From: Bythopirellula goksoeyrii
GTDB lineage: Bacteria > Planctomycetota > Planctomycetia > Pirellulales > Lacipirellulaceae
NCBI RefSeq assembly: GCF_008065115.1
Contig: NZ_CP042913.1
Coordinates: 3,157,827 to 3,221,826, forward strand
Direction: 5' to 3'
Length of the DNA stretch: 64,000 bases
The number at the start of each line of letters is the position of its first letter. Position 1 is the stretch's first letter. Of this stretch, positions 1 through 64,000 are shown piece by piece. Below the pieces are notes generated by a model. It was not told where the DNA came from. It searched no databases and was given only the letters and a program-made list of their open reading frames with translations. The position numbers and the translations under genes were made by a program.

Positions 1-202
1 TCCCTGCGGCCAGAATCCATGAAACGCTTTCCGGTGCTACGTACTGTTTGCCGATGCCAATCACTAGCCAGCGAAGAATGTTGTCATTGGCGGCACCTAG
101 AAATTGGGTAACCAACAAGCCGACAAAGCTCGCCGACAACAGGCTGCGACTGCCCCCGCCCACGGTATAATCAGAATCGCTCGAAGGCGTAGGGCTGGTC
201 AT
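1..202 (-). CDS. MFS transporter, N-terminal fragment (LplT/Aas-like)
   Basis: Reading leftward from an ATG at 202-200, an open frame runs off the left edge without a stop, giving the first 67 residues. After a polar N-terminus of about 20 residues comes a hydrophobic helix with TQFLGAANDNILRWLVIGI. The 'QFLGA.NDN' signature at the first membrane helix is typical of the MFS branch that holds the lysophospholipid transporter LplT and the transporter part of Aas-type acyltransferase fusions. Substrate and full length cannot be judged because most of the gene lies outside the window. The gene is divergent from the prepilin-peptidase-like gene to its right. Confidence 0.65.
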   Translation of the reverse strand, partial: MTSPTPSSDSDYTVGGGSRSLLSASFVGLLVTQFLGAANDNILRWLVIGIGKQYVAPESVSWILAAG

Positions 203-324
203 GGAGTTTGCTGAGGTGGGCAGAGTTTAGAACAGAGGCTATTTTAGCTACATGAAGGCGATGGCACCAACCTCAGTTCCTTTGGGTTGAAGGGTCTGTA
301 GCTTACAACATTTATCCTATCCAG

Positions 325-867
325 GTGAAGTTCAGCGTGAACGCCGACAACATAATCGACTTCGTCACAGCCCTCTGGCTTGGTTTTATCGGAGCGTGCA
401 TCGGTAGTTTCCTCAATGTCGTGGCATATCGTTTGCCGCGGGGGATGTCGGTCGTGTGGCAGCCGTCTCACTGCCCCAAATGTAATCACCCAATCCGTGC
501 TCGTGACAATATCCCCATACTTGGTTGGCTTTGGCTTGGGGGAAAATGTCGAGATTGTAAGGCAACGATTTCACCTCGCTATGCGGTTGTGGAAGGGGTG
601 ATGGGGCTCGTGTTTTTTACCCTAGCCTATTTTGAGCTCTTAAGAGGAAGCCCAGTATCTGAGCTTACTGGTGCCATGGATGTTGTCTGGGACCCTCAAT
701 GGAAAGCAATTGGACTCTACGCCTATCACTGCCTCCTCGCGAGCATCCTTATGGCAATCTTGTTGATGCGAATGGATAAGTCAATTTCTCTCCGAAAATT
801 CATCCTAGGGGCGTTCATGGTAGTTTTCCTGTGGCCATTGGCATGGTTTCTATCTCGCATAAACTAA
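325..867 (+). CDS. Short prepilin peptidase-like protein (A24 N-terminal domain)
   Basis: A 180-residue membrane protein with a GTG start. Residues 18-90 match the cytoplasmic N-terminal domain of type IV prepilin peptidases: GACIGSFLNVVAYRLPRG (23-40), then two CxxC pairs (C50/C53 and C75/C78) around NIPILGWLWLGGKC, and the following SPRYAVVE. The family normally continues for 60-100 residues with an aspartate in the first catalytic loop and a GxGD motif. Here only two more hydrophobic segments follow (about 92-104 and 130-178), with a single D in RMDKSI and no GxGD. It may be a truncated or non-catalytic relative, or process prepilins in an unusual way. A T2SF-type gene lies at 15.3-16.3 kb but is not adjacent. 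No clear ribosome binding site supports this start. Confidence 0.7.
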   Translation: MKFSVNADNIIDFVTALWLGFIGACIGSFLNVVAYRLPRGMSVVWQPSHCPKCNHPIRARDNIPILGWLWLGGKCRDCKATISPRYAVVEGVMGLVFFTLAYFELLRGSPVSELTGAMDVVWDPQWKAIGLYAYHCLLASILMAILLMRMDKSISLRKFILGAFMVVFLWPLAWFLSRIN

Positions 868-920
868 TATTTCGAGGACTCTTATCCATAATTCTCAATC
901 AACAAGGTAAATTTACAGCC

Positions 921-1676
921 ATGACTCCCAACAACCGACGTGATTTTCTACTTTCCTCTGCTGGCCTGACTGCTGCCAGTTGTGCAGCGTTCTCTTCTAC
1001 AGCCACTGCTGCAGAGGAATCTTCGTCTGTGTCCCTTGTGCAACCTGGGTACACGATCCTCTTTCAAGGAGATTCCATTACGGATGCCGGTCGGAATAAG
1101 GAGCAGACTGATTTAGTCAATCAGCAGTCGGCTTTCGGCAATGGGTATGCCTTCCTGGCGGCTTCGCAAATGTTGGTTGGTCACGCAGAGGATAATCTTA
1201 AGTTCTACAACCGGGGTATCAGTGGAAACAAGGTTTATCAGCTTGCCGAGCGCTGGCAGACCGATTGCCTCGACCTAAAACCAAACTTGCTTAGCATCTT
1301 GATCGGTGTCAATGACATCTGGCACAAGCTAAATGGCCAGTACGACGGTACGGTCGAAGTCTACGAAAAGGACTACAACGCTTTGCTCGCCCGAACCAAG
1401 GAGGCGTTGCCCGATGTCAAGCTGGTCGTCTGCGAGCCTTTTGTGCTCAAGTGTGGCGCAGTGACCGACGCATGGTTCCCAGAGTTCGACGAATATCGTG
1501 CTGCTGCTCGACGAGTTTCAGATGAAGCGGGTGCTCGGTTTGTGCCGTTTCAGGCGATGTTCGACCGTGCCGTGGAGTATGCTCCACCAGAGTACTGGGC
1601 AGCGGATGGTGTTCATCCGACTCCGTTTGGTGCATCGCTGATGGCTTACACGTGGCTGCAGAGTGTCGTGGGGTGA
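921..1676 (+). CDS. Secreted SGNH/GDSL hydrolase
   Basis: A 251-residue protein when started at the ATG at 921; longer in-frame readings would overlap the preceding gene. The N-terminus has a twin-arginine type signal (NRRDFLLSSAG with RR at 6-7, then a hydrophobic stretch and an A-rich cleavage region near 30), so export by the Tat system is likely. The SGNH blocks are present: GDSIT with the catalytic Ser52, the glycine block near 99-102 (RGISG), GVND with Asn131, and DGVHP near the C-terminus with Asp229 and His232. The family contains esterases, lipases and carbohydrate deacetylases; the substrate cannot be told from sequence. The gene starts 53 bases after the prepilin-peptidase-like gene on the same strand. 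Confidence 0.85.
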   Translation: MTPNNRRDFLLSSAGLTAASCAAFSSTATAAEESSSVSLVQPGYTILFQGDSITDAGRNKEQTDLVNQQSAFGNGYAFLAASQMLVGHAEDNLKFYNRGISGNKVYQLAERWQTDCLDLKPNLLSILIGVNDIWHKLNGQYDGTVEVYEKDYNALLARTKEALPDVKLVVCEPFVLKCGAVTDAWFPEFDEYRAAARRVSDEAGARFVPFQAMFDRAVEYAPPEYWAADGVHPTPFGASLMAYTWLQSVVG

Positions 1677-1759
1677 GTAGCTGAGGCTACGCGAGAACAT
1701 AGAAACCTGACCTTGGAGCCGATGGCTATCAACGTAGTGTTTACTCAACAGATTCAATC

Positions 1760-2827
1760 TTACGCCAGGGCGTCGAGGACCAGATCACCGATTTCGCTGG
1801 TCGTGTAACCCATTTTGCCGGCGGATTGGCTCTTCATTTTAGTGTCGGTGACGTACATGATCGCGCTCATCACACGTTCCGCTGCTGCAGATTGCCCCAG
1901 TTGTTCGAGCATCATACTTACCGCATTGATGGTGGCGATTGGGTTGATCTTACCCGTGCCGGTGTATTTGGGGGCACTCCCACCCATGGGTTCGAACATG
2001 CTCACCCCGCCTGGCTCGGGATTGATGTTGCCGCCGGCGGCGACTCCCATGCCTCCCTGAATAATACCGCTCAGATCAGTGATGATGTCCCCGAACATGT
2101 TGGTGGTGACGATCACGTCGTAGAACTCAGGGTTCTTGACGATCCACATGCAACAGGCATCCACGTGGTTGTAGTCGATTTCAACGTCTGGGTAGTCGGC
2201 TGCCACTTCGTTGAAGGTTCGCCACCACAGATCGTGACCGGTTGTCAGTACATTGGTCTTGGCGACTAAGGTTAGTTTCTTCCCCTTGGGATTGTTTCGC
2301 TTTTGGGTGTACTCGAAGGCGTAGCGAATGCACCGCTCGCAACCCTTGCGAGTATAGATCGCCGTCTGGGTGGCGACCTCGTTGGGTGTCCCTTTGTGCA
2401 TGAAGCCGCCGGCACCGCAATAGAGGTCTTCCGTGTTCTCACGCACAACGACGAAATCGATGTCATCGGGTCCCTTGTCTTTAAGCGGCGTCTCCACACC
2501 GGGGAACAATTTTACAGGTCGCAAGTTAATGTATTGGTCGAGGCCGAATCGGAGATCCAACAAAAGTTTGCGTTCGAGAATTCCGGGAGCAACGTCCGGA
2601 TGGCCCACAGCACCAAGCAAAATCGCGTCAAACTGGCGGAGTTGGTCAAGCCCGTCGGCAGGGAGTGCTTCGCCGGTCTTGAGATAGCGATCTCCACCCC
2701 AGTCGAGTTCTGTTAGGTCTAATTGATCGGCAAAGCCTTCGATCTTCGCAATGGATTTGAGTACTTTGACTCCCTCAGCTGCTACCTCTGGACCTGTTCC
2801 ATCCCCACCAATTATCGCAATTTTCAT
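1760..2827 (-). CDS. leuB: 3-isopropylmalate dehydrogenase-type (isocitrate/isopropylmalate family)
   Basis: A 355-residue NAD-dependent beta-decarboxylating dehydrogenase with an ATG start (MKIAIIGGDGTGPEV). Family signatures are present: the R-rich substrate segment (LDLRFGLDQYINLRPV), VVRENTEDLYCGAGG, the catalytic lysine in VAKTNVL, the metal-binding aspartates in NMFGDIITDLSG, and the nucleotide segment EPMGGSAPKYTGTGK. The length fits isopropylmalate dehydrogenase, which oxidises 3-isopropylmalate to 2-oxoisocaproate in leucine synthesis. Related tartrate/malate and homoisocitrate dehydrogenases share this frame, and no other leu genes lie nearby, so the exact substrate is inferred. The gene stands alone, converging on the SGNH hydrolase. 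Confidence 0.75.
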   Translation of the reverse strand: MKIAIIGGDGTGPEVAAEGVKVLKSIAKIEGFADQLDLTELDWGGDRYLKTGEALPADGLDQLRQFDAILLGAVGHPDVAPGILERKLLLDLRFGLDQYINLRPVKLFPGVETPLKDKGPDDIDFVVVRENTEDLYCGAGGFMHKGTPNEVATQTAIYTRKGCERCIRYAFEYTQKRNNPKGKKLTLVAKTNVLTTGHDLWWRTFNEVAADYPDVEIDYNHVDACCMWIVKNPEFYDVIVTTNMFGDIITDLSGIIQGGMGVAAGGNINPEPGGVSMFEPMGGSAPKYTGTGKINPIATINAVSMMLEQLGQSAAAERVMSAIMYVTDTKMKSQSAGKMGYTTSEIGDLVLDALA

Positions 2828-2969
2828 CGACTATTCCGCTACTCGTTCGGGTTAAGTTGAAAGCAAGAAACCACCCATTGTAGTGGAGAATTCGCGGCAG
2901 AGTAGGGGGGCATGGCGCAGGCTTCTAGCCTGTGATATGGAAGAGACAGGCAGGATGTCTGCCCCACGG

Positions 2970-3545
2970 TTAGCTATGCATTCGGGGAAATTGCTCCCGC
3001 TCGGCCATTATCGCGGCCTCAGCTTCGTACAATTCCGCGAGACGTGTTTCGACGACGTCTTCGGCTGCAAAATGTTTCGCCAGCCGCGTGTAGGTCGCAT
3101 GATGGCGGGCTTCGCTCTCAAATAGGCTGCGGTAAAAGGTCGCCAACTCAGGGTCGGAGACATGCTCTGCCAGGGCTTGAAATCGTTCGCAACTTCGAGC
3201 TTCGATTAGACCAGCGACCAGCAGTCGATCGACGGCCCTTTCAGGTTCACTCTTTCGAACCAAGGCATGCAAGCGACTGCCGTATTGGCTTGGCTTGAGT
3301 CGCCGAAACCGAATACCGCGACGCTCCAAGAGATCGAGAACCATATGGAAATGTTCCAGCTCTTCATTGACGATCTCAGTCATCTCCTGGCAAAGCTCGC
3401 GGTCCTCGACATAGTGGAAGATGAGATTCAACGCCGTCCCCGCTGCCTTCTTCTCGCAATGCGCGTGGTCAATGAGGACTTCTTCGAGGTTGGAATCGAC
3501 TTGAGCGAGCCAACTGTCGTCGGTAGGGGACTTGAGGTGCAGCAT
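2970..3545 (-). CDS. miaE: tRNA-(ms2io6A37)-hydroxylase MiaE
   Basis: A 191-residue ferritin-like diiron monooxygenase. MiaE hydroxylates the isopentenyl group of 2-methylthio-N6-isopentenyladenosine at position 37 of tRNAs that read UNN codons. The diiron ligand pattern is visible as paired Glu and ExxH motifs on a helical bundle: Glu31 in DHAHCEKKAAG, the EELEH segment at 61-65, then IEARSCERF and SEARHH in the second half. The length matches the family. The start at 3545 (MLHLKSPTDDSWL) is the natural N-terminus. The following gene on the same strand is an SDR whose stop lies 22 bases upstream of this start. The modification requires MiaA and MiaB, which are not in this window. Confidence 0.9.
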   Translation of the reverse strand: MLHLKSPTDDSWLAQVDSNLEEVLIDHAHCEKKAAGTALNLIFHYVEDRELCQEMTEIVNEELEHFHMVLDLLERRGIRFRRLKPSQYGSRLHALVRKSEPERAVDRLLVAGLIEARSCERFQALAEHVSDPELATFYRSLFESEARHHATYTRLAKHFAAEDVVETRLAELYEAEAAIMAEREQFPRMHS

Positions 3546-3567
3546 GTTTAGGTAAATCGATTAATCT

Positions 3568-4467
3568 TCAAGTCTCAGCCGGAGGCACACTTGCCTTCGC
3601 GGCTCCCGGATCAATGTGTTGGCCTGACTGAAGGTGCTCAGGCTCTGAGTGGCTCAGCTCATCGCTGGCACACTTTCCAGCGACCATTCGCTGAAACAAT
3701 GTTGGCACTAGTCGTTTGACCAGCCAGACCATTCGTACTCGCCACCCCAAAGGGACGTGGAGTTGTTTTTTCTCGACTGCCCTGAGAGTGTTCTTTGCTA
3801 CCTCTGCCGCAGACGTTGTTGAGACATTAGTATAATCTTGAGCGATACGTCGAAACAACTCGTCGCAGAAATCGCCACGCCTCAAAAGTTGAGAAGCAAA
3901 GAAGCCGGGAAGCACCACGGTAACACTAATTCCCAGATTGCGAAGTTCACCGAAGAGCGTTTCTGAAAAAGAAACGACTCCCGCCTTTGACGCGCTGTAG
4001 GCTGCCATCGCCGGCGCGTTCAGCAGAGCAGCGACGGAGGCAATATTCACGATCGCACCACCCGGAGCAGTCTCTCGCATCCAGGGGACCATCGCATGAC
4101 AACCATTGATCACGCCGAACAGATTCACCTCGCAGACACGGCGAAAAGCGGCGAGTGGCGATTCTCCAATTTTTCCCGCGGAGCAAATTCCTGCGTTATT
4201 AATGAGCAAATCCAGCCGAGGCCACTCGGCGCGTAGCCTTAGCATCAGATTGTTCCAGGCGGTTTGATCGGTTACATCGAGGTGCTCAATCTGTCCCCGT
4301 CCACCAGCACGTTCAATTTCGGCGAGAGTTTCTTGAGATCCTGCTTGATCGACGTCTGCCACAATGACATGCCAGCCTTGTGCAGCCAACTGCAGGCAGA
4401 ATTCTCTGCCCAGTCCGCTGGCACCGCCAGTTACCAGCGCAAGTCGATGATTCTGCGATTCGTTCAT
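3568..4467 (-). CDS. Short-chain dehydrogenase/reductase
   Basis: A 299-residue SDR started at the ATG at 4467; an upstream in-frame ATG would add 16 residues with no homologous look. Classical SDR features are in order: the NAD(P)-binding TGGASGLG at 13-20, an Asp at 38-40 that favours NAD, NNAG at 90-93, the catalytic Ser144 in IVNIASVAAL, and YSASK with Tyr157 and Lys161. The C-terminal extension of about 60 residues (VRMVWLVKRLVPTLFQRMVA onward) is basic and hydrophobic, as in SDRs that act on lipid-like substrates. The substrate is unknown. It is co-directional with miaE and probably transcribed with it. Confidence 0.85.
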   Translation of the reverse strand: MNESQNHRLALVTGGASGLGREFCLQLAAQGWHVIVADVDQAGSQETLAEIERAGGRGQIEHLDVTDQTAWNNLMLRLRAEWPRLDLLINNAGICSAGKIGESPLAAFRRVCEVNLFGVINGCHAMVPWMRETAPGGAIVNIASVAALLNAPAMAAYSASKAGVVSFSETLFGELRNLGISVTVVLPGFFASQLLRRGDFCDELFRRIAQDYTNVSTTSAAEVAKNTLRAVEKKQLHVPLGWRVRMVWLVKRLVPTLFQRMVAGKCASDELSHSEPEHLQSGQHIDPGAAKASVPPAET

Positions 4468-4666
4468 GGAATCATGATAGCTAGATTTCCCAATCCCCGC
4501 AGGCCACTTCTCCAAACTACCTATTTAGCTAGTTTTCCTGTGGCGAATAGGGGGCTGCTATGCATTAGATCGGCGTCGCCGAGCAGGCATACACCTATTA
4601 CAATCCGCTGCCTTTACCGAAATCGATATCGGGAATCCATCGACCACATAGATTCAAGGACACTTC

Positions 4667-6037
4667 GTGATTTCGTTTCCCATCAGATATCGATTCGACC
4701 TGATTCTAATCTCGGCGTTCGTGCTTGGAGCTAACTTACCGCTGCACACATCCGCCCAGAGTAGTAGCTCGTCGATGAAGCAACCTAGATCGCCACACTC
4801 TGATATCAGCTTGGCAAATCGTCCTAGGGTTTCGTCTCCAAACGGTGTAGCAGGAAGCGGCGCTTTTCAACCCAAGAATCCCAACGACTCACCATCGACT
4901 ATCGTTGCGGGCGGGTTCTGCCTTGTAAGTTTGCGAGATGAAAAAACCTGGGTACATGGTGATCCAAAAATACAAATCATTCTCAATGACAAGATATACC
5001 TATTCGCCGGTGATCGTCAGAGAGATATTTTTTCTGCAGGACCTCAGAACTATCTCCCCGTGTTAGAGGGCGACTCGATAGTTGCCTTTGCAGAGACCGG
5101 TCAGCGAGTTTCAGGTAATCTGGAATTTGGGCTAACTTACCGAGATCGAATCTATTTTTTCCGGAACGCCGGCGAGCAGTCAGAGTTTCAGTCGCAGCCA
5201 GAGCGATATGTGAATGCCGATTTGGTCGACCAGGGCAATTGTCTGGTAAGCAAGATCGAAGAGCAGAAGCTGGTGCCAGGTATCCCGGAGACCGTGCTGA
5301 CCCTGGATGGGATGCGGTACTTCTTCGCATCGACGGGACATCGTCGGATTTTTATGGCCCACCCCAGAAGATATGTGGATACAACTGAGGCTACTTTTCA
5401 AGATATGCAAATCAGGGCAGGAGTAGATCAAGATAAGGGTTTCAATCGTTATGGAATCAAAAGAGAGAAAAGGGAAGAGGGATCAAAAGAAACGGCCCCC
5501 GAGCAGGACGAAACTAGTTCAGACGTCTACTCTCGCCCAGCCATTTCAGGATATTGTCCAGTTTCTATCCAAAAGGATGGGTTCTGGGTTCGTGGCAAGT
5601 CTCGATTTAAAGCCGTTCATGATGGCAAAGTGTATCACATGGCTGGCGACGAAGAATTGGCCGTGTTTCGAGAGAATCCTCGTGAGTTCCTGCCGGCCTT
5701 AGGTGGGGATAGCATCGTAGCTTTCGCCGATGAGGCGCAACGGATCCCCGGAAGTGCTTATCACCCGCTGCTTGCTGGAGGGAGGCTCTATTTGTTTGCC
5801 GATGCAGTCGAAAAGCAGAAATTCAAAGAGAATCCAGAACTCTACGAAGACGCCGATTTGGCACTTGGCGGAAACTGTATCGTGTCTTATTTGGACGAGC
5901 AACAGGAAGTGCCCGGTTTGCCTGACTTTGAAACGGATCATCAGGGACTCCGCTTTCGCTTTTCGTCACAAGCTCTGATGGAAAAATTTCTCGCTGATCC
6001 AGGCATTTATGTCGATCAATTTTCAGTCGCCCAATAG
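4667..6037 (+). CDS. Secreted YHS-like repeat protein
   Basis: A 456-residue protein with a GTG start preceded by AAGGA six bases upstream (4656-4660). A signal peptide covers residues 1-30. The rest is two copies of a three-module block, at about 83-239 and 295-452, joined by a charged linker. Each module resembles a YHS domain: a Cys/Val-Ser start (GFCLVSL, NCLVSK, GYCPVSI, NCIVSYL), an aromatic 'Y-F' core such as KIYLFAGD, and an ending like F..NP..Y.P. YHS domains are small metal-associated domains in oxygenases, transporters and periplasmic proteins; no enzyme domain is fused here. The role is unknown; binding of metal or cell-surface partners is a guess. The last 22 bases overlap the convergent dihydroorotase gene. 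Confidence 0.75.
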
Positions 6038-7347
6038 CCGCCTCGTGCATGATCGAATTGGGCAGCCCGTCCTCGGTAATTGTCGTTGATTTTACCAGCC
6101 CTGAAGACTTCGCAACCATTTACCCAAGTTCTCACGGGCCAACCTGTCAGAGTTTCGCCATGCCAGGCACTCCAACCGCACTTCGAGAGTTGCTCCTCGT
6201 TTCGCACCTGTTGAGTGAGTTTCAGGTCGACCAATACAAGATCCGCATCGTATCCCTCAACGACACGCCCTTTGTTGACGATGTCCCAAACGCGGGCCGG
6301 TGCGTCGCACATCCAATTCACCACATGCTGCAGAGTGCAATTTCCCAGGTGGACCTGATTCAAGAGCAGCGCCAAGCTGTTCTCGACGCATGGCATTCCC
6401 GACGGGGATTGCGGATAAGGTTGCTGCTTTTCTTCGAGTGTGTGGGGAGCATGGTCTGTGGCAACCACCTGGATGGCACCACTTTTCAATGCCTGCCAAA
6501 GCTGAGCATTGTCTTGCGCTGACTTGACGGAGGGATTTGTCTGCAACAAAGTTCCCAATCGTGGGTAATCTTCGCTGTTCAAGAACAAATGGTGTGGACA
6601 TGCCTCGGCCGTGATGAGCCCACCGTGATTGGCCAGCAATTCAATTTCTGCCCCCGTGGAAACATGCAGTACATGAAACCGATGGTGATGCCGGCGCGCC
6701 AGATCGAGGGCACGGCGAGTGGCTGTGACAGCGGCATCCACATCACGAATTCGTGAGTGATCGGCCACGTCACTGGTCCCAGCGAATCGTGCTTTATTTG
6801 CTTTGACGGTTGACTCATCTTCGCAATGGGCTGTCAGTGGCAGTGTGGTTTCCGCGAAAATACGTTCTAAGGCATCTTGAGAGTCAACGAGGAGATCTCC
6901 GGTACTAGAGCCGATAAAAATCTTGATGCCAGGTGTGTCAATGGCTTCACGAAGTTCGTCGATGTTCTCGGGGGTCGCCCCGATATAGAAGCCATAGTTG
7001 ACCAGAGACTTCCCGGCGGCAAGGTCCCGTTTTTCTGCAAGCCGTTGTCGCGATGTTGTCGTCGGTACAGTGTTTGGCATTTCTAGGAAGGTCGTTATTC
7101 CTCCTTTAGCACAGGCTCGTGAGGCAGTGCTGAGATCCTCTTTGTGGGTTAGCCCAGGTTCGCGAAAATGCACCTGGTCATCAATCACGCCCGGGATCAA
7201 ATGTAAACCTGCTGCATCGACGACTTCGTCAGCAAGAGTCTGAACCGCAGCATCCACGGTTGCAATACGATCGTTCTCGACCAACACAGCTACCGACTCA
7301 ATGCCCGAGGGTAGGACGACTTGGGCGTTTTTTATGAGGAGTTTCAC
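6016..7347 (-). CDS. pyrC: Dihydroorotase
   Basis: A 443-residue amidohydrolase that closes carbamoyl-aspartate to dihydroorotate, the third step of pyrimidine synthesis. It has the typical N-terminal beta segment, [20 protein letters not shown] at 51-70, the conserved [14 protein letters not shown] and VATDHAPHT metal-site motifs, and the late DADLVLVDL. The first histidine of the usual HxH metal pair reads Gln (Gln58, His60), as in a known subgroup of bacterial dihydroorotases. No aspartate carbamoyltransferase gene is next to it. Its stop lies 22 bases inside the end of the convergent YHS-repeat gene, so the two transcripts overlap at their 3' ends. Confidence 0.9.
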
Positions 7348-7446
7348 GCAGTATCAAACCTGATTCGAGTTCATTGGGAAAGAACTCCATCATTCTTGCC
7401 GAAGTTGAAGCAATCGTCGACCCACCTTCCTGAGATGGAAATCTCG

Positions 7447-8595
7447 TTAGTCAGTTCTGTTCCCATTTGACTTATGATTTGTTGTCGTGAAAGAGCTCAA
7501 CCAGCCTTTTCGTTTAAAGAAAAGCAACTGGCCGATTGACATAGCCGCCATGACGAACAATATCGCCGGATAGCCAAATCGCCATTCTAGTTCGGGCATG
7601 TTCCAGCCGGAGACTTCTGGATTGAAATTCATGCCGTACAAACCTGCCAGGAAACTCAGAGGAATAAAGATCGTCGAGATGATTGTCAGCACCTTCATCA
7701 CTTCATTCATGCGGTTGCCAACTTCTGTTGAGTAAAAGTCGCGCAGATCGGAACAGGCTTCGCGATAGCTTTCTAGCGAATCAATGATTCTTATGACATG
7801 ATCGTGGCAATCCCGAAGATAAATACTTGTTTCAGGAGCAATAAGCCAGTCGTGTCGGTTCGTCAGCGAATCGACCGCGTCGCGAAGAGGCCATACGATT
7901 CGTCGCAGGAGCCTTAGGTCGTGCCTCAATCCGTGCAGGCGGATGATCAAGGGGCGTGAGGGCCCTGCTTCCAGTTCAACGTCAATTCGATCAATGGCTT
8001 CGCCAATTCTCTCCAGAGAAGGAAAGTAACTGTCGATTAGCGCGTCGAGCAACGCGTACATCAAATAGTCCGTTCCCGAGTCTCGCAATGCGCGGCCAGT
8101 GAATTGCAAACGATCGCGAATCGTGTCGAAACAATCGCTTGGGTGCTCCCGCCAGCTGATTACGAAGTCTTTGCCGATAAAGAAGCTGGCCTGCTCAAAC
8201 GTATGCTTTCTCCCATGGCGGGGAAACTGACACACGATAAAGAGATGGTCCTTAAAGGTCTCGACCTTGGCTCGTTGAGGGATGTTCACAACATCTTCGA
8301 GTGCCAAGCGATGGATGCCAAAAAGTTGGCCGATCTGCTCAAAAAGGGCCTCGTCACCCATGCCGACGATATCAACCCATTGGACGGGATACTTGCCACG
8401 CATTTGGCGGACTTGGTCAATAGCGCAGTTCTGATTGTCCTCCAATTCGGTCGGGCTATAGCAGGTCATGCGAATTGTGGGTGGGATTGCCCCATCAGGA
8501 ACTAGTATGGATCCGGGACGAGCTGCCGGCTTCGTTTTGCGCCGATAGCCCTTGGAGAACATGTTCGTACCGCCATTGTGCAAGTTGTGCTTCAT
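7447..8595 (-). CDS. corA: CorA-type magnesium/cobalt transporter
   Basis: A 382-residue protein of the CorA family, a pentameric inner-membrane channel for Mg2+ and related ions. The soluble N-terminal part contains the long helix region (EAIDRIDVELEAG to DLRDFYS) and the C-terminus has two transmembrane helices with the diagnostic YGMN loop (FLAGLYGMNFNPE) between them. The length is normal. The start at 8595 is preceded by AGGACG; an in-frame ATG at 8562 is possible. The gene lies 35 bases after the large MscS gene on the same strand, so the two may share a transcript, pairing a tension-gated channel with a Mg2+ transporter. Confidence 0.88.
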   Translation of the reverse strand: MKHNLHNGGTNMFSKGYRRKTKPAARPGSILVPDGAIPPTIRMTCYSPTELEDNQNCAIDQVRQMRGKYPVQWVDIVGMGDEALFEQIGQLFGIHRLALEDVVNIPQRAKVETFKDHLFIVCQFPRHGRKHTFEQASFFIGKDFVISWREHPSDCFDTIRDRLQFTGRALRDSGTDYLMYALLDALIDSYFPSLERIGEAIDRIDVELEAGPSRPLIIRLHGLRHDLRLLRRIVWPLRDAVDSLTNRHDWLIAPETSIYLRDCHDHVIRIIDSLESYREACSDLRDFYSTEVGNRMNEVMKVLTIISTIFIPLSFLAGLYGMNFNPEVSGWNMPELEWRFGYPAILFVMAAMSIGQLLFFKRKGWLSSFTTTNHKSNGNRTD

Positions 8596-8630
8596 GATTC
8601 GTCCTAGGTTGAATCTGCAAGTTGAAGGAA

Positions 8631-10964
8631 TTAGAGAGCGTCCGGGCCCTGTGTTAAATTGTGGTCACTGTCAGCCATTTGAACCACCAAGGGAGAATTC
8701 GTGTTCAGATGGACATCCCTCTGGGGAAATGCCACTGTGATGCCTTCCTCGGCAAATAGCTGGGCGACTTGATATCGGACGGCACTTTCAATTTGCCGAC
8801 GGTCCATCATAGTTCTCATTCGAATCCAGAAGTGGACCTCAAATTCCAATGAGTTGTCGCCAAAATTCTTGAATAACACAATCGGCGGAGGTTCCTTGGA
8901 CGCACGGCCCGTTCCGACAACCGCTCGTTTCAGTAGTTGAGCGACTTCAACTACTGGTGATCCGTAGGCGACTCCGACGGTCACATGTGTCCTCATCTTG
9001 TCACTAGACAGCGTAAAGTTGACCACGTTGTCTTGCAAAAACTTACTGTTGGGAACGATAATCTCCAAGTTATCCCCCGTCCGTATGCGGGTACTTCGGG
9101 CGCCAATATGCTCGACATTGCCATAAAGTTCACCAATCTGAATCAGGTCACCAATCTTGACCGGACGCTCGGCGTGAAGAATCAGTCCACTAATGAAATT
9201 ATTGACAATGTTCTGGCTGCCGAAGCCAATTCCCAGCGCAACGGCACCACCCAATACGGTAAATGCCGTCAGGGGCACCCTTACCACGTTAAGAGCTAAT
9301 AACGAGAACAGCACTAAGAGCAAGTAGAACGACAAGCTTTGCACAGTTGCTGCGCCGCTGGCATCGATGTCCATCCGGCCTAATAGATGCCTTCCCAGCC
9401 ATCGACTGATAATTCGAGCAAAGACAAATCCCACAAAGAAAAGCAGCAATGCCTTGACTACCTTCTCGACAGTAACTCTTCCGCTTTCGGAGGAGGTGAT
9501 TTCGGTATTCCAGATCCCTTCCACGGTTTCCCAGAACTCGGCAAGCTTTTGACGGGCGTTTTCTGTAAGGGAGTCAGAGGAGAGTTGCCGTTGCATTTTT
9601 GCGTTCAACTGGAGCGCCGACTGAATGCTATCCAGATTCAGTTCCTGCGATTGGATCATTCCCTGCAATGCAGTTGCTTGCTGGGCATACCAATTTGCTT
9701 CGGGCGAGTTCTCGGCAGCTTTGTCGAGTTTCACTTTGGTAGCGAGAAGTTGATTGCGAAAATCTTCCAGGTCACCCTTGGCGATGCGTTGTTCACTTCT
9801 CAACTGCGATAGTGCCTGCTCATTGTCATCTTCCCATTCAGAGAGAAGGCTTTTTGCTGGGCGCTGAGAGATTATTTGGTGCCGTCGCTTCCAGATCTCT
9901 TGAGAATCAACGAGTCGGTCGAGTGCGGTTTTTAAGATCTCCTCACGTTTATCGAGATTGCTACGGCCCAAATGGTAGGCATGCAATTCTTCTTGTAGCA
10001 TAGATTTGTCACCCGTAGAGGCGTCCAATTGCCGTTGGGTGCTCATCCACTGCTCTTCTAGATATTTGCGGCGAGTATCGTTGCCTTTCATTTCGGCTAA
10101 GGAATTCTTCAATTCATTTGCCTGCTCAGCCAACTTTGCCAGTTGTGCATTCAATTCGACCTGATCGAATCGTGCATTGTCGTTTAGGAGCTGAACCTTT
10201 TCTTCAAGTTGTTTGAGATGAAACGCTTGAGCCTCCCGTGAGAGGCGAACACTCATGAGTTCTGCTTCGCGTCGACGAACTGTGGCTTCCGCCACTTCAG
10301 CTGCAAGCGTGGCAACCGCGAGTTTTTGATTTAGCGGAATTCTCTTAGCATCTGCGTCGCTCTCATCCAAAGAGTCCTTGGCAGTTCGGCGAGTACTCTC
10401 AAGTTCTTTGAATTCATTGCGAGCATTCTCCAGCTCTTGGAGCGCTGCCTTTTCGCGATCTTTGAGTCGCTTTAGCCGATTCTTCGCCTCATCGAGTTGG
10501 TCGCGAGTTTCGTCCAAGAGAAGAAAGGAAGATGACTCTGATTCAGGCAGCCCTTGCAGCAGGAATTCGTCCAAATCGGAATGCATCTCGTCGCGCTTGG
10601 CGGCTGCTGATTCAGCGTCTGCTTCTGCCAAAGCAACTTGGCCAAGAGAAAGTTCTAATCGACCAAGCAATTCAACTTGCTGAAGGAGTGCGGACGCCGG
10701 CTCCTCATTGGCCTGCTTTGCTTTAGCAACCAACGATTCAGCACTTGCCAGACGCTTCTTAACTCCTTCGATCCACTCCGAAATAGGTCGAACCTGTTCT
10801 ACTTTCGGTGGATCAGTGTTTTCCAAGATCTCAGTTGGACCGGGAAGCTGCGCGGTCACAGTCTCTGGATGAAAAGTAGTTTCGATCCAGGTTAGAGCGA
10901 CGAGCAACAGCAGTAGGCGTCTGCCGGTGGATTGCTGAAACAGGTTCGTTGGATGAAATGTCAT
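8631..10964 (-). CDS. Large mechanosensitive channel of the MscS family (MscK/MscM-like)
   Basis: A 777-residue membrane protein. Residues 1-39 form a signal peptide, followed by a periplasmic region of about 450 residues that is almost all heptad-rich coiled coil (many Glu/Lys/Leu). Transmembrane helices begin near residue 510 (VVKALLLFFVGFVFARII), and the pore-lining MscS helix is FTVLGGAVALGIGFGSQNIV followed by ISGLILHAERPVKIGD, the hallmark of the family, then the beta domain and C-terminal vestibule. Such channels release solutes during hypo-osmotic shock. The long periplasmic coiled coil recalls MscK/YbiO-type proteins. It is followed closely by corA. Confidence 0.88.
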   Translation of the reverse strand: MTFHPTNLFQQSTGRRLLLLLVALTWIETTFHPETVTAQLPGPTEILENTDPPKVEQVRPISEWIEGVKKRLASAESLVAKAKQANEEPASALLQQVELLGRLELSLGQVALAEADAESAAAKRDEMHSDLDEFLLQGLPESESSSFLLLDETRDQLDEAKNRLKRLKDREKAALQELENARNEFKELESTRRTAKDSLDESDADAKRIPLNQKLAVATLAAEVAEATVRRREAELMSVRLSREAQAFHLKQLEEKVQLLNDNARFDQVELNAQLAKLAEQANELKNSLAEMKGNDTRRKYLEEQWMSTQRQLDASTGDKSMLQEELHAYHLGRSNLDKREEILKTALDRLVDSQEIWKRRHQIISQRPAKSLLSEWEDDNEQALSQLRSEQRIAKGDLEDFRNQLLATKVKLDKAAENSPEANWYAQQATALQGMIQSQELNLDSIQSALQLNAKMQRQLSSDSLTENARQKLAEFWETVEGIWNTEITSSESGRVTVEKVVKALLLFFVGFVFARIISRWLGRHLLGRMDIDASGAATVQSLSFYLLLVLFSLLALNVVRVPLTAFTVLGGAVALGIGFGSQNIVNNFISGLILHAERPVKIGDLIQIGELYGNVEHIGARSTRIRTGDNLEIIVPNSKFLQDNVVNFTLSSDKMRTHVTVGVAYGSPVVEVAQLLKRAVVGTGRASKEPPPIVLFKNFGDNSLEFEVHFWIRMRTMMDRRQIESAVRYQVAQLFAEEGITVAFPQRDVHLNTNSPLVVQMADSDHNLTQGPDAL

Positions 10965-11359
10965 TGAGAATTCGGTTTTTATTACCTAGCAAGGTGGTTG
11001 CTTTTCCGACAAGATAGGCCACCACTCTTATGGCTCAAACAGCAACTTTGCTGCATTGGGACGGCTTAGTCCTCTTGTCGATGTCCCCTCATGACCTAGT
11101 TCATCTACACAAAGTCTCTAAACCAGAGTAAGTCACGAGAAACAGCCAGGTTTGCTGATCTATGCGGTAGAGGGCAGATCATAGAGATCACATCGATAAT
11201 GCCATCGTTTTCCACAAAGAATGTCTCACAACGGCGGTTTCTATCGAGGGATTTGGCCTTCGGGAATTGCTAGCGGTCCAGTACAATCCGCCCCTCTTGG
11301 GTGCCGCCACAATGTGCATCCGCACCCTCATTCAGTGGCTCGCCCTGGCGCGATAGTTT
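10965..11359. other. Intergenic stretch between divergent genes
   Basis: About 400 bases separate the divergent MscS and zincin lipoprotein genes. No credible gene, RNA or strong hairpin was seen; promoters for both genes are presumably here. Confidence 0.5.
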
Positions 11360-12151
11360 ATGCGGCACAGCTCAATATTCTTGGGACTTATAACAGCCGG
11401 AGTTGCCCTAACCGGTTGCATGCTGGTGCGACCCGCTCAGCACTGGGAGCCTTTTCCTTACGAAACTTTTCACAGTCAATTGGTCATCCATAGCGATGCC
11501 CCGCTCTCAGGCAAACAACGCCTACTTGATGAATTGGCAGAGCAGCGCGGACTAATCAATTCCAAATTGAGTCTCGTCCCCACAGAGACTCCGATTCATG
11601 TATATCTCTATGGTGATGAATCTGATTACACGGCTTTCATGAATCTGCGCTTTCCAGAAATGGCATCACGAAGAGCAATTTTTGTCGGCACGGATCAGAA
11701 ACTTTCCGTCTATGCCTATTGGGGCGACCATGTAGCCGAGGACTTACGACACGAAGTCTCTCATGGCTATTTGCACGCCGCTGTTCCGACGCTGCCCTTG
11801 TGGCTTGATGAGGGATTGGCCGAGTACTTTGAAGTGGGGGAAGGTCGTCGAGGATACAACATAACTCACGTCCAGCTTCTCGCCGCTCAGGCACAATCTA
11901 ACAACTGGTTACCAGAACTGACGCGGCTCGAAGCACTCGACTCTGCCGCCGACATGACTCAGCAGGACTACGCTGAGTCCTGGGCCTGGGTACACTATTT
12001 GCTTGAGTCGGATGAACGGGCTGAAGTACTCACGAGCTATCTCCATGATCTCGCCGATGGGAATCCCACCGAGCCACTCAGCACGCGCATAGGTCGCCGA
12101 CTCATCGTGCCGCAGAGCGCATTGGCGGAGCATGTGCTAACATTGCGCTAG
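11360..12151 (+). CDS. DUF1570-like zincin lipoprotein
   Basis: A 263-residue protein with a lipoprotein signal: hydrophobic residues 6-19 and lipobox LTGC with Cys20. It carries a gluzincin active site, HEVSH at 131-135, with a downstream DEGLAEYFE (150-158) that supplies the third zinc ligand and is the hallmark of the peptidase MA-like/DUF1570 group. The region before it (IHVYLYGDESDYTAFM) matches the beta part of these domains. It is therefore likely a membrane-anchored metallopeptidase acting outside the inner membrane. The substrate is unknown. Tandem DUF1570 proteins are frequent in planctomycetes. It converges on a membrane protein gene 21 bases away. Confidence 0.75.
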   Translation: MRHSSIFLGLITAGVALTGCMLVRPAQHWEPFPYETFHSQLVIHSDAPLSGKQRLLDELAEQRGLINSKLSLVPTETPIHVYLYGDESDYTAFMNLRFPEMASRRAIFVGTDQKLSVYAYWGDHVAEDLRHEVSHGYLHAAVPTLPLWLDEGLAEYFEVGEGRRGYNITHVQLLAAQAQSNNWLPELTRLEALDSAADMTQQDYAESWAWVHYLLESDERAEVLTSYLHDLADGNPTEPLSTRIGRRLIVPQSALAEHVLTLR

Positions 12152-12172
12152 AGAGTGATACTAATCTTTTGC

Positions 12173-12994
12173 TCAACGTAGAGAGCGTTGGTTAAGGCCA
12201 TCAACTATGGGGGCATATAAGAACTCTACCAAGAACCAATTCTGTCCCAAAGCTTGAAAACGAAAAGGCTCATATCTACCTTCCAAGCCACTGTAATAGG
12301 CAAGAGGCTCAGTTTCCTGCGGCAACCTAGCCAATGTGGCTCCTTCGTTATTGCCTGTAAGTTGGAAATAGAGATCATTCTCAGTTCCACGTTCGATGGA
12401 GGAAACGTGGAGCGGATTGGATCTTTTTAACATCATCAGGGTGCGTGGCTTGCCAATAGGGTAAGCGTTGAACGGGCCGACATCTGGGAGAACTCCATCC
12501 TGGTTGGGCCAGTTCTTGAGCAGCGATTGGGCGACCTTTTCCATCGCAGGCAAGCTTGGAGCTACCCTCAGCGCTTGCGCGCGCCACGCGAGATCTGGCC
12601 ATGTTTCATAAAATGTCAGCCAGGCTGCCAGCGCAACCATGACTGCAAACCAAGATCGCAGTCTACGGTTGGAGTGCGCGCCGAAGAAAAGTGCTATGAC
12701 TATGCACCCTGCTGATACGAACCCAGCGATTATGGTCAAGTGTAGTAGCTGAATTCTAGAACTCAGATAATGAGTATGAGGTAGCTGAGTTATATCTAGG
12801 TTCGACGCTCCCTTGGGATCCACTAGGGCGAGCAGGCGAGCCGCTTGAGAAAACCTGCCATCCAGTCCAACCCAGATTATCAGCCCGACAAGTAGGGCAA
12901 GATTGAATATCCAATATGCCCACACCGCTTGTCGCGATAGCAATCCACTAGCCAAACGCTTGAGAGGGCCGGAAATGTTTATGTTGGTAGGCAT
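12173..12994 (-). CDS. Membrane protein of unknown function
   Basis: A 273-residue protein that I do not recognise. Three hydrophobic helices occupy the first half (near residues 27-44, 84-105 and 115-130), followed by a soluble C-terminal half rich in aromatic residues with AYPIGKPRTLMMLKRS and NWFLVEFLYAP. An in-frame ATG at 13018 exists but lies inside a 60-base palindromic repeat, so the ATG at 12994 is the more likely start. The protein has no catalytic signature that I can name. It stands alone on the minus strand. Confidence 0.6.
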   Translation of the reverse strand: MPTNINISGPLKRLASGLLSRQAVWAYWIFNLALLVGLIIWVGLDGRFSQAARLLALVDPKGASNLDITQLPHTHYLSSRIQLLHLTIIAGFVSAGCIVIALFFGAHSNRRLRSWFAVMVALAAWLTFYETWPDLAWRAQALRVAPSLPAMEKVAQSLLKNWPNQDGVLPDVGPFNAYPIGKPRTLMMLKRSNPLHVSSIERGTENDLYFQLTGNNEGATLARLPQETEPLAYYSGLEGRYEPFRFQALGQNWFLVEFLYAPIVDGLNQRSLR

Positions 12995-13012
12995 GGCATG
13001 CCGAGCGGAAAT

Positions 13013-13072
13013 TGTCATCCCGAGGTACTCCGAGGGATCTGGCCAGATTTCTCGGAGTACCTCGAAATGACA
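13013..13072. repeat. 60-base palindromic hairpin repeat
   Basis: Two 30-base arms, 13013-13042 and 13043-13072, are reverse complements with no loop spacer. The arms differ at only four places, and each difference keeps pairing in RNA by a G-U wobble. The arm starts TGTCATCCCGAGGTACTCCG. Hairpins of the type 'TGTCATCC.GAG' are dispersed in many bacterial genomes, so this is probably one copy of a REP-like family. Confidence 0.75.
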
Positions 13073-13121
13073 GTAAGGAGTATCTTTTCAACGGCGTTGC
13101 GTCCAGCAATAATCGAGTTCT

Positions 13122-13391
13122 ATGGCCACTGTCCATTTTACCAGTCACTTGCAGGCGTTCGTCAACAGCGAACCGGTCGTTGTCGCGGCAAAGGATGTAG
13201 CCATGGCACTCGAAAATGCCTTTGAGGGTAGAGAACAGCTGCGAAGCTATGTGATGGACGAGCATGGACGCCTGCGGAGGCATATCATGCTTTTCGTCGA
13301 TGGTAAGATGGTCGAAGATCGCGTGAATTTGACTGATCCTGTAACGGAAGCATCTGAAGTGTATGTAATGCAGGCGCTTTCCGGGGGATGA
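13122..13391 (+). CDS. MoaD/ThiS-family small carrier protein
   Basis: An 89-residue protein with the beta-grasp layout of sulfur carriers and a C-terminal Gly-Gly (ALSGG). MoaD and ThiS are adenylated at this tail and then carry sulfur as thiocarboxylate. The core has a hydrophobic pattern like MoaD, including ALENAFEGREQLRSYVMDEHG, IMLFVDGK and EASEVYVMQALSGG. No moeB, moaE or thiG is nearby. Instead the next gene, 75 bases downstream on the same strand, encodes a BNR-propeller protein, a pairing I recall from other genomes but cannot check here. Its cargo and partner are unknown; it could serve sulfur transfer or act as a protein tag. Confidence 0.75.
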   Translation: MATVHFTSHLQAFVNSEPVVVAAKDVAMALENAFEGREQLRSYVMDEHGRLRRHIMLFVDGKMVEDRVNLTDPVTEASEVYVMQALSGG

Positions 13392-13466
13392 GGGAAAAAT
13401 GCGAAATGTGGAGTGTGGATTGCGGAATGTTTTGATCGACCAAACTTGAGGCGATAGATATATCTG

Positions 13467-14585
13467 ATGACTGGCACGATTCACGTTTCTACCCGGAAGG
13501 GGTTGTTTACGCTTGGGCGTTCGTCGACAGGGCAGTGGGAAACTGTCAATGTGTCGTTTCTTGGTTCTCCGCTGAGCATGTCACTGGCTGATCCTCGGGA
13601 TGGGAATTGGTATGCCGCGCTGAACCTGGGACACTTTGGTGCGCATCTGCATCGCAGCAGTGATCGAGGTGTTACGTGGACTGAGGTGGCTGCGCCGGTG
13701 TTTCCTGAGGGTGCGACGCTACCCGAGCGGATGGCAAGCGAGTCCGAGACGCCGAAAATGAAGCCGGCAGCGCTCTCAGAAATCTGGGCTTTGGAAGCTG
13801 CCAACACGGGGGACGGAACCTTATGGTGTGGCACGATTCCGGGGGGATTGTTTCGCAGCGACGACGCCGGTGATAGTTGGCAGTTGGTCGAGGGGCTGTG
13901 GAATCGCGAAGAGCGGATGAGTTGGTTCGGTGGCGGCAAAGACGATCCGGGGATTCATTCGATTGAGGTCGATCCGAACGATCCGCAGCATGTGCTGGTG
14001 GCGATTTCCTGCGGCGGTGTTTGGAGAACGCGAGATGGTGGCTCGACTTGGGAATGCTGCAGCAATGGACTTCGTGCCGAGTACATGCCCCCCGATCAGG
14101 CGTACGACCCGAACGCGCAAGACCCCCATCGTATGGTCGCCTGTCCAAGCGATTTCGATCATCTGTGGATCCAGCACCACAACGGCATCTTTCACTCAAC
14201 TGACAACAGCCAGAATTGGGAAGAAATTACCGATGTAGAACCCGCCGTTTTCGGCTTTGCGGTTGCTGTGCATCCTCATGAGCCAGGTACGGCGTGGTTC
14301 GTGCCCGGTGTGAAGGACGAAATGCGCGTACCGAAAGATGCAAATTTCGTTGTTACCAAAACCACCGATGGAGGGAAGAACTTCCGCCAGATTTCAGAGG
14401 GACTTCCTACCGAGGACGCTTACGATATTGTCCTACGTCATGCACTTGATATCGATCAAACGGGCAACCTGCTCGCCATGGGGAGTACGACGGGCAACGT
14501 TTGGGTATCGGAAGACAGCGGCGAGTCGTGGCAGGCCGTTTCTACCCACTTGCCGCCAGTGTACGCCGTTCGGTTTGTTGAGTGA
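13467..14585 (+). CDS. BNR/sialidase-type beta-propeller protein
   Basis: A 372-residue protein with repeated Asp-box motifs (SxDxGxTW): SSDRGVTW near residue 58, SDDAGDSW, TRDGGSTW, STDNSQNW, TTDGGKNF and SEDSGESW near the end. These define a BNR/VPS10-like propeller of about six blades. There is no signal peptide, which suggests it stays in the cytoplasm, unlike secreted sialidases, and the catalytic residues of true sialidases (arginine triad, FRIP) were not seen. I therefore call it a propeller of unknown activity. It follows the MoaD/ThiS-like gene and is probably in the same operon. Confidence 0.75.
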   Translation: MTGTIHVSTRKGLFTLGRSSTGQWETVNVSFLGSPLSMSLADPRDGNWYAALNLGHFGAHLHRSSDRGVTWTEVAAPVFPEGATLPERMASESETPKMKPAALSEIWALEAANTGDGTLWCGTIPGGLFRSDDAGDSWQLVEGLWNREERMSWFGGGKDDPGIHSIEVDPNDPQHVLVAISCGGVWRTRDGGSTWECCSNGLRAEYMPPDQAYDPNAQDPHRMVACPSDFDHLWIQHHNGIFHSTDNSQNWEEITDVEPAVFGFAVAVHPHEPGTAWFVPGVKDEMRVPKDANFVVTKTTDGGKNFRQISEGLPTEDAYDIVLRHALDIDQTGNLLAMGSTTGNVWVSEDSGESWQAVSTHLPPVYAVRFVE

Positions 14586-14595
14586 GGCGCCCGGT

Positions 14596-15234
14596 TCACT
14601 CTTCACTTCGTTCTACAAGTTCAGCAAACCGACGCCCGTAATCTGGATGGACAGCGGCCAGATGCGCAGCGATTTCCTCAACAGAGTCCGGATTTTCGCG
14701 GATCAACTCCACCACATCGGCTTCGTCGCGTAGGCGACCGGCGGCAAGTTTAAGTTCGATTAGTGCCGGCAATGAAATGTATGTAAGCATTCCCGGAGTT
14801 GCTCCCATGACCTGAGGATGAGAAATCGTGGTGGGGGCGGGGTGCTTGGCGGTGCCGGGGCGTCCTCCTTCGGGGAGAATATCGACTTCGATACCTGTTT
14901 CTCGATGGAGCAGTTTCGGCCAATTCCCGGTGGGTGTATTGAGTACATCGAATCCGCTGACCGCTGCCGTATGTAGAAAGTCATCAATGCGATTGCTCGG
15001 CAGAGCAATATCAATATCTTGCGTCACGCGACCAAGATAGCCGTGACGCCATACGGCCCATCCTCCTCCGACGACTGCTTCACACTGGCAGGCAATGAGG
15101 GCCTGATCGAGGGCCTTTACAACCCGACCGTATCGGCCAGGCAGATCTTGGGGCTCAAACATGTTTTGCCTCCCGACTAACAAGGCGTCGGCTATTTGCA
15201 GTTGTTCGGCAAGTAATTCGGTTGACAGGGGCAT
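14596..15234 (-). CDS. Nucleotidyltransferase-like protein
   Basis: A 212-residue protein with a minimal nucleotidyltransferase fold: GGWAVWRHGYLGRVTQDIDIAL (about 57-78) gives the GG...DxD pattern of AbiEii-type or DUF6036-type nucleotidyltransferases, and VDILPEGG supplies a third acidic residue. The C-terminal half is helical and ends with DEADVVELI, common in such proteins. AbiEii-type proteins can be toxins, but no antitoxin gene is adjacent; the next minus-strand gene encodes a secretion F protein. The start at 15234 is the longest; a later ATG at 15162 (MFEPQDLPGR) is possible. The function is not assigned. Confidence 0.65.
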   Translation of the reverse strand: MPLSTELLAEQLQIADALLVGRQNMFEPQDLPGRYGRVVKALDQALIACQCEAVVGGGWAVWRHGYLGRVTQDIDIALPSNRIDDFLHTAAVSGFDVLNTPTGNWPKLLHRETGIEVDILPEGGRPGTAKHPAPTTISHPQVMGATPGMLTYISLPALIELKLAAGRLRDEADVVELIRENPDSVEEIAAHLAAVHPDYGRRFAELVERSEE

Positions 15235-15284
15235 CGTGTGAAGTGTCCGCTCTTAATAAAGTTGATTCGTCTACTTCAATTTTA

Positions 15285-16334
15285 CTATATAGGCTGCGAC
15301 GCATCGTTGATCACACCCACATAAAACGAAAATAACCGAAAAATCATCACTATGATGAACACAGCCACGAGTGCCCAAATGACGTAGCCGGCGAATTGGG
15401 CTAAGAGGGCTATTGCCGAACCGGAGCGTTCCTCATATTCGGCGGCTTGCCGTTGCATGGTTTCTACTAAGCGGCCACTTTCTTCTCCGACGGCAATATT
15501 GTCGAGCAGTTCGCTGGGGAATACGCCGGTGGATGCAAGAGAATGTGTAATGCTTTGCCCCTGCTCAATGCGGTGCACGATTTCCTGGCTATGTTCGCTA
15601 TAGTAGTCATTGCCCGTGGCACGGAGTGCCAGCGGCAAAGCTTTGCGAAGGTCCATCGGCGTATCTAGCACTAACTGCAAAGCCCAGGTGAACTTTGCCA
15701 GAGCAAGCGTCTTGAAGGCATCCCCGAGTACAGGAACTTGCAGTGCGAGTCTCTGCAGCTTTCGTGCCCAGCTCGCCCCGCGGAGGACGGATTGAACTAT
15801 CAGCAAAATCACAATGGCGATGAAAAGCAAAATGATCAAGTATTTGATCAAGCCCGGCGTGCCAATCAGCCCAAATCCGAGGATGTCGATGCGGGAACCT
15901 CCCGAGGTGGAATTGCCCGGTAAAATGCCCATGACATAAATTAAGATTCCGATCGTCAGCAGGGCAATTCCCAATTGAAAGAATGGCCAGACGAGGCGTT
16001 GCCAAAACGCCCGGCGAGCTGTCAGAACGCGTTCGTAGTGCTGGCCAAGCCGTTTATAGAGTTCGCCGAGGCGGCCGCTGACTTCGCCCACTTCGATCAT
16101 CTTGCGAAACATCGGTGGGAAGAAATCGCCTGTCTTTTGGATCGCTTCAGTAACCGAGTTGCCCAGGGCCAATTCATTGCGAATTGTCTCAGCGATCTGG
16201 CGTTGGGCGGCAGAGCCCCGTCTTGCTTCGTCGGTCCAGATTTTGCGGTCTTGAATGCCCGCGTTGGTCGCTGTCGCCAAGCGGTGACAGAGTTGGACAA
16301 GGGGCTTCAGGGAGATGCGTTTTGAGAAGAACAT
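15285..16334 (-). CDS. Type II secretion/type IV pilus F-like inner membrane protein
   Basis: A 349-residue protein with two T2SF domains, each followed by hydrophobic helices. The first spans residues 10-130 (LATATNAGI ... PPMFRKMIEVGEVSGRL) and the second about 205-345 (LALAKFTWALQLVLDTPM ... PSELLDNIAVGEESGRL). The GE.SGRL signature after each domain is diagnostic. Such proteins (GspF/PilC) form the inner-membrane platform for pseudopilus assembly. It is slightly shorter than the usual 400 residues because the N-terminal extension is short. No gspE or pilin gene is adjacent. The next upstream region contains a short inverted repeat. Confidence 0.82.
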   Translation of the reverse strand: MFFSKRISLKPLVQLCHRLATATNAGIQDRKIWTDEARRGSAAQRQIAETIRNELALGNSVTEAIQKTGDFFPPMFRKMIEVGEVSGRLGELYKRLGQHYERVLTARRAFWQRLVWPFFQLGIALLTIGILIYVMGILPGNSTSGGSRIDILGFGLIGTPGLIKYLIILLFIAIVILLIVQSVLRGASWARKLQRLALQVPVLGDAFKTLALAKFTWALQLVLDTPMDLRKALPLALRATGNDYYSEHSQEIVHRIEQGQSITHSLASTGVFPSELLDNIAVGEESGRLVETMQRQAAEYEERSGSAIALLAQFAGYVIWALVAVFIIVMIFRLFSFYVGVINDASQPI

Positions 16335-16340
16335 AAAAAT

Positions 16341-16418
16341 GGTGGTTGGTCAGTGGTCCTTTGTCGGTCGTAGAAGACTCAATACTCACACCACTGACAA
16401 CGGACCAATGGCAACTGA
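16341..16418. repeat. Inverted-repeat intergenic element
   Basis: The gap between the T2SF gene and the cytosine deaminase gene holds a degenerate inverted repeat. TGGTCCTTTGTCGGT at 16354-16368 pairs with ACTGACAACGGACCA at 16393-16407, with two mismatches of 15. The text around it (GGTCAGTGGTCC / CCACTGACAACGG) looks like a dispersed family made of short permuted CAGTGGTCCGTTG words. Confidence 0.5.
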
Positions 16419-16856
16419 CTACTTCCCAATGTCTTCGTTCCAGAGTTCCGGGTGGGCGGCGATGAACTGCTTCATCAATTCTACGCACGTTGGGTCATCA
16501 ACGAGAGTCAATTCCACGCCCCGAGAGCGGACGTATTCTTCAGGCCCTTGAAATGTGCGGTTTTCGCCGATTACGATTCGGGGAATGCCATACAACAGGG
16601 CCGTGCCACTGCACATATCACAGGGAGACAGTGTAGAATAGAGCGTACTCTGTCGATAGTCATTAGCTGTGAGCCGCCCAGCGTTCTCCAAGCAATCCAT
16701 CTCAGCGTGAAGAATCGCGCTTCCCTTTTGTACGCGACGGTTGTGCCCTCGGCCAATTATCTTGTCTCCAAGTACCAATACTGAGCCGATAGGGATGCCA
16801 CCCTCAGCCAGTCCTGCACGGGCTTCTTCAATGGCTGCCTGGAGAAAAGGGTCCAT
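16419..16856 (-). CDS. Cytosine deaminase, yeast Fcy1-like
   Basis: A 145-residue member of the CDA zinc-hydrolase fold. Zinc ligands are His50 and Cys79/Cys82 with Glu52 as proton shuttle, in ILHAEMDCLENAGRL and TLSPCDMCSG. The neighbouring segments YGIPRIVIGEN, the RGVEL ... VDD run and the MKQFI ... WNEDIG tail closely follow the fungal cytosine deaminase Fcy1 from memory, unlike CodA, which has an amidohydrolase fold. It is predicted to turn cytosine into uracil and ammonia. The gene begins 4 bases after the adenine deaminase stop, so the two are cotranscribed in a base-deaminating operon. Guanine deaminase or TadA-like activity is less likely given the Fcy1-like C-terminus. Confidence 0.8.
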   Translation of the reverse strand: MDPFLQAAIEEARAGLAEGGIPIGSVLVLGDKIIGRGHNRRVQKGSAILHAEMDCLENAGRLTANDYRQSTLYSTLSPCDMCSGTALLYGIPRIVIGENRTFQGPEEYVRSRGVELTLVDDPTCVELMKQFIAAHPELWNEDIGK

Positions 16857-16860
16857 TTTG

Positions 16861-18495
16861 CTAACTCAATAAAGGTGTGAATTCAAAACGGCTTCCATCG
16901 AATAAACCTCGGTCGCTCAGTTTCAACGACGGAATTACCAACAGAGCCATGAAAGAAAGTGTCATGTAGGGAGCCCGCAATGGAGAGCCCCAGGATTTTA
17001 CTGCCTGATCGAGCTTCTTGTATGCGGCAGCAACTTCCACACAGGTTCCAGTTGCCATGAGGCCTGCGACGGGCAGAGGCAGGACAAGTCGTAGATCTTC
17101 TGGCTTGCAAACAGCAGACAAGCCGCCTCCCGCCTCCATAACGGCGTTGATTGCAGCGGCCAGATCGTCGTCGTTGGTGCCGACTGCAATCACATTGTGC
17201 GAATCATGGGCTACGCTCGATGCCATCGCTCCACGTTTAAGTCCAAAGTTGCTTATAAAGGCAATAGCCGGGGTTGCAGCTTCATAGCGGTTTACGACCA
17301 CAAGCTTGAGGATGTCACGACCGGTGTCACTGACAACCTGTCCGTTTTCCACTTTGGGCGGATGCTGAAGGGAGTTGGTAATCAATTGTCCATCGAGGGC
17401 CTCGATTACCTTCAAACTTTCACCTTCGGCCGGCACTGACAAAGCTGCCGATTCGATCGTGGTTGAAACGAATTGATTCACCACTTTGGGTTCAACACGT
17501 GGGATAGAGGTTGCGCCCTTCTCAGCGACCAATTGGCCATCGATCCAAGTGCGGAGTACATTGAACTTACTCAGCGAATCGACTTCGATGAAATCGGCCG
17601 GATCGCCAACTCGAAGCTGGCCCACGTTGAGTTGATAATGCTCGATCGGGTTGAGACATGCCGCCTGCAAGGCATCGAAGACGTCGATCCCGTGTTCCAC
17701 GGCTCGACGTACAAGCAGGTTGATATGGCCGTGCTCTAATTCATCGGGATGCTTGTCATCGCTGCAGAGCATCGTGTGTTGGGGGAATTCGCTTAGTAGC
17801 GTATAAAGTGCCGCAAAGTTGCGCGCCGCCGATCCCTCGCGAATAGAGATCTTGCAGCCTGCGGCGAGCTTGTCGAGAGCTTCTTCCTTGGTGAAACATT
17901 CGTGATCGGTCGTAATTCCCGCGGCGATGTAGCGGGCGGCTTCTTCACCACGCAGGCCTGGGGCATGTCCATCGACGGGTTTGCCGGCTGCTTTTGCCGC
18001 GGCAATTTTTGCTAGGCACTCTGGGTCTCCGTGTAAGACGCCAGGGAAATTCATCATCTCGCTCAAGTATACAATCCGTGAATCGGCTAGCAGTTTCTCC
18101 ACTTCGGCAACGGATATTGCCGCTCCGGCTGTTTCGAATGTGGTGGCTGGTACGCAGGAGGGGGCACCGAAGTAGAACTTGAACGGTGAATTCGCTGCGT
18201 TGTCGAGCATGTATTCGACGCCCGACACGCCCAATACGTTGCCGATCTCGTGAGGGTCGCTTACCGTCGCTACCGTGCCATGAATAACAGCAGCCCGCGC
18301 AAACTCGCTCGGCACGAGCATGGAACTCTCGACATGCACGTGGGCGTCGATGAATCCTGGCAGCAGATAAGTCGAAGGGCTACTTTCGCTCGGTTCAATC
18401 GCAGTGATTCGTCCGTCGGAAATAGCGATCTTTGCCGGGAAAGTGCTACGACCAGATATATCGACAACGTTTCCAACGACACTGCCAGTGTTCAT
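16861..18495 (-). CDS. ade: Adenine deaminase
   Basis: A 544-residue amidohydrolase-fold adenine deaminase, which converts adenine to hypoxanthine with loss of ammonia. N-terminal IPGFIDAHVHVESSML-type metal motif (His52, His54), GTVATVSDPHEIGNV, LSEMMNFPGVL, DGHAPGLRG, TDHE, and CSDDKHPDEL are all typical Ade features, followed by the long C-terminal domain with VVVNRYE, IGFVHN-like FISNFGLKRGA and SVAHDSHN. The length is usual. The start ATG at 18495 has no strong ribosome binding site. It heads a two-gene operon with the cytosine deaminase; its product hypoxanthine feeds Hpt encoded at 62.1 kb. Confidence 0.92.
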   Translation of the reverse strand: MNTGSVVGNVVDISGRSTFPAKIAISDGRITAIEPSESSPSTYLLPGFIDAHVHVESSMLVPSEFARAAVIHGTVATVSDPHEIGNVLGVSGVEYMLDNAANSPFKFYFGAPSCVPATTFETAGAAISVAEVEKLLADSRIVYLSEMMNFPGVLHGDPECLAKIAAAKAAGKPVDGHAPGLRGEEAARYIAAGITTDHECFTKEEALDKLAAGCKISIREGSAARNFAALYTLLSEFPQHTMLCSDDKHPDELEHGHINLLVRRAVEHGIDVFDALQAACLNPIEHYQLNVGQLRVGDPADFIEVDSLSKFNVLRTWIDGQLVAEKGATSIPRVEPKVVNQFVSTTIESAALSVPAEGESLKVIEALDGQLITNSLQHPPKVENGQVVSDTGRDILKLVVVNRYEAATPAIAFISNFGLKRGAMASSVAHDSHNVIAVGTNDDDLAAAINAVMEAGGGLSAVCKPEDLRLVLPLPVAGLMATGTCVEVAAAYKKLDQAVKSWGSPLRAPYMTLSFMALLVIPSLKLSDRGLFDGSRFEFTPLLS

Positions 18496-18534
18496 GACCT
18501 ATTTCCTTGGGAGGCGGTGTCAGTTTGACTTGGT

Positions 18535-19659
18535 TCAAGATTTCTTATGCCGACGACCACCGCGACCGCGACCTCTCGATGAACCAGAACTTTGCCTTGC
18601 TGGTTGCTTGCTGCGCTGAGACAGATTCGTATCCACGATTACGCCAATAGCCTCATCCCAAGTGGGCAGATTGCGGTGGCTGGGACGGCTTCCCGTTGCC
18701 GAGGGGGAGCCATCGTCGTCCAACAACTCATCATCCAGATCATCATCGTCATCGTCATCATCCTCACCAAGCTGGGACGCTAGACGCTGTTTGATTCGAG
18801 AATCTTCTTCTTCAGGCGTCAATTCCTTATCGTCCTTCGAGCGGCCACGACCTCGGGATCGCCTCCGACGTCGACGCTTTTCAGGTGCGGCCTCATCTTT
18901 AGTGGTTTCTGAATCGGATGATTCCTCGCTGACAGTTTCCGAAGTTTCGTCGCCTTCTGCACCATCCTTGTTTTCTTCTTCAGAGCTTGTCCCGGTCTTA
19001 ACACCTCCGCGTCCACGGCCTCTGCCGCCTCGCCGCCGCCGACGTCGTCCTTTCTTTTGCTCGCCTTCGTCTTCATCATCTTCATCATCATCGGCGGATT
19101 TGTCGCTAATGTCTTCCGCAAAGACAGCCTCCTCCCCTTCAGTAAACAGAAAGGAGGACTCGACGTTCGTGCGCGCGGAGACAAAAGCACTCCCCCAAGA
19201 GGCTGCGTCAGCTGCGAACAAGGCATCGAAGGCACTGCGGGCGGCTTCACCGGAAATAGTTGGCGCCTCATTGGCTTCGTCTTCTGAATCGTCGGTTTGC
19301 TCTACGAACTCGGAGGAGTCGACGCGTACGGATTCGACTTCAATCTCGATCTTGGGTTCTTCGTCACGCGGCTTAAGTTCGGCGCGTGGCACAGCTGGAG
19401 CAGGTTTCTCGGTGCGACTGGCGGTAGGTTTTTTGACCGGTGGTTCTTCAGCAACGGGTGGCACATCGATCCCAAGCGAGGAAGCTAACCCTTCCCAGTC
19501 GCTGGGGGTCGCCTCAACCTCCTCAACCTGTTCGCGACGGCGGGTAGGAAGTTCCTTGGGGGGGGGCTGACGACGCTCCAAGGCATCATCGGTGACATTC
19601 ACACCAAGCTCGCCTACTAGTTCGTCCCAAGTGGATTTTTCTTCGTTTTCTTCACTCAT
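18535..19659 (-). CDS. Highly charged low-complexity protein
   Basis: A 374-residue protein that I cannot assign. Short ordered-looking pieces resembling each other (TWDELVGELGV near the start, DWEGLASSLGI at about 60, and TWDEAIGVIVD near 345) are separated by long disordered stretches of Glu/Asp and Arg, including RRRRRRGGRGRGRGG-type runs and an eight-residue Asp run. The C-terminus is Arg/Gly-rich (SSRGRGRGGRRHKKS). This composition recalls RNA-binding RNase E-like scaffolds, but no catalytic domain is present. The ATG at 19659 (MSEENEEKSTW) is preferred over an ATG 15 bases upstream, which has no signal before it. A repeat-based contribution to length is likely. Confidence 0.65.
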   Translation of the reverse strand: MSEENEEKSTWDELVGELGVNVTDDALERRQPPPKELPTRRREQVEEVEATPSDWEGLASSLGIDVPPVAEEPPVKKPTASRTEKPAPAVPRAELKPRDEEPKIEIEVESVRVDSSEFVEQTDDSEDEANEAPTISGEAARSAFDALFAADAASWGSAFVSARTNVESSFLFTEGEEAVFAEDISDKSADDDEDDEDEGEQKKGRRRRRRGGRGRGRGGVKTGTSSEEENKDGAEGDETSETVSEESSDSETTKDEAAPEKRRRRRRSRGRGRSKDDKELTPEEEDSRIKQRLASQLGEDDDDDDDDLDDELLDDDGSPSATGSRPSHRNLPTWDEAIGVIVDTNLSQRSKQPARQSSGSSRGRGRGGRRHKKS

Positions 19660-19932
19660 ATGTCTCTGTCGCATTAAGGAGGTTGTGGAGATCGCATTTC
19701 TCTTGGGAATTTAGTGCTGGAAGCGATTCTCCTTGGAAGTGCAATATACGGTTAAATCGTGAGTGCGCGAAGATGCAGTCGTGGGACAGCCATCTTGGCG
19801 GACATGCACTACAAATACAGGCTGCAAGTCTCTACACCACGACGCGACTTGGGCTCCCCTAGAATTTGCAGTGGGGATAGACTTTATAGCTAGTCTGCTA
19901 GCCATTCTGAACCACGCAAATCGAGTGACACC

Positions 19933-21192
19933 ATGGAAGAGCGAACTACCTCTGGCAACCCTGCCGAGCACGGTCCCGTCGAAGACGTCGAAGTTCGTGG
20001 CCATATCATTGATAGTCTTATTTTGCCCAAAGTGTTGGATTGCATTACGACAGGCGGTGGCTCGTTTCGGATCAAGAACATCAGTATTGGCCAAGAACGA
20101 ATCGATCCGAGTTTTGCTCTGGTCGAAGTTCGAGCAGAGACTGAAGAACAACTGCAAGAAATCCTTGCCCAGATTGCAGATCATGGAGCAGTCCCCACTG
20201 CCGGAAGTGATTGCTGCGTAGTCGATGCGGATATCGCCGGGGCTTTTCCCGAAGGATTTTACAGCACTACGAATCAAGAGACCGAAATTCGCCTCGACGG
20301 CAAATGGTACGCCGTGACCGAACAGGAAATGGACTGCGGCATTACCGTTAATCTGCAAACCTCTGCTGCGAGATGCATTGCCATGTCTGATGTGGAAGTC
20401 GGTATGCCGATTGTCGTGGGGCATGCAGGGGTACGAGTCTTTCCGCTCGAGCGGGCCAATCAAGATCACGCCTTTGCCTTCATGAACAGTGCCGTCTCGA
20501 CCGAGAAACCCAAAGGGGTAGTCATCCGGCAGATTGCTCAGATGCTTTTCGAGAATCGCCAGGGGAGGGGGAAGTCGCTGCTGGTAGGAGGCCCGGCCAT
20601 TGTCCACACCGGGAGCGGCAACCTGATTTGCGAACTCATTCGAGGGGGATACATCCACAAACTATTTGCAGGAAACGCTCTGGCTACCCACGATATCGAG
20701 CAGTCCTTGTTCGGCACGAGCCTGGGGGTCAACTTGCACGAGGGGAGCCTCGCTGACGCGGGGCATGAGCACCATCTAAGGGCAATCAATCGAATTCGAC
20801 GCATAGGCTCCATCCATGCGGCCGTCGGGCAAGGAGTGATACGATCCGGCATCATGTACGAATGCGTGAAGAACGATGTCGATTTCATCCTCTCTGGAAG
20901 CATCCGTGACGACGGCCCGCTGCCCGATGTGATCACCGACGCCATCGAAAACCAGCGTCTCATGCGAGAAAGCATTCGCGATGTGAATTTCTGCCTGATG
21001 ATCGCCACCACGCTGCACTCTATTGCAGTTGGCAACCTGCTGCCGGCAAGTGTGAAAGTAGTCTGCGTCGATATCAACCCCTCTACGGTGATTAAACTCA
21101 ACGACCGGGGCAGCTTTCAGACTGTGGGCTTGGTGACCGACGTCGAACCCTTCCTGCGAGCCCTGGTCGAAGAAGTCAAACGTCTCGAATGA
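19933..21192 (+). CDS. LOR/SDH-domain (TIGR00300) protein, predicted ornithine cyclodeaminase
   Basis: A 419-residue cytoplasmic protein of the conserved LOR/SDH bifunctional-enzyme domain family (TIGR00300). That domain is the C-terminal half of cyanobacterial ArgZ/AgrE and of an archaeal ornithine cyclodeaminase; it turns ornithine into proline and ammonia with bound NAD. Characteristic segments are VRGHIIDSLILPKVLD near 20, VVDADIAGAFPEGFY, HAGVRVFP, LVGGPAIVHTGSG, FAGNALATHDIEQSLFGTSLG, and the C-terminal VCVDINPSTVIKLNDRG. The start ATG at 19933 lies 263 bases from the charged-protein gene on the other strand. The next gene, 42 bases downstream, encodes the matching arginine dihydrolase. 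Confidence 0.85.
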   Translation: MEERTTSGNPAEHGPVEDVEVRGHIIDSLILPKVLDCITTGGGSFRIKNISIGQERIDPSFALVEVRAETEEQLQEILAQIADHGAVPTAGSDCCVVDADIAGAFPEGFYSTTNQETEIRLDGKWYAVTEQEMDCGITVNLQTSAARCIAMSDVEVGMPIVVGHAGVRVFPLERANQDHAFAFMNSAVSTEKPKGVVIRQIAQMLFENRQGRGKSLLVGGPAIVHTGSGNLICELIRGGYIHKLFAGNALATHDIEQSLFGTSLGVNLHEGSLADAGHEHHLRAINRIRRIGSIHAAVGQGVIRSGIMYECVKNDVDFILSGSIRDDGPLPDVITDAIENQRLMRESIRDVNFCLMIATTLHSIAVGNLLPASVKVVCVDINPSTVIKLNDRGSFQTVGLVTDVEPFLRALVEEVKRLE

Positions 21193-21234
21193 TTCCCAGG
21201 CGAGCCGTAAGTGTAAGCGCCCCGAGAAACTTAC

Positions 21235-22059
21235 ATGAATAAACCTCACATTCTAATGTGCCCGCCCGTTCATTACGGCATCGAGTACGAAATCAATCCC
21301 TGGATGAGTACCGAACGGCAGGCGGATCACGGGCTTGCCAACCATCAGTGGCAAGCGCTACGGCAAATCTTGCTCGACGCGGGGGCAATGATTTCTGATG
21401 TGCAACCTGTCGCGGGACTCCCCGACCTGGTATTCACTGCCAACTCGGCCATCGTCTTCGGCAAGCGGGCCGTATTGGCAAGGTTCAAGCACGAGCAACG
21501 TCAGGGAGAAGAGCCTCATTTCCGTCGTTGGCTGGAAGCCCATAGCTGGCAAGTCGACGAGCCGCCGGCAGACTTTTCTTTCGAGGGTGCCGGAGATGCG
21601 CTCTTCTGCGGCGACACGCTCTATGCTGGCTACCGCCAACGCAGCGACGCCAGCGGTCATCAACAGATAGGCGAAATGCTTGGAGTCCGCGTTCTACCTC
21701 TGGAGCTTGTTGATCCCTACTATTACCACCTCGACACGTGCTTCTGCCCCCTTGCCCCCGACGAGGCCATCTATCTCCCTGCTGCATTCGACGACTACGG
21801 CCAGCGTGTCCTTGCCGAGTCAATTCCCAAACTGCACTCCGTCGAGGAGGACGAAGCAAAAAGTTTCGCCTGCAACGCGGTCGTGGTGGGGAAAACGGTG
21901 GTCACAAACATAGGATGCCCTGAATTGCATGCGATGCTGAGATCTATCGGTTTTGACCCAATTGAGACACCGCTGAGTGAATTCGTCAAAGCGGGAGGGA
22001 GTGCGAAGTGTCTGACGCTACGTCTCGATGGTGAGGAAGCAGCAGGATGGAAGGGGTAA
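21235..22059 (+). CDS. Arginine dihydrolase-like amidinotransferase-fold enzyme
   Basis: A 274-residue guanidine-modifying enzyme. The sequence matches the N-terminal half of cyanobacterial ArgZ: MNPWM-type NPWM (21-24), DLVFTANSAIV with Asn70, FEGAGD with Glu117, YYHLDTCF with His165, and GGSAKCLTL with Cys259 as nucleophile. In ArgZ the corresponding Asn71, Glu118, His168 and Cys264 are used, and the Asn is what makes a dihydrolase (arginine to ornithine, CO2 and two ammonia) instead of a deiminase. I therefore predict arginine dihydrolase, though a dimethylarginine hydrolase is the next alternative. It is cotranscribed with the ornithine cyclodeaminase-like gene, together turning arginine into proline. 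Confidence 0.82.
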   Translation: MNKPHILMCPPVHYGIEYEINPWMSTERQADHGLANHQWQALRQILLDAGAMISDVQPVAGLPDLVFTANSAIVFGKRAVLARFKHEQRQGEEPHFRRWLEAHSWQVDEPPADFSFEGAGDALFCGDTLYAGYRQRSDASGHQQIGEMLGVRVLPLELVDPYYYHLDTCFCPLAPDEAIYLPAAFDDYGQRVLAESIPKLHSVEEDEAKSFACNAVVVGKTVVTNIGCPELHAMLRSIGFDPIETPLSEFVKAGGSAKCLTLRLDGEEAAGWKG

Positions 22060-22066
22060 AATGGAG

Positions 22067-22651
22067 CTACGCGTTGGAGTTTCCTTCGCTCATCACTTCC
22101 TTTACCAGCGCACTAATCTGCTTGAACTCCGGCGTCCCTGCCACGCCGCACCATTCAAACAGCGCCGCTTCGGTCGTTGTTAGCAGTGCACCGGAAGTTT
22201 CCATTCGGCGCAAGGCGATGTCGTGATCAATCGCATGCCGTGCTCCAACTGCGTCAGCGGCCACGATCACTTGCATCCCGGCGGCAAGCAGATCGAGAAC
22301 CGTTTGCTGCACGCAAACGTGTGTTTCAATTCCTACGACAAGCACACGATGGATGCCAGCGGCACGCCATGTATCGAAAATCGCTTCGCAATCTGCACAA
22401 CTGAATGCGAGTTTGCTGACCACGGGAGTATCGAGTCGCTCGGCGAGAATTGCTGAGGTGGGACCCAGCTTTTCGGGGTATTGTTCGGTTGCCGCGGCGC
22501 GCACGCCCAGGATTTTGGCGCCATCTAGCAAGCGGCGGATGTTCCATACAATGCGCTGTTCATCAGGTTGCACGGCGACCAGACGATCTTGGACGTCGAC
22601 CACCAGGAGCCCTGTGTCATTGGGATTCATTAGTTCTGGACTGCGTGACAT
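22067..22651 (-). CDS. Isochorismatase-like cysteine hydrolase
   Basis: A 194-residue hydrolase when started at 22651 (MSRSPELMNPNDTGLLVVDV); the longer open frame to 22798 lacks any family match. The catalytic triad of the isochorismatase-like family is visible: Asp19 in LLVVDVQDRL, Lys80 in VVSKLAFSC, and Cys113 in VGIETHVCVQQT. Members hydrolyse isochorismate, nicotinamide, ureas or carbamates; the substrate is not evident. It converges on the arginine dihydrolase gene only 7 bases away, and is divergent from the 59-residue Cys protein. No ribosome binding site of note precedes either ATG. Confidence 0.8.
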   Translation of the reverse strand: MSRSPELMNPNDTGLLVVDVQDRLVAVQPDEQRIVWNIRRLLDGAKILGVRAAATEQYPEKLGPTSAILAERLDTPVVSKLAFSCADCEAIFDTWRAAGIHRVLVVGIETHVCVQQTVLDLLAAGMQVIVAADAVGARHAIDHDIALRRMETSGALLTTTEAALFEWCGVAGTPEFKQISALVKEVMSEGNSNA

Positions 22652-22775
22652 TGCGAGGAGGTTGGAAGTTAAGTAGGGAAGGTTGGTAGAAAAATGTTTT
22701 TGTGAGACTTTATGATAGGTGCTGGGTACAATAGTCACCAGATGCCCCACTTGTGCCAATCTAGCAGTGAAGTCG

Positions 22776-22955
22776 ATGAGTAATAAGTCTGAGCCCACGA
22801 AAGAACTGTGCGATTGGTCGAAAGATCAAATCCGAGAGCATTTCGAGTTACTAGCGTGGATCGTGGGGGAGCCGAACTTTGTCTGTACAAAATGCTGTCG
22901 CGCGGCGAATCAGAAGAAATGGCTTTGTAAGCCAAAAAAATTGCCAACTCGATGA
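22776..22955 (+). CDS. Small Cys-rich protein upstream of hslVU
   Basis: A 59-residue protein with ATG at 22776. Residues 1-33 are helical and acidic (LCDWSKDQIREHFELLAWIV), then FVCTKCCRAANQKKWLCK gives Cys37, Cys40, Cys41 and Cys51, a likely zinc site. I do not recognise it. The pattern of a helix followed by a small CxxCC...C knuckle and conserved basic tail argues that it is real rather than chance. It lies 95 bases before hslV in the same direction and could be transcribed with it. Confidence 0.5.
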   Translation: MSNKSEPTKELCDWSKDQIREHFELLAWIVGEPNFVCTKCCRAANQKKWLCKPKKLPTR

Positions 22956-23050
22956 CGTTCTTCTTGATTGCAGGTGCCCCCTAGCCAGCGGCAAACTTCT
23001 AAGCGAAAATGAGCGGACTCACCACCAATCGCTCCCCATTGTAGCCCGCC

Positions 23051-23584
23051 ATGAAGACCCGCTCTACCACGATTCTCACAGTTCGACACAACGGCCAAGT
23101 GGCTATTGGGGGCGATGGACAGGTCACTATGGGTCAGACCGTGGTGAAAGGCGACGCAGTCAAGCTTCGCCGTCTAATGAATGACAAAGTACTCGTGGGA
23201 TTTGCAGGGGCGGCAGCTGATGCCTTTGCCTTGATGGAGCGTTTGGAAGCCAAACTCAAGGATCATCCGGCGAATTTGCCACGGGCCTGTACTGAACTCG
23301 CTAAAGACTGGCGCATGGACCGAGCCCTCAGGCGGCTCGAAGCACTCGTGGCCGTGGTAAACGCCGAACATTCGCTGTTGGTTTCCGGTACGGGAGACGT
23401 TATTCAACCTAGCGACGGTATCATCGGCATTGGCTCGGGTGGGAACTATGCCCTTGCCGCCGCGCGTGCGCTCGTGAAGCAGACTTCCCTTTCCGCGGCC
23501 GAGATCGTCAAGCAGAGCCTCGAAATTGCCGGAGATATCTGCGTGTATACCAATCAAAACATCGTTATCGAAGAGATCAAGTGA
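23051..23584 (+). CDS. hslV: ATP-dependent protease subunit HslV
   Basis: A 177-residue N-terminal threonine protease, the proteolytic core of the HslUV complex. The [11 protein letters not shown] segment follows a five-residue propeptide (MKTRS); processing would expose Thr6. The family core [35 protein letters not shown] and [15 protein letters not shown] is intact, as is the C-terminal region. Two six-membered rings of HslV are capped by HslU. The stop overlaps the hslU GTG by 4 bases (GTGA), which ties their translation. Confidence 0.95.
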
Positions 23585-24927
23585 AGAGTCTCACTCCCCG
23601 CGAAATCGTCGAACATCTAGATCGTCACATCGTCGGCCAGGCCGATGCCAAACGGGCCGTCGCCGTAGCGATTCGTAACCGCTGGCGCCGACAGCAACTC
23701 GACGAGAATATGCGAAAAGAGGTTGCACCGAAGAATATTCTGATGATCGGCCCTACTGGTGTTGGTAAGACTGAAATCGCCCGACGGTTGGCAAATCTCA
23801 CCGGTGCTCCCTTTATCAAGGTCGAAGCCAGCAAGTACACCGAAGTAGGCTATTACGGCCGCGATGTGGAAAGCATGGTCCGCGAGTTGGTAGAAAATGC
23901 TATTGGACTGGTGCGGGAAAGCGAATTGGCCAATGTCGAGGAAGAGGCCAAGCGGCGTGTGACCGACCGGCTGCTGGAACTACTCGTTCCTGCTCCCTCT
24001 TCCTTCGATGTGGGTGTTGGTACGGATGATTCGCCGGAGCGGTATGAGCGTAGCCGTGAGAAAATGCGGGCGATGCTAGTCGGCGGCGAACTAGAGAATC
24101 GCAACGTCGAGATTTCCATCGAGCAACGTACTCAAGCGATGATGATCCCAGGTATGGGTGGCCCGGGTGGCGATACCATGGATTTTGACATGCAGGGCAT
24201 GCTAGAGAAAATCCTGCCCAAGAATGTCGTACGTCGTGAGATGACCGTTGCTGAAGCTCGCAAGGTACTCTTCGACCAGGAATGCGAAGCACTCATCAAC
24301 CAGGATAAGGTCAACGCCAAGGCCGTGGAACTTGCTGAGAACACGGGGATTATCTTTGTCGATGAAATCGACAAAGTAGTAGCGAGCGAGGGGGGGCGTG
24401 GTGCCGACGTTTCGCGGCAAGGAGTGCAGCGAGATCTGCTTCCTATCGTCGAGGGAACGACCGTGCAGACCCGCTATGGCTATGTGCGCACCGATCACGT
24501 ACTTTTCGTGGCGGCTGGTGCTTTCCACACGGCCAAACCGAGTGAGCTGATGCCAGAGCTTCAAGGCCGTTTTCCGATCCGCGTAGAACTTGAAGCACTG
24601 TCAAAGGATGATTTTGTGCGAATACTTTCGGAGCCACACAACGCACTTACCAAACAGTACGTTGCCCTGATGAAGACAGAAGGAGTCGAAGTTGATTTCC
24701 TCGACGACGCGATCGAATCGCTGGCCAGCTACGCCTACCAAGTGAATCAAACGACTCAAAACATTGGTGCCCGTCGCTTGCACACGATCATGGAACGACT
24801 GCTTGAAGAACTGAGCTTTGAGGCCCCCGACATGAAAATGGGTCGAGTTGAAATCAACGCCGGCTACGTCCGTGAACGACTCGACGAAATCGTGCAGGAC
24901 GAAGACCAGAGCAAGTACATTCTTTAG
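23581..24927 (+). CDS. hslU: ATP-dependent protease ATPase subunit HslU
   Basis: A 448-residue AAA+ unfoldase. Start is GTG overlapping the hslV stop. Walker A GPTGVGKT is at 57-64, Walker B IIFVDEID around 257-264, and the I-domain lies between them (rich in methionine and acidic residues). The [15 protein letters not shown] region, a NIGARRLHT sensor-2 motif, and the final EDQSKYIL match HslU, whose C-terminal tail inserts into HslV. Length matches the family. HslUV degrades misfolded and regulatory proteins, notably under heat stress. The end of the gene is only 12 bases from the convergent MFS gene. Confidence 0.95.
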
Positions 24928-24939
24928 TCGTGAATTTGC

Positions 24940-26442
24940 TTATTCTTCCTCTGCTGCGTGTTTGTATCCTCCCTTGGCTTTAAAACCGAGGATCATAAGC
25001 AGATAGCAAACAGCCATGGCAGCTGGGATAAGTGCCGTGAAACGAATGGCCATGCGACTACCCATTAAGCCTGCTTCAGCCACTGCTGGACCGTCCTGGT
25101 CGGAATATTGTTTAGCGTCTTGCCACCAGGCATCCAAGCTGCGTAGTTGAGCGAATTTATCGGTATCCCACTCTCCCTGCTCGATTGCGATTTGCTTGTC
25201 GTGTTCCAGCCGAGCGCCTTGATCAGCAATCACACCAACCTTCTGGCCGTCGAGACCCTGAATAGGCTTGAAGAACAGGAACCCTTGCTTCCCTTCGGCT
25301 TGATAGCGTAGGAAAGCTTGGGTTGAGGTCTCTTCCAGCTCTTGCGAGGCAAAGCGGTCCTGCTTGTATCCAATCCCCGGACCACCAAGCAGACCAGCCG
25401 AAGTCATCCCAGCGCACCCAATGAGTGCCATGGCGAGAGTAGCACTGCGAGGAAACTGCTCGCCGATGACCCCCAGCATGGTTGGCCAAAGAAAGGTTTT
25501 ACCCACTGCGTAGACGGTAACAGCAATGACCATCAACAGAATTCCTTCTGCATCACTGATCAGATAGAGCCCCAAAGTTCCGATACATGCACTGACGAAC
25601 AGCAATCCCAGGGAGGAGATGCGATGCACGATCGGACCAGCAAAGAACCTCAAGACGAACATCAAACAAGAGGTGTAGATGAACAGCATGATTCCCTTTT
25701 TGGGATCATCCAAAATGCTGCCAGTAATTTTCGCGATCCAGCTGTCGGTGCCTAATTCGACATATCCGACCATGGCCTGCACGACGATCATGAAGAAGAA
25801 GAACGGCACAAGACAATCCCTAAGCATGCCAGCATAAGAGATCGTGCCTTGCTGCGCTGCTGTCTGGGGGAACCTCTCAACCAAAGCGATGTATCCATAG
25901 ATCACAGCGGGGATCAAGTACAAGGCGAGGAGAATCTCCCACTGGATGCTTCCAACCAATAAGCCGATTAATCCACCTAAAACCAAACCTCCTGGCCATC
26001 CGGCATGCAAAATATTTAAGTAATGCGTCTTGCGTTCCGGATAAATGGCAGAGGTAAGCGGATTGATTACGGCTTCAGCAATGCCATTGCCCACAGCGAA
26101 GATGAATGCCGACCAGAATAGCACTTGATAGGTTGCGTCTTTGCCAGCCGACTCGAATACGGGAGTGGCAAAGAAAAGCATCACGGCTGACACCACCTGG
26201 CAAGCGACCGCCAAGATCATCAGCAATCGATAACCAAGTGCATCAAGCAAGAATCCGGCGATCAGAATCACTAGACCAAAGCCTAGCAACCCACCCCCGG
26301 TGATCTCGCCCAATTCGGTGAAGGTAAATCCATATTGCTCGGACCACGGTTGCAGTAAGGCTCCCCGTACGCCAAACCCCATACCAGCAGTGGCAATCGC
26401 CAAGAAGCCTGCCAACAGTAATTTCCCGCGATTCTCGGCCAT
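24940..26442 (-). CDS. MFS transporter
   Basis: A 500-residue transporter with about 12 hydrophobic helices, starting KLLLAGFLAIATAGMGFGVRG. A cytoplasmic insertion of about 100 residues (GIGYKQDRFASQELEE to WWQDAKQYSDQDGP) sits before the last helix pair, which is unusual for the family. Conserved FGLVILIAGFLLDALGYR resembles the MFS loop 2-3 signature, GFLxDRxGRR, in altered form. I cannot assign a substrate. The gene ends 12 bases from hslU on the opposite strand. Confidence 0.75.
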   Translation of the reverse strand: MAENRGKLLLAGFLAIATAGMGFGVRGALLQPWSEQYGFTFTELGEITGGGLLGFGLVILIAGFLLDALGYRLLMILAVACQVVSAVMLFFATPVFESAGKDATYQVLFWSAFIFAVGNGIAEAVINPLTSAIYPERKTHYLNILHAGWPGGLVLGGLIGLLVGSIQWEILLALYLIPAVIYGYIALVERFPQTAAQQGTISYAGMLRDCLVPFFFFMIVVQAMVGYVELGTDSWIAKITGSILDDPKKGIMLFIYTSCLMFVLRFFAGPIVHRISSLGLLFVSACIGTLGLYLISDAEGILLMVIAVTVYAVGKTFLWPTMLGVIGEQFPRSATLAMALIGCAGMTSAGLLGGPGIGYKQDRFASQELEETSTQAFLRYQAEGKQGFLFFKPIQGLDGQKVGVIADQGARLEHDKQIAIEQGEWDTDKFAQLRSLDAWWQDAKQYSDQDGPAVAEAGLMGSRMAIRFTALIPAAMAVCYLLMILGFKAKGGYKHAAEEE

Positions 26443-26657
26443 GAATTCTCCCAGATAAGTCAGAATTGGTCGTTCATTGAATACTGATAAGCTCGGCCAT
26501 CTTCAGATAGGCGAGTATTGTCATAATCCTGGCCATAAGGAGAAAAACAGGATTGGCTCCCTAGGCAATGATTGGCTGGCAATCTTACCTGCCGAGCTTT
26601 TCCACGGGAAGACCTTCGTGAAATCTCGCAGGAAATTCTCTTCGATTCCGCAAGTAA

Positions 26658-27155
26658 TCAATTAAGCTCTTCCTGCTTGTCAGACAACCGGTTTCTGAGG
26701 ACATGAACCATCATTTCTTGATTTGGTGATTTCGCCGAGACGACGAATTCCCGCTCGTTTTCCCCCAAGACTTCGATCTGTACATTCAACCTCTCCGCAG
26801 GTAAACAACTTTCAAACCGGTCTGCCCATTCGACGAAGGTGATTCCATTACCCTCAAAGTATTCCTCGACGCCAAGTTCCAGGAACTCGTCTTCGTCGCG
26901 TAGTCGGTAGGTATCGAAGTGGTAGATGGGGACTCGACCACCGAGGTATTCGTTTACGAGTACGAAGGTGGGGCTGGTGACCGCATCAGGTGGAACACCC
27001 ATCCCCGCGGCTACTGCCTGGACCAGGCGTGTCTTGCCGGCGCCTAGGGTCCCTATCAGCGCAACGACACAACCGGACGGCAACACTTCGGCAAGCTGCT
27101 GGGCTAATCGCTCGGTGTCTGCTTCACTTTGTGCGAGAAAGCGAAATTCGGTCAA
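26658..27155 (-). CDS. tsaE: tRNA threonylcarbamoyladenosine ATPase TsaE
   Basis: A 165-residue P-loop protein; TsaE powers the TsaBDE complex that makes t6A37 in tRNAs reading ANN codons. Walker A is GTLGAGKT at 35-42, followed by ATSPTF-like VTSPTFVLVNEY, the YHFDTYRL motif and GITFVEWADRFE. The start codon is TTG at 27155, overlapping the thiL stop by 4 bases (TTGA), so the two genes are translationally coupled. The C-terminus extends about 15 residues beyond the core. Confidence 0.92.
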   Translation of the reverse strand: MTEFRFLAQSEADTERLAQQLAEVLPSGCVVALIGTLGAGKTRLVQAVAAGMGVPPDAVTSPTFVLVNEYLGGRVPIYHFDTYRLRDEDEFLELGVEEYFEGNGITFVEWADRFESCLPAERLNVQIEVLGENEREFVVSAKSPNQEMMVHVLRNRLSDKQEELN

Positions 27156-28093
27156 TTGTTGGCCTCGTGTTGGAAACCGAGGGGATTAAGAGTTGTGTAC
27201 GTTCCATCAGATTGTGCCTTCCACAAACCAGGGTTGTCAACAAACTCCCCGATGCAACTTATCGGCACAGCAATGGGCTGAGTAGCAAGCAGCTTTGAGG
27301 CCTCAGCAGGCGGAACGGCCAACAAGAGTTCAAAATCCTCGCCGTCGCCAAGCGCATGCTCTAAAGGCGACTTACCTGAGGTCTTACTCATCTGATTGGC
27401 GGCGAGTGAAATCGGAATCTGATCTATATCAAACACAATGCCACAACCACTGGCAGTTGCGAGGCGAGAGGCATCTAGCGTTAGTCCGTCGGAGATGTCG
27501 ATGCCCGCGTGGAGTTCGTACTGATCATGGAGCAGCAGGGCTTCCTCCACACGCGGCTCCACTTGCAGATGTCTTCCTAAGATGCTGCCTCCTAAACAGC
27601 CAGTAACGAGTAACTTGTCGCCTATCTGAGCGCCTGAGCGAGCAAGAGGTCCTTGGGAGGTCGCCTCTCCAATTGCCGTGATGCTGATTGCCAGATCGCC
27701 CTCCCAGGTATTGGTGTCACCACCGGCAATGGTCACGCCATGTTTCTCAGCAAGCGGCAACATTCCACGATACAATTCGATTGCCAATTCCAGCGGCGAG
27801 TTGTTTTTCGTCCCGGCTCGCGGCAAGACTATGGACACAAATGCGGCAATCGGCTTGGCAGCCATCGCTGCCAGGTCGCTTAGATTGACTCCCAATGCCT
27901 TGTGCCCGACCAACTTTGGGTCCACTTCATCGATGAGAAAATCGACGCCATCGGTGAGTAAGTCGGTGGTCACCACGAGTGGTGTCTTGGTTGGCTTTAG
28001 TACAGCAGCGTCGTCCCCCAGTCCTATCTCACAGCAGAGGCCAGCCGGCAGGTTTTCCTCCAACCAGTCAAAAAGATCCGCTTCTAAGGACAT
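27152..28093 (-). CDS. thiL: Thiamine-monophosphate kinase ThiL
   Basis: A 313-residue kinase that phosphorylates thiamine monophosphate to thiamine diphosphate, the last step of thiamine synthesis. The start at 28093 (MSLEADLFDWLEE) is supported by GAGGTAGG a few bases upstream; an upstream ATG at 28120 lacks support. Family motifs: IGLGDDAAVL, VTTDLLTDGVDF, LSDLAAMAAKP, IAGGDTNTW, DISDGLTLDASRLA and LGDGEDFELLLAV. Length fits. The stop overlaps the tsaE start. Confidence 0.93.
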   Translation of the reverse strand: MSLEADLFDWLEENLPAGLCCEIGLGDDAAVLKPTKTPLVVTTDLLTDGVDFLIDEVDPKLVGHKALGVNLSDLAAMAAKPIAAFVSIVLPRAGTKNNSPLELAIELYRGMLPLAEKHGVTIAGGDTNTWEGDLAISITAIGEATSQGPLARSGAQIGDKLLVTGCLGGSILGRHLQVEPRVEEALLLHDQYELHAGIDISDGLTLDASRLATASGCGIVFDIDQIPISLAANQMSKTSGKSPLEHALGDGEDFELLLAVPPAEASKLLATQPIAVPISCIGEFVDNPGLWKAQSDGTYTTLNPLGFQHEANN

Positions 28094-28316
28094 GGGATAC
28101 CTACCTCGCTTCCAAAGCACGCAAACTACCTAAATCAACAATGTTTTGCAGGTTTCCTGTCAGATTATCAGCCAACCTTACTTTCAACTGCTTGCAAACA
28201 GCCGAGGGCGGTATTAACGTGACGCATATCGGGGCGAGCGAAACGCCAGTTAGATTTCGCAACCTCCTCCTATTCTCAGCGAAACGTTCTCCTTTGCAAC
28301 TGCTGAGAAGGAGCAA

Positions 28317-28553
28317 GTGAAAGGGAATTCAGCGCGCGTGTTGGTCGTTTCCCGAAAAGTTGGCGAACGGATTTTGATCGGCGACGAAATTGCCGTCACG
28401 GTGATCAAGGTCGGCAGCGGCGGAGTTCGCATCGGCATCGAAGCTCCGAAAGAGCTACCGGTGGTGCGCGAAGAACTCGCGATTCAACTACAGCAGGCTG
28501 AGCAATTGGCTATTGAAAATGCCCGCCAGCTGGCAGGGGATAGCGAGTCTTAA
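28317..28553 (+). CDS. csrA: Carbon storage regulator CsrA
   Basis: A 78-residue RNA-binding regulator if started at the GTG at 28317, which sits three bases after AAGGAG (28308-28313). The body starting VLVVSRKVGERILIGDEI, with IKVGSGGVRIGIEAPKE and VVREEL, is the full CsrA fold; family members usually begin MLVLSRK, which would match the GTG at 28338 and a 71-residue protein. CsrA dimers bind GGA sites in mRNA leaders and change translation or stability, often in flagellar and carbon metabolism control. No flagellar or sigma-factor gene is nearby; murB and ftsQ are on the opposite strand. Confidence 0.9.
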   Translation: MKGNSARVLVVSRKVGERILIGDEIAVTVIKVGSGGVRIGIEAPKELPVVREELAIQLQQAEQLAIENARQLAGDSES

Positions 28554-28631
28554 ACCTTAATCTCATTGCTCAATTCTCCATAGAACACTAAGTCTCGTTC
28601 CCATTCTTGGGCATTCGATTCTAGTCGTTGG

Positions 28632-29624
28632 TCATTTTACGACCGGTGTTTCTTCCGTAGCAGGAGATTCTTTCTTCACCGTTCTTGGTTCTACCTCCTT
28701 CCTGACCGTTCGAGGTGTGACCGAGAGTTGATTGCGCACATCGACAACCTCGGGACTATGTACTGAGTCGAGGGGACCGATATCGGCAACGCAGGATCGT
28801 AACCGCTCAAGTTTTGCAGTGAAGTCATCTTCCCCTGGTGGCGCTTGGGCCGGCGCCGCACCCCACACGACTCGCGTTCCACCGCGCGTCATCAAGTCAT
28901 AGACATAGTAGCGATGCTCATCCAGGATTTCAGGCCGTGTTGAAGGGAGGATGTCGACGAGTGAGAGTTGTTCCCAAACATCCGACAGACGCATAGCTAG
29001 ATCCGCGGCGCCGGTCACTCTCAGATCGTCCCAGCGCTGTCCGACGGGGGGACGCTCCACTACGTTTTGGATGCGGGGCAAATACCGTTTGTATAATTCA
29101 GGTACATCTTTGCTAGGAAGATGGACCGCCTGCTGATCTACCGGAACCAGCAGCATTCCTTGCGGACTCGACATCTCCACGACGGCAACCGGTTTACGGT
29201 AGGTGACTTCGACATGAACCCCATCGGGATAGAGTTTTCTTATTTTTACAACCGAAGCGATCCATGGATGCAAGACAAAGGCATCTTCCACGACACTCAT
29301 GAACGAATCGTCCAGGGTCGAGAGGCGCCCGTTCAGGCCGGTATTGTGTACTACTTCGGAACAGACATCGGCAGCGATCCATTCGGGGGGAGGAGTCGCC
29401 GTGATCCGTTCCGCGCTGAGCAAATATGGCGGGCGATGAATGATTGATGGCGCAACTTGCTGCCAGACTTTGGTCATTCCCCATCCCATGAGACCCACAA
29501 CCAACAGAGCAATTACGACCCGTAACCGGGACACGAAGAGCGTCTTGACTCGAACCAAAGGGGATCGGGAAGCCGTAGCATCGGCTGGATTGGCAGCTTT
29601 TCTTTTTTTCCTGACAGTGGCCAC
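28632..29624 (-). CDS. ftsQ: FtsQ/POTRA-type cell-division-like protein
   Basis: A 330-residue protein. The start is fixed by AAGGAGGT at 29638-29631 and a GTG at 29624-29622, seven bases from the core SD; a longer frame upstream would run into murB. After a basic cytoplasmic N-terminus (RKKRKAANPAD) there is one transmembrane helix near residues 37-55, then a POTRA-like beta domain with HPWIASVVKIRKLYPDGVHV and the VTYRKPVAVVEM strand typical of FtsQ. The C-terminus is a Pro/Thr/Glu-rich tail. In other bacteria FtsQ links FtsB/FtsL to the septal synthase. It follows murB by 37 bases in a remnant of the cell-wall and division cluster. Confidence 0.72.
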   Translation of the reverse strand: MATVRKKRKAANPADATASRSPLVRVKTLFVSRLRVVIALLVVGLMGWGMTKVWQQVAPSIIHRPPYLLSAERITATPPPEWIAADVCSEVVHNTGLNGRLSTLDDSFMSVVEDAFVLHPWIASVVKIRKLYPDGVHVEVTYRKPVAVVEMSSPQGMLLVPVDQQAVHLPSKDVPELYKRYLPRIQNVVERPPVGQRWDDLRVTGAADLAMRLSDVWEQLSLVDILPSTRPEILDEHRYYVYDLMTRGGTRVVWGAAPAQAPPGEDDFTAKLERLRSCVADIGPLDSVHSPEVVDVRNQLSVTPRTVRKEVEPRTVKKESPATEETPVVK

Positions 29625-29661
29625 TCGAACACCTCCTTGCGCTCGGTCGCTGGTGTAGAAC

Positions 29662-30540
29662 TCACCAGATTTCCAGTTCAGTCTCCAACTCGACGCCAAG
29701 CCGTTCGGCAACTCGGCTGCGGATCGTGTCGATGAGGCGCAGCACATCCTGGCTTGTGGCCTCTTCTCCGGCGACGATAAAGTTTGCATGGCGCTGGCTC
29801 ACTTCGACGGCACCCACTCGGGTTCCTTTGAGGCCCGCCTGGTCGATCAACATACCGGCACTCATCCCTCGCGGATTCTTAAACACGGAAGCCACGTTCT
29901 GATGCGATAGCGGTTGGCCTGCTTTCTTGACGATCCACTGCTTTTGCATTCGTTTGGTGAGTTGTTCCGGATCATCCTCTTCGAGCAGAAAATCAGCACT
30001 GAGAATTACCAACTCGTCCAAGCTGCTCTGGCGGTAGGCGAAGACTAAATCTTCGCGATCTCGTTGAAAGAGTTCTCCAGCACGCGTCATCACGGTCGCC
30101 CGACACGCCCACTGACCAATATCTCCCGCACGACTGCCAGAGTTTCCGTGCAGGGCACCCCCTATCGATCCAGGAATGCCTACCAGGGGCTCCAAACCGG
30201 CCAGTCCAGCACGTACCGATTCGCTAATTGCATGGGCCAACTTCGCCCCGCCACCTGCGGTCAGCTGGTTGCCGCGGATACTTAGCTCGGCAAAGTCGCC
30301 CTTGGCGAGACTGAGCACCATGCCGGGAACGCCGTCATCTCGGACCAAGATATTGGAACCGCCCCCAAGTATGCGGATGGGGACTTCCTCCTCGCGGCAA
30401 CGGCGCACGAGGGCTGCCAATTGGTCGACCGAGCTCGGTTCGGCAAAAAAAGCCGCGGGTCCACCAATCTTGAGCCAGGTACGGTGAGCAATCGGCTCAC
30501 TCGTACGGACGATTTTTTCGAAACCACTTACCAGTGTCAT
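29662..30540 (-). CDS. murB: UDP-N-acetylmuramate dehydrogenase MurB
   Basis: A 292-residue FAD enzyme that reduces the enolpyruvyl group made by MurA to give UDP-N-acetylmuramate. FAD-binding segments RTWLKIGGPA, ILGGGSNILVRD, and GIPGSIGGALHGNSG match the family, as do AYRQS, the catalytic-serine segment NVASVFKNP and the C-terminal acidic ELEIW. It is of the shorter type II layout. The gene begins the murB-ftsQ pair; it supports peptidoglycan synthesis in this organism, once thought missing in planctomycetes. Confidence 0.93.
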   Translation of the reverse strand: MTLVSGFEKIVRTSEPIAHRTWLKIGGPAAFFAEPSSVDQLAALVRRCREEEVPIRILGGGSNILVRDDGVPGMVLSLAKGDFAELSIRGNQLTAGGGAKLAHAISESVRAGLAGLEPLVGIPGSIGGALHGNSGSRAGDIGQWACRATVMTRAGELFQRDREDLVFAYRQSSLDELVILSADFLLEEDDPEQLTKRMQKQWIVKKAGQPLSHQNVASVFKNPRGMSAGMLIDQAGLKGTRVGAVEVSQRHANFIVAGEEATSQDVLRLIDTIRSRVAERLGVELETELEIW

Positions 30541-30894
30541 TGCAGATTAAACCTTAAAAAAGCTGGCTTTATGGTGACTTATTTGCCGCTGTTCGTCAAT
30601 TCGTTCCAGGCGGACCTGCCAAGAAATCCCGATCGGCTCGGAACTCTCCTACTATCTTCGGCAATTCGACAGGTTTGGCATAAAACCTGACCAATTTGGA
30701 GCCGATCAGGTAAAACAAGTGCCAAAACGAGGCGAAATTTTTGTCGGAACTTGCCGAATCTGCTCAAGGGGTGGGAAATCGCCCCGCTCGATGGGGAAGT
30801 TAGTGGTTCCGGGCTTGGGAGTGAGCCAAGCAAGTTCTTCGAGGGTGCCTACAGGTCCCGTCTACACTTATAGATATCTCAAACTGAAAAGGAG

Positions 30895-31059
30895 AACCAC
30901 GGATTGCACGAATTTCACGGATAAGTTGAGACGAAACCGTACATTTATTCATCGAGTAGGTTTGAGCAGATGGTGGGTGTGATTTTGAACAATCGAATGA
31001 ATTTCGTCCCGTTTTCGTGGGACTTGCTCTATCCGAGAAATCCGTGCTATCCGTGGTTT
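30895..31059. repeat. Inverted-repeat element (MITE-like)
   Basis: Two termini of about 29 bases are reverse complements with three mismatches: 30895-30924 and 31030-31059. They are built of short CACGGAT words (ACCACGGATT / AATCCGTG). About 105 bases of unrelated sequence separate them. The unit has no gene, and words of the type ATCCGTGGTT are dispersed in many environmental bacterial genomes, so this is probably a copy of such a repeat family. Confidence 0.6.
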
Positions 31060-31678
31060 CCGTAGTTTTGCTTTTCACTTTGAGTTAATATGCGGGAGGA
31101 ACTAACGTGGCGTGGTAGCGATTTTGGGTCAGGACATGGGTGACGCTCATGTTCATTGGGCATTGGAAATTCGTCATTCCTTAGTTGCGCGTGCAGTGTA
31201 AAGTTCACGATTCTATCTCGGTCCTGCGCACCGAAGGTGGTCTCTTGGCACCACACATTCTGTCGCAATCTTTTTTCACAAAACAAAACCCCCTCTCGTT
31301 GCTCCGGTTCGTTGGGCTTCAACTCGTTGGCCGATCAAGACTTACACGAATCATGTTGCCTGCCGCGCGGCGGGGTTTTGTAAACACAACTCCACCGAAC
31401 TAGCCGCTACTTGCTCGTCCAAATCGCCAAACTCGTTCAGCGCGCAGTCCTAGCCAGAGCAAACCCGCAAGACCTTGCGGGCGGTGGCGAGTTCCTATCA
31501 CGGATCGCACGCTCCATTATAAAACTGCCAGGAAGAAATTCCACAACGGTTTTTGTGCCATCTATGGATGCCGCATGTGTCATTCGGATTTTGTGGACGC
31601 GATTGCCATGCGATTGCAAGATGAAGATACCGACGGCAACCTGGGAAGAAAACGCGGAAGAACTATTTTTCAAAAACA

Positions 31679-31687
31679 GTTCTGCCC
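31679..31687. repeat. Left target-site duplication (GTTCTGCCC)
   Basis: The nine bases immediately left of the left terminal repeat are identical to 32666-32674, immediately right of the right one. Confidence 0.9.
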
Positions 31688-32665
31688 GGCTCTGTAGAAA
31701 ACATCCCGTGCTAGCTAAACATTGACGCAGGCGGCACTCGTATAGAGTGCATGTCAGTTACCAGTAAGTCTCCGATTCAAGTCGTGTTGGCCGCGCTTGC
31801 TACTGCGCGTCGTGGGCTGCCTGCCTATTCTCACATTTGTAGCCCCAAGACATTCACCCAGCATCAGCTGTTTGCCTGCCTTGTTCTGAAGAACTTCCTT
31901 AAGACCGACTATCGAGGCGTGGTTGACCATTTAGTCGATCATTCGAATCTGGTGGAGTTACTAGAATTAACCAGGATTCCTCACTTTACGACACTTCAAA
32001 AGGCGTCGCGTCGACTCTTGGCGGCTGACAAAGCCAAACGTCTGATGGACGCCACCGTCCGACAACAAATGGGGCGACGGAAGCGGGTAAGTTCGGCGGC
32101 GATTGATTCCACTGGATTGCAATGCGGAACAGCAAGCGCCTACTTCGTTCGCCGTCGCAAAAAAGTCGAAAGTCCCTGGAAAACCGTGGTTTATCACAAC
32201 TATCCCAAGTTGGGCATTGTTTGTGACACCAGCAATCACTTCATCCTGGCATTCCAAGCTGGTCGCGGACCACGACCTGACATAGACGAGTTCCGTCCGC
32301 TAGTTGCTGATGCCTTGAAACGAGTGCGGCTCTCTCTGATGACTGCCGACGCCGGTTACGATTCGGAGCCCAATCACCAATTCGCCCGCGATGGACACGG
32401 CATCCGTACGGTCATCCCTCCCAAGCATGGCAGGCCGACTAAAAAGCCAGCCAGAGGTCACTACCGTCGCTTAATGCAAACCCGCTTTGATCGAGAAATC
32501 TATCGAAATCGGGTGCAAGTCGAGACCGTGATGTCGATGATCAAGAGAAGGCAGGGATCCCACGTACGTGGGCACAAATATTGGAGCCAATGTCGAGACC
32601 TAAGATTGATCGCACTCACCCACAACATCATGATTCTTGTGCTTGTTGAGGTTTTCTACAGAGCC
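31688..32665 (+). mobile_element. IS5/IS903-like insertion sequence, 978 bp
   Basis: A complete insertion sequence. The ends are perfect 15-base inverted repeats, GGCTCTGTAGAAAAC at 31688-31702 and its complement at 32651-32665, each flanked by the direct repeat GTTCTGCCC (31679-31687 and 32666-32674), a 9-base target duplication. The end sequence resembles the IS903 terminus as I remember it (GGCTTTGTTGAATAA), and 9-base duplications fit the IS903 subgroup of IS5. Element length, a DDE transposase and intact ends indicate a recent insertion into non-coding DNA. Confidence 0.88.
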
Positions 32666-32731
32666 GTTCTGCCCCGTTTTTCTCTCCTGACGGAAGCCAC
32701 GGCTAAGTACAGCGGTTTAGCACGGGTATGA
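31751..32731 (+). CDS. DDE transposase of the IS5/IS903-like element
   Basis: A 326-residue frame with catalytic residues Asp119 (AIDSTGLQ), Asp200 (MTADAGYDS) and Glu258 (RNRVQVETVMSMIKRR), the DDE triad of IS5-type transposases. It starts 63 bases inside the element. Codons 1-305 lie inside the element; the right inverted repeat is part of the gene and the last 21 codons and stop come from flanking DNA. A 305-residue core is close to the length of IS903 transposase. So the annotated C-terminus is probably not native to the family. Confidence 0.85.
   Translation: MSVTSKSPIQVVLAALATARRGLPAYSHICSPKTFTQHQLFACLVLKNFLKTDYRGVVDHLVDHSNLVELLELTRIPHFTTLQKASRRLLAADKAKRLMDATVRQQMGRRKRVSSAAIDSTGLQCGTASAYFVRRRKKVESPWKTVVYHNYPKLGIVCDTSNHFILAFQAGRGPRPDIDEFRPLVADALKRVRLSLMTADAGYDSEPNHQFARDGHGIRTVIPPKHGRPTKKPARGHYRRLMQTRFDREIYRNRVQVETVMSMIKRRQGSHVRGHKYWSQCRDLRLIALTHNIMILVLVEVFYRAVLPRFSLLTEATAKYSGLARV
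32666..32674. repeat. Right target-site duplication (GTTCTGCCC)
   Basis: Copy of 31679-31687, abutting the right inverted repeat of the insertion sequence. Confidence 0.9.
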
Positions 32732-32765
32732 TGGTTTGATCTCAGGTATGATGGTTTGATCTCAG
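32726..32765. repeat. Tandem 20-base repeat
   Basis: GTATGATGGTTTGATCTCAG occurs twice in direct succession, 32726-32745 and 32746-32765, with no mismatch. It lies between the two transposons and may mark the left edge of the IS110-type element or a duplicated target. Confidence 0.85.
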
Positions 32766-32852
32766 AGAATTACTCTTCTGGAGAACTTCGGCAATCTGGA
32801 ATGCTATTGGGATGGAGTTACACCTTCCACCCCCCTATTGAGGAGAATCCCG

Positions 32853-34433
32853 ATGCCTTACTCAGTTAGTACCAGGAAGCGTACCAGTCGCAAGTTGAAC
32901 CCGCGTAAGAATCCGTCCTTGCAAAAACCCAATGGCGTGATCAGCCCTCGCGTTCAGAAAGTGGGAGGGGAAAAATTCGCTATCGTGTGTATCGATCCAG
33001 CCAAACACCGCAGCGAGTGGATGATGGCCGACTATTATGGGAACGTACTCATCCAGCCGCAAACGTTGGAGCATCAAGGACCGTTCTTTCAAGCGGCGGT
33101 GGCACGGATCCAGCAGGCCCAGGCAGAGCATGACATCCAAGACACGATCGTGGTCGTGGAACGCACGGGAAACTACCACCTCCCTCCCAAACGGGCCTTT
33201 GCCAGGGCCGGATTCGAAACGCGTGTCGTCCATCCGTTTGCGACGAAGCAATATCGGGTTCCTGCCAATCCGGGCAACAAGACAGATAAAACAGATCTGC
33301 ATGCCCAACACCGCGCGGCCGTGGCCGGCTTTGGACTCTGCGAGTACGAGCTGGAATCCCCTTATCGAGAACTCCAACTCCGGGAGCGGCATCGCCGCAA
33401 CCTCGTCGAGAAGGGAGCAGGGATTGCCTGCCAGATTCGTGATCACTTGCATCTGGCAATGCCCGGCTTTGCCAGTCTGTTCGATCGCCTGGTGGAACGC
33501 CAGGCGCCACTGGCGATTGCCAGCCGATGCGACTCACCGGCCAAACTGCTCCAACTCGGTCAGGCGGGTCTCAGCAAGCATCTGCGGAAGAAGAACATCC
33601 GCCATCAAGTTCGCACCATTGACAAAGTACTCGCCTGGGCGGCCCAGGCGGCAAACGACCCCATCCAAGATGGCCCCCTGCACCATGCGATCTGGACCGA
33701 TCTGTATGAGCTTTATCAGCATTATCACAGGCAAATCGCTGTCTTGGAGCGAGAACTGGCCCACGACCTGGTACAAACTCCATATATTCGCTTGTTGGCA
33801 ATTCCTGGCATCAATGTCGTCTCAGCGGCCGAGTTGGCAGGAGAGATGGGGCCGATGACGCGGTATGCCAACGCCAATGCAATCACCGGCCGGGCAGGGC
33901 TTTACCCTTCACGCCACCAAAGCGATCAAACCGATCATGACAGTGGACCGATCATCCGCCAGGCCAATCGCCGGCTCAGGTGCGTGCTGATGCGGATCGC
34001 AGACAACCTGGCCTGCCACTGCGCTTACTACCGTGGCCAAGCTGACATGGATCAAACGCGCGGCGTGGATACCAGGGCCTGCCGGGTGAAGATTGCCAAG
34101 CGATTTAGTCGTTTGGCACTCGCCTGTGTAGCGGGAGACCAGCCGATGCGACATCCTTGCTTTCGCAAGCCCGATTCAATTCTGGAGAAGTTGCGAGAGT
34201 TTCATTACCTGCATCAAACTTCCCTGGATCGCGTGTTAGTGGACCTCCAGACAACGGTCGAGCAGTTGCCCTACAATACGTGTGGGCACGAACAGCAACT
34301 CGTTGCCAAGGTACTCGAAGAGAATACAGCCCGTCGCAAAGGGGGAGTCGCAATTGGTGAGTTACTCCCGGCAGTCCTGGCCCGCTTGGAGCTCAGAACA
34401 ACAAAAGAACACAAAAACGGGGATCGGTCCTGA
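32853..34433 (+). CDS. IS110-family transposase
   Basis: A 526-residue transposase; ATG at 32853 has GAGGAG eight bases upstream, so it is favoured over an ATG 15 bases earlier. The N-terminal RuvC-like DEDD site is visible as Asp48 (CIDPAKHRSEW), Glu103 (VVVERTGNYH), Asp145 and Asp148 (NKTDKTDLHA), and the C-terminal Transposase_20 domain as LLAIPGINVVSAAELAGEMG and AGLYPSRHQSDQ. IS110 enzymes recombine without classical repeats and are guided by a structured bridge RNA made from the non-coding end of the element. It is longer than most relatives (about 330-450). Ends of the element could not be fixed. Confidence 0.88.
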   Translation: MPYSVSTRKRTSRKLNPRKNPSLQKPNGVISPRVQKVGGEKFAIVCIDPAKHRSEWMMADYYGNVLIQPQTLEHQGPFFQAAVARIQQAQAEHDIQDTIVVVERTGNYHLPPKRAFARAGFETRVVHPFATKQYRVPANPGNKTDKTDLHAQHRAAVAGFGLCEYELESPYRELQLRERHRRNLVEKGAGIACQIRDHLHLAMPGFASLFDRLVERQAPLAIASRCDSPAKLLQLGQAGLSKHLRKKNIRHQVRTIDKVLAWAAQAANDPIQDGPLHHAIWTDLYELYQHYHRQIAVLERELAHDLVQTPYIRLLAIPGINVVSAAELAGEMGPMTRYANANAITGRAGLYPSRHQSDQTDHDSGPIIRQANRRLRCVLMRIADNLACHCAYYRGQADMDQTRGVDTRACRVKIAKRFSRLALACVAGDQPMRHPCFRKPDSILEKLREFHYLHQTSLDRVLVDLQTTVEQLPYNTCGHEQQLVAKVLEENTARRKGGVAIGELLPAVLARLELRTTKEHKNGDRS

Positions 34434-34439
34434 ACGAGC

Positions 34440-34602
34440 GTGAGGATCCACACCGCCTCTTGGCACGACGGCAACCCTGCCTCAGCGGTGCATGGCGCTC
34501 TGTTGGATCATTACCGCCTGATAAGGCAGTTTGGGGCCGACCCTCTTATGGATTACCTGTTTGGCGAAACATGATCACGAACACGACAGAGAGGATCCTC
34601 AC
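34440..34602 (+). ncRNA. Candidate bridge RNA region (hypothesis)
   Basis: GTGAGGATCC at 34440-34449 and its exact complement GGATCCTCAC at 34593-34602 could close a 163-base fold that begins six bases after the transposase stop. The interior contains further GC-rich pairing segments. IS110 elements carry a bridge RNA in the non-coding left or right end. No direct evidence for transcription is seen; this is position and folding potential only. Confidence 0.3.
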
Positions 34603-34638
34603 CGGACCGGTCGACGGATCGATTCCTCCAGAACGTTC

Positions 34639-34662
34639 AAAAAAAACCACGCTTAGCGTGGT
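34639..34662 (-). terminator. Rho-independent terminator-like hairpin, minus strand
   Basis: ACCACGC TTA GCGTGGT at 34646-34662 forms a 7-base stem with a 3-base loop. Read on the minus strand the stem is followed by a run of eight T residues (34646-34639 complement), a terminator for leftward transcription. No minus-strand gene immediately to its right is known, so it may shield the transposon region from outside transcription. Confidence 0.45.
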
Positions 34663-34912
34663 GCGTAAATCGTTCGCACTCAGAGAACTTTTTAATCAGG
34701 ACTTGAAATCCCCATGGCAGTCACCGACGCGTCCTAGCCTTTGCCGTATCTAGCGGCCGATCCCATCGGTAACGATCGGGTGTGGATTCTCTCGAAACGG
34801 CTGAGGAGTGACTCATATCGGTACTTTGGGAGTGCAATTTGCTGCTGGAAAAGGTAAATGGGCCGCTTATACTGAGGGTTGCTCTTCTGACCCAGTCGCA
34901 CAGGAAGGTCTA

Positions 34913-35836
34913 ATGAAGATTACCACAGCTTCGACTTTTCTATCGCTATCCTTCTGCTTCGCAATCTCTTTGCACGCCGATTCCTTCGGAAGTGGAGCAA
35001 ATGAATTCGTTATTGAGTTTGTCACAATCGGTGATCCTGGAAATCCCGGTGATATCACTGGCTTTCCAAGACTATCTGGTATGGTGAACCACATCTATCG
35101 CATCGGAAAGTTCGAAATCTCTGAGGAGATGATAAACAAGGCCAACGCCCTAGGTGGCCTTGGCCTCACACATGACGATCGCGGGTCAAATAAACCAGCG
35201 ACATCGATTAGTTGGTTTGATGCTGCCCGCTTCGTCAACTGGCTGAACACGAGCACCGGCAACACGCCTGCCTACAAGTTCGATGCAAATGGCAATCAGC
35301 AACTCTGGGCAGTTGGTGACGTAGGTTACGACCCCAATAATCTATTCCGCAACCGAAATGCCAGATACTTTCTGCCGAGTGTGGATGAGTGGCACAAAGC
35401 GGCCTACTACGATCCCAAGGGCGAAGTTTACTACGACTACGCTACGGGCAGCGATACTCCGCCCATTCCCGTTGCTAGGGGCACCACCGAAGGAACTGCC
35501 GTGTTCTTTCAAAACTTATCGATAGGTCCTGCTGACATCACGCAAGCGGGAGGACTAAGTGTTTATGGCACAATGGGCCAAGGTGGAAATGTTTACGAAT
35601 GGCTGGAAAATGAGTTTGGCCTTGCAAATACTTCGCCATCGTTTGCCCGTATGCGGAAAGGAGGGGCTTGGATCAATGATTTCCTTAGGTTAGAAGCATC
35701 AACTCTGCAAAGATCATCCCCGGCTAGCGAATCCTCATCTCGTGGTTTCCGTGTTGCAAGTATCCCTGAGCCGAGTACGTTGGTGATGGGGGCTTTGGCA
35801 GCAGGAGGATTGTTGGTGTGGAGAAGGCGTAATTAA
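34913..35836 (+). CDS. PEP-CTERM SUMF1-like (formylglycine-generating-enzyme family) protein
   Basis: A 307-residue secreted protein; the ATG at 34913 follows GGAAGG. Residues 1-24 form a signal peptide. The body is the FGE/SUMF1 fold: SWFDAARFVNWLN, ARYFLPSVDEWHKAAYYDP, GQGGNVYEWLEN, RKGGAWIN and SRGFRVASI are typical. The active-site cysteines of true FGE were not seen, so it is more likely a binding or structural member. The C-terminus PEPSTLVMGALAAGGLLVWRRRN-type tail (PEP, one helix, RRR) is a PEP-CTERM sorting signal for exosortase. It is downstream of the IS110 element and on its own. Confidence 0.78.
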   Translation: MKITTASTFLSLSFCFAISLHADSFGSGANEFVIEFVTIGDPGNPGDITGFPRLSGMVNHIYRIGKFEISEEMINKANALGGLGLTHDDRGSNKPATSISWFDAARFVNWLNTSTGNTPAYKFDANGNQQLWAVGDVGYDPNNLFRNRNARYFLPSVDEWHKAAYYDPKGEVYYDYATGSDTPPIPVARGTTEGTAVFFQNLSIGPADITQAGGLSVYGTMGQGGNVYEWLENEFGLANTSPSFARMRKGGAWINDFLRLEASTLQRSSPASESSSRGFRVASIPEPSTLVMGALAAGGLLVWRRRN

Positions 35837-35915
35837 TTTTCTCGTCCTGGCTTTTTCCCGACCCGCCCGCTTCCTCGCTCCCAATGGTGCTTTGTCGCGG
35901 ACCCGACAAGTACAG

Positions 35916-35946
35916 CGGTTTTATCGACCGCCGCTAGATAAAACCG
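35916..35946. repeat. Perfect inverted repeat CGGTTTTATC
   Basis: CGGTTTTATC at 35916-35925 and GATAAAACCG at 35937-35946, separated by 11 bases, can form a hairpin. The 14 bases AAGTACAGCGGTTT leading into the left arm also occur at 32705-32718. Confidence 0.7.
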
Positions 35947-36362
35947 TCCGATAACTGGCGATTGCGTTCGGTTCTCTTTCTTATGGGTTCCTATCTCCGA
36001 ATGTGACTGGGCAAACTGTGTAGCGGTTTGTTTGAGGGTCGGGATCTGATTGTAGCACGCCTCTGCTGAGTCGTGATTTCTTAGTGATGCTTGGCACTCC
36101 GAATCGTATCGTTGTGACTCACAGCAAGGGTGTAACAAGGAATTACGCGTCGGAGACACGTGCTACAATGGGGGGAGTCGGATTCGTTGCAGATTTCTAA
36201 CTGGAAAACAATGGGAAATCAAAAAATACGACTCGCCAGAGGCATGCTACAATATCAGGGACCATTCTTCTTTAACCGCAGTGTGCAGAATCACCATTTA
36301 CTTTTCCTACTTGAGTAACCTGCATTGCGGGGAAGTACCGCAGGACGGTGGGAGAGGCGTCG

Positions 36363-36445
36363 CCATGCGGAGCATGGAGACGAGTTTGGGAGAGAGAGGC
36401 GGAGCCTCGAATTCGGTGGGTTACCATGCGGAGCTTGGGAACGAG
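36363..36445. repeat. Two copies of a CCATGCGGAGC...ACGAG repeat
   Basis: The 22-base units at 36363-36384 and 36424-36445 differ at three positions and both read CCATGCGGAGC.TGG..ACGAG. The core TGGGAACGAG also occurs, reversed, at 28594-28603, so this is a dispersed repeat. Confidence 0.6.
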
Positions 36446-36452
36446 TAGAGGG

Positions 36453-36917
36453 CTAAGCTTCCCACTGGCGGAGGGCCTCGTAGCTGGCAACTGCGGCGGC
36501 GTTGGAGAGATTGAGGCTGCGTACTTCGGGACGGGTGGGGATTCTCAGGCAGCGATCTGACTTTCCGTGGATCCACTCCTCCGGGAGGCCTTGGGACTCG
36601 CAGCCGAACACCAAAGCGTCTCCTTGCTGATATTGCACTTCAGTGTAGCTGTGAGTGGCTTTCTTGCTGAAATACCAATGGCGGGATTCCGGGATGTTGG
36701 CGACGAGTTGCGGCCAATCGTCGACGACCTCCCACTCGAGGTGCTGCCAGTAATCAAGTCCAGCCCGTCTCAGATAGTAGTCGTCGATTCGAAAGCCCAA
36801 GGGCCTCACCAACCAGAGTTTTGCCGCGACAGCGACACAGGTCCGTCCCACGCTACCAGTATTATAGGGTATTTCAGGCTGGTGGAGGACGACGTGAAAT
36901 CTGGGTTCGTAGGACAC
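36453..36917 (-). CDS. trmL: tRNA (cytidine(34)-2'-O)-methyltransferase TrmL
   Basis: A 154-residue SPOUT methyltransferase that 2'-O-methylates the wobble base of tRNA-Leu isoacceptors. Family segments: HVVLHQPEIPYNTGSVGRTC at the N-terminus, KLWLVRPLGF, the YLRRAGLDYW motif, GDALVFGCESQGLP, and RSLNLSNAAAVASYEALRQW at the C-terminal trefoil knot. Length is standard. The gene lies between a repeat-rich intergenic region and a divergent oxidoreductase. Confidence 0.92.
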   Translation of the reverse strand: MSYEPRFHVVLHQPEIPYNTGSVGRTCVAVAAKLWLVRPLGFRIDDYYLRRAGLDYWQHLEWEVVDDWPQLVANIPESRHWYFSKKATHSYTEVQYQQGDALVFGCESQGLPEEWIHGKSDRCLRIPTRPEVRSLNLSNAAAVASYEALRQWEA

Positions 36918-37060
36918 CGACTAAACTCTGAAAAAAAGTTATTGAGTTCCGATAAGGCCCTAACGACTCGAAGGAAGAGCCACCATGTGCTATCTTATCC
37001 ACCTCACTGGAAATAGTTCTGTTCGAGTCTAGATAATATACCCGCAAAGGAGCCTTGCCC

Positions 37061-38107
37061 ATGTCTCTTGGTATCGCCATCGTCGGCACCGGCATGATCA
37101 GTCAGTTTCATTCCCGCGCAATCGCTGAAGTCCGAGGCGCAAAACTTGTCGCGTGTTGCGACCGAATAGCTGAGAGAGCCGAGGCATTTGCGAGTGAAGT
37201 AGGGTGTACAGCATACAGCGATCTTAAGAAGATGCTCGCCGACCCGGCAGTCGATGCCGTGAGCGTGGCCACGCCCAGTGGGGCCCATATGGAGCCGGCT
37301 GTCGCTGCGGCGAAGGCAGGAAAACATGTGATCGTCGAGAAGCCCCTGGAGATAACTCTCCAGCGTTGCGACCGCATTATTGACGCGTGTGAAAAGAGCG
37401 GAGTTAAACTGGCAACGATTTTTCCCTCGCGGTTCCATGATTCTTCGGTGAAAATGAAACGTGCTGTGGACGAAGGCAGATTCGGCCGGCTGACGCTAGG
37501 CGATGCCTACGTTAAATGGTTTCGTACGCAAGAGTATTACGATAGCGGCGCCTGGCGGGGGACCTGGAAGCTCGACGGCGGCGGGGCGCTAATGAATCAG
37601 GCTGTTCATACGGTGGACTTGCTGACTTGGTTGATGGGGCCAGTGACGGAGATTCAAGCCCAGATAGCGACCTTGGCCCACGAGAGAATTGAGGTCGAAG
37701 ATGTGGCAACAGCCACGCTTAAGTTTGCCAATGGGGCCTTAGGAGTTATCGAGGCCAGCACGGCAGTGTATCCCGGGTATCTAAAACGGATTGAATTGCA
37801 TGGCGATCAGGGAACCGCTGTGCTTGAGGAAGAAGACCTCAAAGTCTGGGACTTCGCGAAGAAAACTCGTGCAGATGCCGCTATTCTCAAAGCGATGAAG
37901 GAGAGTCGTAGTACCGGGGGTGGGGCTGCTGACCCTTCAGCCATTGGACATCATGGCCATGCCGCCCAGTTTCGCGATTTTGTGAGTGCTATCAAAGAGG
38001 ACCGGTCCCCCGCCGTGGATGGCCCTGAGGGCCGCCGCTCGGTAGAGATCGTTGTTGGAATCTACAAAGCTGCCAAATCAGGCAAGACGGTGAAGCTGCC
38101 GTTATAG
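37061..38107 (+). CDS. Gfo/Idh/MocA-family oxidoreductase
   Basis: A 348-residue NAD(P)-dependent oxidoreductase. AAGGAG at 37047-37052 lies eight bases before the ATG at 37061, which beats a TTG six bases upstream. The Rossmann fold begins IAIVGTGMI; the catalytic Lys is in HVIVEKPLEIT, and the YDSGAWRGTWKLDGGGALMNQ stretch and HTVDLLTWLMG are standard. The family oxidises sugars, inositols and related alcohols; the substrate is unknown. The gene is likely monocistronic; it precedes a toxin-antitoxin pair by 35 bases. Confidence 0.85.
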   Translation: MSLGIAIVGTGMISQFHSRAIAEVRGAKLVACCDRIAERAEAFASEVGCTAYSDLKKMLADPAVDAVSVATPSGAHMEPAVAAAKAGKHVIVEKPLEITLQRCDRIIDACEKSGVKLATIFPSRFHDSSVKMKRAVDEGRFGRLTLGDAYVKWFRTQEYYDSGAWRGTWKLDGGGALMNQAVHTVDLLTWLMGPVTEIQAQIATLAHERIEVEDVATATLKFANGALGVIEASTAVYPGYLKRIELHGDQGTAVLEEEDLKVWDFAKKTRADAAILKAMKESRSTGGGAADPSAIGHHGHAAQFRDFVSAIKEDRSPAVDGPEGRRSVEIVVGIYKAAKSGKTVKLPL

Positions 38108-38142
38108 TTGCAGTGTGCAGGAGACGGGTCTAGAATTGAACT

Positions 38143-38349
38143 ATGAGCATTGTTGAAAGCCCTATCTCTTCCGACCCTAGCGTCATGGGAGGTGCCGTAG
38201 TATTCCATGGCACGCGAGTTCCGGTGCAGACGCTCTTAGATTATCTAGATGACGGATTCTCTATCGAGACATTTATCGAATTCTTTCCCTCAGTGCGCCG
38301 CGAGGATGCCGAGCAGTTTCTAAGGCTCGTAGGACGTCGAGATTCTTGA
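38143..38349 (+). CDS. DUF433 antitoxin-like protein
   Basis: A 68-residue DUF433 domain protein, a small winged-helix-like fold usually seen as antitoxin. The pattern GTRVPVQTLLDYLDDGFSIETFIEFFPS is characteristic. Its stop overlaps by 4 bases (TTGA) the start of the DUF5615 gene, as in type II toxin-antitoxin operons. It would bind both the toxin and the operon promoter. Confidence 0.85.
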   Translation: MSIVESPISSDPSVMGGAVVFHGTRVPVQTLLDYLDDGFSIETFIEFFPSVRREDAEQFLRLVGRRDS

Positions 38350-38654
38350 GAATTCTATTCGACGAAAATGTGCCTGCGCCTCTGTGTAAGTTTTTCCCAG
38401 ACGATCAGGTTGCTACCATCCAGCGACTCGGTTGGACCGGCATAGAAAACGGTGAACTTGTCTCCCGTGCCGATGCGGACTTTGACGTTCTCATCCTTGC
38501 CGACAAGAATTTGCGTTATCAGCAGAATCTTTCAGCTCGAAGACTTGCACTTGTCGAATTGCCCACGAACTGTTGGCCAATTCTTGAGCCGCTAGGGTCT
38601 AAAGTCGTCGAAGCAGTTCACGGAGCACTTACTGAAAGCTATGTCATAAGTTGA
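38346..38654 (+). CDS. DUF5615 PIN-like toxin
   Basis: A 102-residue PIN-like protein of the DUF5615 family. It begins MRILFDENVP, with DADFDVLILADKNLRYQ providing acidic residues of the PIN site. The start is TTG at 38346, overlapping the DUF433 stop. Such proteins are predicted RNases, neutralised by the DUF433 partner. The pair forms a type II toxin-antitoxin module. Confidence 0.85.
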   Translation: MRILFDENVPAPLCKFFPDDQVATIQRLGWTGIENGELVSRADADFDVLILADKNLRYQQNLSARRLALVELPTNCWPILEPLGSKVVEAVHGALTESYVIS

Positions 38655-38814
38655 AATGACGTAAGGTCATGCAGTCAGCAATTTTAGTTCATGCGCTCTA
38701 TCATGTCATGTGCTAGCTTGTCTCTTGGGAATGGTGCCTGTCAAATCGGCCTTCATCGATCGGACATTTTCCTGCACAATGCTTCCTCCTGCAAACAAGG
38801 AAGGAGGCGCCCAG

Positions 38815-39756
38815 GTGAGTAAAAAGCTGACTATCGATTTTGTCCTCTACCTCGTTGTGCGGCTGTTGATTTGTGCTGTGCAGGCGCTGCCACTGAGCAC
38901 GTTGAAGACCCTCTCAATTCAATTGGGTTGGCTTTGCTGGCACGGACTGAAGCTGCGTCGTGGAGTCGTCGAAGAGAATCTCCGCATTGCGTTTCCGGAC
39001 GCCCCTCAAGAAGTGCGAGACCGCATTGCCCTGGCGATGTGGAAACACTTGTTCTTGATGATTTGCGAAATCGCCCATGCGCCTCGCAAGCTTCACCGCA
39101 CCAATTGGCGACAGCATTCCTCAATTTCGCGCATGCGAGACATCGTTCGCCATCTGATTTCTGAGCGGCCGATGGTGATCATCTCGGGCCATTTGGGGAA
39201 CTTCGAGTTGGGTGGCTATCTCTTGGCCCTGCATGGTTTCGAGACACACACAATTGCCCGGCCGCTGGATAATGTCTTTCTCGACGAGTTCGTGAATCGG
39301 TTCCGCGGAGCGACCGGCCAGTACATGCTTCCCAAGCACGGAAGCGGCCCGCAAATTACCGAACTCCTCCAGCAGGGGGGGACTCTGGTCCTCTTGGGAG
39401 ACCAGTTTGCTGGCAAAGGGGGGTGTTGGGTTGAATTCTTTGGCAAACCAGCATCGACCCACAAAGCAGTTGCCGTCTTTTCGCTAGGAAGTTCTGCGCC
39501 GACGGCCGTCAGTGCTGCCTTGCGCGGGGAGAACCCGCTCGAATTCCGCATGGAAATCGCGGCCATTGCCGATCCGGCAGCCGCTGATTTCCAATTGCCA
39601 ACAGTGCCTCTGCTGACAGATTGGTACACACACAACCTGGAAATGATGGTTCGCCAGCATCCCGATCAATACTGGTGGGTCCATCGACGCTGGAAGGGGG
39701 ATCCCTCGGATCGACGGAGAAATCGCAAGCCACGGGTTCAGCAACAAGCAGCCTAG
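38815..39756 (+). CDS. Lipid A biosynthesis-type lauroyl/myristoyl acyltransferase
   Basis: A 313-residue LpxL/HtrB-like acyltransferase. The start is GTG at 38815, with AAGGAGG at 38801-38807 seven bases before it; longer frames lack support. After an N-terminal membrane helix come the LAMWKH region and the catalytic HxxxxE, SGHLGNFELGG, then GATGQYMLPKH and LLGDQFAGKGGCWVEFFGKPA, which position the acyl substrate. It would add a secondary acyl chain to a lipid A-like molecule or another lysophospholipid in the inner membrane. The C-terminus is basic (RRNRKPRVQQQ). Confidence 0.85.
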   Translation: MSKKLTIDFVLYLVVRLLICAVQALPLSTLKTLSIQLGWLCWHGLKLRRGVVEENLRIAFPDAPQEVRDRIALAMWKHLFLMICEIAHAPRKLHRTNWRQHSSISRMRDIVRHLISERPMVIISGHLGNFELGGYLLALHGFETHTIARPLDNVFLDEFVNRFRGATGQYMLPKHGSGPQITELLQQGGTLVLLGDQFAGKGGCWVEFFGKPASTHKAVAVFSLGSSAPTAVSAALRGENPLEFRMEIAAIADPAAADFQLPTVPLLTDWYTHNLEMMVRQHPDQYWWVHRRWKGDPSDRRRNRKPRVQQQAA

Positions 39757-39896
39757 TCACAAACGAGAAAAAATCATGCTAAGCAGCAAGTTCTGAGGGC
39801 AAAAGACTTGCCGAATTGCGCAAGCCTGCCATAATCGTCATTGGTAGTGTTCCCGCCATATTCCCCCTCCCGCCTCCTGACACGACGGTTAAAAGC

Positions 39897-40898
39897 GTGT
39901 ATCAACTTCGGTCCTTTCGCAACACGGATCCTCCCCACTTGGCGGAGATCTGGCGCAGCCAGCCTCCTCAACGGGGTGTTCTGCAACCGATCTCGGCGCC
40001 GATCTTGGAGTTTGCCGTTTTTTCGAAGGCCCACTTTGATCGTGAGGGCTTGATCATCGCCACCAAAGACGGGCTTCCCGTCGGTTTTGTTCACGCTGGG
40101 TTTGGTCCCAATGATGACGGGACGGGTCTCGATACAAGTATGGGGACCACACATCTCTTGATGATTCGCTCGGGCTACGAAGACGAGGCCCTGGTGGATG
40201 CACTCCTGGAAGCCAGCGAGGACTATCTCCGGTCCGCGGGAGCTACGGTCATCTATGCCGGTGGCGTGAAACCGCTCAATTCGTTTTACCTTGGCTTGTA
40301 CGGTGGCAGCGAAATTCCCGGCGTACTCGAGTCGAACCGACTCTTGCGCGACGCTTGTTTGCGTCGCAATTATTCCGAGTGCGGGCAGATCTCGATTTTG
40401 CAGTGTGATTTAGTCCGTTTCCGTCTGCCTGTCTCTCGCAAGGTGCGACAGCTTGGTCGGCAAACGCGATTCGAAGAGACGGTCGATCCTTTGAGTTGCA
40501 ATTGGTGGGAAGCATGTGTGTGGGGCTCCCAGCAAAGAGACCGCTTCCGCTTGTATGACAAGTCCAGCGGAAAGGTCATTGCCTCGGCCTCCTTCTGGGA
40601 TGTGCAACCTCTGTCAGCATGTTGGGGCATCTGCACCGCCGGCATGTTCGATCTGCAGGTCGACCTCGGTTGGCGGCGACAAGGTTGCGCGAGTTATCTG
40701 CTTGGCGAAGCATTTCGCCTCTTACGCCGGCGGGGAGTAGCCACAATCGAAGCGCAAACGATGTCGACTAATGAGGCGGCCCTCGGTCTTTACGGGAGTC
40801 TCGGCTTTACTGAAGTCGATCACGGATTTGTCTTCCGTAAGAATGCCGTACAATTCAGCAACTCCCCAGATTCAATGCTATCATCAGTTGTTGGATAG
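39897..40898 (+). CDS. Double-domain GNAT acetyltransferase
   Basis: A 333-residue protein with two GNAT-type domains. The first (about 1-150) starts YQLRSFRNTDPPHLAEIWR and has the FVHAGFGPN and DALLEASEDYLRSAGATVIYAGG segments; the second (about 190-330) ends with the acetyl-CoA signature VDLGWRRQGCASYLLGEAF and STNEAALGLYGSLGF. The GTG start at 39897 puts the N-terminus at the domain edge; a TTG at 39816 would add 27 residues without homology. The substrate is unknown. Confidence 0.72.
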   Translation: MYQLRSFRNTDPPHLAEIWRSQPPQRGVLQPISAPILEFAVFSKAHFDREGLIIATKDGLPVGFVHAGFGPNDDGTGLDTSMGTTHLLMIRSGYEDEALVDALLEASEDYLRSAGATVIYAGGVKPLNSFYLGLYGGSEIPGVLESNRLLRDACLRRNYSECGQISILQCDLVRFRLPVSRKVRQLGRQTRFEETVDPLSCNWWEACVWGSQQRDRFRLYDKSSGKVIASASFWDVQPLSACWGICTAGMFDLQVDLGWRRQGCASYLLGEAFRLLRRRGVATIEAQTMSTNEAALGLYGSLGFTEVDHGFVFRKNAVQFSNSPDSMLSSVVG

Positions 40899-41031
40899 CC
40901 CGCTGCAATCAGTTCTGATCGCTGTCGAGTGGTTTGACGAATCAAACCCATATGCATGAAGCGGCGACATCTCGGGCAGATGTTCTTGGGCAGATGGCAT
41001 ATCGTGACCAAATGGTTTCATGCCAGATTCA

Positions 41032-42417
41032 TCAAGCCCAAGGACTTTTTTCCAAGCGAACTCTGCGGCGCGACGCGACGAAGAAGACAATTGCCATCGA
41101 CGAGAGCATCGCCATGGAAGGCTCTGGGACAGCCGCAATGAATGGGCTGCCGCTGATGAATTGAGCAATTTGTTGCCCCGTGGCTTGTCCTACGGTATCG
41201 TCGAAGTTCCAGTGAATTCCTAGATAGACACGAGAACGACCATTTTCAGCCATCGCTTCGCTCAGAGATGAAAATGTGCGAGTCATTCCTGGCACTTCCT
41301 CGGAAGTCAGTTCGAAGCTGATGTTGTCGGTGCCGTAAAACTCGATCAGGGTGCCAAACAGTGCTCCTCCAAAGGTAGCGTGGCCAGAAAGGTAGGTTGG
41401 GAAGGGGGGCGTGAAATCATTGCCACCTCCCGCTGGAGCCCCGAGCGGTATCCAGTTAGGATCTGCTTCGGTAAGTGGGTTTCCATCCTGGTCCGCCTGT
41501 CGAATCCCAGTAACTGGTCGCCAGAGATCGAATTCAAATTTTGAATTCCAGGCAACAATTCCGGCATCGGCCATAGCAACGCTCGCTTTTGCGAAGAGTT
41601 CTGCGTTTTCCTTTTCCGAATTGCCTTGTTGGATGGCGATCGTGCGAAGCACTTTGTTGAAGAGTCGCATCGGTGTGCCCATGCCAACCCGGTCATACGC
41701 CCAAAAGAGGCCAATGTTCGTCTGCTCAGTAGTTCGAGTGCTACTGTTGAGCGATCCTAATTCTTTGACCTCATTGAAAGCATCAGCGTACGCTTGGCTG
41801 GTAAGATCAGGCATGGGGGGCGGCATAAACTGAGTATTGGAGTGCAAAGAGAATGTCTTCATTTCTCCCCAGGCAGGCCCCCAAGCCTCCTGCCCCGGAT
41901 TGAGCGGATCCGGCTGCCAATGCCCCACTGCATTAGTGGGCAAGTATTGAGACGAGGCATTATAACCGTCATTCGCGCGGCGTTGTAGAATTGACTGTCC
42001 GATTGTTTGCCCCATAGCGATGCCAGTTGACTTGTCTGCACCGTCGCTAATGTTGCTAAGGCTCGATAGCAGGCTGGCGTCTAGAGAGTTCTGTAAGTCA
42101 GGGTAGATCGCACTCAATACCGTATGAGCAGCTTTGGCTGCCGCTGCTTTTCCTGAGGCCGTCATGCCCGGAGAAACGTGGCCGTTTCCATGGTCATAGA
42201 ACATCGTTCCCCCCGGCTTCATCATCGCGAGGCTATCGTACATGGCAAGATTCACCATGGCCATCGTTCTGGATGCCATCCCAGGGTTTTGAAGGCTGCT
42301 ATTGGCAACCAGCACGTCGGAGGTGACTTGGTTCCAATCCAGTACGACATCGGCATGTGCTGGGAGTGCTGTAACAACGAAAACCATGAAGTTTCGTGCA
42401 ATGGAAGTGAGATTCAT
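41032..42417 (-). CDS. PEP-CTERM vanadium-dependent haloperoxidase-like protein
   Basis: A 461-residue secreted protein with an ATG at 42417 and a signal peptide of about 22 residues. It carries the PAP2/vanadium haloperoxidase site: Lys293 and Arg300 (KFEFDLWRP), the SGH with Ser344, Gly345 and His346, then Arg396 and His402 in SRVYLGIHWNFDD. The spacing Lys-x6-Arg and Arg-x5-His agrees with vanadium chloroperoxidase. Such enzymes oxidise halides with peroxide or act as acid phosphatases. A PEP-CTERM tail (PEPSMAMLSSMAIVFFVASRRR) attaches or exports it through exosortase. It stands alone. Confidence 0.8.
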   Translation of the reverse strand: MNLTSIARNFMVFVVTALPAHADVVLDWNQVTSDVLVANSSLQNPGMASRTMAMVNLAMYDSLAMMKPGGTMFYDHGNGHVSPGMTASGKAAAAKAAHTVLSAIYPDLQNSLDASLLSSLSNISDGADKSTGIAMGQTIGQSILQRRANDGYNASSQYLPTNAVGHWQPDPLNPGQEAWGPAWGEMKTFSLHSNTQFMPPPMPDLTSQAYADAFNEVKELGSLNSSTRTTEQTNIGLFWAYDRVGMGTPMRLFNKVLRTIAIQQGNSEKENAELFAKASVAMADAGIVAWNSKFEFDLWRPVTGIRQADQDGNPLTEADPNWIPLGAPAGGGNDFTPPFPTYLSGHATFGGALFGTLIEFYGTDNISFELTSEEVPGMTRTFSSLSEAMAENGRSRVYLGIHWNFDDTVGQATGQQIAQFISGSPFIAAVPEPSMAMLSSMAIVFFVASRRRVRLEKSPWA

Positions 42418-43229
42418 CAGAGGGGGCCTTTGCAATGAACAATGTGTGGTGCATTCAGTACAACTGCCTGACAGATGTCCCTTTGGGCTAGTCTCTTTGG
42501 GGAAAAGCCTCTATGCGAGTAGATAGAGGAAAGTTTCCTGTCATGCGATGCTACAGGAAGGAGACAGAGAAAGTTAAGAGGCGAACAAACCAGGATGTCA
42601 GGCAGATTGACTTCTTAGCGTTCCTTCATAACTTGTTAGCTAGAAAATCGTAGACTCGCGATAACTTGACCGATCGAAGAGTAAAGAACCCAAGATGTCC
42701 CAACAAAAAGGAACTTACTCCCAGGCATCAAATACTATGCCTCTAGTATAAATTCACACATACGGTATCACAAGCCATTTCTATCTCAACTCGCGGTTTT
42801 GGCGTAGAAACCTACTATGCCTGCGGGAGAGACGGTTGCAATATGCGGGTCGTAGGGGCATTTCGAGGTCTAGAGCTTGCAGTATCTAGCGAATGAAATC
42901 GTACAGCCTGATTTCCTTTTCATTTCCGAGCCAGTTGCAATCCAGTCCCTATCGGGAGGCAATGACAATAAGTATTGGATCTAGGAACGACTCAATCTAC
43001 TGAGATATGGGAAGTGTCTGATGCCGAGTAATTTAGTATCGGCTATGCGTGGCCAATTGGGTATCCAGTTGAAGCAAGAGCCTAACCTTTAGCCGGTCGA
43101 TGTGGAAATCCCCGCTAGGCGATCCTTGCTTTAGAGGGTTACAATAAGAATTGTGCCGGCGCACGCGGCTGCTAGGCTCGCCGCCGGTTGCTTCTCAAAT
43201 CACTCGTTCTTGCAGGAGGTAACCTGAAT
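42418..43229. other. Gene-poor intergenic region
   Basis: About 800 bases between divergent haloperoxidase and aldehyde dehydrogenase genes. I saw no gene, tRNA, or clear hairpin; promoters of both genes must lie here. The AGGAGGTAA before 43230 is the aldehyde dehydrogenase ribosome binding site. Confidence 0.5.
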
Positions 43230-44714
43230 ATGGCTACTGCCACTGAAAAACCGGCGAAGAAAGTTGCGCGTCCTAAAGTACAGCAAACCCAGTGTTTCAT
43301 CGGGGGTAAATGGCTCGACGCGGCCAGCGGGAAGACTTTTGACACGATCCATCCTGCAACCGAGGAAGTGATAGCCAAGGTTGCCGAGGGGGACAAGGCC
43401 GACATTGATCTGGCTGTTGATGCCGCTCGGGCGCAATTTGATGGGGGCGAGTGGTCGCAAATGGATGCCCGCGAGCGGGGTAGACTGATGTACAAGCTGG
43501 CCGATCTTCTTGAAGCGGAAGCGGAAGAATTGGCCGCCTTGGAAACACTGGACAATGGTAAGCCAATCAGCGATTCGCGTGCGGCCGACATTCCACTTGT
43601 GATCGAATGCATTCGATATTATGCCGGCTGGGCCGACAAGATTCAGGGTTCCACGATCCCCATCAATGGCGACTTCTTTTGCTACACGCGACGAGAGCCT
43701 GTTGGAGTCGTAGGGCAGATCATTCCTTGGAATTTTCCTGCCTTGATGGCTGCCTGGAAGTGGGGCCCGGCGCTGGCCGCTGGTTGCACCATCGTGATGA
43801 AGCCCGCCGAGCAAACACCGCTTACTTGTTTGCGGATGGCCTACCTGGCACAGAAGGCTGAAATCCCTGATGGGGTAATCAATGTCGTTCCTGGCTATGG
43901 TCCAACTGCCGGCGCTGCGTTAGTAGCCCACCCTGGCGTCGATAAGATTGCATTCACAGGGGAGGGAACAACTGCCAAGATCATTCAGCGCACAGCCCTG
44001 GAGACGATGAAGCGGGTTACGTTCGAACTAGGTGGCAAAAGCCCCAACGTGGTCTTTGCCGATGCCGACTTGGACGCGGCGATCAACGGTGCCCACTTTG
44101 CCCTGTACTTCAACCAGGGGCAATGTTGTTGTGCCGGTAGTCGACTGTTTGTTCAGGACAAGATTCACGATGAATTTGTGGACCGGCTCCAGGATATGAA
44201 CAAGTCTCGTCGCGTGGGCGACCCATTCGATCCTGAAACAGAGCAAGGTCCACAGGTCGACCAGGCCCAGTTCGACAAGATTCTCCAGTACGTTGAATAT
44301 GGCAAGGAGGACGGAGCGAAATTAGTCAATGGCGGATCACGGCACGGCGACAAAGGGTACTTCATCGAGCCAACCTTGTTCACGAATGTGAAGGACGACA
44401 TGCGGATTGCCAAAGAGGAGATCTTTGGTCCCGTCCTCAGCGTGCTGAAATTCAGCGATGTTGACGAGATTGCTCATCGAGCCAACGCCACCAATTTTGG
44501 TCTGGCCGCCGCTGTCTGGACTCGCGATATCGGTAAGGCTCACCGTTTTGCCAATAAACTTCGCGCCGGCACGGTCTGGGTAAATTGCTACGACGTGTTC
44601 GACGCAGCCGCACCTTTCGGTGGGTTTAAGGAGAGCGGCCTAGGTCGCGAACTGGGCGAAGCCGGTTTGGCTGCTTATACCGAGTTGAAGACTGTGACCG
44701 TAGCGATGAGCTGA
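43230..44714 (+). CDS. Aldehyde dehydrogenase
   Basis: A 494-residue NAD(P)-dependent aldehyde dehydrogenase. AGGAGGTAA sits about seven bases before the ATG at 43230, which defines the start over an ATG 42 bases upstream. Landmarks: [43 protein letters not shown] with the general base Glu, [14 protein letters not shown] with the catalytic Cys, and [13 protein letters not shown]. The usual length is 480-500. It oxidises broad aliphatic or aromatic aldehydes to acids; no specific partner gene is adjacent. Confidence 0.92.
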
Positions 44715-44748
44715 TCGCAATTTGACACGCTAAGTTTTGCACGCTCAA

Positions 44749-44774
44749 CGCCCAGGGATTGCAATCCCTGGGCG
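44749..44774. promoter_or_regulatory. 26-base perfect palindrome before the toxin-antitoxin operon
   Basis: CGCCCAGGGATTG at 44749-44761 is followed directly by its complement at 44762-44774. It lies just upstream of an extended -10-like promoter for the toxin-antitoxin pair. It may be an operator for the antitoxin or a terminator for the aldehyde dehydrogenase gene; there is no U-run after it, which weakens the latter. Confidence 0.5.
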
Positions 44775-44783
44775 CAAGGTTGA

Positions 44784-44792
44784 TGGTATAAT
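44784..44792 (+). promoter_or_regulatory. Extended -10 promoter candidate
   Basis: TGGTATAAT is a good extended -10 (TGnTATAAT), 47 bases before the antitoxin start. No matching -35 hexamer sits at the usual distance. Confidence 0.45.
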
Positions 44793-44839
44793 GTGTACAG
44801 GAGAATCTGTAGCCATTTCAATCGCGGAGTAAATAACCG

Positions 44840-45082
44840 ATGACACAAGTTCAAGTTGATCAAGCACTACTTCAAAAACTTGATGCATTGCCGATATCTC
44901 AAAAACTACATGTCATAGATAAGCTTTGGGAAGATATCGAAGCTTCCGACGAGCCACTGCCTATATCTGCTGAAGTGCTTGGAGTGGCCAAACGCAGATT
45001 GGTTGAGATGGAAAGTGATCCTTCCCTATGCTTAACCAGTGAAGAACTCTGGCAACGAGTGGACGAAGCTCGTGGCAAATAA
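44840..45082 (+). CDS. Addiction-module antitoxin (RelB/StbD-like, TIGR02574)
   Basis: An 80-residue acidic protein of the TIGR02574 type. It begins VDQALLQKLDALPISQKLHVIDKLWEDI, then DEPLPISAEVLGVAKRRLVEMESDP and SLCLTSEELWQRV, a layout typical of these antitoxins paired to RelE/ParE toxins. The stop overlaps the toxin start by 11 bases. Upstream are a palindrome and an extended -10 promoter. Confidence 0.85.
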   Translation: MTQVQVDQALLQKLDALPISQKLHVIDKLWEDIEASDEPLPISAEVLGVAKRRLVEMESDPSLCLTSEELWQRVDEARGK

Positions 45083-45383
45083 GATTCGTTTCCACCCCGG
45101 TATGATCGATGATCTAACTCAGGCCATTGGTTGGTATGATACGAAATCACACAGGCTTGGAGATCGATTTCGGGTGGCAGTAAAATGCTCTCTAGAAGAG
45201 ATCGAGCGATCGCCCGAAGCCAATTCTCGTGTATTTGATGATGAAGACATTCGCTATCGCCAAATTCGTTCGTTTCCCTATCTCGTGCTGTTCCGTCTTC
45301 ATCCCGGAATCATACACATAGGCGGTTTAGTTCATTCAGCAAGTGACCCGAAGAAATGGCACAGTCGAATGAGCGACATATAG
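45072..45383 (+). CDS. RelE/ParE-family toxin
   Basis: A 103-residue toxin of the ParE/RelE fold. The GTG start at 45072 overlaps the antitoxin gene; a longer frame from 45039 is less likely. The fold is shown by IRFHPGMIDDLTQAIGWYDTKS, EEIERSPEA, IRYRQIRSFPYLVLFRL and VHSASDPKKW. Members cleave mRNA in the ribosome (RelE) or poison gyrase (ParE); which is not certain. Confidence 0.85.
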   Translation: MANKIRFHPGMIDDLTQAIGWYDTKSHRLGDRFRVAVKCSLEEIERSPEANSRVFDDEDIRYRQIRSFPYLVLFRLHPGIIHIGGLVHSASDPKKWHSRMSDI

Positions 45384-45402
45384 TCTCTATAGGGCCCGTC
45401 AC

Positions 45403-46788
45403 TCACCTCACACTGTTCTTGCGCGCTGCGACTTCCATCTGGGCGAAATGCGTTTTGTCACCGCGGACAATATAAAACTTCAGTGCCCCGGCACGAGAGA
45501 GCGAGTCGGCTCGGTCGACCAGGAACTGAATGTCCGACTTGGAGGCCGTTGTCCAGCGATGGAAGCGGACGAGGATGTCCCCTTCCTTTACGCCTTGCTG
45601 ATCTGCAGAACTCCCTGAGCGGACTGAGACGACCCGCATCCCACCGTCGTAAGGGAGTTCCAAGGCACGTAGAGAATCAGCAGATTCTTGTTCCAAGATC
45701 AGCCCTAGCGTTTCCCAGGTAGCAGCTTCAAAGGATTCCATTTTCGCTGGGATTTCCGGCCGTCGATTGGTGCGGCTAGCGATCGTGAGATCCAGAGTGA
45801 TCTCCTGGCTGTCACGGCGGACAACAACAGGGATTTGCTCCCCGCTGCGGTGACCAAGCAGGGCACGTTCGATGTCCAGCGGGCGGCGAATCTGCACTGT
45901 GCCAATCCGCTCGACTTGATCACCTCGGGTAATTCCACAGCTTTCGGCAGGGCTATTGCTGTCGACCCGGGCTACGGTTACGTGCCCATTTTCTTTGCTC
46001 ATAGACAAGGTGTCCATGCCGTGCCAGTTGCTTTCCAATTCTTCAATGCTCATCATACGAGTAGCGATTTCCAGAGCATTGTCGACAGGAATGGCGAATC
46101 CAATACCCTGGGCACCTGCACGCACAGCGACATTCAATCCAATCATTTCGCCGTCGATGTTCAGGAGCGGTCCACCCGAGTTGCCTGGGTTAATGCTCGC
46201 GTCGGTCTGGATCAGATCGAGATATTGTTGAGTCTCGTTAACTTGTACGTTTCGATGCAGAGCACTTACGATGCCCGTGGTAACGGTATTTTCATAGCCG
46301 AATGCGTTTCCGACAGCGATCACAGTCTCGCCTGGCATCAGTTCTTGTGAAGTACCAAGATTGATGACGGGCATGTCAAAAGAAGGATTAATGCGAATGA
46401 TTGCCAGATCGGTTTGGGGGTCTCGGGCAACGATTTTTGCAATGAAAGATTGACCCGTGGAGAGAGTAACGTTGATGCGTCGCACACCATCAACCACATG
46501 GAAGTTCGTGAGAATGAACCCGCGTGGATCGATCAACACCCCTGTCCCCATGCCATTGACCTGCTTGGAAACTTGTCGAGAAGACTCGGTTTCAACAACC
46601 GATTTTTGACCCTGGATGTTGACCACGGCAGGACTGGCTTCCCGAACTGCCTTGACAATAGGAGTCACACGCAAACTGGTGTCAGCAAGAACTGATTGAG
46701 CAAGTAATCCCAGCAGAAATGCTGCTAGCAGGAGCCGGCGAAAAGAAAAAAAGTTCACAGCGGCGTCGTCGGAGCGCGGGTCGTCCAT
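45403..46788 (-). CDS. HtrA/Deg-like trypsin-fold protease with PDZ domains
   Basis: A 461-residue secreted serine protease. After a signal peptide (16-35) the S1C domain has His97 (TNFHVVDG), Asp127 (TDLAIIRI) and Ser204 (GNSGGPLL), with the activation-loop-like NAFGYENTVTTGIVSA. Two PDZ domains follow (about 260-345 and 360-450; SPAESCGITRGDQVERIG and GSSADQQGVKEGDIL). This is the Deg/HtrA architecture, involved in periplasmic protein quality control. No regulatory partner is adjacent. Confidence 0.9.
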   Translation of the reverse strand: MDDPRSDDAAVNFFSFRRLLLAAFLLGLLAQSVLADTSLRVTPIVKAVREASPAVVNIQGQKSVVETESSRQVSKQVNGMGTGVLIDPRGFILTNFHVVDGVRRINVTLSTGQSFIAKIVARDPQTDLAIIRINPSFDMPVINLGTSQELMPGETVIAVGNAFGYENTVTTGIVSALHRNVQVNETQQYLDLIQTDASINPGNSGGPLLNIDGEMIGLNVAVRAGAQGIGFAIPVDNALEIATRMMSIEELESNWHGMDTLSMSKENGHVTVARVDSNSPAESCGITRGDQVERIGTVQIRRPLDIERALLGHRSGEQIPVVVRRDSQEITLDLTIASRTNRRPEIPAKMESFEAATWETLGLILEQESADSLRALELPYDGGMRVVSVRSGSSADQQGVKEGDILVRFHRWTTASKSDIQFLVDRADSLSRAGALKFYIVRGDKTHFAQMEVAARKNSVR

Positions 46789-46996
46789 GGAGAGCCATCC
46801 AATTAGGGTACTAGCAATTAAGTAGCTGGCGCGCCGAAGCGACCCGTTAACGATTCACCAGTGTTCTGCGGGTGAACACTCGTCTTTGCTAGAAGCGTTG
46901 ATCGGCGCGTCGTTATGACTCGCTTAAACGTTGCGAATGGCAAGCCTCACAAAGTGCCTAGCTTCTCACTGGCTGGAAAAGAAGCTAAAGAAAGTG

Positions 46997-47443
46997 CTAA
47001 TCACGACCGTAAATGGTCAGTTGGCAAGGTGGTGCCCAATCCACTTCGACAGATCCGCGCAAATTGGGCGGCGCGTCTGGATTGACGTTGGCTATGACGG
47101 GGGTGACAGGCACGGGAAAGAATTCAGGCGGCATTTCAGGCTGATAGCGGACGGCAGGAGGCCCGACCTCGATTCGCTTATGATGGTGACCAAGTGCTAG
47201 CGGACAACAGCCTGCCCCACTGCAACCAGGGATGCATCCCCCACCGCGACAACAATCTGGGCAGCCCGCGTCACTGTAGCCGCACCCAGGCTCGCAACTA
47301 TGACACTGGCAGCCGTTGCAGCAGTCTGTTGCGCAGGCGCATCCGTTGCTCACTCCAGAGAGTACAGCGCAGCCGCTACTCGTTCCCAACAAGGAGACCA
47401 GCACAAGGAGCGCAGAGGCTCCTACAGAATTCTGGTTTTTCAT
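46997..47443 (-). CDS. Cys-rich putative lipoprotein
   Basis: A 148-residue protein with a lipoprotein-like signal (MKNQNSVGASALLVLVSLLG, Cys near 25 in TSSGC). The next 50 residues contain about 18 Cys in motifs such as CCNGC, CHSCEPGCG and GGCIPGCSGAGC, then a proline-rich part with YQPEMPPEFF. The C-terminal DWAPPCQLTIYG adds one more. The start ATG at 47443 has GGTGGGG upstream; a longer frame exists but starts with a non-signal sequence. The role is unknown; many planctomycete surface proteins have similar Cys repeats. Confidence 0.6.
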   Translation of the reverse strand: MKNQNSVGASALLVLVSLLGTSSGCAVLSGVSNGCACATDCCNGCQCHSCEPGCGYSDAGCPDCCRGGGCIPGCSGAGCCPLALGHHHKRIEVGPPAVRYQPEMPPEFFPVPVTPVIANVNPDAPPNLRGSVEVDWAPPCQLTIYGRD

Positions 47444-47582
47444 AGCCCCACCCAAAAACCGAGAAGTCGAACAAGAGACTGACTGCCGGATACCTTGCAG
47501 TAAAGCGGCAACCCTTCGATAGCAGAATCGGCTCATTCGAACCGGCAACTTTTGCCTAATCGTCAAAGTTGAAAAGAGGGAA

Positions 47583-48731
47583 TCAATCTTCTTGGTTTTC
47601 TTCTGTCGAGGACCCTAAAAACAGCTTGGGGATTACCTGAATCAGAAGAAAAGCCGCCAGCAATGCCAGCAGTCCGTGAGCCCAATACTGAGCAACCGGA
47701 AGCCCTACTTGCTCAGCTAACCAGCCCATTACCAGGAGTAACGGAGGCAGGAGGAGAAGTACTCCGCATCCCACGGCGGACATCGTTCCTCGAAATGCCA
47801 ATTGCTCGCTCAGTTGCTGACGATGGACGTCGATCATTCTGCCACGTCGAAGGCTGATCTCGATCGTGTCGGTGAGTTCCATCGCACGCAGGGCGGCAGG
47901 CCAGGTGGTTTTTACAGAAGACTCCCCGGAAACAGCATCCACAAATTGGGCGAGGCAAGTTTTGGCTTGCGCAGCCTTTTCTTCGGTCGATTCGGGGAGT
48001 TCGGTTCGCCACTTGCCACGTTCACCGACGATGGTAAGCCGAGGAAATAGAGGATTTTCGACTGGACCAACGGACCAATGGACTGGCACTTGGCATTTCC
48101 CTAGAAGCTGCACACTCAGACCAGCGTAGGTGGCTGCTGTGTCTGGCGAACCGACTGCCCCCAAGCGGTCGAGTGGACCGGCGACCTGGTCCAGTACTTC
48201 AATATCTCGGGCGAAATGCCAAAGTACGCTTTCCTGGGTTCGTTGTTCCAATGGCCGATCCCATACGACTTTCTCAACCGAGCCTACCTCAGGATGTCCT
48301 TCGCGAACCCACCGAGCAACTTCATCTAAAAGTGCCGATTGCTGAGTTAGAGGATTAAAGTGATATAGCGTGGACTTGCTTTCGCATCGGGCCATGTCGA
48401 TCTCGTAGAAGCTCAGGACCGACTCACAAAGCGGAAAAGTCGCCAAGACCGCCACACCGTTCTTGATGAGTTGGTTGACTTGCTCGGCTCTCAAGGCGCC
48501 AGATGTCTCACCTCGTCCTACAATCACGGCATCGCAGGCATGTTGATCAAGAAGTGATTCCCAATTGTCGTCTTGATCATCTTTAGGTAACCACACTGAG
48601 ATGTCGCTTATGAGAGGCGAATCCTGGATGCCTCCCAAATCTCCTCCCCAAGTGATCGCGTGGCCGCTATTTATTGCTGCCTGGGCGAGTAGCAGACTTT
48701 CGCTATCAGCACCTAAGACTGCAAAATTCAT
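47583..48731 (-). CDS. Rossmann-fold protein with C-terminal membrane helices
   Basis: A 382-residue protein. The N-terminus MNFAVLGADSESLLLAQAA and a DAVIVGRGE segment look like a Gfo/Idh-type dinucleotide fold, but the glycine loop is irregular (LGADSE). The middle domain is of unclear type, and two hydrophobic helices at 320-370 (GCGVLLLLPPLLLVMGW and LLALLAAFLLIQVIPK) end the protein. It may be a membrane-tethered, possibly non-catalytic, oxidoreductase relative. Divergent from the PDZ gene. Confidence 0.6.
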   Translation of the reverse strand: MNFAVLGADSESLLLAQAAINSGHAITWGGDLGGIQDSPLISDISVWLPKDDQDDNWESLLDQHACDAVIVGRGETSGALRAEQVNQLIKNGVAVLATFPLCESVLSFYEIDMARCESKSTLYHFNPLTQQSALLDEVARWVREGHPEVGSVEKVVWDRPLEQRTQESVLWHFARDIEVLDQVAGPLDRLGAVGSPDTAATYAGLSVQLLGKCQVPVHWSVGPVENPLFPRLTIVGERGKWRTELPESTEEKAAQAKTCLAQFVDAVSGESSVKTTWPAALRAMELTDTIEISLRRGRMIDVHRQQLSEQLAFRGTMSAVGCGVLLLLPPLLLVMGWLAEQVGLPVAQYWAHGLLALLAAFLLIQVIPKLFLGSSTEENQED

Positions 48732-48936
48732 GGATCCGAGCCTCTTACAACGATAACCATAGGACCCTTTTCAAAAATTTTGTGTAACGCGTTAAGGGAC
48801 AAACCAAGAATTGACCGCTAATTCTTGCCCAAGGGATGTTACAATACTATCGTGAATAGAACCATTTGTCGAAGTGCTGCTAGTTTCCATGCCAAAGCGA
48901 AAGTCTTGCATCTCCAACTTGTTGGATAGGCCCATC

Positions 48937-50022
48937 ATGAAAATATCTGCTTGCGTCCTGCTGCTCGTGTCGGTCGCAGTATTCAGTGGATTGACCGCTG
49001 TTTCCCAAGGGGGAGAACCATCGGTTGCCCAGGGAAAAGATGCCTCTCCAAGCGATATTGCCGCATCATCCCAAGACATCAGCCGATGGGTTGAGCAACT
49101 CGATAGCGACCAATTCGATCAGCGTGAGCGGGCCCAGGCGAAACTGACTGCTGCCGGTTCTCCCGCAATGCCAGAGATTGCAGCAGCGGCGCGTACGGCA
49201 TCTTTAGAAAGTTCGACTCGTGCGATCAACATTCTGTTGACCTGGTCGGAAGGAAACGATCGTCGTTTGGCAGTCGCCGCTCTAGAACAACTGGCGTCCA
49301 TGAAAAACCGTCCCATCGAATCAGCGCGAGCGGCGGAGGTGCTGGCCGAAGTTCGTGAACTGGCGGCGCTCGAAGCCGTCGTTTCTCTGGGAGGTAGCTA
49401 TCAAGTCAACCCGCAGTTGAGGGGAGTAATAAGTTTTGTCCCGACGGTGAATTACCAGATCATCATCGGGTCGAAGTGGCGTGGCGGTCTCGAGTCACTG
49501 CAACTTCTCGAGAGCATCCCCCATACTGCGGTCGTCAGCTTCTATGCACCCCCATTAGACGACGATGCGCTCGACTGCCTGCAGAATCTTCCCCAATTGG
49601 GACGCGTGGAACTTTACGGAACACGTTTTTCAAAAGAGGCAATTGAGGAACTGCCCCGCAAGCTACCAAACGTTAAGGAGATTGACATTCGTCCGAGTGC
49701 AGCCTTTCTTGGGATTCGCGGAGACGGGGGTCAGAATGCTCACGTAGTGGATGTGGTGCCCGATAGCGCCGCTGCAAAAGGAGGGATTCGTAAAGAGGAT
49801 GTGATAACTCACATCGCGGGGAAGGAAGTGAAAGATTTTGCGGCGCTAACCGCCATGATTTCCCAATATCAGCCTGGCGAAACGGTAGAACTCACCATCG
49901 TCCGAAGGGGAGGTGATCAGGAGCTACAGACAATGGAGTTGCCAGTCACGCTCGCTCAGTGGGGGCCTACGAGCAACGATACTCTGCCAGAGCTGCGCAA
50001 AATGAACCTTGAGCGACGTTAG
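48937..50022 (+). CDS. Secreted PDZ protein with leucine-repeat-like segment
   Basis: A 361-residue exported protein, started at the ATG at 48937 (MKISACVLLLVSVAVFSG signal). Residues 45-140 are helical and alanine-rich, then DDDALDCLQNLPQLGRVELYG and KLPNVKEIDIRP look like leucine-rich repeat pieces. A PDZ domain is at 265-350 (FLGIRGDGG, DVVPDSAAAKGGIRKEDVITHIAGKEV, VELTIVRRG). There is no protease domain, so it may bind peptides or support a partner enzyme. An in-frame ATG at 48889 is possible. Confidence 0.65.
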   Translation: MKISACVLLLVSVAVFSGLTAVSQGGEPSVAQGKDASPSDIAASSQDISRWVEQLDSDQFDQRERAQAKLTAAGSPAMPEIAAAARTASLESSTRAINILLTWSEGNDRRLAVAALEQLASMKNRPIESARAAEVLAEVRELAALEAVVSLGGSYQVNPQLRGVISFVPTVNYQIIIGSKWRGGLESLQLLESIPHTAVVSFYAPPLDDDALDCLQNLPQLGRVELYGTRFSKEAIEELPRKLPNVKEIDIRPSAAFLGIRGDGGQNAHVVDVVPDSAAAKGGIRKEDVITHIAGKEVKDFAALTAMISQYQPGETVELTIVRRGGDQELQTMELPVTLAQWGPTSNDTLPELRKMNLERR

Positions 50023-50081
50023 TTCTGTCTACGTACAATTTATTCCAAGCCATTGGCGGACGCCCGCGGCCGCCAAATGCG

Positions 50082-50113
50082 AAAAAAACAGGGCCCCAGA
50101 TGGACCCTGTTTT
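50082..50113. terminator. Bidirectional rho-independent terminator
   Basis: AAAACAGGG at 50085-50093 pairs with CCCTGTTTT at 50105-50113 around an 11-base loop. A-run on the left and T-run on the right make it functional for both strands, between the convergent PDZ and 84-residue genes. Confidence 0.65.
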
Positions 50114-50135
50114 CGAATATCTGACGCAAGCGTTC

Positions 50136-50390
50136 TCAGACAGCCAAAGTGGCTTCGACGTCGGCAAACCGACCGCTCGCTTGGAATTGCTCAGCGAGCA
50201 GTTGGCGTCCCTTTTCGGTCCATACGCCAATACTCCGAAGTGGTACATTGGACTGGGGGCAAAGAAAGGTGACTTGCTTGGGAGTGATCGATTGAATTTC
50301 GACGGCGTTCTCTTTGCGGGTAAACTGTACCGCAAAAGAGACCTGGCGATTATTCTCCTCGTCCTCCCAATTCGTTTCAATCGTATGCAT
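50136..50390 (-). CDS. Small acidic protein of unknown function
   Basis: An 84-residue protein, MHTIETNWEDEENNRQVSF onward, with a mixed beta-strand/helix pattern and 'FLCPQSNVPLRSIGVWTEKGRQLL' at its middle. No signal peptide and no domain that I can name. The start ATG at 50390 is preferred over one three codons upstream. It ends at a bidirectional terminator shared with the convergent PDZ gene. Confidence 0.6.
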   Translation of the reverse strand: MHTIETNWEDEENNRQVSFAVQFTRKENAVEIQSITPKQVTFLCPQSNVPLRSIGVWTEKGRQLLAEQFQASGRFADVEATLAV

Positions 50391-50604
50391 CGTGATCACT
50401 CCTAAACCAAATTAGATTTTGTGCGTGTTGCCCTTACTCGCGTTTGAGAGTAACTATAAGGCAAGCTACTAAGTATAGTCGGTTTGGAGAGGTCTGGCAG
50501 CGCCAAAATCTCCCAAATTTGTCGATTATCAGGGCAAAATCTTGCTTAGATCCGTCTTTGAGGAATCGGACACTTACGAGTTTGGAAGAGATCCGGTTCC
50601 GGCA

Positions 50605-52035
50605 CTATTTTTGGTCTACGAACATCCATCCGTTGTCAGCTACCCCAAATAGTGGCCGGAAGGGGCTATTAGCACCTTTTTTCGCCGAACAGCCGATGTG
50701 CCAGACGAGATTAATCCCTAGATTCCAGGACTCATGCCGTACTGCTGCCGGACCGGGATCTTGCTCAGGAATTAGATAGTTGAACCCTGTCTGCACCGAC
50801 CAACGATCGTTGAGAGGAGCGTAGAAATCGGCTCCCAAGAGTCCCTCACTGTTGCCGGTTCCGCCAGCCCAGACTCTGGCTTGGTATCCATCGTAGAGAT
50901 TCCACCGAAAGAAAGCCGCATGCTGATTGACGGTCGCCCAGTTCACGCCATCTGACATGGCATCATCCGTGCTGCTAGTTCCCCAGTAGCCGACCTCTCG
51001 GCCCTTGGGACTCTTCAGGCTGATCTCGTAACGAACCTGGCTGAGACCGATGGCCTCATCTAAGTCGTCCTTCATGTAATCGTACACGACTCCGAATTGC
51101 ACTCCACTACATACCCGTCGATACAGACCAGCGGTTATGAACTGTTGGCCACGGTCATCGTCACTATAGGTAGTACCGGAAAGCCTGCTTTGGAACGACT
51201 GAAATCCAAGTTGATAGCTGAGTTGAGGAAACAAGCGACTTACCAGCGGGGCACGTCCACTGATATTGACTCCCTCGTGGAAGCCAAAATTGGAATCACT
51301 GCGTGAAGTGGGGGCGGCACCGGCAACAAAGTCACGAGGCCCTCGGAACCCTTGCACGCCACCCCAAAAGGACACGTCCTTGATTCGTGGCAAGCAGACT
51401 TGGAAACACCAAAACTCGGGCCCTGGGATGCCTACTCGACTTCCACAGCTTGGCTGGGGGCAGCCACAGCCTGGGTCGCAAACTCCGCACCCAGGATCAC
51501 ATACGCCGCAGCCTGGGTCGCAGATACCGCAACCAGGGTCACATATTCCACATCCAGGATCGCAGCTGCAGGGTCCCTGCCCACAAGGACAGCCACCTTC
51601 GTAGCCATCGAATTGCGTCGGCACGTCCCATCCCTCCGAGGGTGAACCAAAGTGTATTTCTTCACTTTCGTCGGCTAGTTCTGGGATTGGTTGAATGGCT
51701 CGCTCGGGTTGCTGCAGCTCAGCCGCGGCTTGAACTACTTCAGGGCGCGGAGAAGTCGCTTTCTTGCCCTGAGGTTTCTTCGCCGGTGTTTTTGAAACAG
51801 GTTGTTTCTTTGCAGGCAACTTGGTTGCTACTCGCGGTGGTTCGGGGGCCTGCTGGTCGTTGACCTGCGACGGAGACCGAAACTTCTGTTGAACCTCTGA
51901 AGCCTGTTGGGAATCACCTGGCCGCTGGAATCGAAGTGGGTTTACCTGGGCAGCAGCGTGGGCTGACAGCAACATCAGGCTGATGCAGTAGGCAGAGCAG
52001 AGAAGCTTGATAAGGCTATTACGGGAACTTTTCAT
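50605..52035 (-). CDS. Secreted protein with CDPGCG repeats and a beta-barrel-like C-terminus
   Basis: A 476-residue protein. Signal peptide at 1-29, then a Lys/Pro/Ala-rich linker to about 120, then five CDPGCG repeats at about 155-195, and a C-terminal domain of about 270 residues. The latter has aromatic-rich alternating segments (VSFWGGVQGF, LSYQLGFQSF, QFITAGLYRR, VQFGVVYDY, LLGADFYAPL, WNLGINLVW) typical of outer-membrane beta strands; this recalls DUF6666-type proteins of planctomycetes. Function is unknown; the Cys tract could form cross-links at the cell surface. Confidence 0.65.
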   Translation of the reverse strand: MKSSRNSLIKLLCSAYCISLMLLSAHAAAQVNPLRFQRPGDSQQASEVQQKFRSPSQVNDQQAPEPPRVATKLPAKKQPVSKTPAKKPQGKKATSPRPEVVQAAAELQQPERAIQPIPELADESEEIHFGSPSEGWDVPTQFDGYEGGCPCGQGPCSCDPGCGICDPGCGICDPGCGVCDPGCGVCDPGCGCPQPSCGSRVGIPGPEFWCFQVCLPRIKDVSFWGGVQGFRGPRDFVAGAAPTSRSDSNFGFHEGVNISGRAPLVSRLFPQLSYQLGFQSFQSRLSGTTYSDDDRGQQFITAGLYRRVCSGVQFGVVYDYMKDDLDEAIGLSQVRYEISLKSPKGREVGYWGTSSTDDAMSDGVNWATVNQHAAFFRWNLYDGYQARVWAGGTGNSEGLLGADFYAPLNDRWSVQTGFNYLIPEQDPGPAAVRHESWNLGINLVWHIGCSAKKGANSPFRPLFGVADNGWMFVDQK

Positions 52036-53078
52036 CGATCACCCTTCAGCACGTGTAGCCCTTTCACCGGCGACACTTTTGCTATGGAGATCGACGCAAC
52101 TGAGTGGATATCGGCACGAGAGTGAAGTCTCTCTGAATCGATGCCAGCACAGTTTGCGTCTCGGTAGCCCCCCCGAGAACAAAACGTGTACTGGGGATAT
52201 CGGCGCGGCAAAGCCGTTACTTTCAGGAAAACCGCTTTAATCGGAAAAGTTTTTCGGCAAGCTAGCAGGGTTGCATTTGTAGAGCGGCTATTCTCCGCTA
52301 TCGGGGAGCTGCCATGGGCTTCTAGATTTGAAATAAAACTTTGCAGGATAGGCTTCCTTAGAAAAATTAAGAACTGTCTACCCACAATCAGAGGGGGTTC
52401 CAGGGCCTTACTCTGGCAGTGGGAAAACGACGAAAATCTTCCGCAGAATTGCTAGCATAACATGTTTGATAGCAACGATTTACGCCAAGTTCTCATTAGT
52501 GCTCTTAAATGCTCCCAGAAGGAATATCCAGCAAAGTCGATGTTGCCAGCTACGGTTTCGCAGTTGATACTAGTAGTAGTGACGCTCGCTACGGCGACAT
52601 CCAGTTGTCGGGAGTAAGCATCGCCTCAGGAATTAGAGAAGTTTCTCAGCGCTCTTTGCCAACCTTCATTTAGGTGTGCCCACTCACTGGCAAGTAGAGG
52701 ACCTTTCAGGGCCTCGTAATCTTTCTTGTCAGGTTCGCTTTCTTTGGCCCCATCCCTATAGGGTGCCCGGCCTAACTCCCCATCGCACGCAGGTCAGCAC
52801 GGATAGTGCTCTCCGGTAGGTCACAAGATGTGTAGTGCAGCGTGTGTTCCCCAGGAGCGAACAGAGTCATAAACGATAGCACCTAGGTGTGCGCGCACGG
52901 AAGCGCTGACAAGTTGAACGAAGTGTGTCCTGGCAGTGTCCCGGTAGATGGGGAGACGTTTGTCTTCCCCAATTGAGTGAATCATCCCCGTAATATTTAT
53001 TCCCACCTCCCAGTGAAGAATCGCGAGACGACCTTTAGAAGCTCTAGCGAACCAATCGTCCCGCAAAGGAGAACCACG
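52036..53078. other. Long intergenic region before prkA
   Basis: About 1 kb with no convincing gene. A hairpin (GGGGAGAC / GTCTTCCCC, one bulge) lies near 52949-52970 in the probable leader of the prkA transcript. The AAGGAG before 53079 is the ribosome binding site. Two promoters, for the divergent CDPGCG gene and the operon, must lie here; I could not place them. Confidence 0.5.
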
Positions 53079-55130
53079 ATGGTCAGTGGAAGTGAAATCG
53101 TTTCGATTATCTCGCAACGCCAAGATCGCGAACAATTCCGTCGCAAGAATTGGATCGGTACTTTCGAGGAGTACCTAGAACTTGTCCGAGACGATCCCAA
53201 GGTAACTCGTACGGCCTACCAGCGAATCTACGACATGATCCTCTCCTATGGCGTGGAGGTTGTGACCAAGGGCAGAGAAAAGGAACATCAATATCGCTTC
53301 TTCGACGACCCTCTGAACGGTGGGCGCGACGCCGTCTACGGGCTTAGGGAGCCATTGCACAATCTGGTGAACGCACTCAAGAGTGCTGCCTACGAATACG
53401 GCATCGAAAAGCGAGTTTTGCTACTCCATGGACCAGTGGGTAGCAGTAAAAGTACGATCGTCCGCTTGCTTAAACAAGGTCTCCAGCGTTATTCGGAAAC
53501 CGATGAGGGAGCCCTCTATACCCTGGGTTGGGTGGACGAGGAAGATCCCTCTGAGGTGCATTGGTGCCCGATGAATGAGGAGCCACTACACCTGATTCCT
53601 GAACGGTTCCGCGAAGATGTTGCAGCAAGCCTCAACACTGGTCATGAAGAAGATGATTTTAAGGTTCGCATTCGTGGCGAATTGGATCCCTTCTGCCGCT
53701 TCATGTACCAGCAGCGACTTAAGAAATACGACGGAGATTGGACCCGTGTTGTACAGGATGTCCGTGTGAAACGGGTCATATTGAGCGAGAAAGACCGTGT
53801 CGGCATTGGTACGTTCCAGCCAAAGGACGAAAAAAACCAGGATGCTACCGAGCTCACTGGGGACATCAATTATCGAAAGATCGCCGTATATGGCAGCGAC
53901 AGCGATCCACGGGCCTTCAACTTCGACGGCGAGTTCAATGTTGCCAATCGGGGCATCGTCGAATTTGTCGAAGTACTCAAGTTAGACGTGGCGTTCCTCT
54001 ATGACCTACTGGGTGCGAGTCAGGAACACCGAATCAAGCCCAAGAAATTTGCTCAGACTGATATCGACGAAGTCATCATTGGCCATACCAATGAACCCGA
54101 GTATCGCCGCCTGAAAAACAATGAGTTCATGGAAGCTTTGCGGGACCGCACGGTCAAGATCGACATCCCCTATGTAACTACTCTCGAGCACGAGAAGCAC
54201 ATCTACGAGAAAGATTACAATCAGGATACCGTCAAGGGAAAGCATATTGCTCCGCACACGATCGAGATGGCGGCCATGTGGGCGATTCTCACACGCCTTG
54301 AAGAACCAAAGCACGCTGGACTTTCGCGACTCCAGAAATTGAAGCTTTACAACGGAAAATCCCTGCCTGGATTCACCGAGGAGAACATAGCCGAACTTCG
54401 CGATCAGGCACACAACGAGGGCTTAGTAGGGATTTCGCCACGCTATGTTCAGGACAAAATCTCTAATGCCTTGGTGGCCCATCCAGATGCGCGTTCCATC
54501 AATCCGTTTATGGTGCTCAACGAGCTGGAAAACGGCCTCAAGCATCACAGCCTGATTAACGACGAGGAACTCAAGCAAGAGTACCGCGATCTATTGGGAG
54601 TCGTGAAGGAAGAGTATGAGAACATCGTCAAACTGGAGGTCCAGCGGGCCATTGCCGCTGATGAGGATGCCCTGATGCGGCTCTGCGGCAATTACATCGA
54701 CAACATCAAGGCCTACACTCAGCGAGAAAAGGTCAAGAACCCCTTCACGGGCCAATACGAAGAACCCGACGAGCGGCTCATGCGCTCGATCGAGGAAAAG
54801 ATCGATATTCCCGACAGTCGCAAGGACGATTTCCGTCGCGAAATTATGAACTACATCGGGGCGTTGTCCATCGATGGCAAGAAGTTCGACTACAAAACGA
54901 ACGAACGACTCAACAAGGCCCTGGAACTCAAGCTGTTCGAGGATCAGAAAGACTCGATCAAGCTTACGAGTTTGGTCTCAAACGTAATCGACGCGGACAC
55001 TCAGAAGAAGATCGACGTCGTGAAGGGTCGCCTGATTCGCGACTACGGCTATGACGATGAGAGCGCCACCGATGTACTCAACTACGTGGCGAGCATCTTT
55101 GCCCGCGGAGATACCAAGGAGAAGAATTAG
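53079..55130 (+). CDS. prkA: PrkA/YeaG serine kinase-like AAA protein
   Basis: A 683-residue protein of the PrkA family, with an AAA+ domain at 60-390 and the C-terminal PrkA domain. Walker A is GPVGSSKST at 118-126. AAGGAG eight bases before the ATG at 53079 sets the start; the upstream frame to 52977 is not supported. PrkA/YeaG is linked to stress and stationary phase and described as a kinase or protease in different bacteria. It leads a five-gene operon with yeaH, an unknown gene, spoVR and a second unknown gene. Near the C-terminus, [20 protein letters not shown] is conserved in the family. Confidence 0.9.
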
Positions 55131-55234
55131 CGAGCCGGGTCGTCCCCGACCCCGAATAATTAATACCGCAGGCTTCCGCCAGCGGCTATGAGGGATTGGA
55201 AACAGCGACACGCAAGCACTGAGCGAGATACCTT

Positions 55235-56344
55235 ATGGCAATGGACATTCATCGCGACCAGCGCCGATTTAAGCAGATCGTCCGCGGACGAATTCGCCAG
55301 AATTTGCGCAAATACATCACCCACGGCGAGATGATTGGCCGACGTGGGCGCGATGCGGTCAGTATTCCGGTTCCCCAGCTTGATGTTCCACACTTCAAAT
55401 ACGGGAAAAACGGTTCGGGTGGAGTAGGGCAAGGCAAAGGGGAAGTTGGTGATCCGCTGAGCCAGCCAGGTCAAGAAGGCGACGGCGCCGGTGGAGCGGG
55501 CAGCGAGCCCGGTTCGGGGCACTTGGTCGAAGTGGAGGTCTCGCTCAACGAACTAGCCGAAATGCTTGGAGAGGAACTTGAGTTGCCCCGAATCGAACCA
55601 AAGGGTACCGCCAACATTGAGAGCGAAAAAGCCAAGTACAACAGTATACGTCAGACGGGGCCCGAGTCTCTTAAGCATTTTAAGAAAACCTATTTGCGTG
55701 CGCTGAAGCGTCAAATAACTACAGGGAACTATGCTCCAGACGATCCCTATATTGTGCCCGTCAAAGGGGATAAGCAGTATCGATCGTGGAATGATGTACC
55801 GCTGCCGGAAGTGAATGCAGTAGCGATTTACATGATGGACGTGTCGGGTTCGATGACCGACGAGCAGAAAAACATTGTGCGAAACGAGGCCTTTTGGATC
55901 GATGCGTGGCTCACGAACCAGTACAAGGGGATCGAGACCCGCTACATCATCCACGATGCCGTGGCCAAAGAAGTTGATGAGCATACTTTTTACCACACCC
56001 GGGAAAGCGGTGGCACACGAATCAGTTCTGCCTACAAAGTGTGCTCAGATTTGATCGCAAGTGCATTTCCTGTCTCCGACTGGAATATCTACTGCTTCCA
56101 ATTTTCAGACGGGGACAACTGGGGAGACGACAACCGAATGGCTTTTGAGCTTCTCGGCGAGAAACTGTTGCCGGTCGTGAATGCGTTTTGCTACGGGCAA
56201 GTCGAGAGCCCGTATGGCAGTGGCGATTTTATCGACAGTCTGAAGAAAGAGTTTAATGACCATGAGTCGCTCATTCTCTCAGAGATCCCTGATAAGGATG
56301 CGATTTATCAATCGATTAAGTTGTTTTTAGGAAAAGGCAAGTAG
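55235..56344 (+). CDS. YeaH/DUF444-family VWA protein
   Basis: A 369-residue protein that begins [21 protein letters not shown], the DUF444 hallmark, with a Gly-rich loop at 70-100. The C-terminal half is a von Willebrand A domain whose metal site is Asp202-x-Ser204-x-Ser206 in [12 protein letters not shown]. coli YeaH is a partner of YeaG and acts in stress survival. It starts 104 bases after prkA and is followed by a 64-residue gene at 9 bases, so it is within the operon. Confidence 0.92.
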
Positions 56345-56353
56345 AGGTAAACT

Positions 56354-56548
56354 ATGATTAACACCCATGACATGACGCTACAACGATACCGAGTCAAAGT
56401 TGGTCACATCGAGGTCGTAGTCAGTGGCACCGATGATGCCGATGCGATTGCCAATGCCCGTCGAGAGTTGGCCCGCGATCTGCCAAGGTTCTATGACTTG
56501 ATTCGCGCTATGGAATCAACTCGGTTTGAAGTCAATCGGGCGGCTTGA
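56354..56548 (+). CDS. Small protein of unknown function in the prkA operon
   Basis: A 64-residue protein, beginning MINTHDMTLQRYRVKVGHIE. It starts 9 bases after yeaH, with AGAGGTAA as ribosome binding site, and ends 24 bases before spoVR. The pattern of beta strands (YRVKVGHIEVVVSG) followed by DADAIANARRELARDLPRFYDLIRAM suggests a small alpha/beta fold, with no Cys or signal. I do not recognise it in the E. coli operon, where yeaH is followed directly by nothing comparable. Its setting implies a role with PrkA, YeaH or SpoVR. Confidence 0.7.
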   Translation: MINTHDMTLQRYRVKVGHIEVVVSGTDDADAIANARRELARDLPRFYDLIRAMESTRFEVNRAA

Positions 56549-56572
56549 AGATAAATTGAGGAAATCCATCCC

Positions 56573-58117
56573 ATGGCTATTGCCGAATCAAGCAATTTGA
56601 CGCCGGAACTCGCCGCGATTCAAACGGAGGTCGAGGGCTATGCACGCGGCTACGGACTAGATTTCTACCCTACGATCTTCGAGCTGATCGACGCCGATCA
56701 ACTCAACGCCATCGCAGCGCGGGGCGGGTTTCCGACGCGGTATCCCCACTGGCGCTTTGGGATGGAGTATGAGCAGCTTAGCAAGGGATACAACTACGGC
56801 CTGCAGAAAATCTACGAGATGGTGATCAATAACAATCCCTGTTACGCGTATCTCATGCGTTGCAATGGGCTGATTGATCAGAAACTAGTGATGGCGCATG
56901 TGTACGGTCATTGCGATTTCTTTAAGAACAATCATTGGTTCGCCCATACCAGCCGCAAGATGATGGATGAGATGGCCAATCACGGCAGCCGGATTCGCCG
57001 CTATATGGATGAATTTGGTGTGGAAAAGGTGGAAAATTTTATCGATGCGTGCCTGAGTATCGAGGATTTGATTGACATCCATTCTCCTTTTATTCGGCGC
57101 CGGGAAGAAAAGAGCCGCTACGATTTTTCGGGCTCAAAGAAGGAGACCAAGAAAGACGCTCCCGCCCGATTCGAAGCCAAGGACTATATGGATCGGTTTA
57201 TCAATCCGCGAAATCGCAAGTCAGACAACGAAGACACTGACGAAGAGGAACTGCCGGTTCGCAGAGTGCCGGAGCGGCCCGAACGAGATGTGATGCTGTT
57301 CATTCTCGAGCATGCACCTTTGAAGAGTTGGCAGTCGGATGTGCTCTCGATCATTCGTGACGAGTCGTATTACTTCGCCCCTCAGGCTCAAACGAAAATT
57401 ATGAACGAAGGTTGGGCGAGCTACTGGCATTCCACGATCATGATCCGCCAGGGGCTCACCGCCGCTGATGTCATCAACTACTGCGACCATCACAGCGGCA
57501 CGCTGGCTAGTTCCCCGACGCAATTGAATCCCTACAAGGTGGGGATCGAGTTGTTCCGCAATATCGAGGATCGCTGGAACCGCGGCGCCTTTGGCCCAGA
57601 GTATGAGAATTGCGACGACCATGCCGCCCAGCAGAACTGGAATACCGATGCCGGATTGGGCCGTGAAAAAATCTTTGAAGTCCGTCGTATCCACAACGAC
57701 CTTACCTTCATCGACGAGTTTCTCACACTTGACTTCGTCCGTGAACACCGATTGTTCCGTTTTGGGTATAATGAACGTAGTGATGTGTACGAAATCGAAA
57801 GCCGTGAGTTCCCGAAGGTGAAACAGCAATTGCTCGATAGTCTGACCAATCGGGGACGTCCGATCATTGCCGTGGTGGACGGCAACTATCGAAACCGAGG
57901 AGAACTTTACCTCGAGCATAGTTTCTCTGGTGTGGAGCTTCAGATGGATTACGCCCGCGACACGCTGGAAAACTTGCAGCGACTTTGGGGTCGTCCCGTC
58001 CATTTGGAAACCCGCCTGGAGAATGCGTCTGCCGTGTTGTCCTACGACGGCGAGGACCATGAGTTTGAAGCGGGGGACCCGGTCGAACTGGCCGAAGAAG
58101 TGGAGGAAGCGTTTTGA
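56573..58117 (+). CDS. SpoVR family protein
   Basis: A 514-residue SpoVR/YcgB-like protein. Family blocks include YGLDFYPTIFELID near 28, ARGGFPTRYPHWRFGMEYEQL, MRCNGLIDQKLVMAHVYGHC, WFAHTSRKMMDEMANHG, and FAPQAQTKIMNEGWASYWHS, a His/Glu-rich core conserved in SpoVR. E. coli YcgB is about 510 residues. SpoVR, YeaH and YeaG form a conserved group across bacteria. The C-terminal 90 residues lead into the next gene by a 4-base TTGA overlap. Confidence 0.93.
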   Translation: MAIAESSNLTPELAAIQTEVEGYARGYGLDFYPTIFELIDADQLNAIAARGGFPTRYPHWRFGMEYEQLSKGYNYGLQKIYEMVINNNPCYAYLMRCNGLIDQKLVMAHVYGHCDFFKNNHWFAHTSRKMMDEMANHGSRIRRYMDEFGVEKVENFIDACLSIEDLIDIHSPFIRRREEKSRYDFSGSKKETKKDAPARFEAKDYMDRFINPRNRKSDNEDTDEEELPVRRVPERPERDVMLFILEHAPLKSWQSDVLSIIRDESYYFAPQAQTKIMNEGWASYWHSTIMIRQGLTAADVINYCDHHSGTLASSPTQLNPYKVGIELFRNIEDRWNRGAFGPEYENCDDHAAQQNWNTDAGLGREKIFEVRRIHNDLTFIDEFLTLDFVREHRLFRFGYNERSDVYEIESREFPKVKQQLLDSLTNRGRPIIAVVDGNYRNRGELYLEHSFSGVELQMDYARDTLENLQRLWGRPVHLETRLENASAVLSYDGEDHEFEAGDPVELAEEVEEAF

Positions 58118-58602
58118 AACTCCGCGATGATTTTCTCCAAGAATTGAACGCAGTATTGGGCCAAGCCAAGCAACAGGTTTGTGTGAGCGATGGTTTGCGT
58201 ATCGTGAAATGCCAGGTATTGCAGTGCGATCCGCTGGGTGCAGCCGTCAGGGATCTTGTACTCGAAACTGTCGAACTGGCTGCAGCCGATATTGCCAAAC
58301 TCGAAACCGCCAGCAAGTCGCTTTGCGGGCGGGTGACGTACCTACTCGAACCGATCTCTCCAATCGAGATCGACTCCACAGGCTGCGTGGTCCAAATGCG
58401 CAGCAGTCCACCACACAAGGATGACAACGGCCTGAAGTATTATGAACTGACCTTACGGCAGGGAGGAAGCGTTTCGCTTGTGCGATACGAGAAACAGCCT
58501 GGCAATTCTCGCCTTCCTGTGCCAGCTACCTTGACGCACGAGGTACTAGGTCGCTTGGTTGAGGATTTTAGCGTGGCCGTCGACGAAGTTTTATCTAGCT
58601 AG
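58114..58602 (+). CDS. Unknown protein coupled to spoVR
   Basis: A 162-residue protein starting at a TTG that overlaps the spoVR stop by 4 bases, with GGAGGA about seven bases upstream. N-terminal helices (LRDDFLQELNAVLGQ) are followed by beta-rich segments (VTYLLEPISPIEID, YELTLRQGGSVSLVRYEK). There is no membrane segment or signal. I do not recognise it. Tight coupling suggests co-regulation and maybe a complex with SpoVR. Confidence 0.75.
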   Translation: MKLRDDFLQELNAVLGQAKQQVCVSDGLRIVKCQVLQCDPLGAAVRDLVLETVELAAADIAKLETASKSLCGRVTYLLEPISPIEIDSTGCVVQMRSSPPHKDDNGLKYYELTLRQGGSVSLVRYEKQPGNSRLPVPATLTHEVLGRLVEDFSVAVDEVLSS

Positions 58603-59003
58603 ATACTCACTGGAGCCGAACTATAATAAAAGACATGCAGACCTACGAAAGCCAACTCAACGGCGATCTCAATAGGGCCCTGATGGAGGGCACTCATGTA
58701 TTAGGACTTCCCTGCCAGCTCGAATCTAATCTCGATTCGCGGAATGTACCTCCTCAATTTGGTGTTCTCGAACTGCAGCGTCGACTCCTCCAAGTATGGC
58801 TCATTCTCTTGCTGTCTATTCTCAAGCCTATTTTTGAATATGCGAGAGTCGTATCTCGCTCGATGGAAGGACGCCCAACAGGCACTCAAGGACGATTATT
58901 AGTCACAGTTTTGTAACCCCTTACCACCCCCATGGGAGATTTGTTACGATGCGGAAAGACTTTGCTCACTTGCTCCACCTGTTTCGACTTCTAGGCAAAC
59001 CCC
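58603..59003. other. Intergenic stretch before hemQ
   Basis: About 400 bases. One 93-codon open frame at 58635-58916 was judged unlikely to be real. No hairpin with a U-run was noted after the operon. Confidence 0.4.
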
Positions 59004-59852
59004 ATGAGCCGACCGCACGTAGCTTCCCCCCCTTCCGAGATTTCACTTTCACCGGCCGACGGAGGATGGCATTGCAGCCATCTCTATTACTCGTGGAACC
59101 GAGCCGCGCTCGCTCAACTGCCGGAAGCGAAAACTTCCGCCGGAATCGACGCAGTGATTGCACTGCTGGATCCTGAAGGCGCCGACGCACCCCTGCGAAT
59201 GCAGACTTCGGTTGTGAGTGGCAACAAGGCCGACTTTGGGCTGATGCTGATGGATCCCGATCCCTTGAAGGTAGATCGGGTCAGACAACGTTTGATGGCT
59301 TCGCCTCTCGGGCAAGCCTTGGTGCCCGGCTACTCGTTTGTGTCGATGACCGAAATCAGCGAGTACGTTCCCACAGTCGAAGAGTTTGGCGAACGTTTGG
59401 TTGCCGAGGGTGAATCTGTCGATAGCCCTACGTACGCGGCCAAAGTCAAAGGCTATGCCGATCGCTTAGAGGGTATGAATCGGCAGCGACTCACTCCCGA
59501 ACTTCCTGACTGGCCCTGCACTTGTTTCTACCCGATGAACAAGAAACGCAAGGTGGGCGAGAACTGGTTCACGCTCTCGAAAGAAGAGCGCAACGCCCTG
59601 ATGAGCGAGCATGCTCGCAGCGGGATGGCTTTTGCCGGTAAGGTGAAGCAGCTTATCACAGTCGCCCTGGGATTCGACGACTGGGAATGGGGGGTCACAC
59701 TTTGGGCTGCCAATCCCGAATATCTCAAAGACATCGTCTATCGCATGCGATTTGACGAAGCCAGCGCCCGCTACGCCGAGTTCGGTCCTTTCCTCGTGAG
59801 TTACGTCTGTACGCCTGCGGAAATGCTTAAGCATTGCCAAGTCAGCGTTTGA
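59004..59852 (+). CDS. hemQ: Coproheme decarboxylase HemQ (chlorite dismutase family)
   Basis: A 282-residue member of the chlorite dismutase family, cytoplasmic. The motif YPMNKKR at 176-182 (catalytic Tyr176) and His203 in SEHARSGMAF as proximal heme ligand fit HemQ, which decarboxylates coproheme to heme b with peroxide. The N-terminal half contains SGNKADFGLMLMDPDP and FVSMTEISEYVP of the family. The bacterium is Gram-negative by its lipid A-type genes, so a coproporphyrin-dependent heme route may be used. A chlorite dismutase proper would have the distal Arg and differ in the YPMNKKR motif. Confidence 0.85.
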   Translation: MSRPHVASPPSEISLSPADGGWHCSHLYYSWNRAALAQLPEAKTSAGIDAVIALLDPEGADAPLRMQTSVVSGNKADFGLMLMDPDPLKVDRVRQRLMASPLGQALVPGYSFVSMTEISEYVPTVEEFGERLVAEGESVDSPTYAAKVKGYADRLEGMNRQRLTPELPDWPCTCFYPMNKKRKVGENWFTLSKEERNALMSEHARSGMAFAGKVKQLITVALGFDDWEWGVTLWAANPEYLKDIVYRMRFDEASARYAEFGPFLVSYVCTPAEMLKHCQVSV

Positions 59853-59919
59853 ATGTGAATCCTTGCGGATTGGGCGCAGCTTACGGTTGCTTGAGGGTTG
59901 AGAAGCTAAGTGTTTTCCG

Positions 59920-59964
59920 CTAGATCAAGTGCGACTGCTTCTCAGTCGGTGCTAGCTTGATTAG
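59920..59964 (+). terminator. Nested hairpin after hemQ
   Basis: CGACTG (59932-59937) and CAGTCG (59942-59947) form a 6-base stem inside an outer inverted repeat CTAGATCAAG / CTTGATTAG at 59920-59929 and 59956-59964. There is no U-run. It may end the hemQ message or act as a leader structure for upp. Confidence 0.35.
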
Positions 59965-60042
59965 AATGAAGCCACAAGCTGCCATCTCGGCGGTTTAGTG
60001 TGTGATCTTGCAGGATGCCCCTGGTCTCGTGGAGTTCTCAAA

Positions 60043-60744
60043 ATGTCTGGTAGCACTGCCGAAAAAAAGAAGTCGCGGCCAATAGCCTCTTCCTCCAACG
60101 AGACTCAAGTTGGAGGCGTGACCGTAATCGATCACCCTTTGATCCAAGTGCACCTGACGAGAATGCGCAATAAGACGACGCAGCCGTCTTTGTTCCGTGC
60201 ATCGGTTAAGCGGTTGGCGACTCTGATGGTCTATGAGGCCACGAAGGATCTTGATGGCTATGAAACAACCGTCGAGACTCCTTTGACCGAAACTACGGGC
60301 GTCGAACTTTCGCAGCGCGTAGGCTTGGTACCCATTCTGCGGGCTGGTCTGGGGATGATCGATCCAGTTCTCGATCTGTTGCCAATGGCCGAAGTTTGGC
60401 ACCTGGGCCTCTATCGAGATGAAGAGACCGCTCAACCGGTTCGGTACTACGACAAACTTCCTCCCCAGAATCCCGTTGATGTGGCAATCATTCTTGATCC
60501 CATGCTTGCCACGGGGGGTTCGGCAATGGCGGCGCTGATGACGCTTCGCGAATGGGGAGTGAAACAAGCAAAGGTGGTTTCGTTGATCGCTTCTCAAGAG
60601 GGCGTTGACGCCGTGTCGTCGCAATTTCCTGAAGCCCAAATTTTCGTCGCCCAAGTTGATCCCACTCTCAACGATCGCAAATTTATCGTTCCCGGTTTGG
60701 GCGATGCAGGGGATCGCATATTTAACACGGTTGATCCTTCGTGA
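60043..60744 (+). CDS. upp: Uracil phosphoribosyltransferase
   Basis: A 233-residue enzyme that makes UMP from uracil and PRPP. The ATG at 60043 is the likely start; the frame upstream to 59998 gives a Cys/Trp-rich N-terminus unlike the family. The core has HPLIQVHLTRMRNKTT, ETPLTE, VPILRAGLGMIDP and the PRPP-binding AIILDPMLATGGSA. It carries an N-terminal extension of about 25 residues. It heads the salvage cluster and is followed by a nucleoside transporter at 41 bases. Confidence 0.93.
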   Translation: MSGSTAEKKKSRPIASSSNETQVGGVTVIDHPLIQVHLTRMRNKTTQPSLFRASVKRLATLMVYEATKDLDGYETTVETPLTETTGVELSQRVGLVPILRAGLGMIDPVLDLLPMAEVWHLGLYRDEETAQPVRYYDKLPPQNPVDVAIILDPMLATGGSAMAALMTLREWGVKQAKVVSLIASQEGVDAVSSQFPEAQIFVAQVDPTLNDRKFIVPGLGDAGDRIFNTVDPS

Positions 60745-60785
60745 TCTTTCCACACGGACTCCACGTTCTCAATTGAGCCATATTA

Positions 60786-62021
60786 ATGCACAACTATGTC
60801 AGCCTGCTCGGAATTGTGGTAATTATCGGCTTGGCTTGGTTGATGAGTTCTCACAAGAATCGATTTCCCTGGCGCACAGTGCTGGCGGGGCTCTGCCTGC
60901 AATTTGCCTTTGCTGTCTTGATTCTCTGTACTGACCAAGGTGAATGGGTCTTTGATCGAGTGGATGATGCGTTTGTAGGGTTATTGGCCTGTGTTGATGC
61001 AGGAACCAGTTTCGTCTTCGGGGACGACTTTGCCGAGCATTTCTTCGCCTTCAAAGTATTGCCGACGATTATCTTCTTCTCGGCATTCATGTCGATTTTT
61101 TATTACTATGGCGTCATGCAAAAAGTAGTCGGTATGATGGCCGTAGTCATGCAGAAAACGCTCGGCACTTCTGGTGCTGAAACACTTTCTGCTGCGGCGA
61201 ACGTTTTTGTTGGCCAGACCGAGGCACCACTGGTGATTCGGCCTTATATCAGTTCGATGACGATCTCCGAACTGAACGCCGTGATGCTCTGTGGGTTTGC
61301 TACGATGGCGGGTGGCGTCTTGGGAGCGCTCGCTTCGATGGGCATTGATGCCGGACATCTGCTATCGGCATCGGTGATTTCAGCGCCTGGGGCACTGGTT
61401 CTAGCTAAAGTCATGCAGCCCGAGGTAGATGCTCCAAAAACCTTAGGTAGCGTCAAGATCGACATTAAGGACGAAAGCACGAATGTCTTAGAATCGGTTG
61501 CCGTTGGGACAGTGGGAGGGTTGCAACTCGCCCTGAATGTGGGCGCCATGTTAATAGTGTTCCTTGCTTTGATTGCAGTAGTGAATAGTATTCTCGGCTG
61601 GGCAGGCGGGCTGTTTGGTTTTATAGGGGAGGACGGCACCTCGGCTTGGTCGCTTGAGGCTGCGTTAAGTTATCTGTTTTATCCACTGGCATGGCTTATT
61701 GGTATTGAGCCGGCAGATTGTCCCCGGGCTGCCGAGTTGATGGGGCTCAAAATGGCCACTAACGAGTTTGTGGCATACGGTCGTTTGTCCGAATGGGCGT
61801 TGCCCGATAGTACCGTCCAAATTAGCGAGCGATCCCGCGAAATCCTCACTTATGCCCTATGTGGGTTTGCCAACTTTAGTTCCATCGGCATCCAGCTAGG
61901 AGGCATCGGAGGTATTGCACCTGATCGTCGTTCGGACTTGGCAAGGCTTGGTCTGCGGGCGATGTTGGGGGGGACTTTGGCTGGCTTTATGACGGCTTGT
62001 ATCGCTGGGCTGTTGATTTGA
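60786..62021 (+). CDS. nupC: Concentrative nucleoside transporter (CNT family)
   Basis: A 411-residue transporter. The N-terminal gate region GLAWLMSSHKNRFPWRTVLAG and the later GVMQKVVGMMAVVMQKTLGTSGAETLSAAANVFVGQTEAPLVIRPY-type stretch carry the GQTEAPL signature; SAPGALVLAKVMQPE and FANFSSIGIQLGGIGGIAP are the conserved helical hairpins of CNT. It imports nucleosides with Na+ or H+. Next to upp, hpt and cdd it supplies nucleosides for salvage. Confidence 0.9.
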   Translation: MHNYVSLLGIVVIIGLAWLMSSHKNRFPWRTVLAGLCLQFAFAVLILCTDQGEWVFDRVDDAFVGLLACVDAGTSFVFGDDFAEHFFAFKVLPTIIFFSAFMSIFYYYGVMQKVVGMMAVVMQKTLGTSGAETLSAAANVFVGQTEAPLVIRPYISSMTISELNAVMLCGFATMAGGVLGALASMGIDAGHLLSASVISAPGALVLAKVMQPEVDAPKTLGSVKIDIKDESTNVLESVAVGTVGGLQLALNVGAMLIVFLALIAVVNSILGWAGGLFGFIGEDGTSAWSLEAALSYLFYPLAWLIGIEPADCPRAAELMGLKMATNEFVAYGRLSEWALPDSTVQISERSREILTYALCGFANFSSIGIQLGGIGGIAPDRRSDLARLGLRAMLGGTLAGFMTACIAGLLI

Positions 62022-62119
62022 CGAATTAGCCAGAATTCGCCACGATGGACTTATTCGACACTACCAAACCTTAATTCACTCTTAATCTAACTTTACAACA
62101 GCTACAAGGATTGGCGGCC

Positions 62120-62683
62120 ATGAAAATACTTTATGACGAAGCAACTCTACATCGCGGTGTCGCCGAGATGGCCGCTGAGATTGAGAAAGCCTACGAAGGG
62201 CGGCAGCTCACGATCGTGGGAGTGCTCACAGGCAGCGTCGTCTTACTGGCAGATTTGATTCGACAGATCGAACAACCCATGCGAGTCGGTGTTATTCAGG
62301 CGTCGAGCTATCGGGGAGCCACCACTGAACGGGGCGACTTGATTATCAACTCCGAGTTGATGCTCGACATCTCAGGTCGCGACGTTCTGCTGGTTGACGA
62401 TATCTTTGACACTGGCCACACACTAGAAAACGTTGTTGAGAAATTACACGAATTCAGCCCCAAGTCCGTCAAGTCTGCCGTGCTATTACGCAAACAAGGG
62501 CGTCAAGAAACGGAGTACGAACCTGATTTCACCGCGTTCAACATTCCCGATGAGTTCGTTGTTGGGTATGGTCTCGACTACGAAGACATGTATCGCAATC
62601 TGCCCTTTCTGGGAGCTCTGGAGCAAGAGGACCTCGATCACCACGAGCAGATGAACCAAGAAACTCAAGTCATTAAGACGTGA
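62120..62683 (+). CDS. hpt: Hypoxanthine phosphoribosyltransferase
   Basis: A 187-residue enzyme making IMP (and GMP) from hypoxanthine (and guanine) with PRPP. The start ATG at 62120 follows AAGGA at 62105-62109. The PRPP loop is VLLVDDIFDTGHTL, with the N-terminal VGVLTGSVVLLADLIRQI and a FVVGYGLDYEDMYRNLPFLG C-terminal base-binding stretch. It takes hypoxanthine from adenine deaminase at 16.9-18.5 kb. Confidence 0.93.
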   Translation: MKILYDEATLHRGVAEMAAEIEKAYEGRQLTIVGVLTGSVVLLADLIRQIEQPMRVGVIQASSYRGATTERGDLIINSELMLDISGRDVLLVDDIFDTGHTLENVVEKLHEFSPKSVKSAVLLRKQGRQETEYEPDFTAFNIPDEFVVGYGLDYEDMYRNLPFLGALEQEDLDHHEQMNQETQVIKT

Positions 62684-62696
62684 GCTTCGAAGTATC

Positions 62697-63089
62697 TTAC
62701 AGCTTTAAGTCAAACTGGGCGGGGAGCAGTTTGTCGAGCGAAGTTTCGACGATTCGGTCGGGTTTGTCTGCGTCGACCAGAAATACTTGCATCGCCCCGC
62801 CGAATTCGGCCAGAAACTGTCGGCACGCTCCGCAAGGCGAAGCGGCTCCCTTGGTGGCAACGGCCACTGCCTTAATTTGACGATGTCCTGCCGCTACTGC
62901 CGCTCCAGCAGCGATCCGCTCGGCACAAATCGTGAGACCGTAGGATGCATTTTCGACATTTGTACCGGTAAACACAGTACCATCCTCTGCGAGTACGGCC
63001 GCTCCCACCAAGAATTTGGAGTACGGAGCATAAGCATTCTGTCGCGCGGAAATCGCGGCAGGGATTAGTTGATCGGCTGCGGTAGGCAT
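62697..63089 (-). CDS. cdd: Cytidine deaminase
   Basis: A 130-residue tetrameric-type cytidine deaminase. Cys55 and Glu57 lie in TICAERIAAG, Cys86 and Cys89 in ASPCGACRQF, forming the zinc site. Segments YAPYSKFLVGAAVLAEDG and TGTNVENASYGLT are typical. It turns cytidine and deoxycytidine into uridine and deoxyuridine. It converges on hpt 13 bases away, completing the salvage cluster. Confidence 0.94.
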   Translation of the reverse strand: MPTAADQLIPAAISARQNAYAPYSKFLVGAAVLAEDGTVFTGTNVENASYGLTICAERIAAGAAVAAGHRQIKAVAVATKGAASPCGACRQFLAEFGGAMQVFLVDADKPDRIVETSLDKLLPAQFDLKL

Positions 63090-63321
63090 CGTGAGAAGTT
63101 CCTTAAATCACGGCAGTTATGGACACACAGGAATTTGACTATACTACATATGGCCGAAGAGGCAATTGTTTCCGGGGTAATGTCGAGTGCAGCAATCTGT
63201 GTCATCTTGCTCAGATTTCATGCCACGGATCAAAAACTGTCGGACATGGATTTGATTCAAGCTCTGGTCTTGTTCGTGTTTCGTCCTTGAAATTCCGTGA
63301 CTACATTACTAAGCAGATTCA

Positions 63322-64000
63322 ATGTCCACCCCCTGGCATCCCCAATTCCTATTCGCAGTTTGCCAAACCGGGGCCGAGGCTGCGCTCAAACGGGAATTCG
63401 TCGCCCAAAATCTAGGCTTGCGTCCCTCGTTTTCTCGACCTGGATTCGTGACCTTCAAATTCGACCAACCCTGTGAGAATCCGCAGGGATTTCAGCTTCA
63501 CAGCACGTTTGCACGCACCTGGGGCTTCTCGCTGGGGAAGGTATCGGGCGACCATGCGAGCGAGCTTGCCGCCGCTAGTTGGCAGTTGCCGGGTGTGGCC
63601 GAGGTGCTCATGGCCATCAAGCCGAGAGATCTGCATGTCTGGCAGCGCGATCGCGTTATGCCAGGTGAAGATGGGTTCGAGCCGGGGCCGACGGCTCTGG
63701 CGGCAGAAGTGGATGCGGCGTTGATTGCGAATTCCTCGATTGAGTCGCTGCAATCGCATCGCTATGGTCAGCAGGGGGCCAGTCAGCCGAATACCTGGAT
63801 TCTCGACGCGGTGATCGTCGAACCGGGTGAGTGGTGGTTGGGATGCCATCATGCCAGCCGTCGTGCCGCTTGTTGGGTCGGTGGAGTTCCCCCTATTGGC
63901 CAGCCCGAAGAAGCAGTGAGTCGTGCGTATCTCAAGATGTGCGAGGCGCTTGAGTGGTCGGCATTGCCGATAGCTCGAGGCGAGATTTGCGTGGAACTGG
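63322..64000 (+). CDS. RlmM-like 23S rRNA 2'-O-methyltransferase, N-terminal part
   Basis: An open frame from ATG at 63322 runs off the right edge without a stop, giving 226 residues. It begins HPQFLFAVCQTGAEAALKRE, an RlmM-like N-terminal domain, and RAYLKMCEALEWSALPIARG followed by EICVEL, which leads into the SAM-binding start of the family. RlmM methylates C2498 of 23S rRNA. The upstream 230 bases separate it from cdd, which reads the other way. Certainty is moderate because the methyltransferase core is missing. Confidence 0.7.
   Translation, partial: MSTPWHPQFLFAVCQTGAEAALKREFVAQNLGLRPSFSRPGFVTFKFDQPCENPQGFQLHSTFARTWGFSLGKVSGDHASELAAASWQLPGVAEVLMAIKPRDLHVWQRDRVMPGEDGFEPGPTALAAEVDAALIANSSIESLQSHRYGQQGASQPNTWILDAVIVEPGEWWLGCHHASRRAACWVGGVPPIGQPEEAVSRAYLKMCEALEWSALPIARGEICVEL

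Follow-up and report, generated by a model that had tools for sequence, protein, structure and literature searches.

The 64,000-nucleotide window analysed here, from the complete 6.47-Mb genome of Bythopirellula goksoeyrii, encodes a small beta-grasp protein with a Gly-Gly end directly upstream of a predicted seven-bladed Asp-box propeller, and this pair of genes is kept side by side across phyla. The carrier gene (positions 13122-13391, forward strand) encodes an 89-residue protein resembling ThiS, MoaD, CysO and SAMP1 with the C-terminal residues ALSGG. The propeller gene (13467-14585, forward strand, 372 amino acids) encodes a relative of the solved protein 3b7f. A sequence-only reading of the window had described a Gly-Gly-ending beta-grasp protein 75 bases before a propeller with six Asp-box motifs and no signal peptide. 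We confirmed this arrangement at the above coordinates, located the six motifs at residues 64, 131, 188, 244, 299 and 348, and saw no hydrophobic N-terminal segment in the propeller, judged on hydropathy only. We hypothesize, at about an even chance, that the pair is a dedicated two-component enzyme in which a charged carrier tail works at an Asp/Cys/Sec-His pocket of the propeller.

Of 59 near genomes, own genome included, 32 had propeller relatives with E-values of 0.001 or lower, the weakest of these matches being other Asp-box proteins. A first set of 146 loci was assembled from near genomes (30), plasmid records (6), the best 80 of a one-genome-per-species scan and a phylum sample (30); L001 is the window's own locus, and L002 and L089 are the same place. 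In 141 of these loci a carrier-like gene adjoined the propeller gene and shared its strand, upstream in 102 and downstream in 39, with a median gap of 41 bases and a largest gap of 782. The upstream arrangement belongs to one lineage, the downstream one to others. A later Acidobacteriota sample gave a carrier beside the propeller in 29 of 30 loci (L157 had none), always downstream, for a combined adjacency of 170/176. Since the neighbour was kept in 141/146 loci, the pairing is not a chance one, and because gene order switched at least three times on a tree of 112 propellers, the adjacency has outlived rearrangement. Neighbourhood conservation, which the sequence-only reading had proposed as a check, thus came out in favour of the pair. 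Five first-set propellers had no adjoining carrier: those of Streptomyces (L033), Rhodobacter (L034) and Haladaptatus (L035), L135, and L109, where the contig ends at the gene. The carrier-less propeller of Rhodobacter sp. CZR27, of Cys type, lies beside the ergothioneine genes egtB and egtD (L034, 3586-7113), and the distant propeller of Haladaptatus is directly preceded by an annotated DoxX-family protein (L035, 5567-6960).

An all-against-all comparison of flanking open reading frames (83 and 59 loci) revealed no third partner gene common across groups, and E1, CysM and JAMM genes were absent among the recurring neighbours. The neighbours that did recur were lineage-bound: a LysR-like protein beside Burkholderia copies and, in some Planctomycetota, upstream proteins named by eye as DoxX-like and SRPBCC-like, the DoxX-like protein being upstream of the propeller in L014, L016, L022, L023 and L024. 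A defence-system reading was rejected, with no PADLOC match at E 0.01. In the window, three long reverse-strand frames near the pair (12173-13018, 14596-15234 and 18535-19674) had no Pfam match at E 0.001. A 60-base inverted repeat (13013-13072) of two 30-base arms, 87% complementary and with an RNA fold z-score of -7.5, precedes the carrier gene by about 50 bases; it is a dispersed palindromic element with 57 match rows in its own genome, both palindrome strands counted.

Automatic names would make the pair chance neighbours, the one a carrier for molybdopterin or thiamin and the other a sialidase-like glycosidase: in Pseudomonas aeruginosa the two are annotated 'MoaD/ThiS family protein' and 'exo-alpha-sialidase', and MoaE occurs in 49/50 pair-bearing genomes of other groups. 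We consider this very improbable and largely contradicted already, by the adjacency in 170/176 loci and by the carriers of the window's own genome. Whole-genome search found two ThiS-family genes over cut-off, both outside the window. One, MoaD-like and at 2344115, directly precedes the genome's single MoaE at 2344371 (G000:C1:2344115-2344706), 0.8 Mb from the window pair, and the second lies at 5016122. Because the genome's own MoaD-MoaE pair and another ThiS lie elsewhere, the window carrier is a third, separate carrier of the genome. The same search placed no ThiF, MoaE or above-threshold ThiS match inside the window, in agreement with the earlier statement that no thiocarboxylation or molybdopterin gene is nearby, and the ordinary molybdopterin carrier that the sequence-only reading had weighed as the alternative did not appear, MoaE being partnered by another MoaD-like gene. 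The window pair resembles MoaD-MoaE molybdopterin synthase in placing a Gly-Gly beta-grasp carrier beside a partner enzyme, but that partner is unrelated to MoaE. A molybdopterin link of the pair was also discarded on distribution, as MoaE was near universal in the searched genomes with or without the pair.

The supply of an activating enzyme was examined in the same genomes. The window's genome has one full-length ThiF/MoeB-type gene at 2569600 and two weaker matches. E1-type ThiF genes were found in 49/50 pair-bearing genomes of other groups, the exception being the draft genome G302, and a pair-bearing relative, the draft G045, had no ThiF over cut-off. Among 42 relatives with or without the pair, ThiF was over cut-off in 41 and MoaE likewise in 41. 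As both are equally common regardless of the pair, activation in trans is possible rather than indicated. In one relative, two ThiF-type genes flank a ThiS-family gene (G049:C4:1642909-1644673, L117), a carrier system different from the window pair.

We next consider the carrier itself, which ends in VMQALSGG. Its match to Pfam ThiS (19.0 bits) fell below the 22.5 cut-off and its best NCBIfam match, SAMP1 (35.1 bits), below the cut-off of 60, and no moaD (TIGR01682) match reached E 1. A PDB search with a profile built from 40 relatives matched 4n6e_B (E 5.7e-12), CysO (3dwg_C, E 6.8e-11) and also solved SAMP1 chains. The Gly-Gly, encoded at 13383-13388 on the forward strand, was kept in 140/140 complete first-set carriers, each time within A-x-[SAT]-G-G, and formed the exact C-terminus in 131 of them, with extra residues after it in 9. 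In the later set it was present in 29/29 carriers, at the exact end in 21 and followed by further residues in 8. Short extensions ranged from 1 to 65 residues. Longer carrier open frames continue past the Gly-Gly into another sequence: LMWPc (arsenate-reductase-like) in L124 (755-1537) and L125 (2608-3315), DinB_2 in L130 (2563-3426) and a TypA-like GTPase sequence, named by eye, in L160. Such extended carriers could be genuine fusions, precursors or the result of errors in the sequence. With residues and joined frames after the Gly-Gly, a free tail becomes less certain, and the carrier may still be read as a modifier.

In that reading, which we regard as unlikely, the carrier is a SAMP-like ubiquitin-like modifier and the propeller its processing or deconjugating enzyme or adaptor, with the Asp/Cys/Sec-His pocket trimming after Gly-Gly or releasing conjugates. 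JAMM enzymes such as Mec+ trim or deconjugate in other systems. SAMP1 as best NCBIfam match, though below the 60-bit family cut-off, and the likeness of the extended carriers to precursors speak for a modifier, with conjugation as a candidate role. However, the 131/140 first-set carriers that end at Gly-Gly need no trimming and still keep their propeller, and cysteine-type proteases do not usually have Asp instead of their Cys. CysO, a charged carrier that works with a dedicated partner, is among the nearest solved relatives of the window carrier and shares its Gly-Gly tail. The CysO-CysM(-Mec+) system differs in that the window partner is a propeller and not a PLP enzyme, with no CysM or JAMM gene recurring beside the pair.

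The propeller gave Pfam matches to Sortilin-Vps10 and BNR. Folded alone, it was predicted with high confidence (pLDDT 95.8, pTM 0.93), and the strands of the model fall, by our count, into seven groups. Its best solved match, and the only close one, was 3b7f, with Z 49.4 over 350 residues, against only Z 28.7 for GH74; the absence of a family from such match lists does not exclude that family. 3b7f (33% identity) also matched the propeller family profile at E 1.2e-109, with full-length homology, its His and Arg residues in the corresponding positions and Asp at position 219. It is described as a putative glycosyl hydrolase with BNR repeats (Reut_B4987, 'YP_299179.1 family'), seven-bladed and with its function listed as not known; the available part of that description reports no carrier with this member of the window propeller's family (PMC2716378). 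GH33 sialidases have a six-bladed catalytic propeller (PMC2716378) whereas the window model has seven strand groups, which speaks further against a sialidase that neighbours a carrier by chance. GH74 xyloglucanases carry two propellers of seven blades each (PMC2716378), with the active site between them, whereas the window protein, at 372 residues, is a single propeller. The nearest propeller outside the window's genome is that of Bythopirellula polymerisocia (88% identity). Another genome of the same order (G043) has 23 propeller-matched places, most of them in open frames of about 780-1280 codons; these large Asp-box proteins form an expanded group apart from the paired propeller family.

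Alignment of 147 propellers revealed a near-invariant set of residues, H164, S181, H221, Q236, H238 and R324, each kept in 144-146 rows. Their codons in the window, all on the forward strand, include those of His164 (13956-13958, 145/147 rows), His221 (14127-14129, 146/147), His238 (14178-14180, 145/147) and Arg324 (14436-14438, 144/147). Among them lies position 219 (14121-14123, forward strand), Asp in the window protein, which varies in a restricted manner: 99 rows have Asp, 39 have Cys, 8 have an in-frame TGA and 1 has a gap. In the 30 later loci the seven pocket positions all read H-S-C-H-Q-H-R. A site that accepts Asp, Cys or Sec could serve as a metal ligand or as a nucleophile. For Asp-box propellers, the top face is the advised place to look for functional residues (PMC2716378). 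In the propeller model, inner strands begin at or next to H164 and residues 219-221 and 262-264, and H238 directly follows a second strand; from this strand order these residues would sit on the top face. Cys182 was considered as a substitute nucleophile in the Asp type and rejected, being Cys in only 74/99 Asp rows.

The eight TGA codons are all in Planctomycetota loci and all at column 219, in the context [GY]-[QST]-U-VHK and aligned with the Cys of homologues. The genomes that carry them encode tRNA-Sec in 8/8 cases (65.7-75.2 bits, over the gathering score) and SelB over cut-off in 7/8, G203 having only a 199.7-bit match; for comparison, tRNA-Sec exceeded 60 bits, a line of our own choosing, in 13/21 other genomes searched. 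TGA and non-TGA interchanged at least five times on the propeller tree, and Asp and Cys/Sec at least twice. The full-length matches listed for 297 Acidobacteriota genomes had no internal stop, an argument against the TGA codons being sequencing errors. Hairpins fold downstream of the TGA, with 60-nt z-scores (-1.5 to 0.3) that overlap those of 39 Cys homologues. On these sequence grounds the eight TGA relatives, the window protein not being one of them, are probably selenoproteins, with good but not complete support. As with known prokaryotic selenoproteins, the TGA aligns with a homologue's Cys in genomes with Sec machinery; unlike them, the propeller site has no UxxC or CxxU motif. Table 1 of PMC13188914 lists 119 known prokaryotic selenoprotein families, with no propeller, BNR or sialidase entry among them.

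Tail and pocket appeared to vary together. Carriers had AL[ST]GG in 96/96 Asp rows with a carrier and in 0/43 complete Cys/Sec rows, and an Asp group on the Cys/Sec side of the tree (L146, L147) also fits this coupling. Against it, a later locus (L184) combines a Cys pocket with an ALSGG tail. Because the tree offers one or two independent pairs and L184 is an exception, this coupling is a hint only.

The two genes share a reading frame, and reading through two stops gives one chain of 487 residues. AlphaFold2 predicted this joint chain at pLDDT 92.0 and pTM 0.90, where a pTM near 0.75 would be expected if the 89-residue carrier were unplaced (our own estimate). By that comparison the carrier seems confidently placed in the model. 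From residue 88 to 115, a stretch that covers the Gly-Gly and the artificial linker, pLDDT was below 50, the tail being tied to the linker. A confident joint fold would also suit an uncharged carrier that forms part of a propeller metalloenzyme as a structural subunit or as its lid, its Gly-Gly a slim tail fitting the channel and the metal bound by three His and Asp/Cys/Sec. The residues H164, H221 and H238 with D/C/U219 do resemble a metal site, and E1 genes are never in the operon among recurring neighbours. We nevertheless find this account rather doubtful, as activated carriers keep their Gly-Gly end no more strictly than this one does and the carrier's closest solved relatives include the charged CysO.

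In the two-component enzyme that we favour, a shared E1-like adenylyltransferase encoded elsewhere would activate the carrier's C-terminal glycine and leave a thiocarboxylate on it, as for MoaD, ThiS and CysO. The carrier would then dock on the seven-bladed propeller, as structure prediction supports. Conservation suggests that its tail could reach the central channel at its mouth; there H164, H221, H238, Q236 and R324 with Asp/Cys/Sec 219 would form the active site. Like MoaE with MoaD or CysM with CysO, the propeller may put the carrier-bound sulfur on a small molecule or resolve a product that the carrier holds. Same-strand adjacency in both gene orders, the strict Gly-Gly, the near-invariant pocket, TGA together with Sec machinery, E1 genes in the genomes, the joint fold and the likeness to CysO argue for such an enzyme. 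Against it stand the lack of an E1 in the operon and of ThiF in G045 and G302, the extended carriers, the tail pLDDT below 50, the five propellers without a carrier and the lack of a known substrate. Of the earlier suggestion that a sulfur carrier or tag works with a cytoplasmic propeller, the link across phyla and the separation from the molybdopterin carrier held, while the cytoplasmic setting and a charged or conjugated state are presumed. The near-invariant pocket, the Asp/Cys/Sec position and the solved relative 3b7f are additions to that earlier reading.

No description of the carrier-propeller pair or of a Sec propeller was found in openly licensed literature, in agreement with the earlier view that the pair would be new; ThiS is poorly searchable as a gene name. 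By term, the pair was not found in the available text of PMC1779556 and PMC1949818, nor the Sec propeller in that of PMC13188914, PMC12013277, PMC2398784 and PMC9312934. A carrier with a partner enzyme is a known kind of system; a propeller partner with an Asp/Cys/Sec site is apparently undescribed as far as our searches reach. The pair could be an undescribed carrier-dependent family, to which we give somewhat less than an even chance, whose activated Gly-Gly beta-grasp protein delivers sulfur or another group to the central channel of a seven-bladed propeller, at a site that has switched between Asp, Cys and Sec. If so, we know of no earlier propeller-fold partner for a MoaD/ThiS-type carrier and of no earlier selenoenzyme family with a beta-propeller fold, and the product or modification made by the pair would be one not yet known. 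The pair is present in workable bacteria (Pseudomonas, Burkholderia, Cupriavidus), where automatic names hide it, and it offers a direct handle of one pocket, one tail and one partner. The Asp/Cys/Sec exchange points to where the active site probably lies in a family for which a structure, but no function, has been available since 2007. A charged carrier would open a new branch of thiocarboxylate chemistry, and a modifier a new branch of bacterial ubiquitin-like biology.
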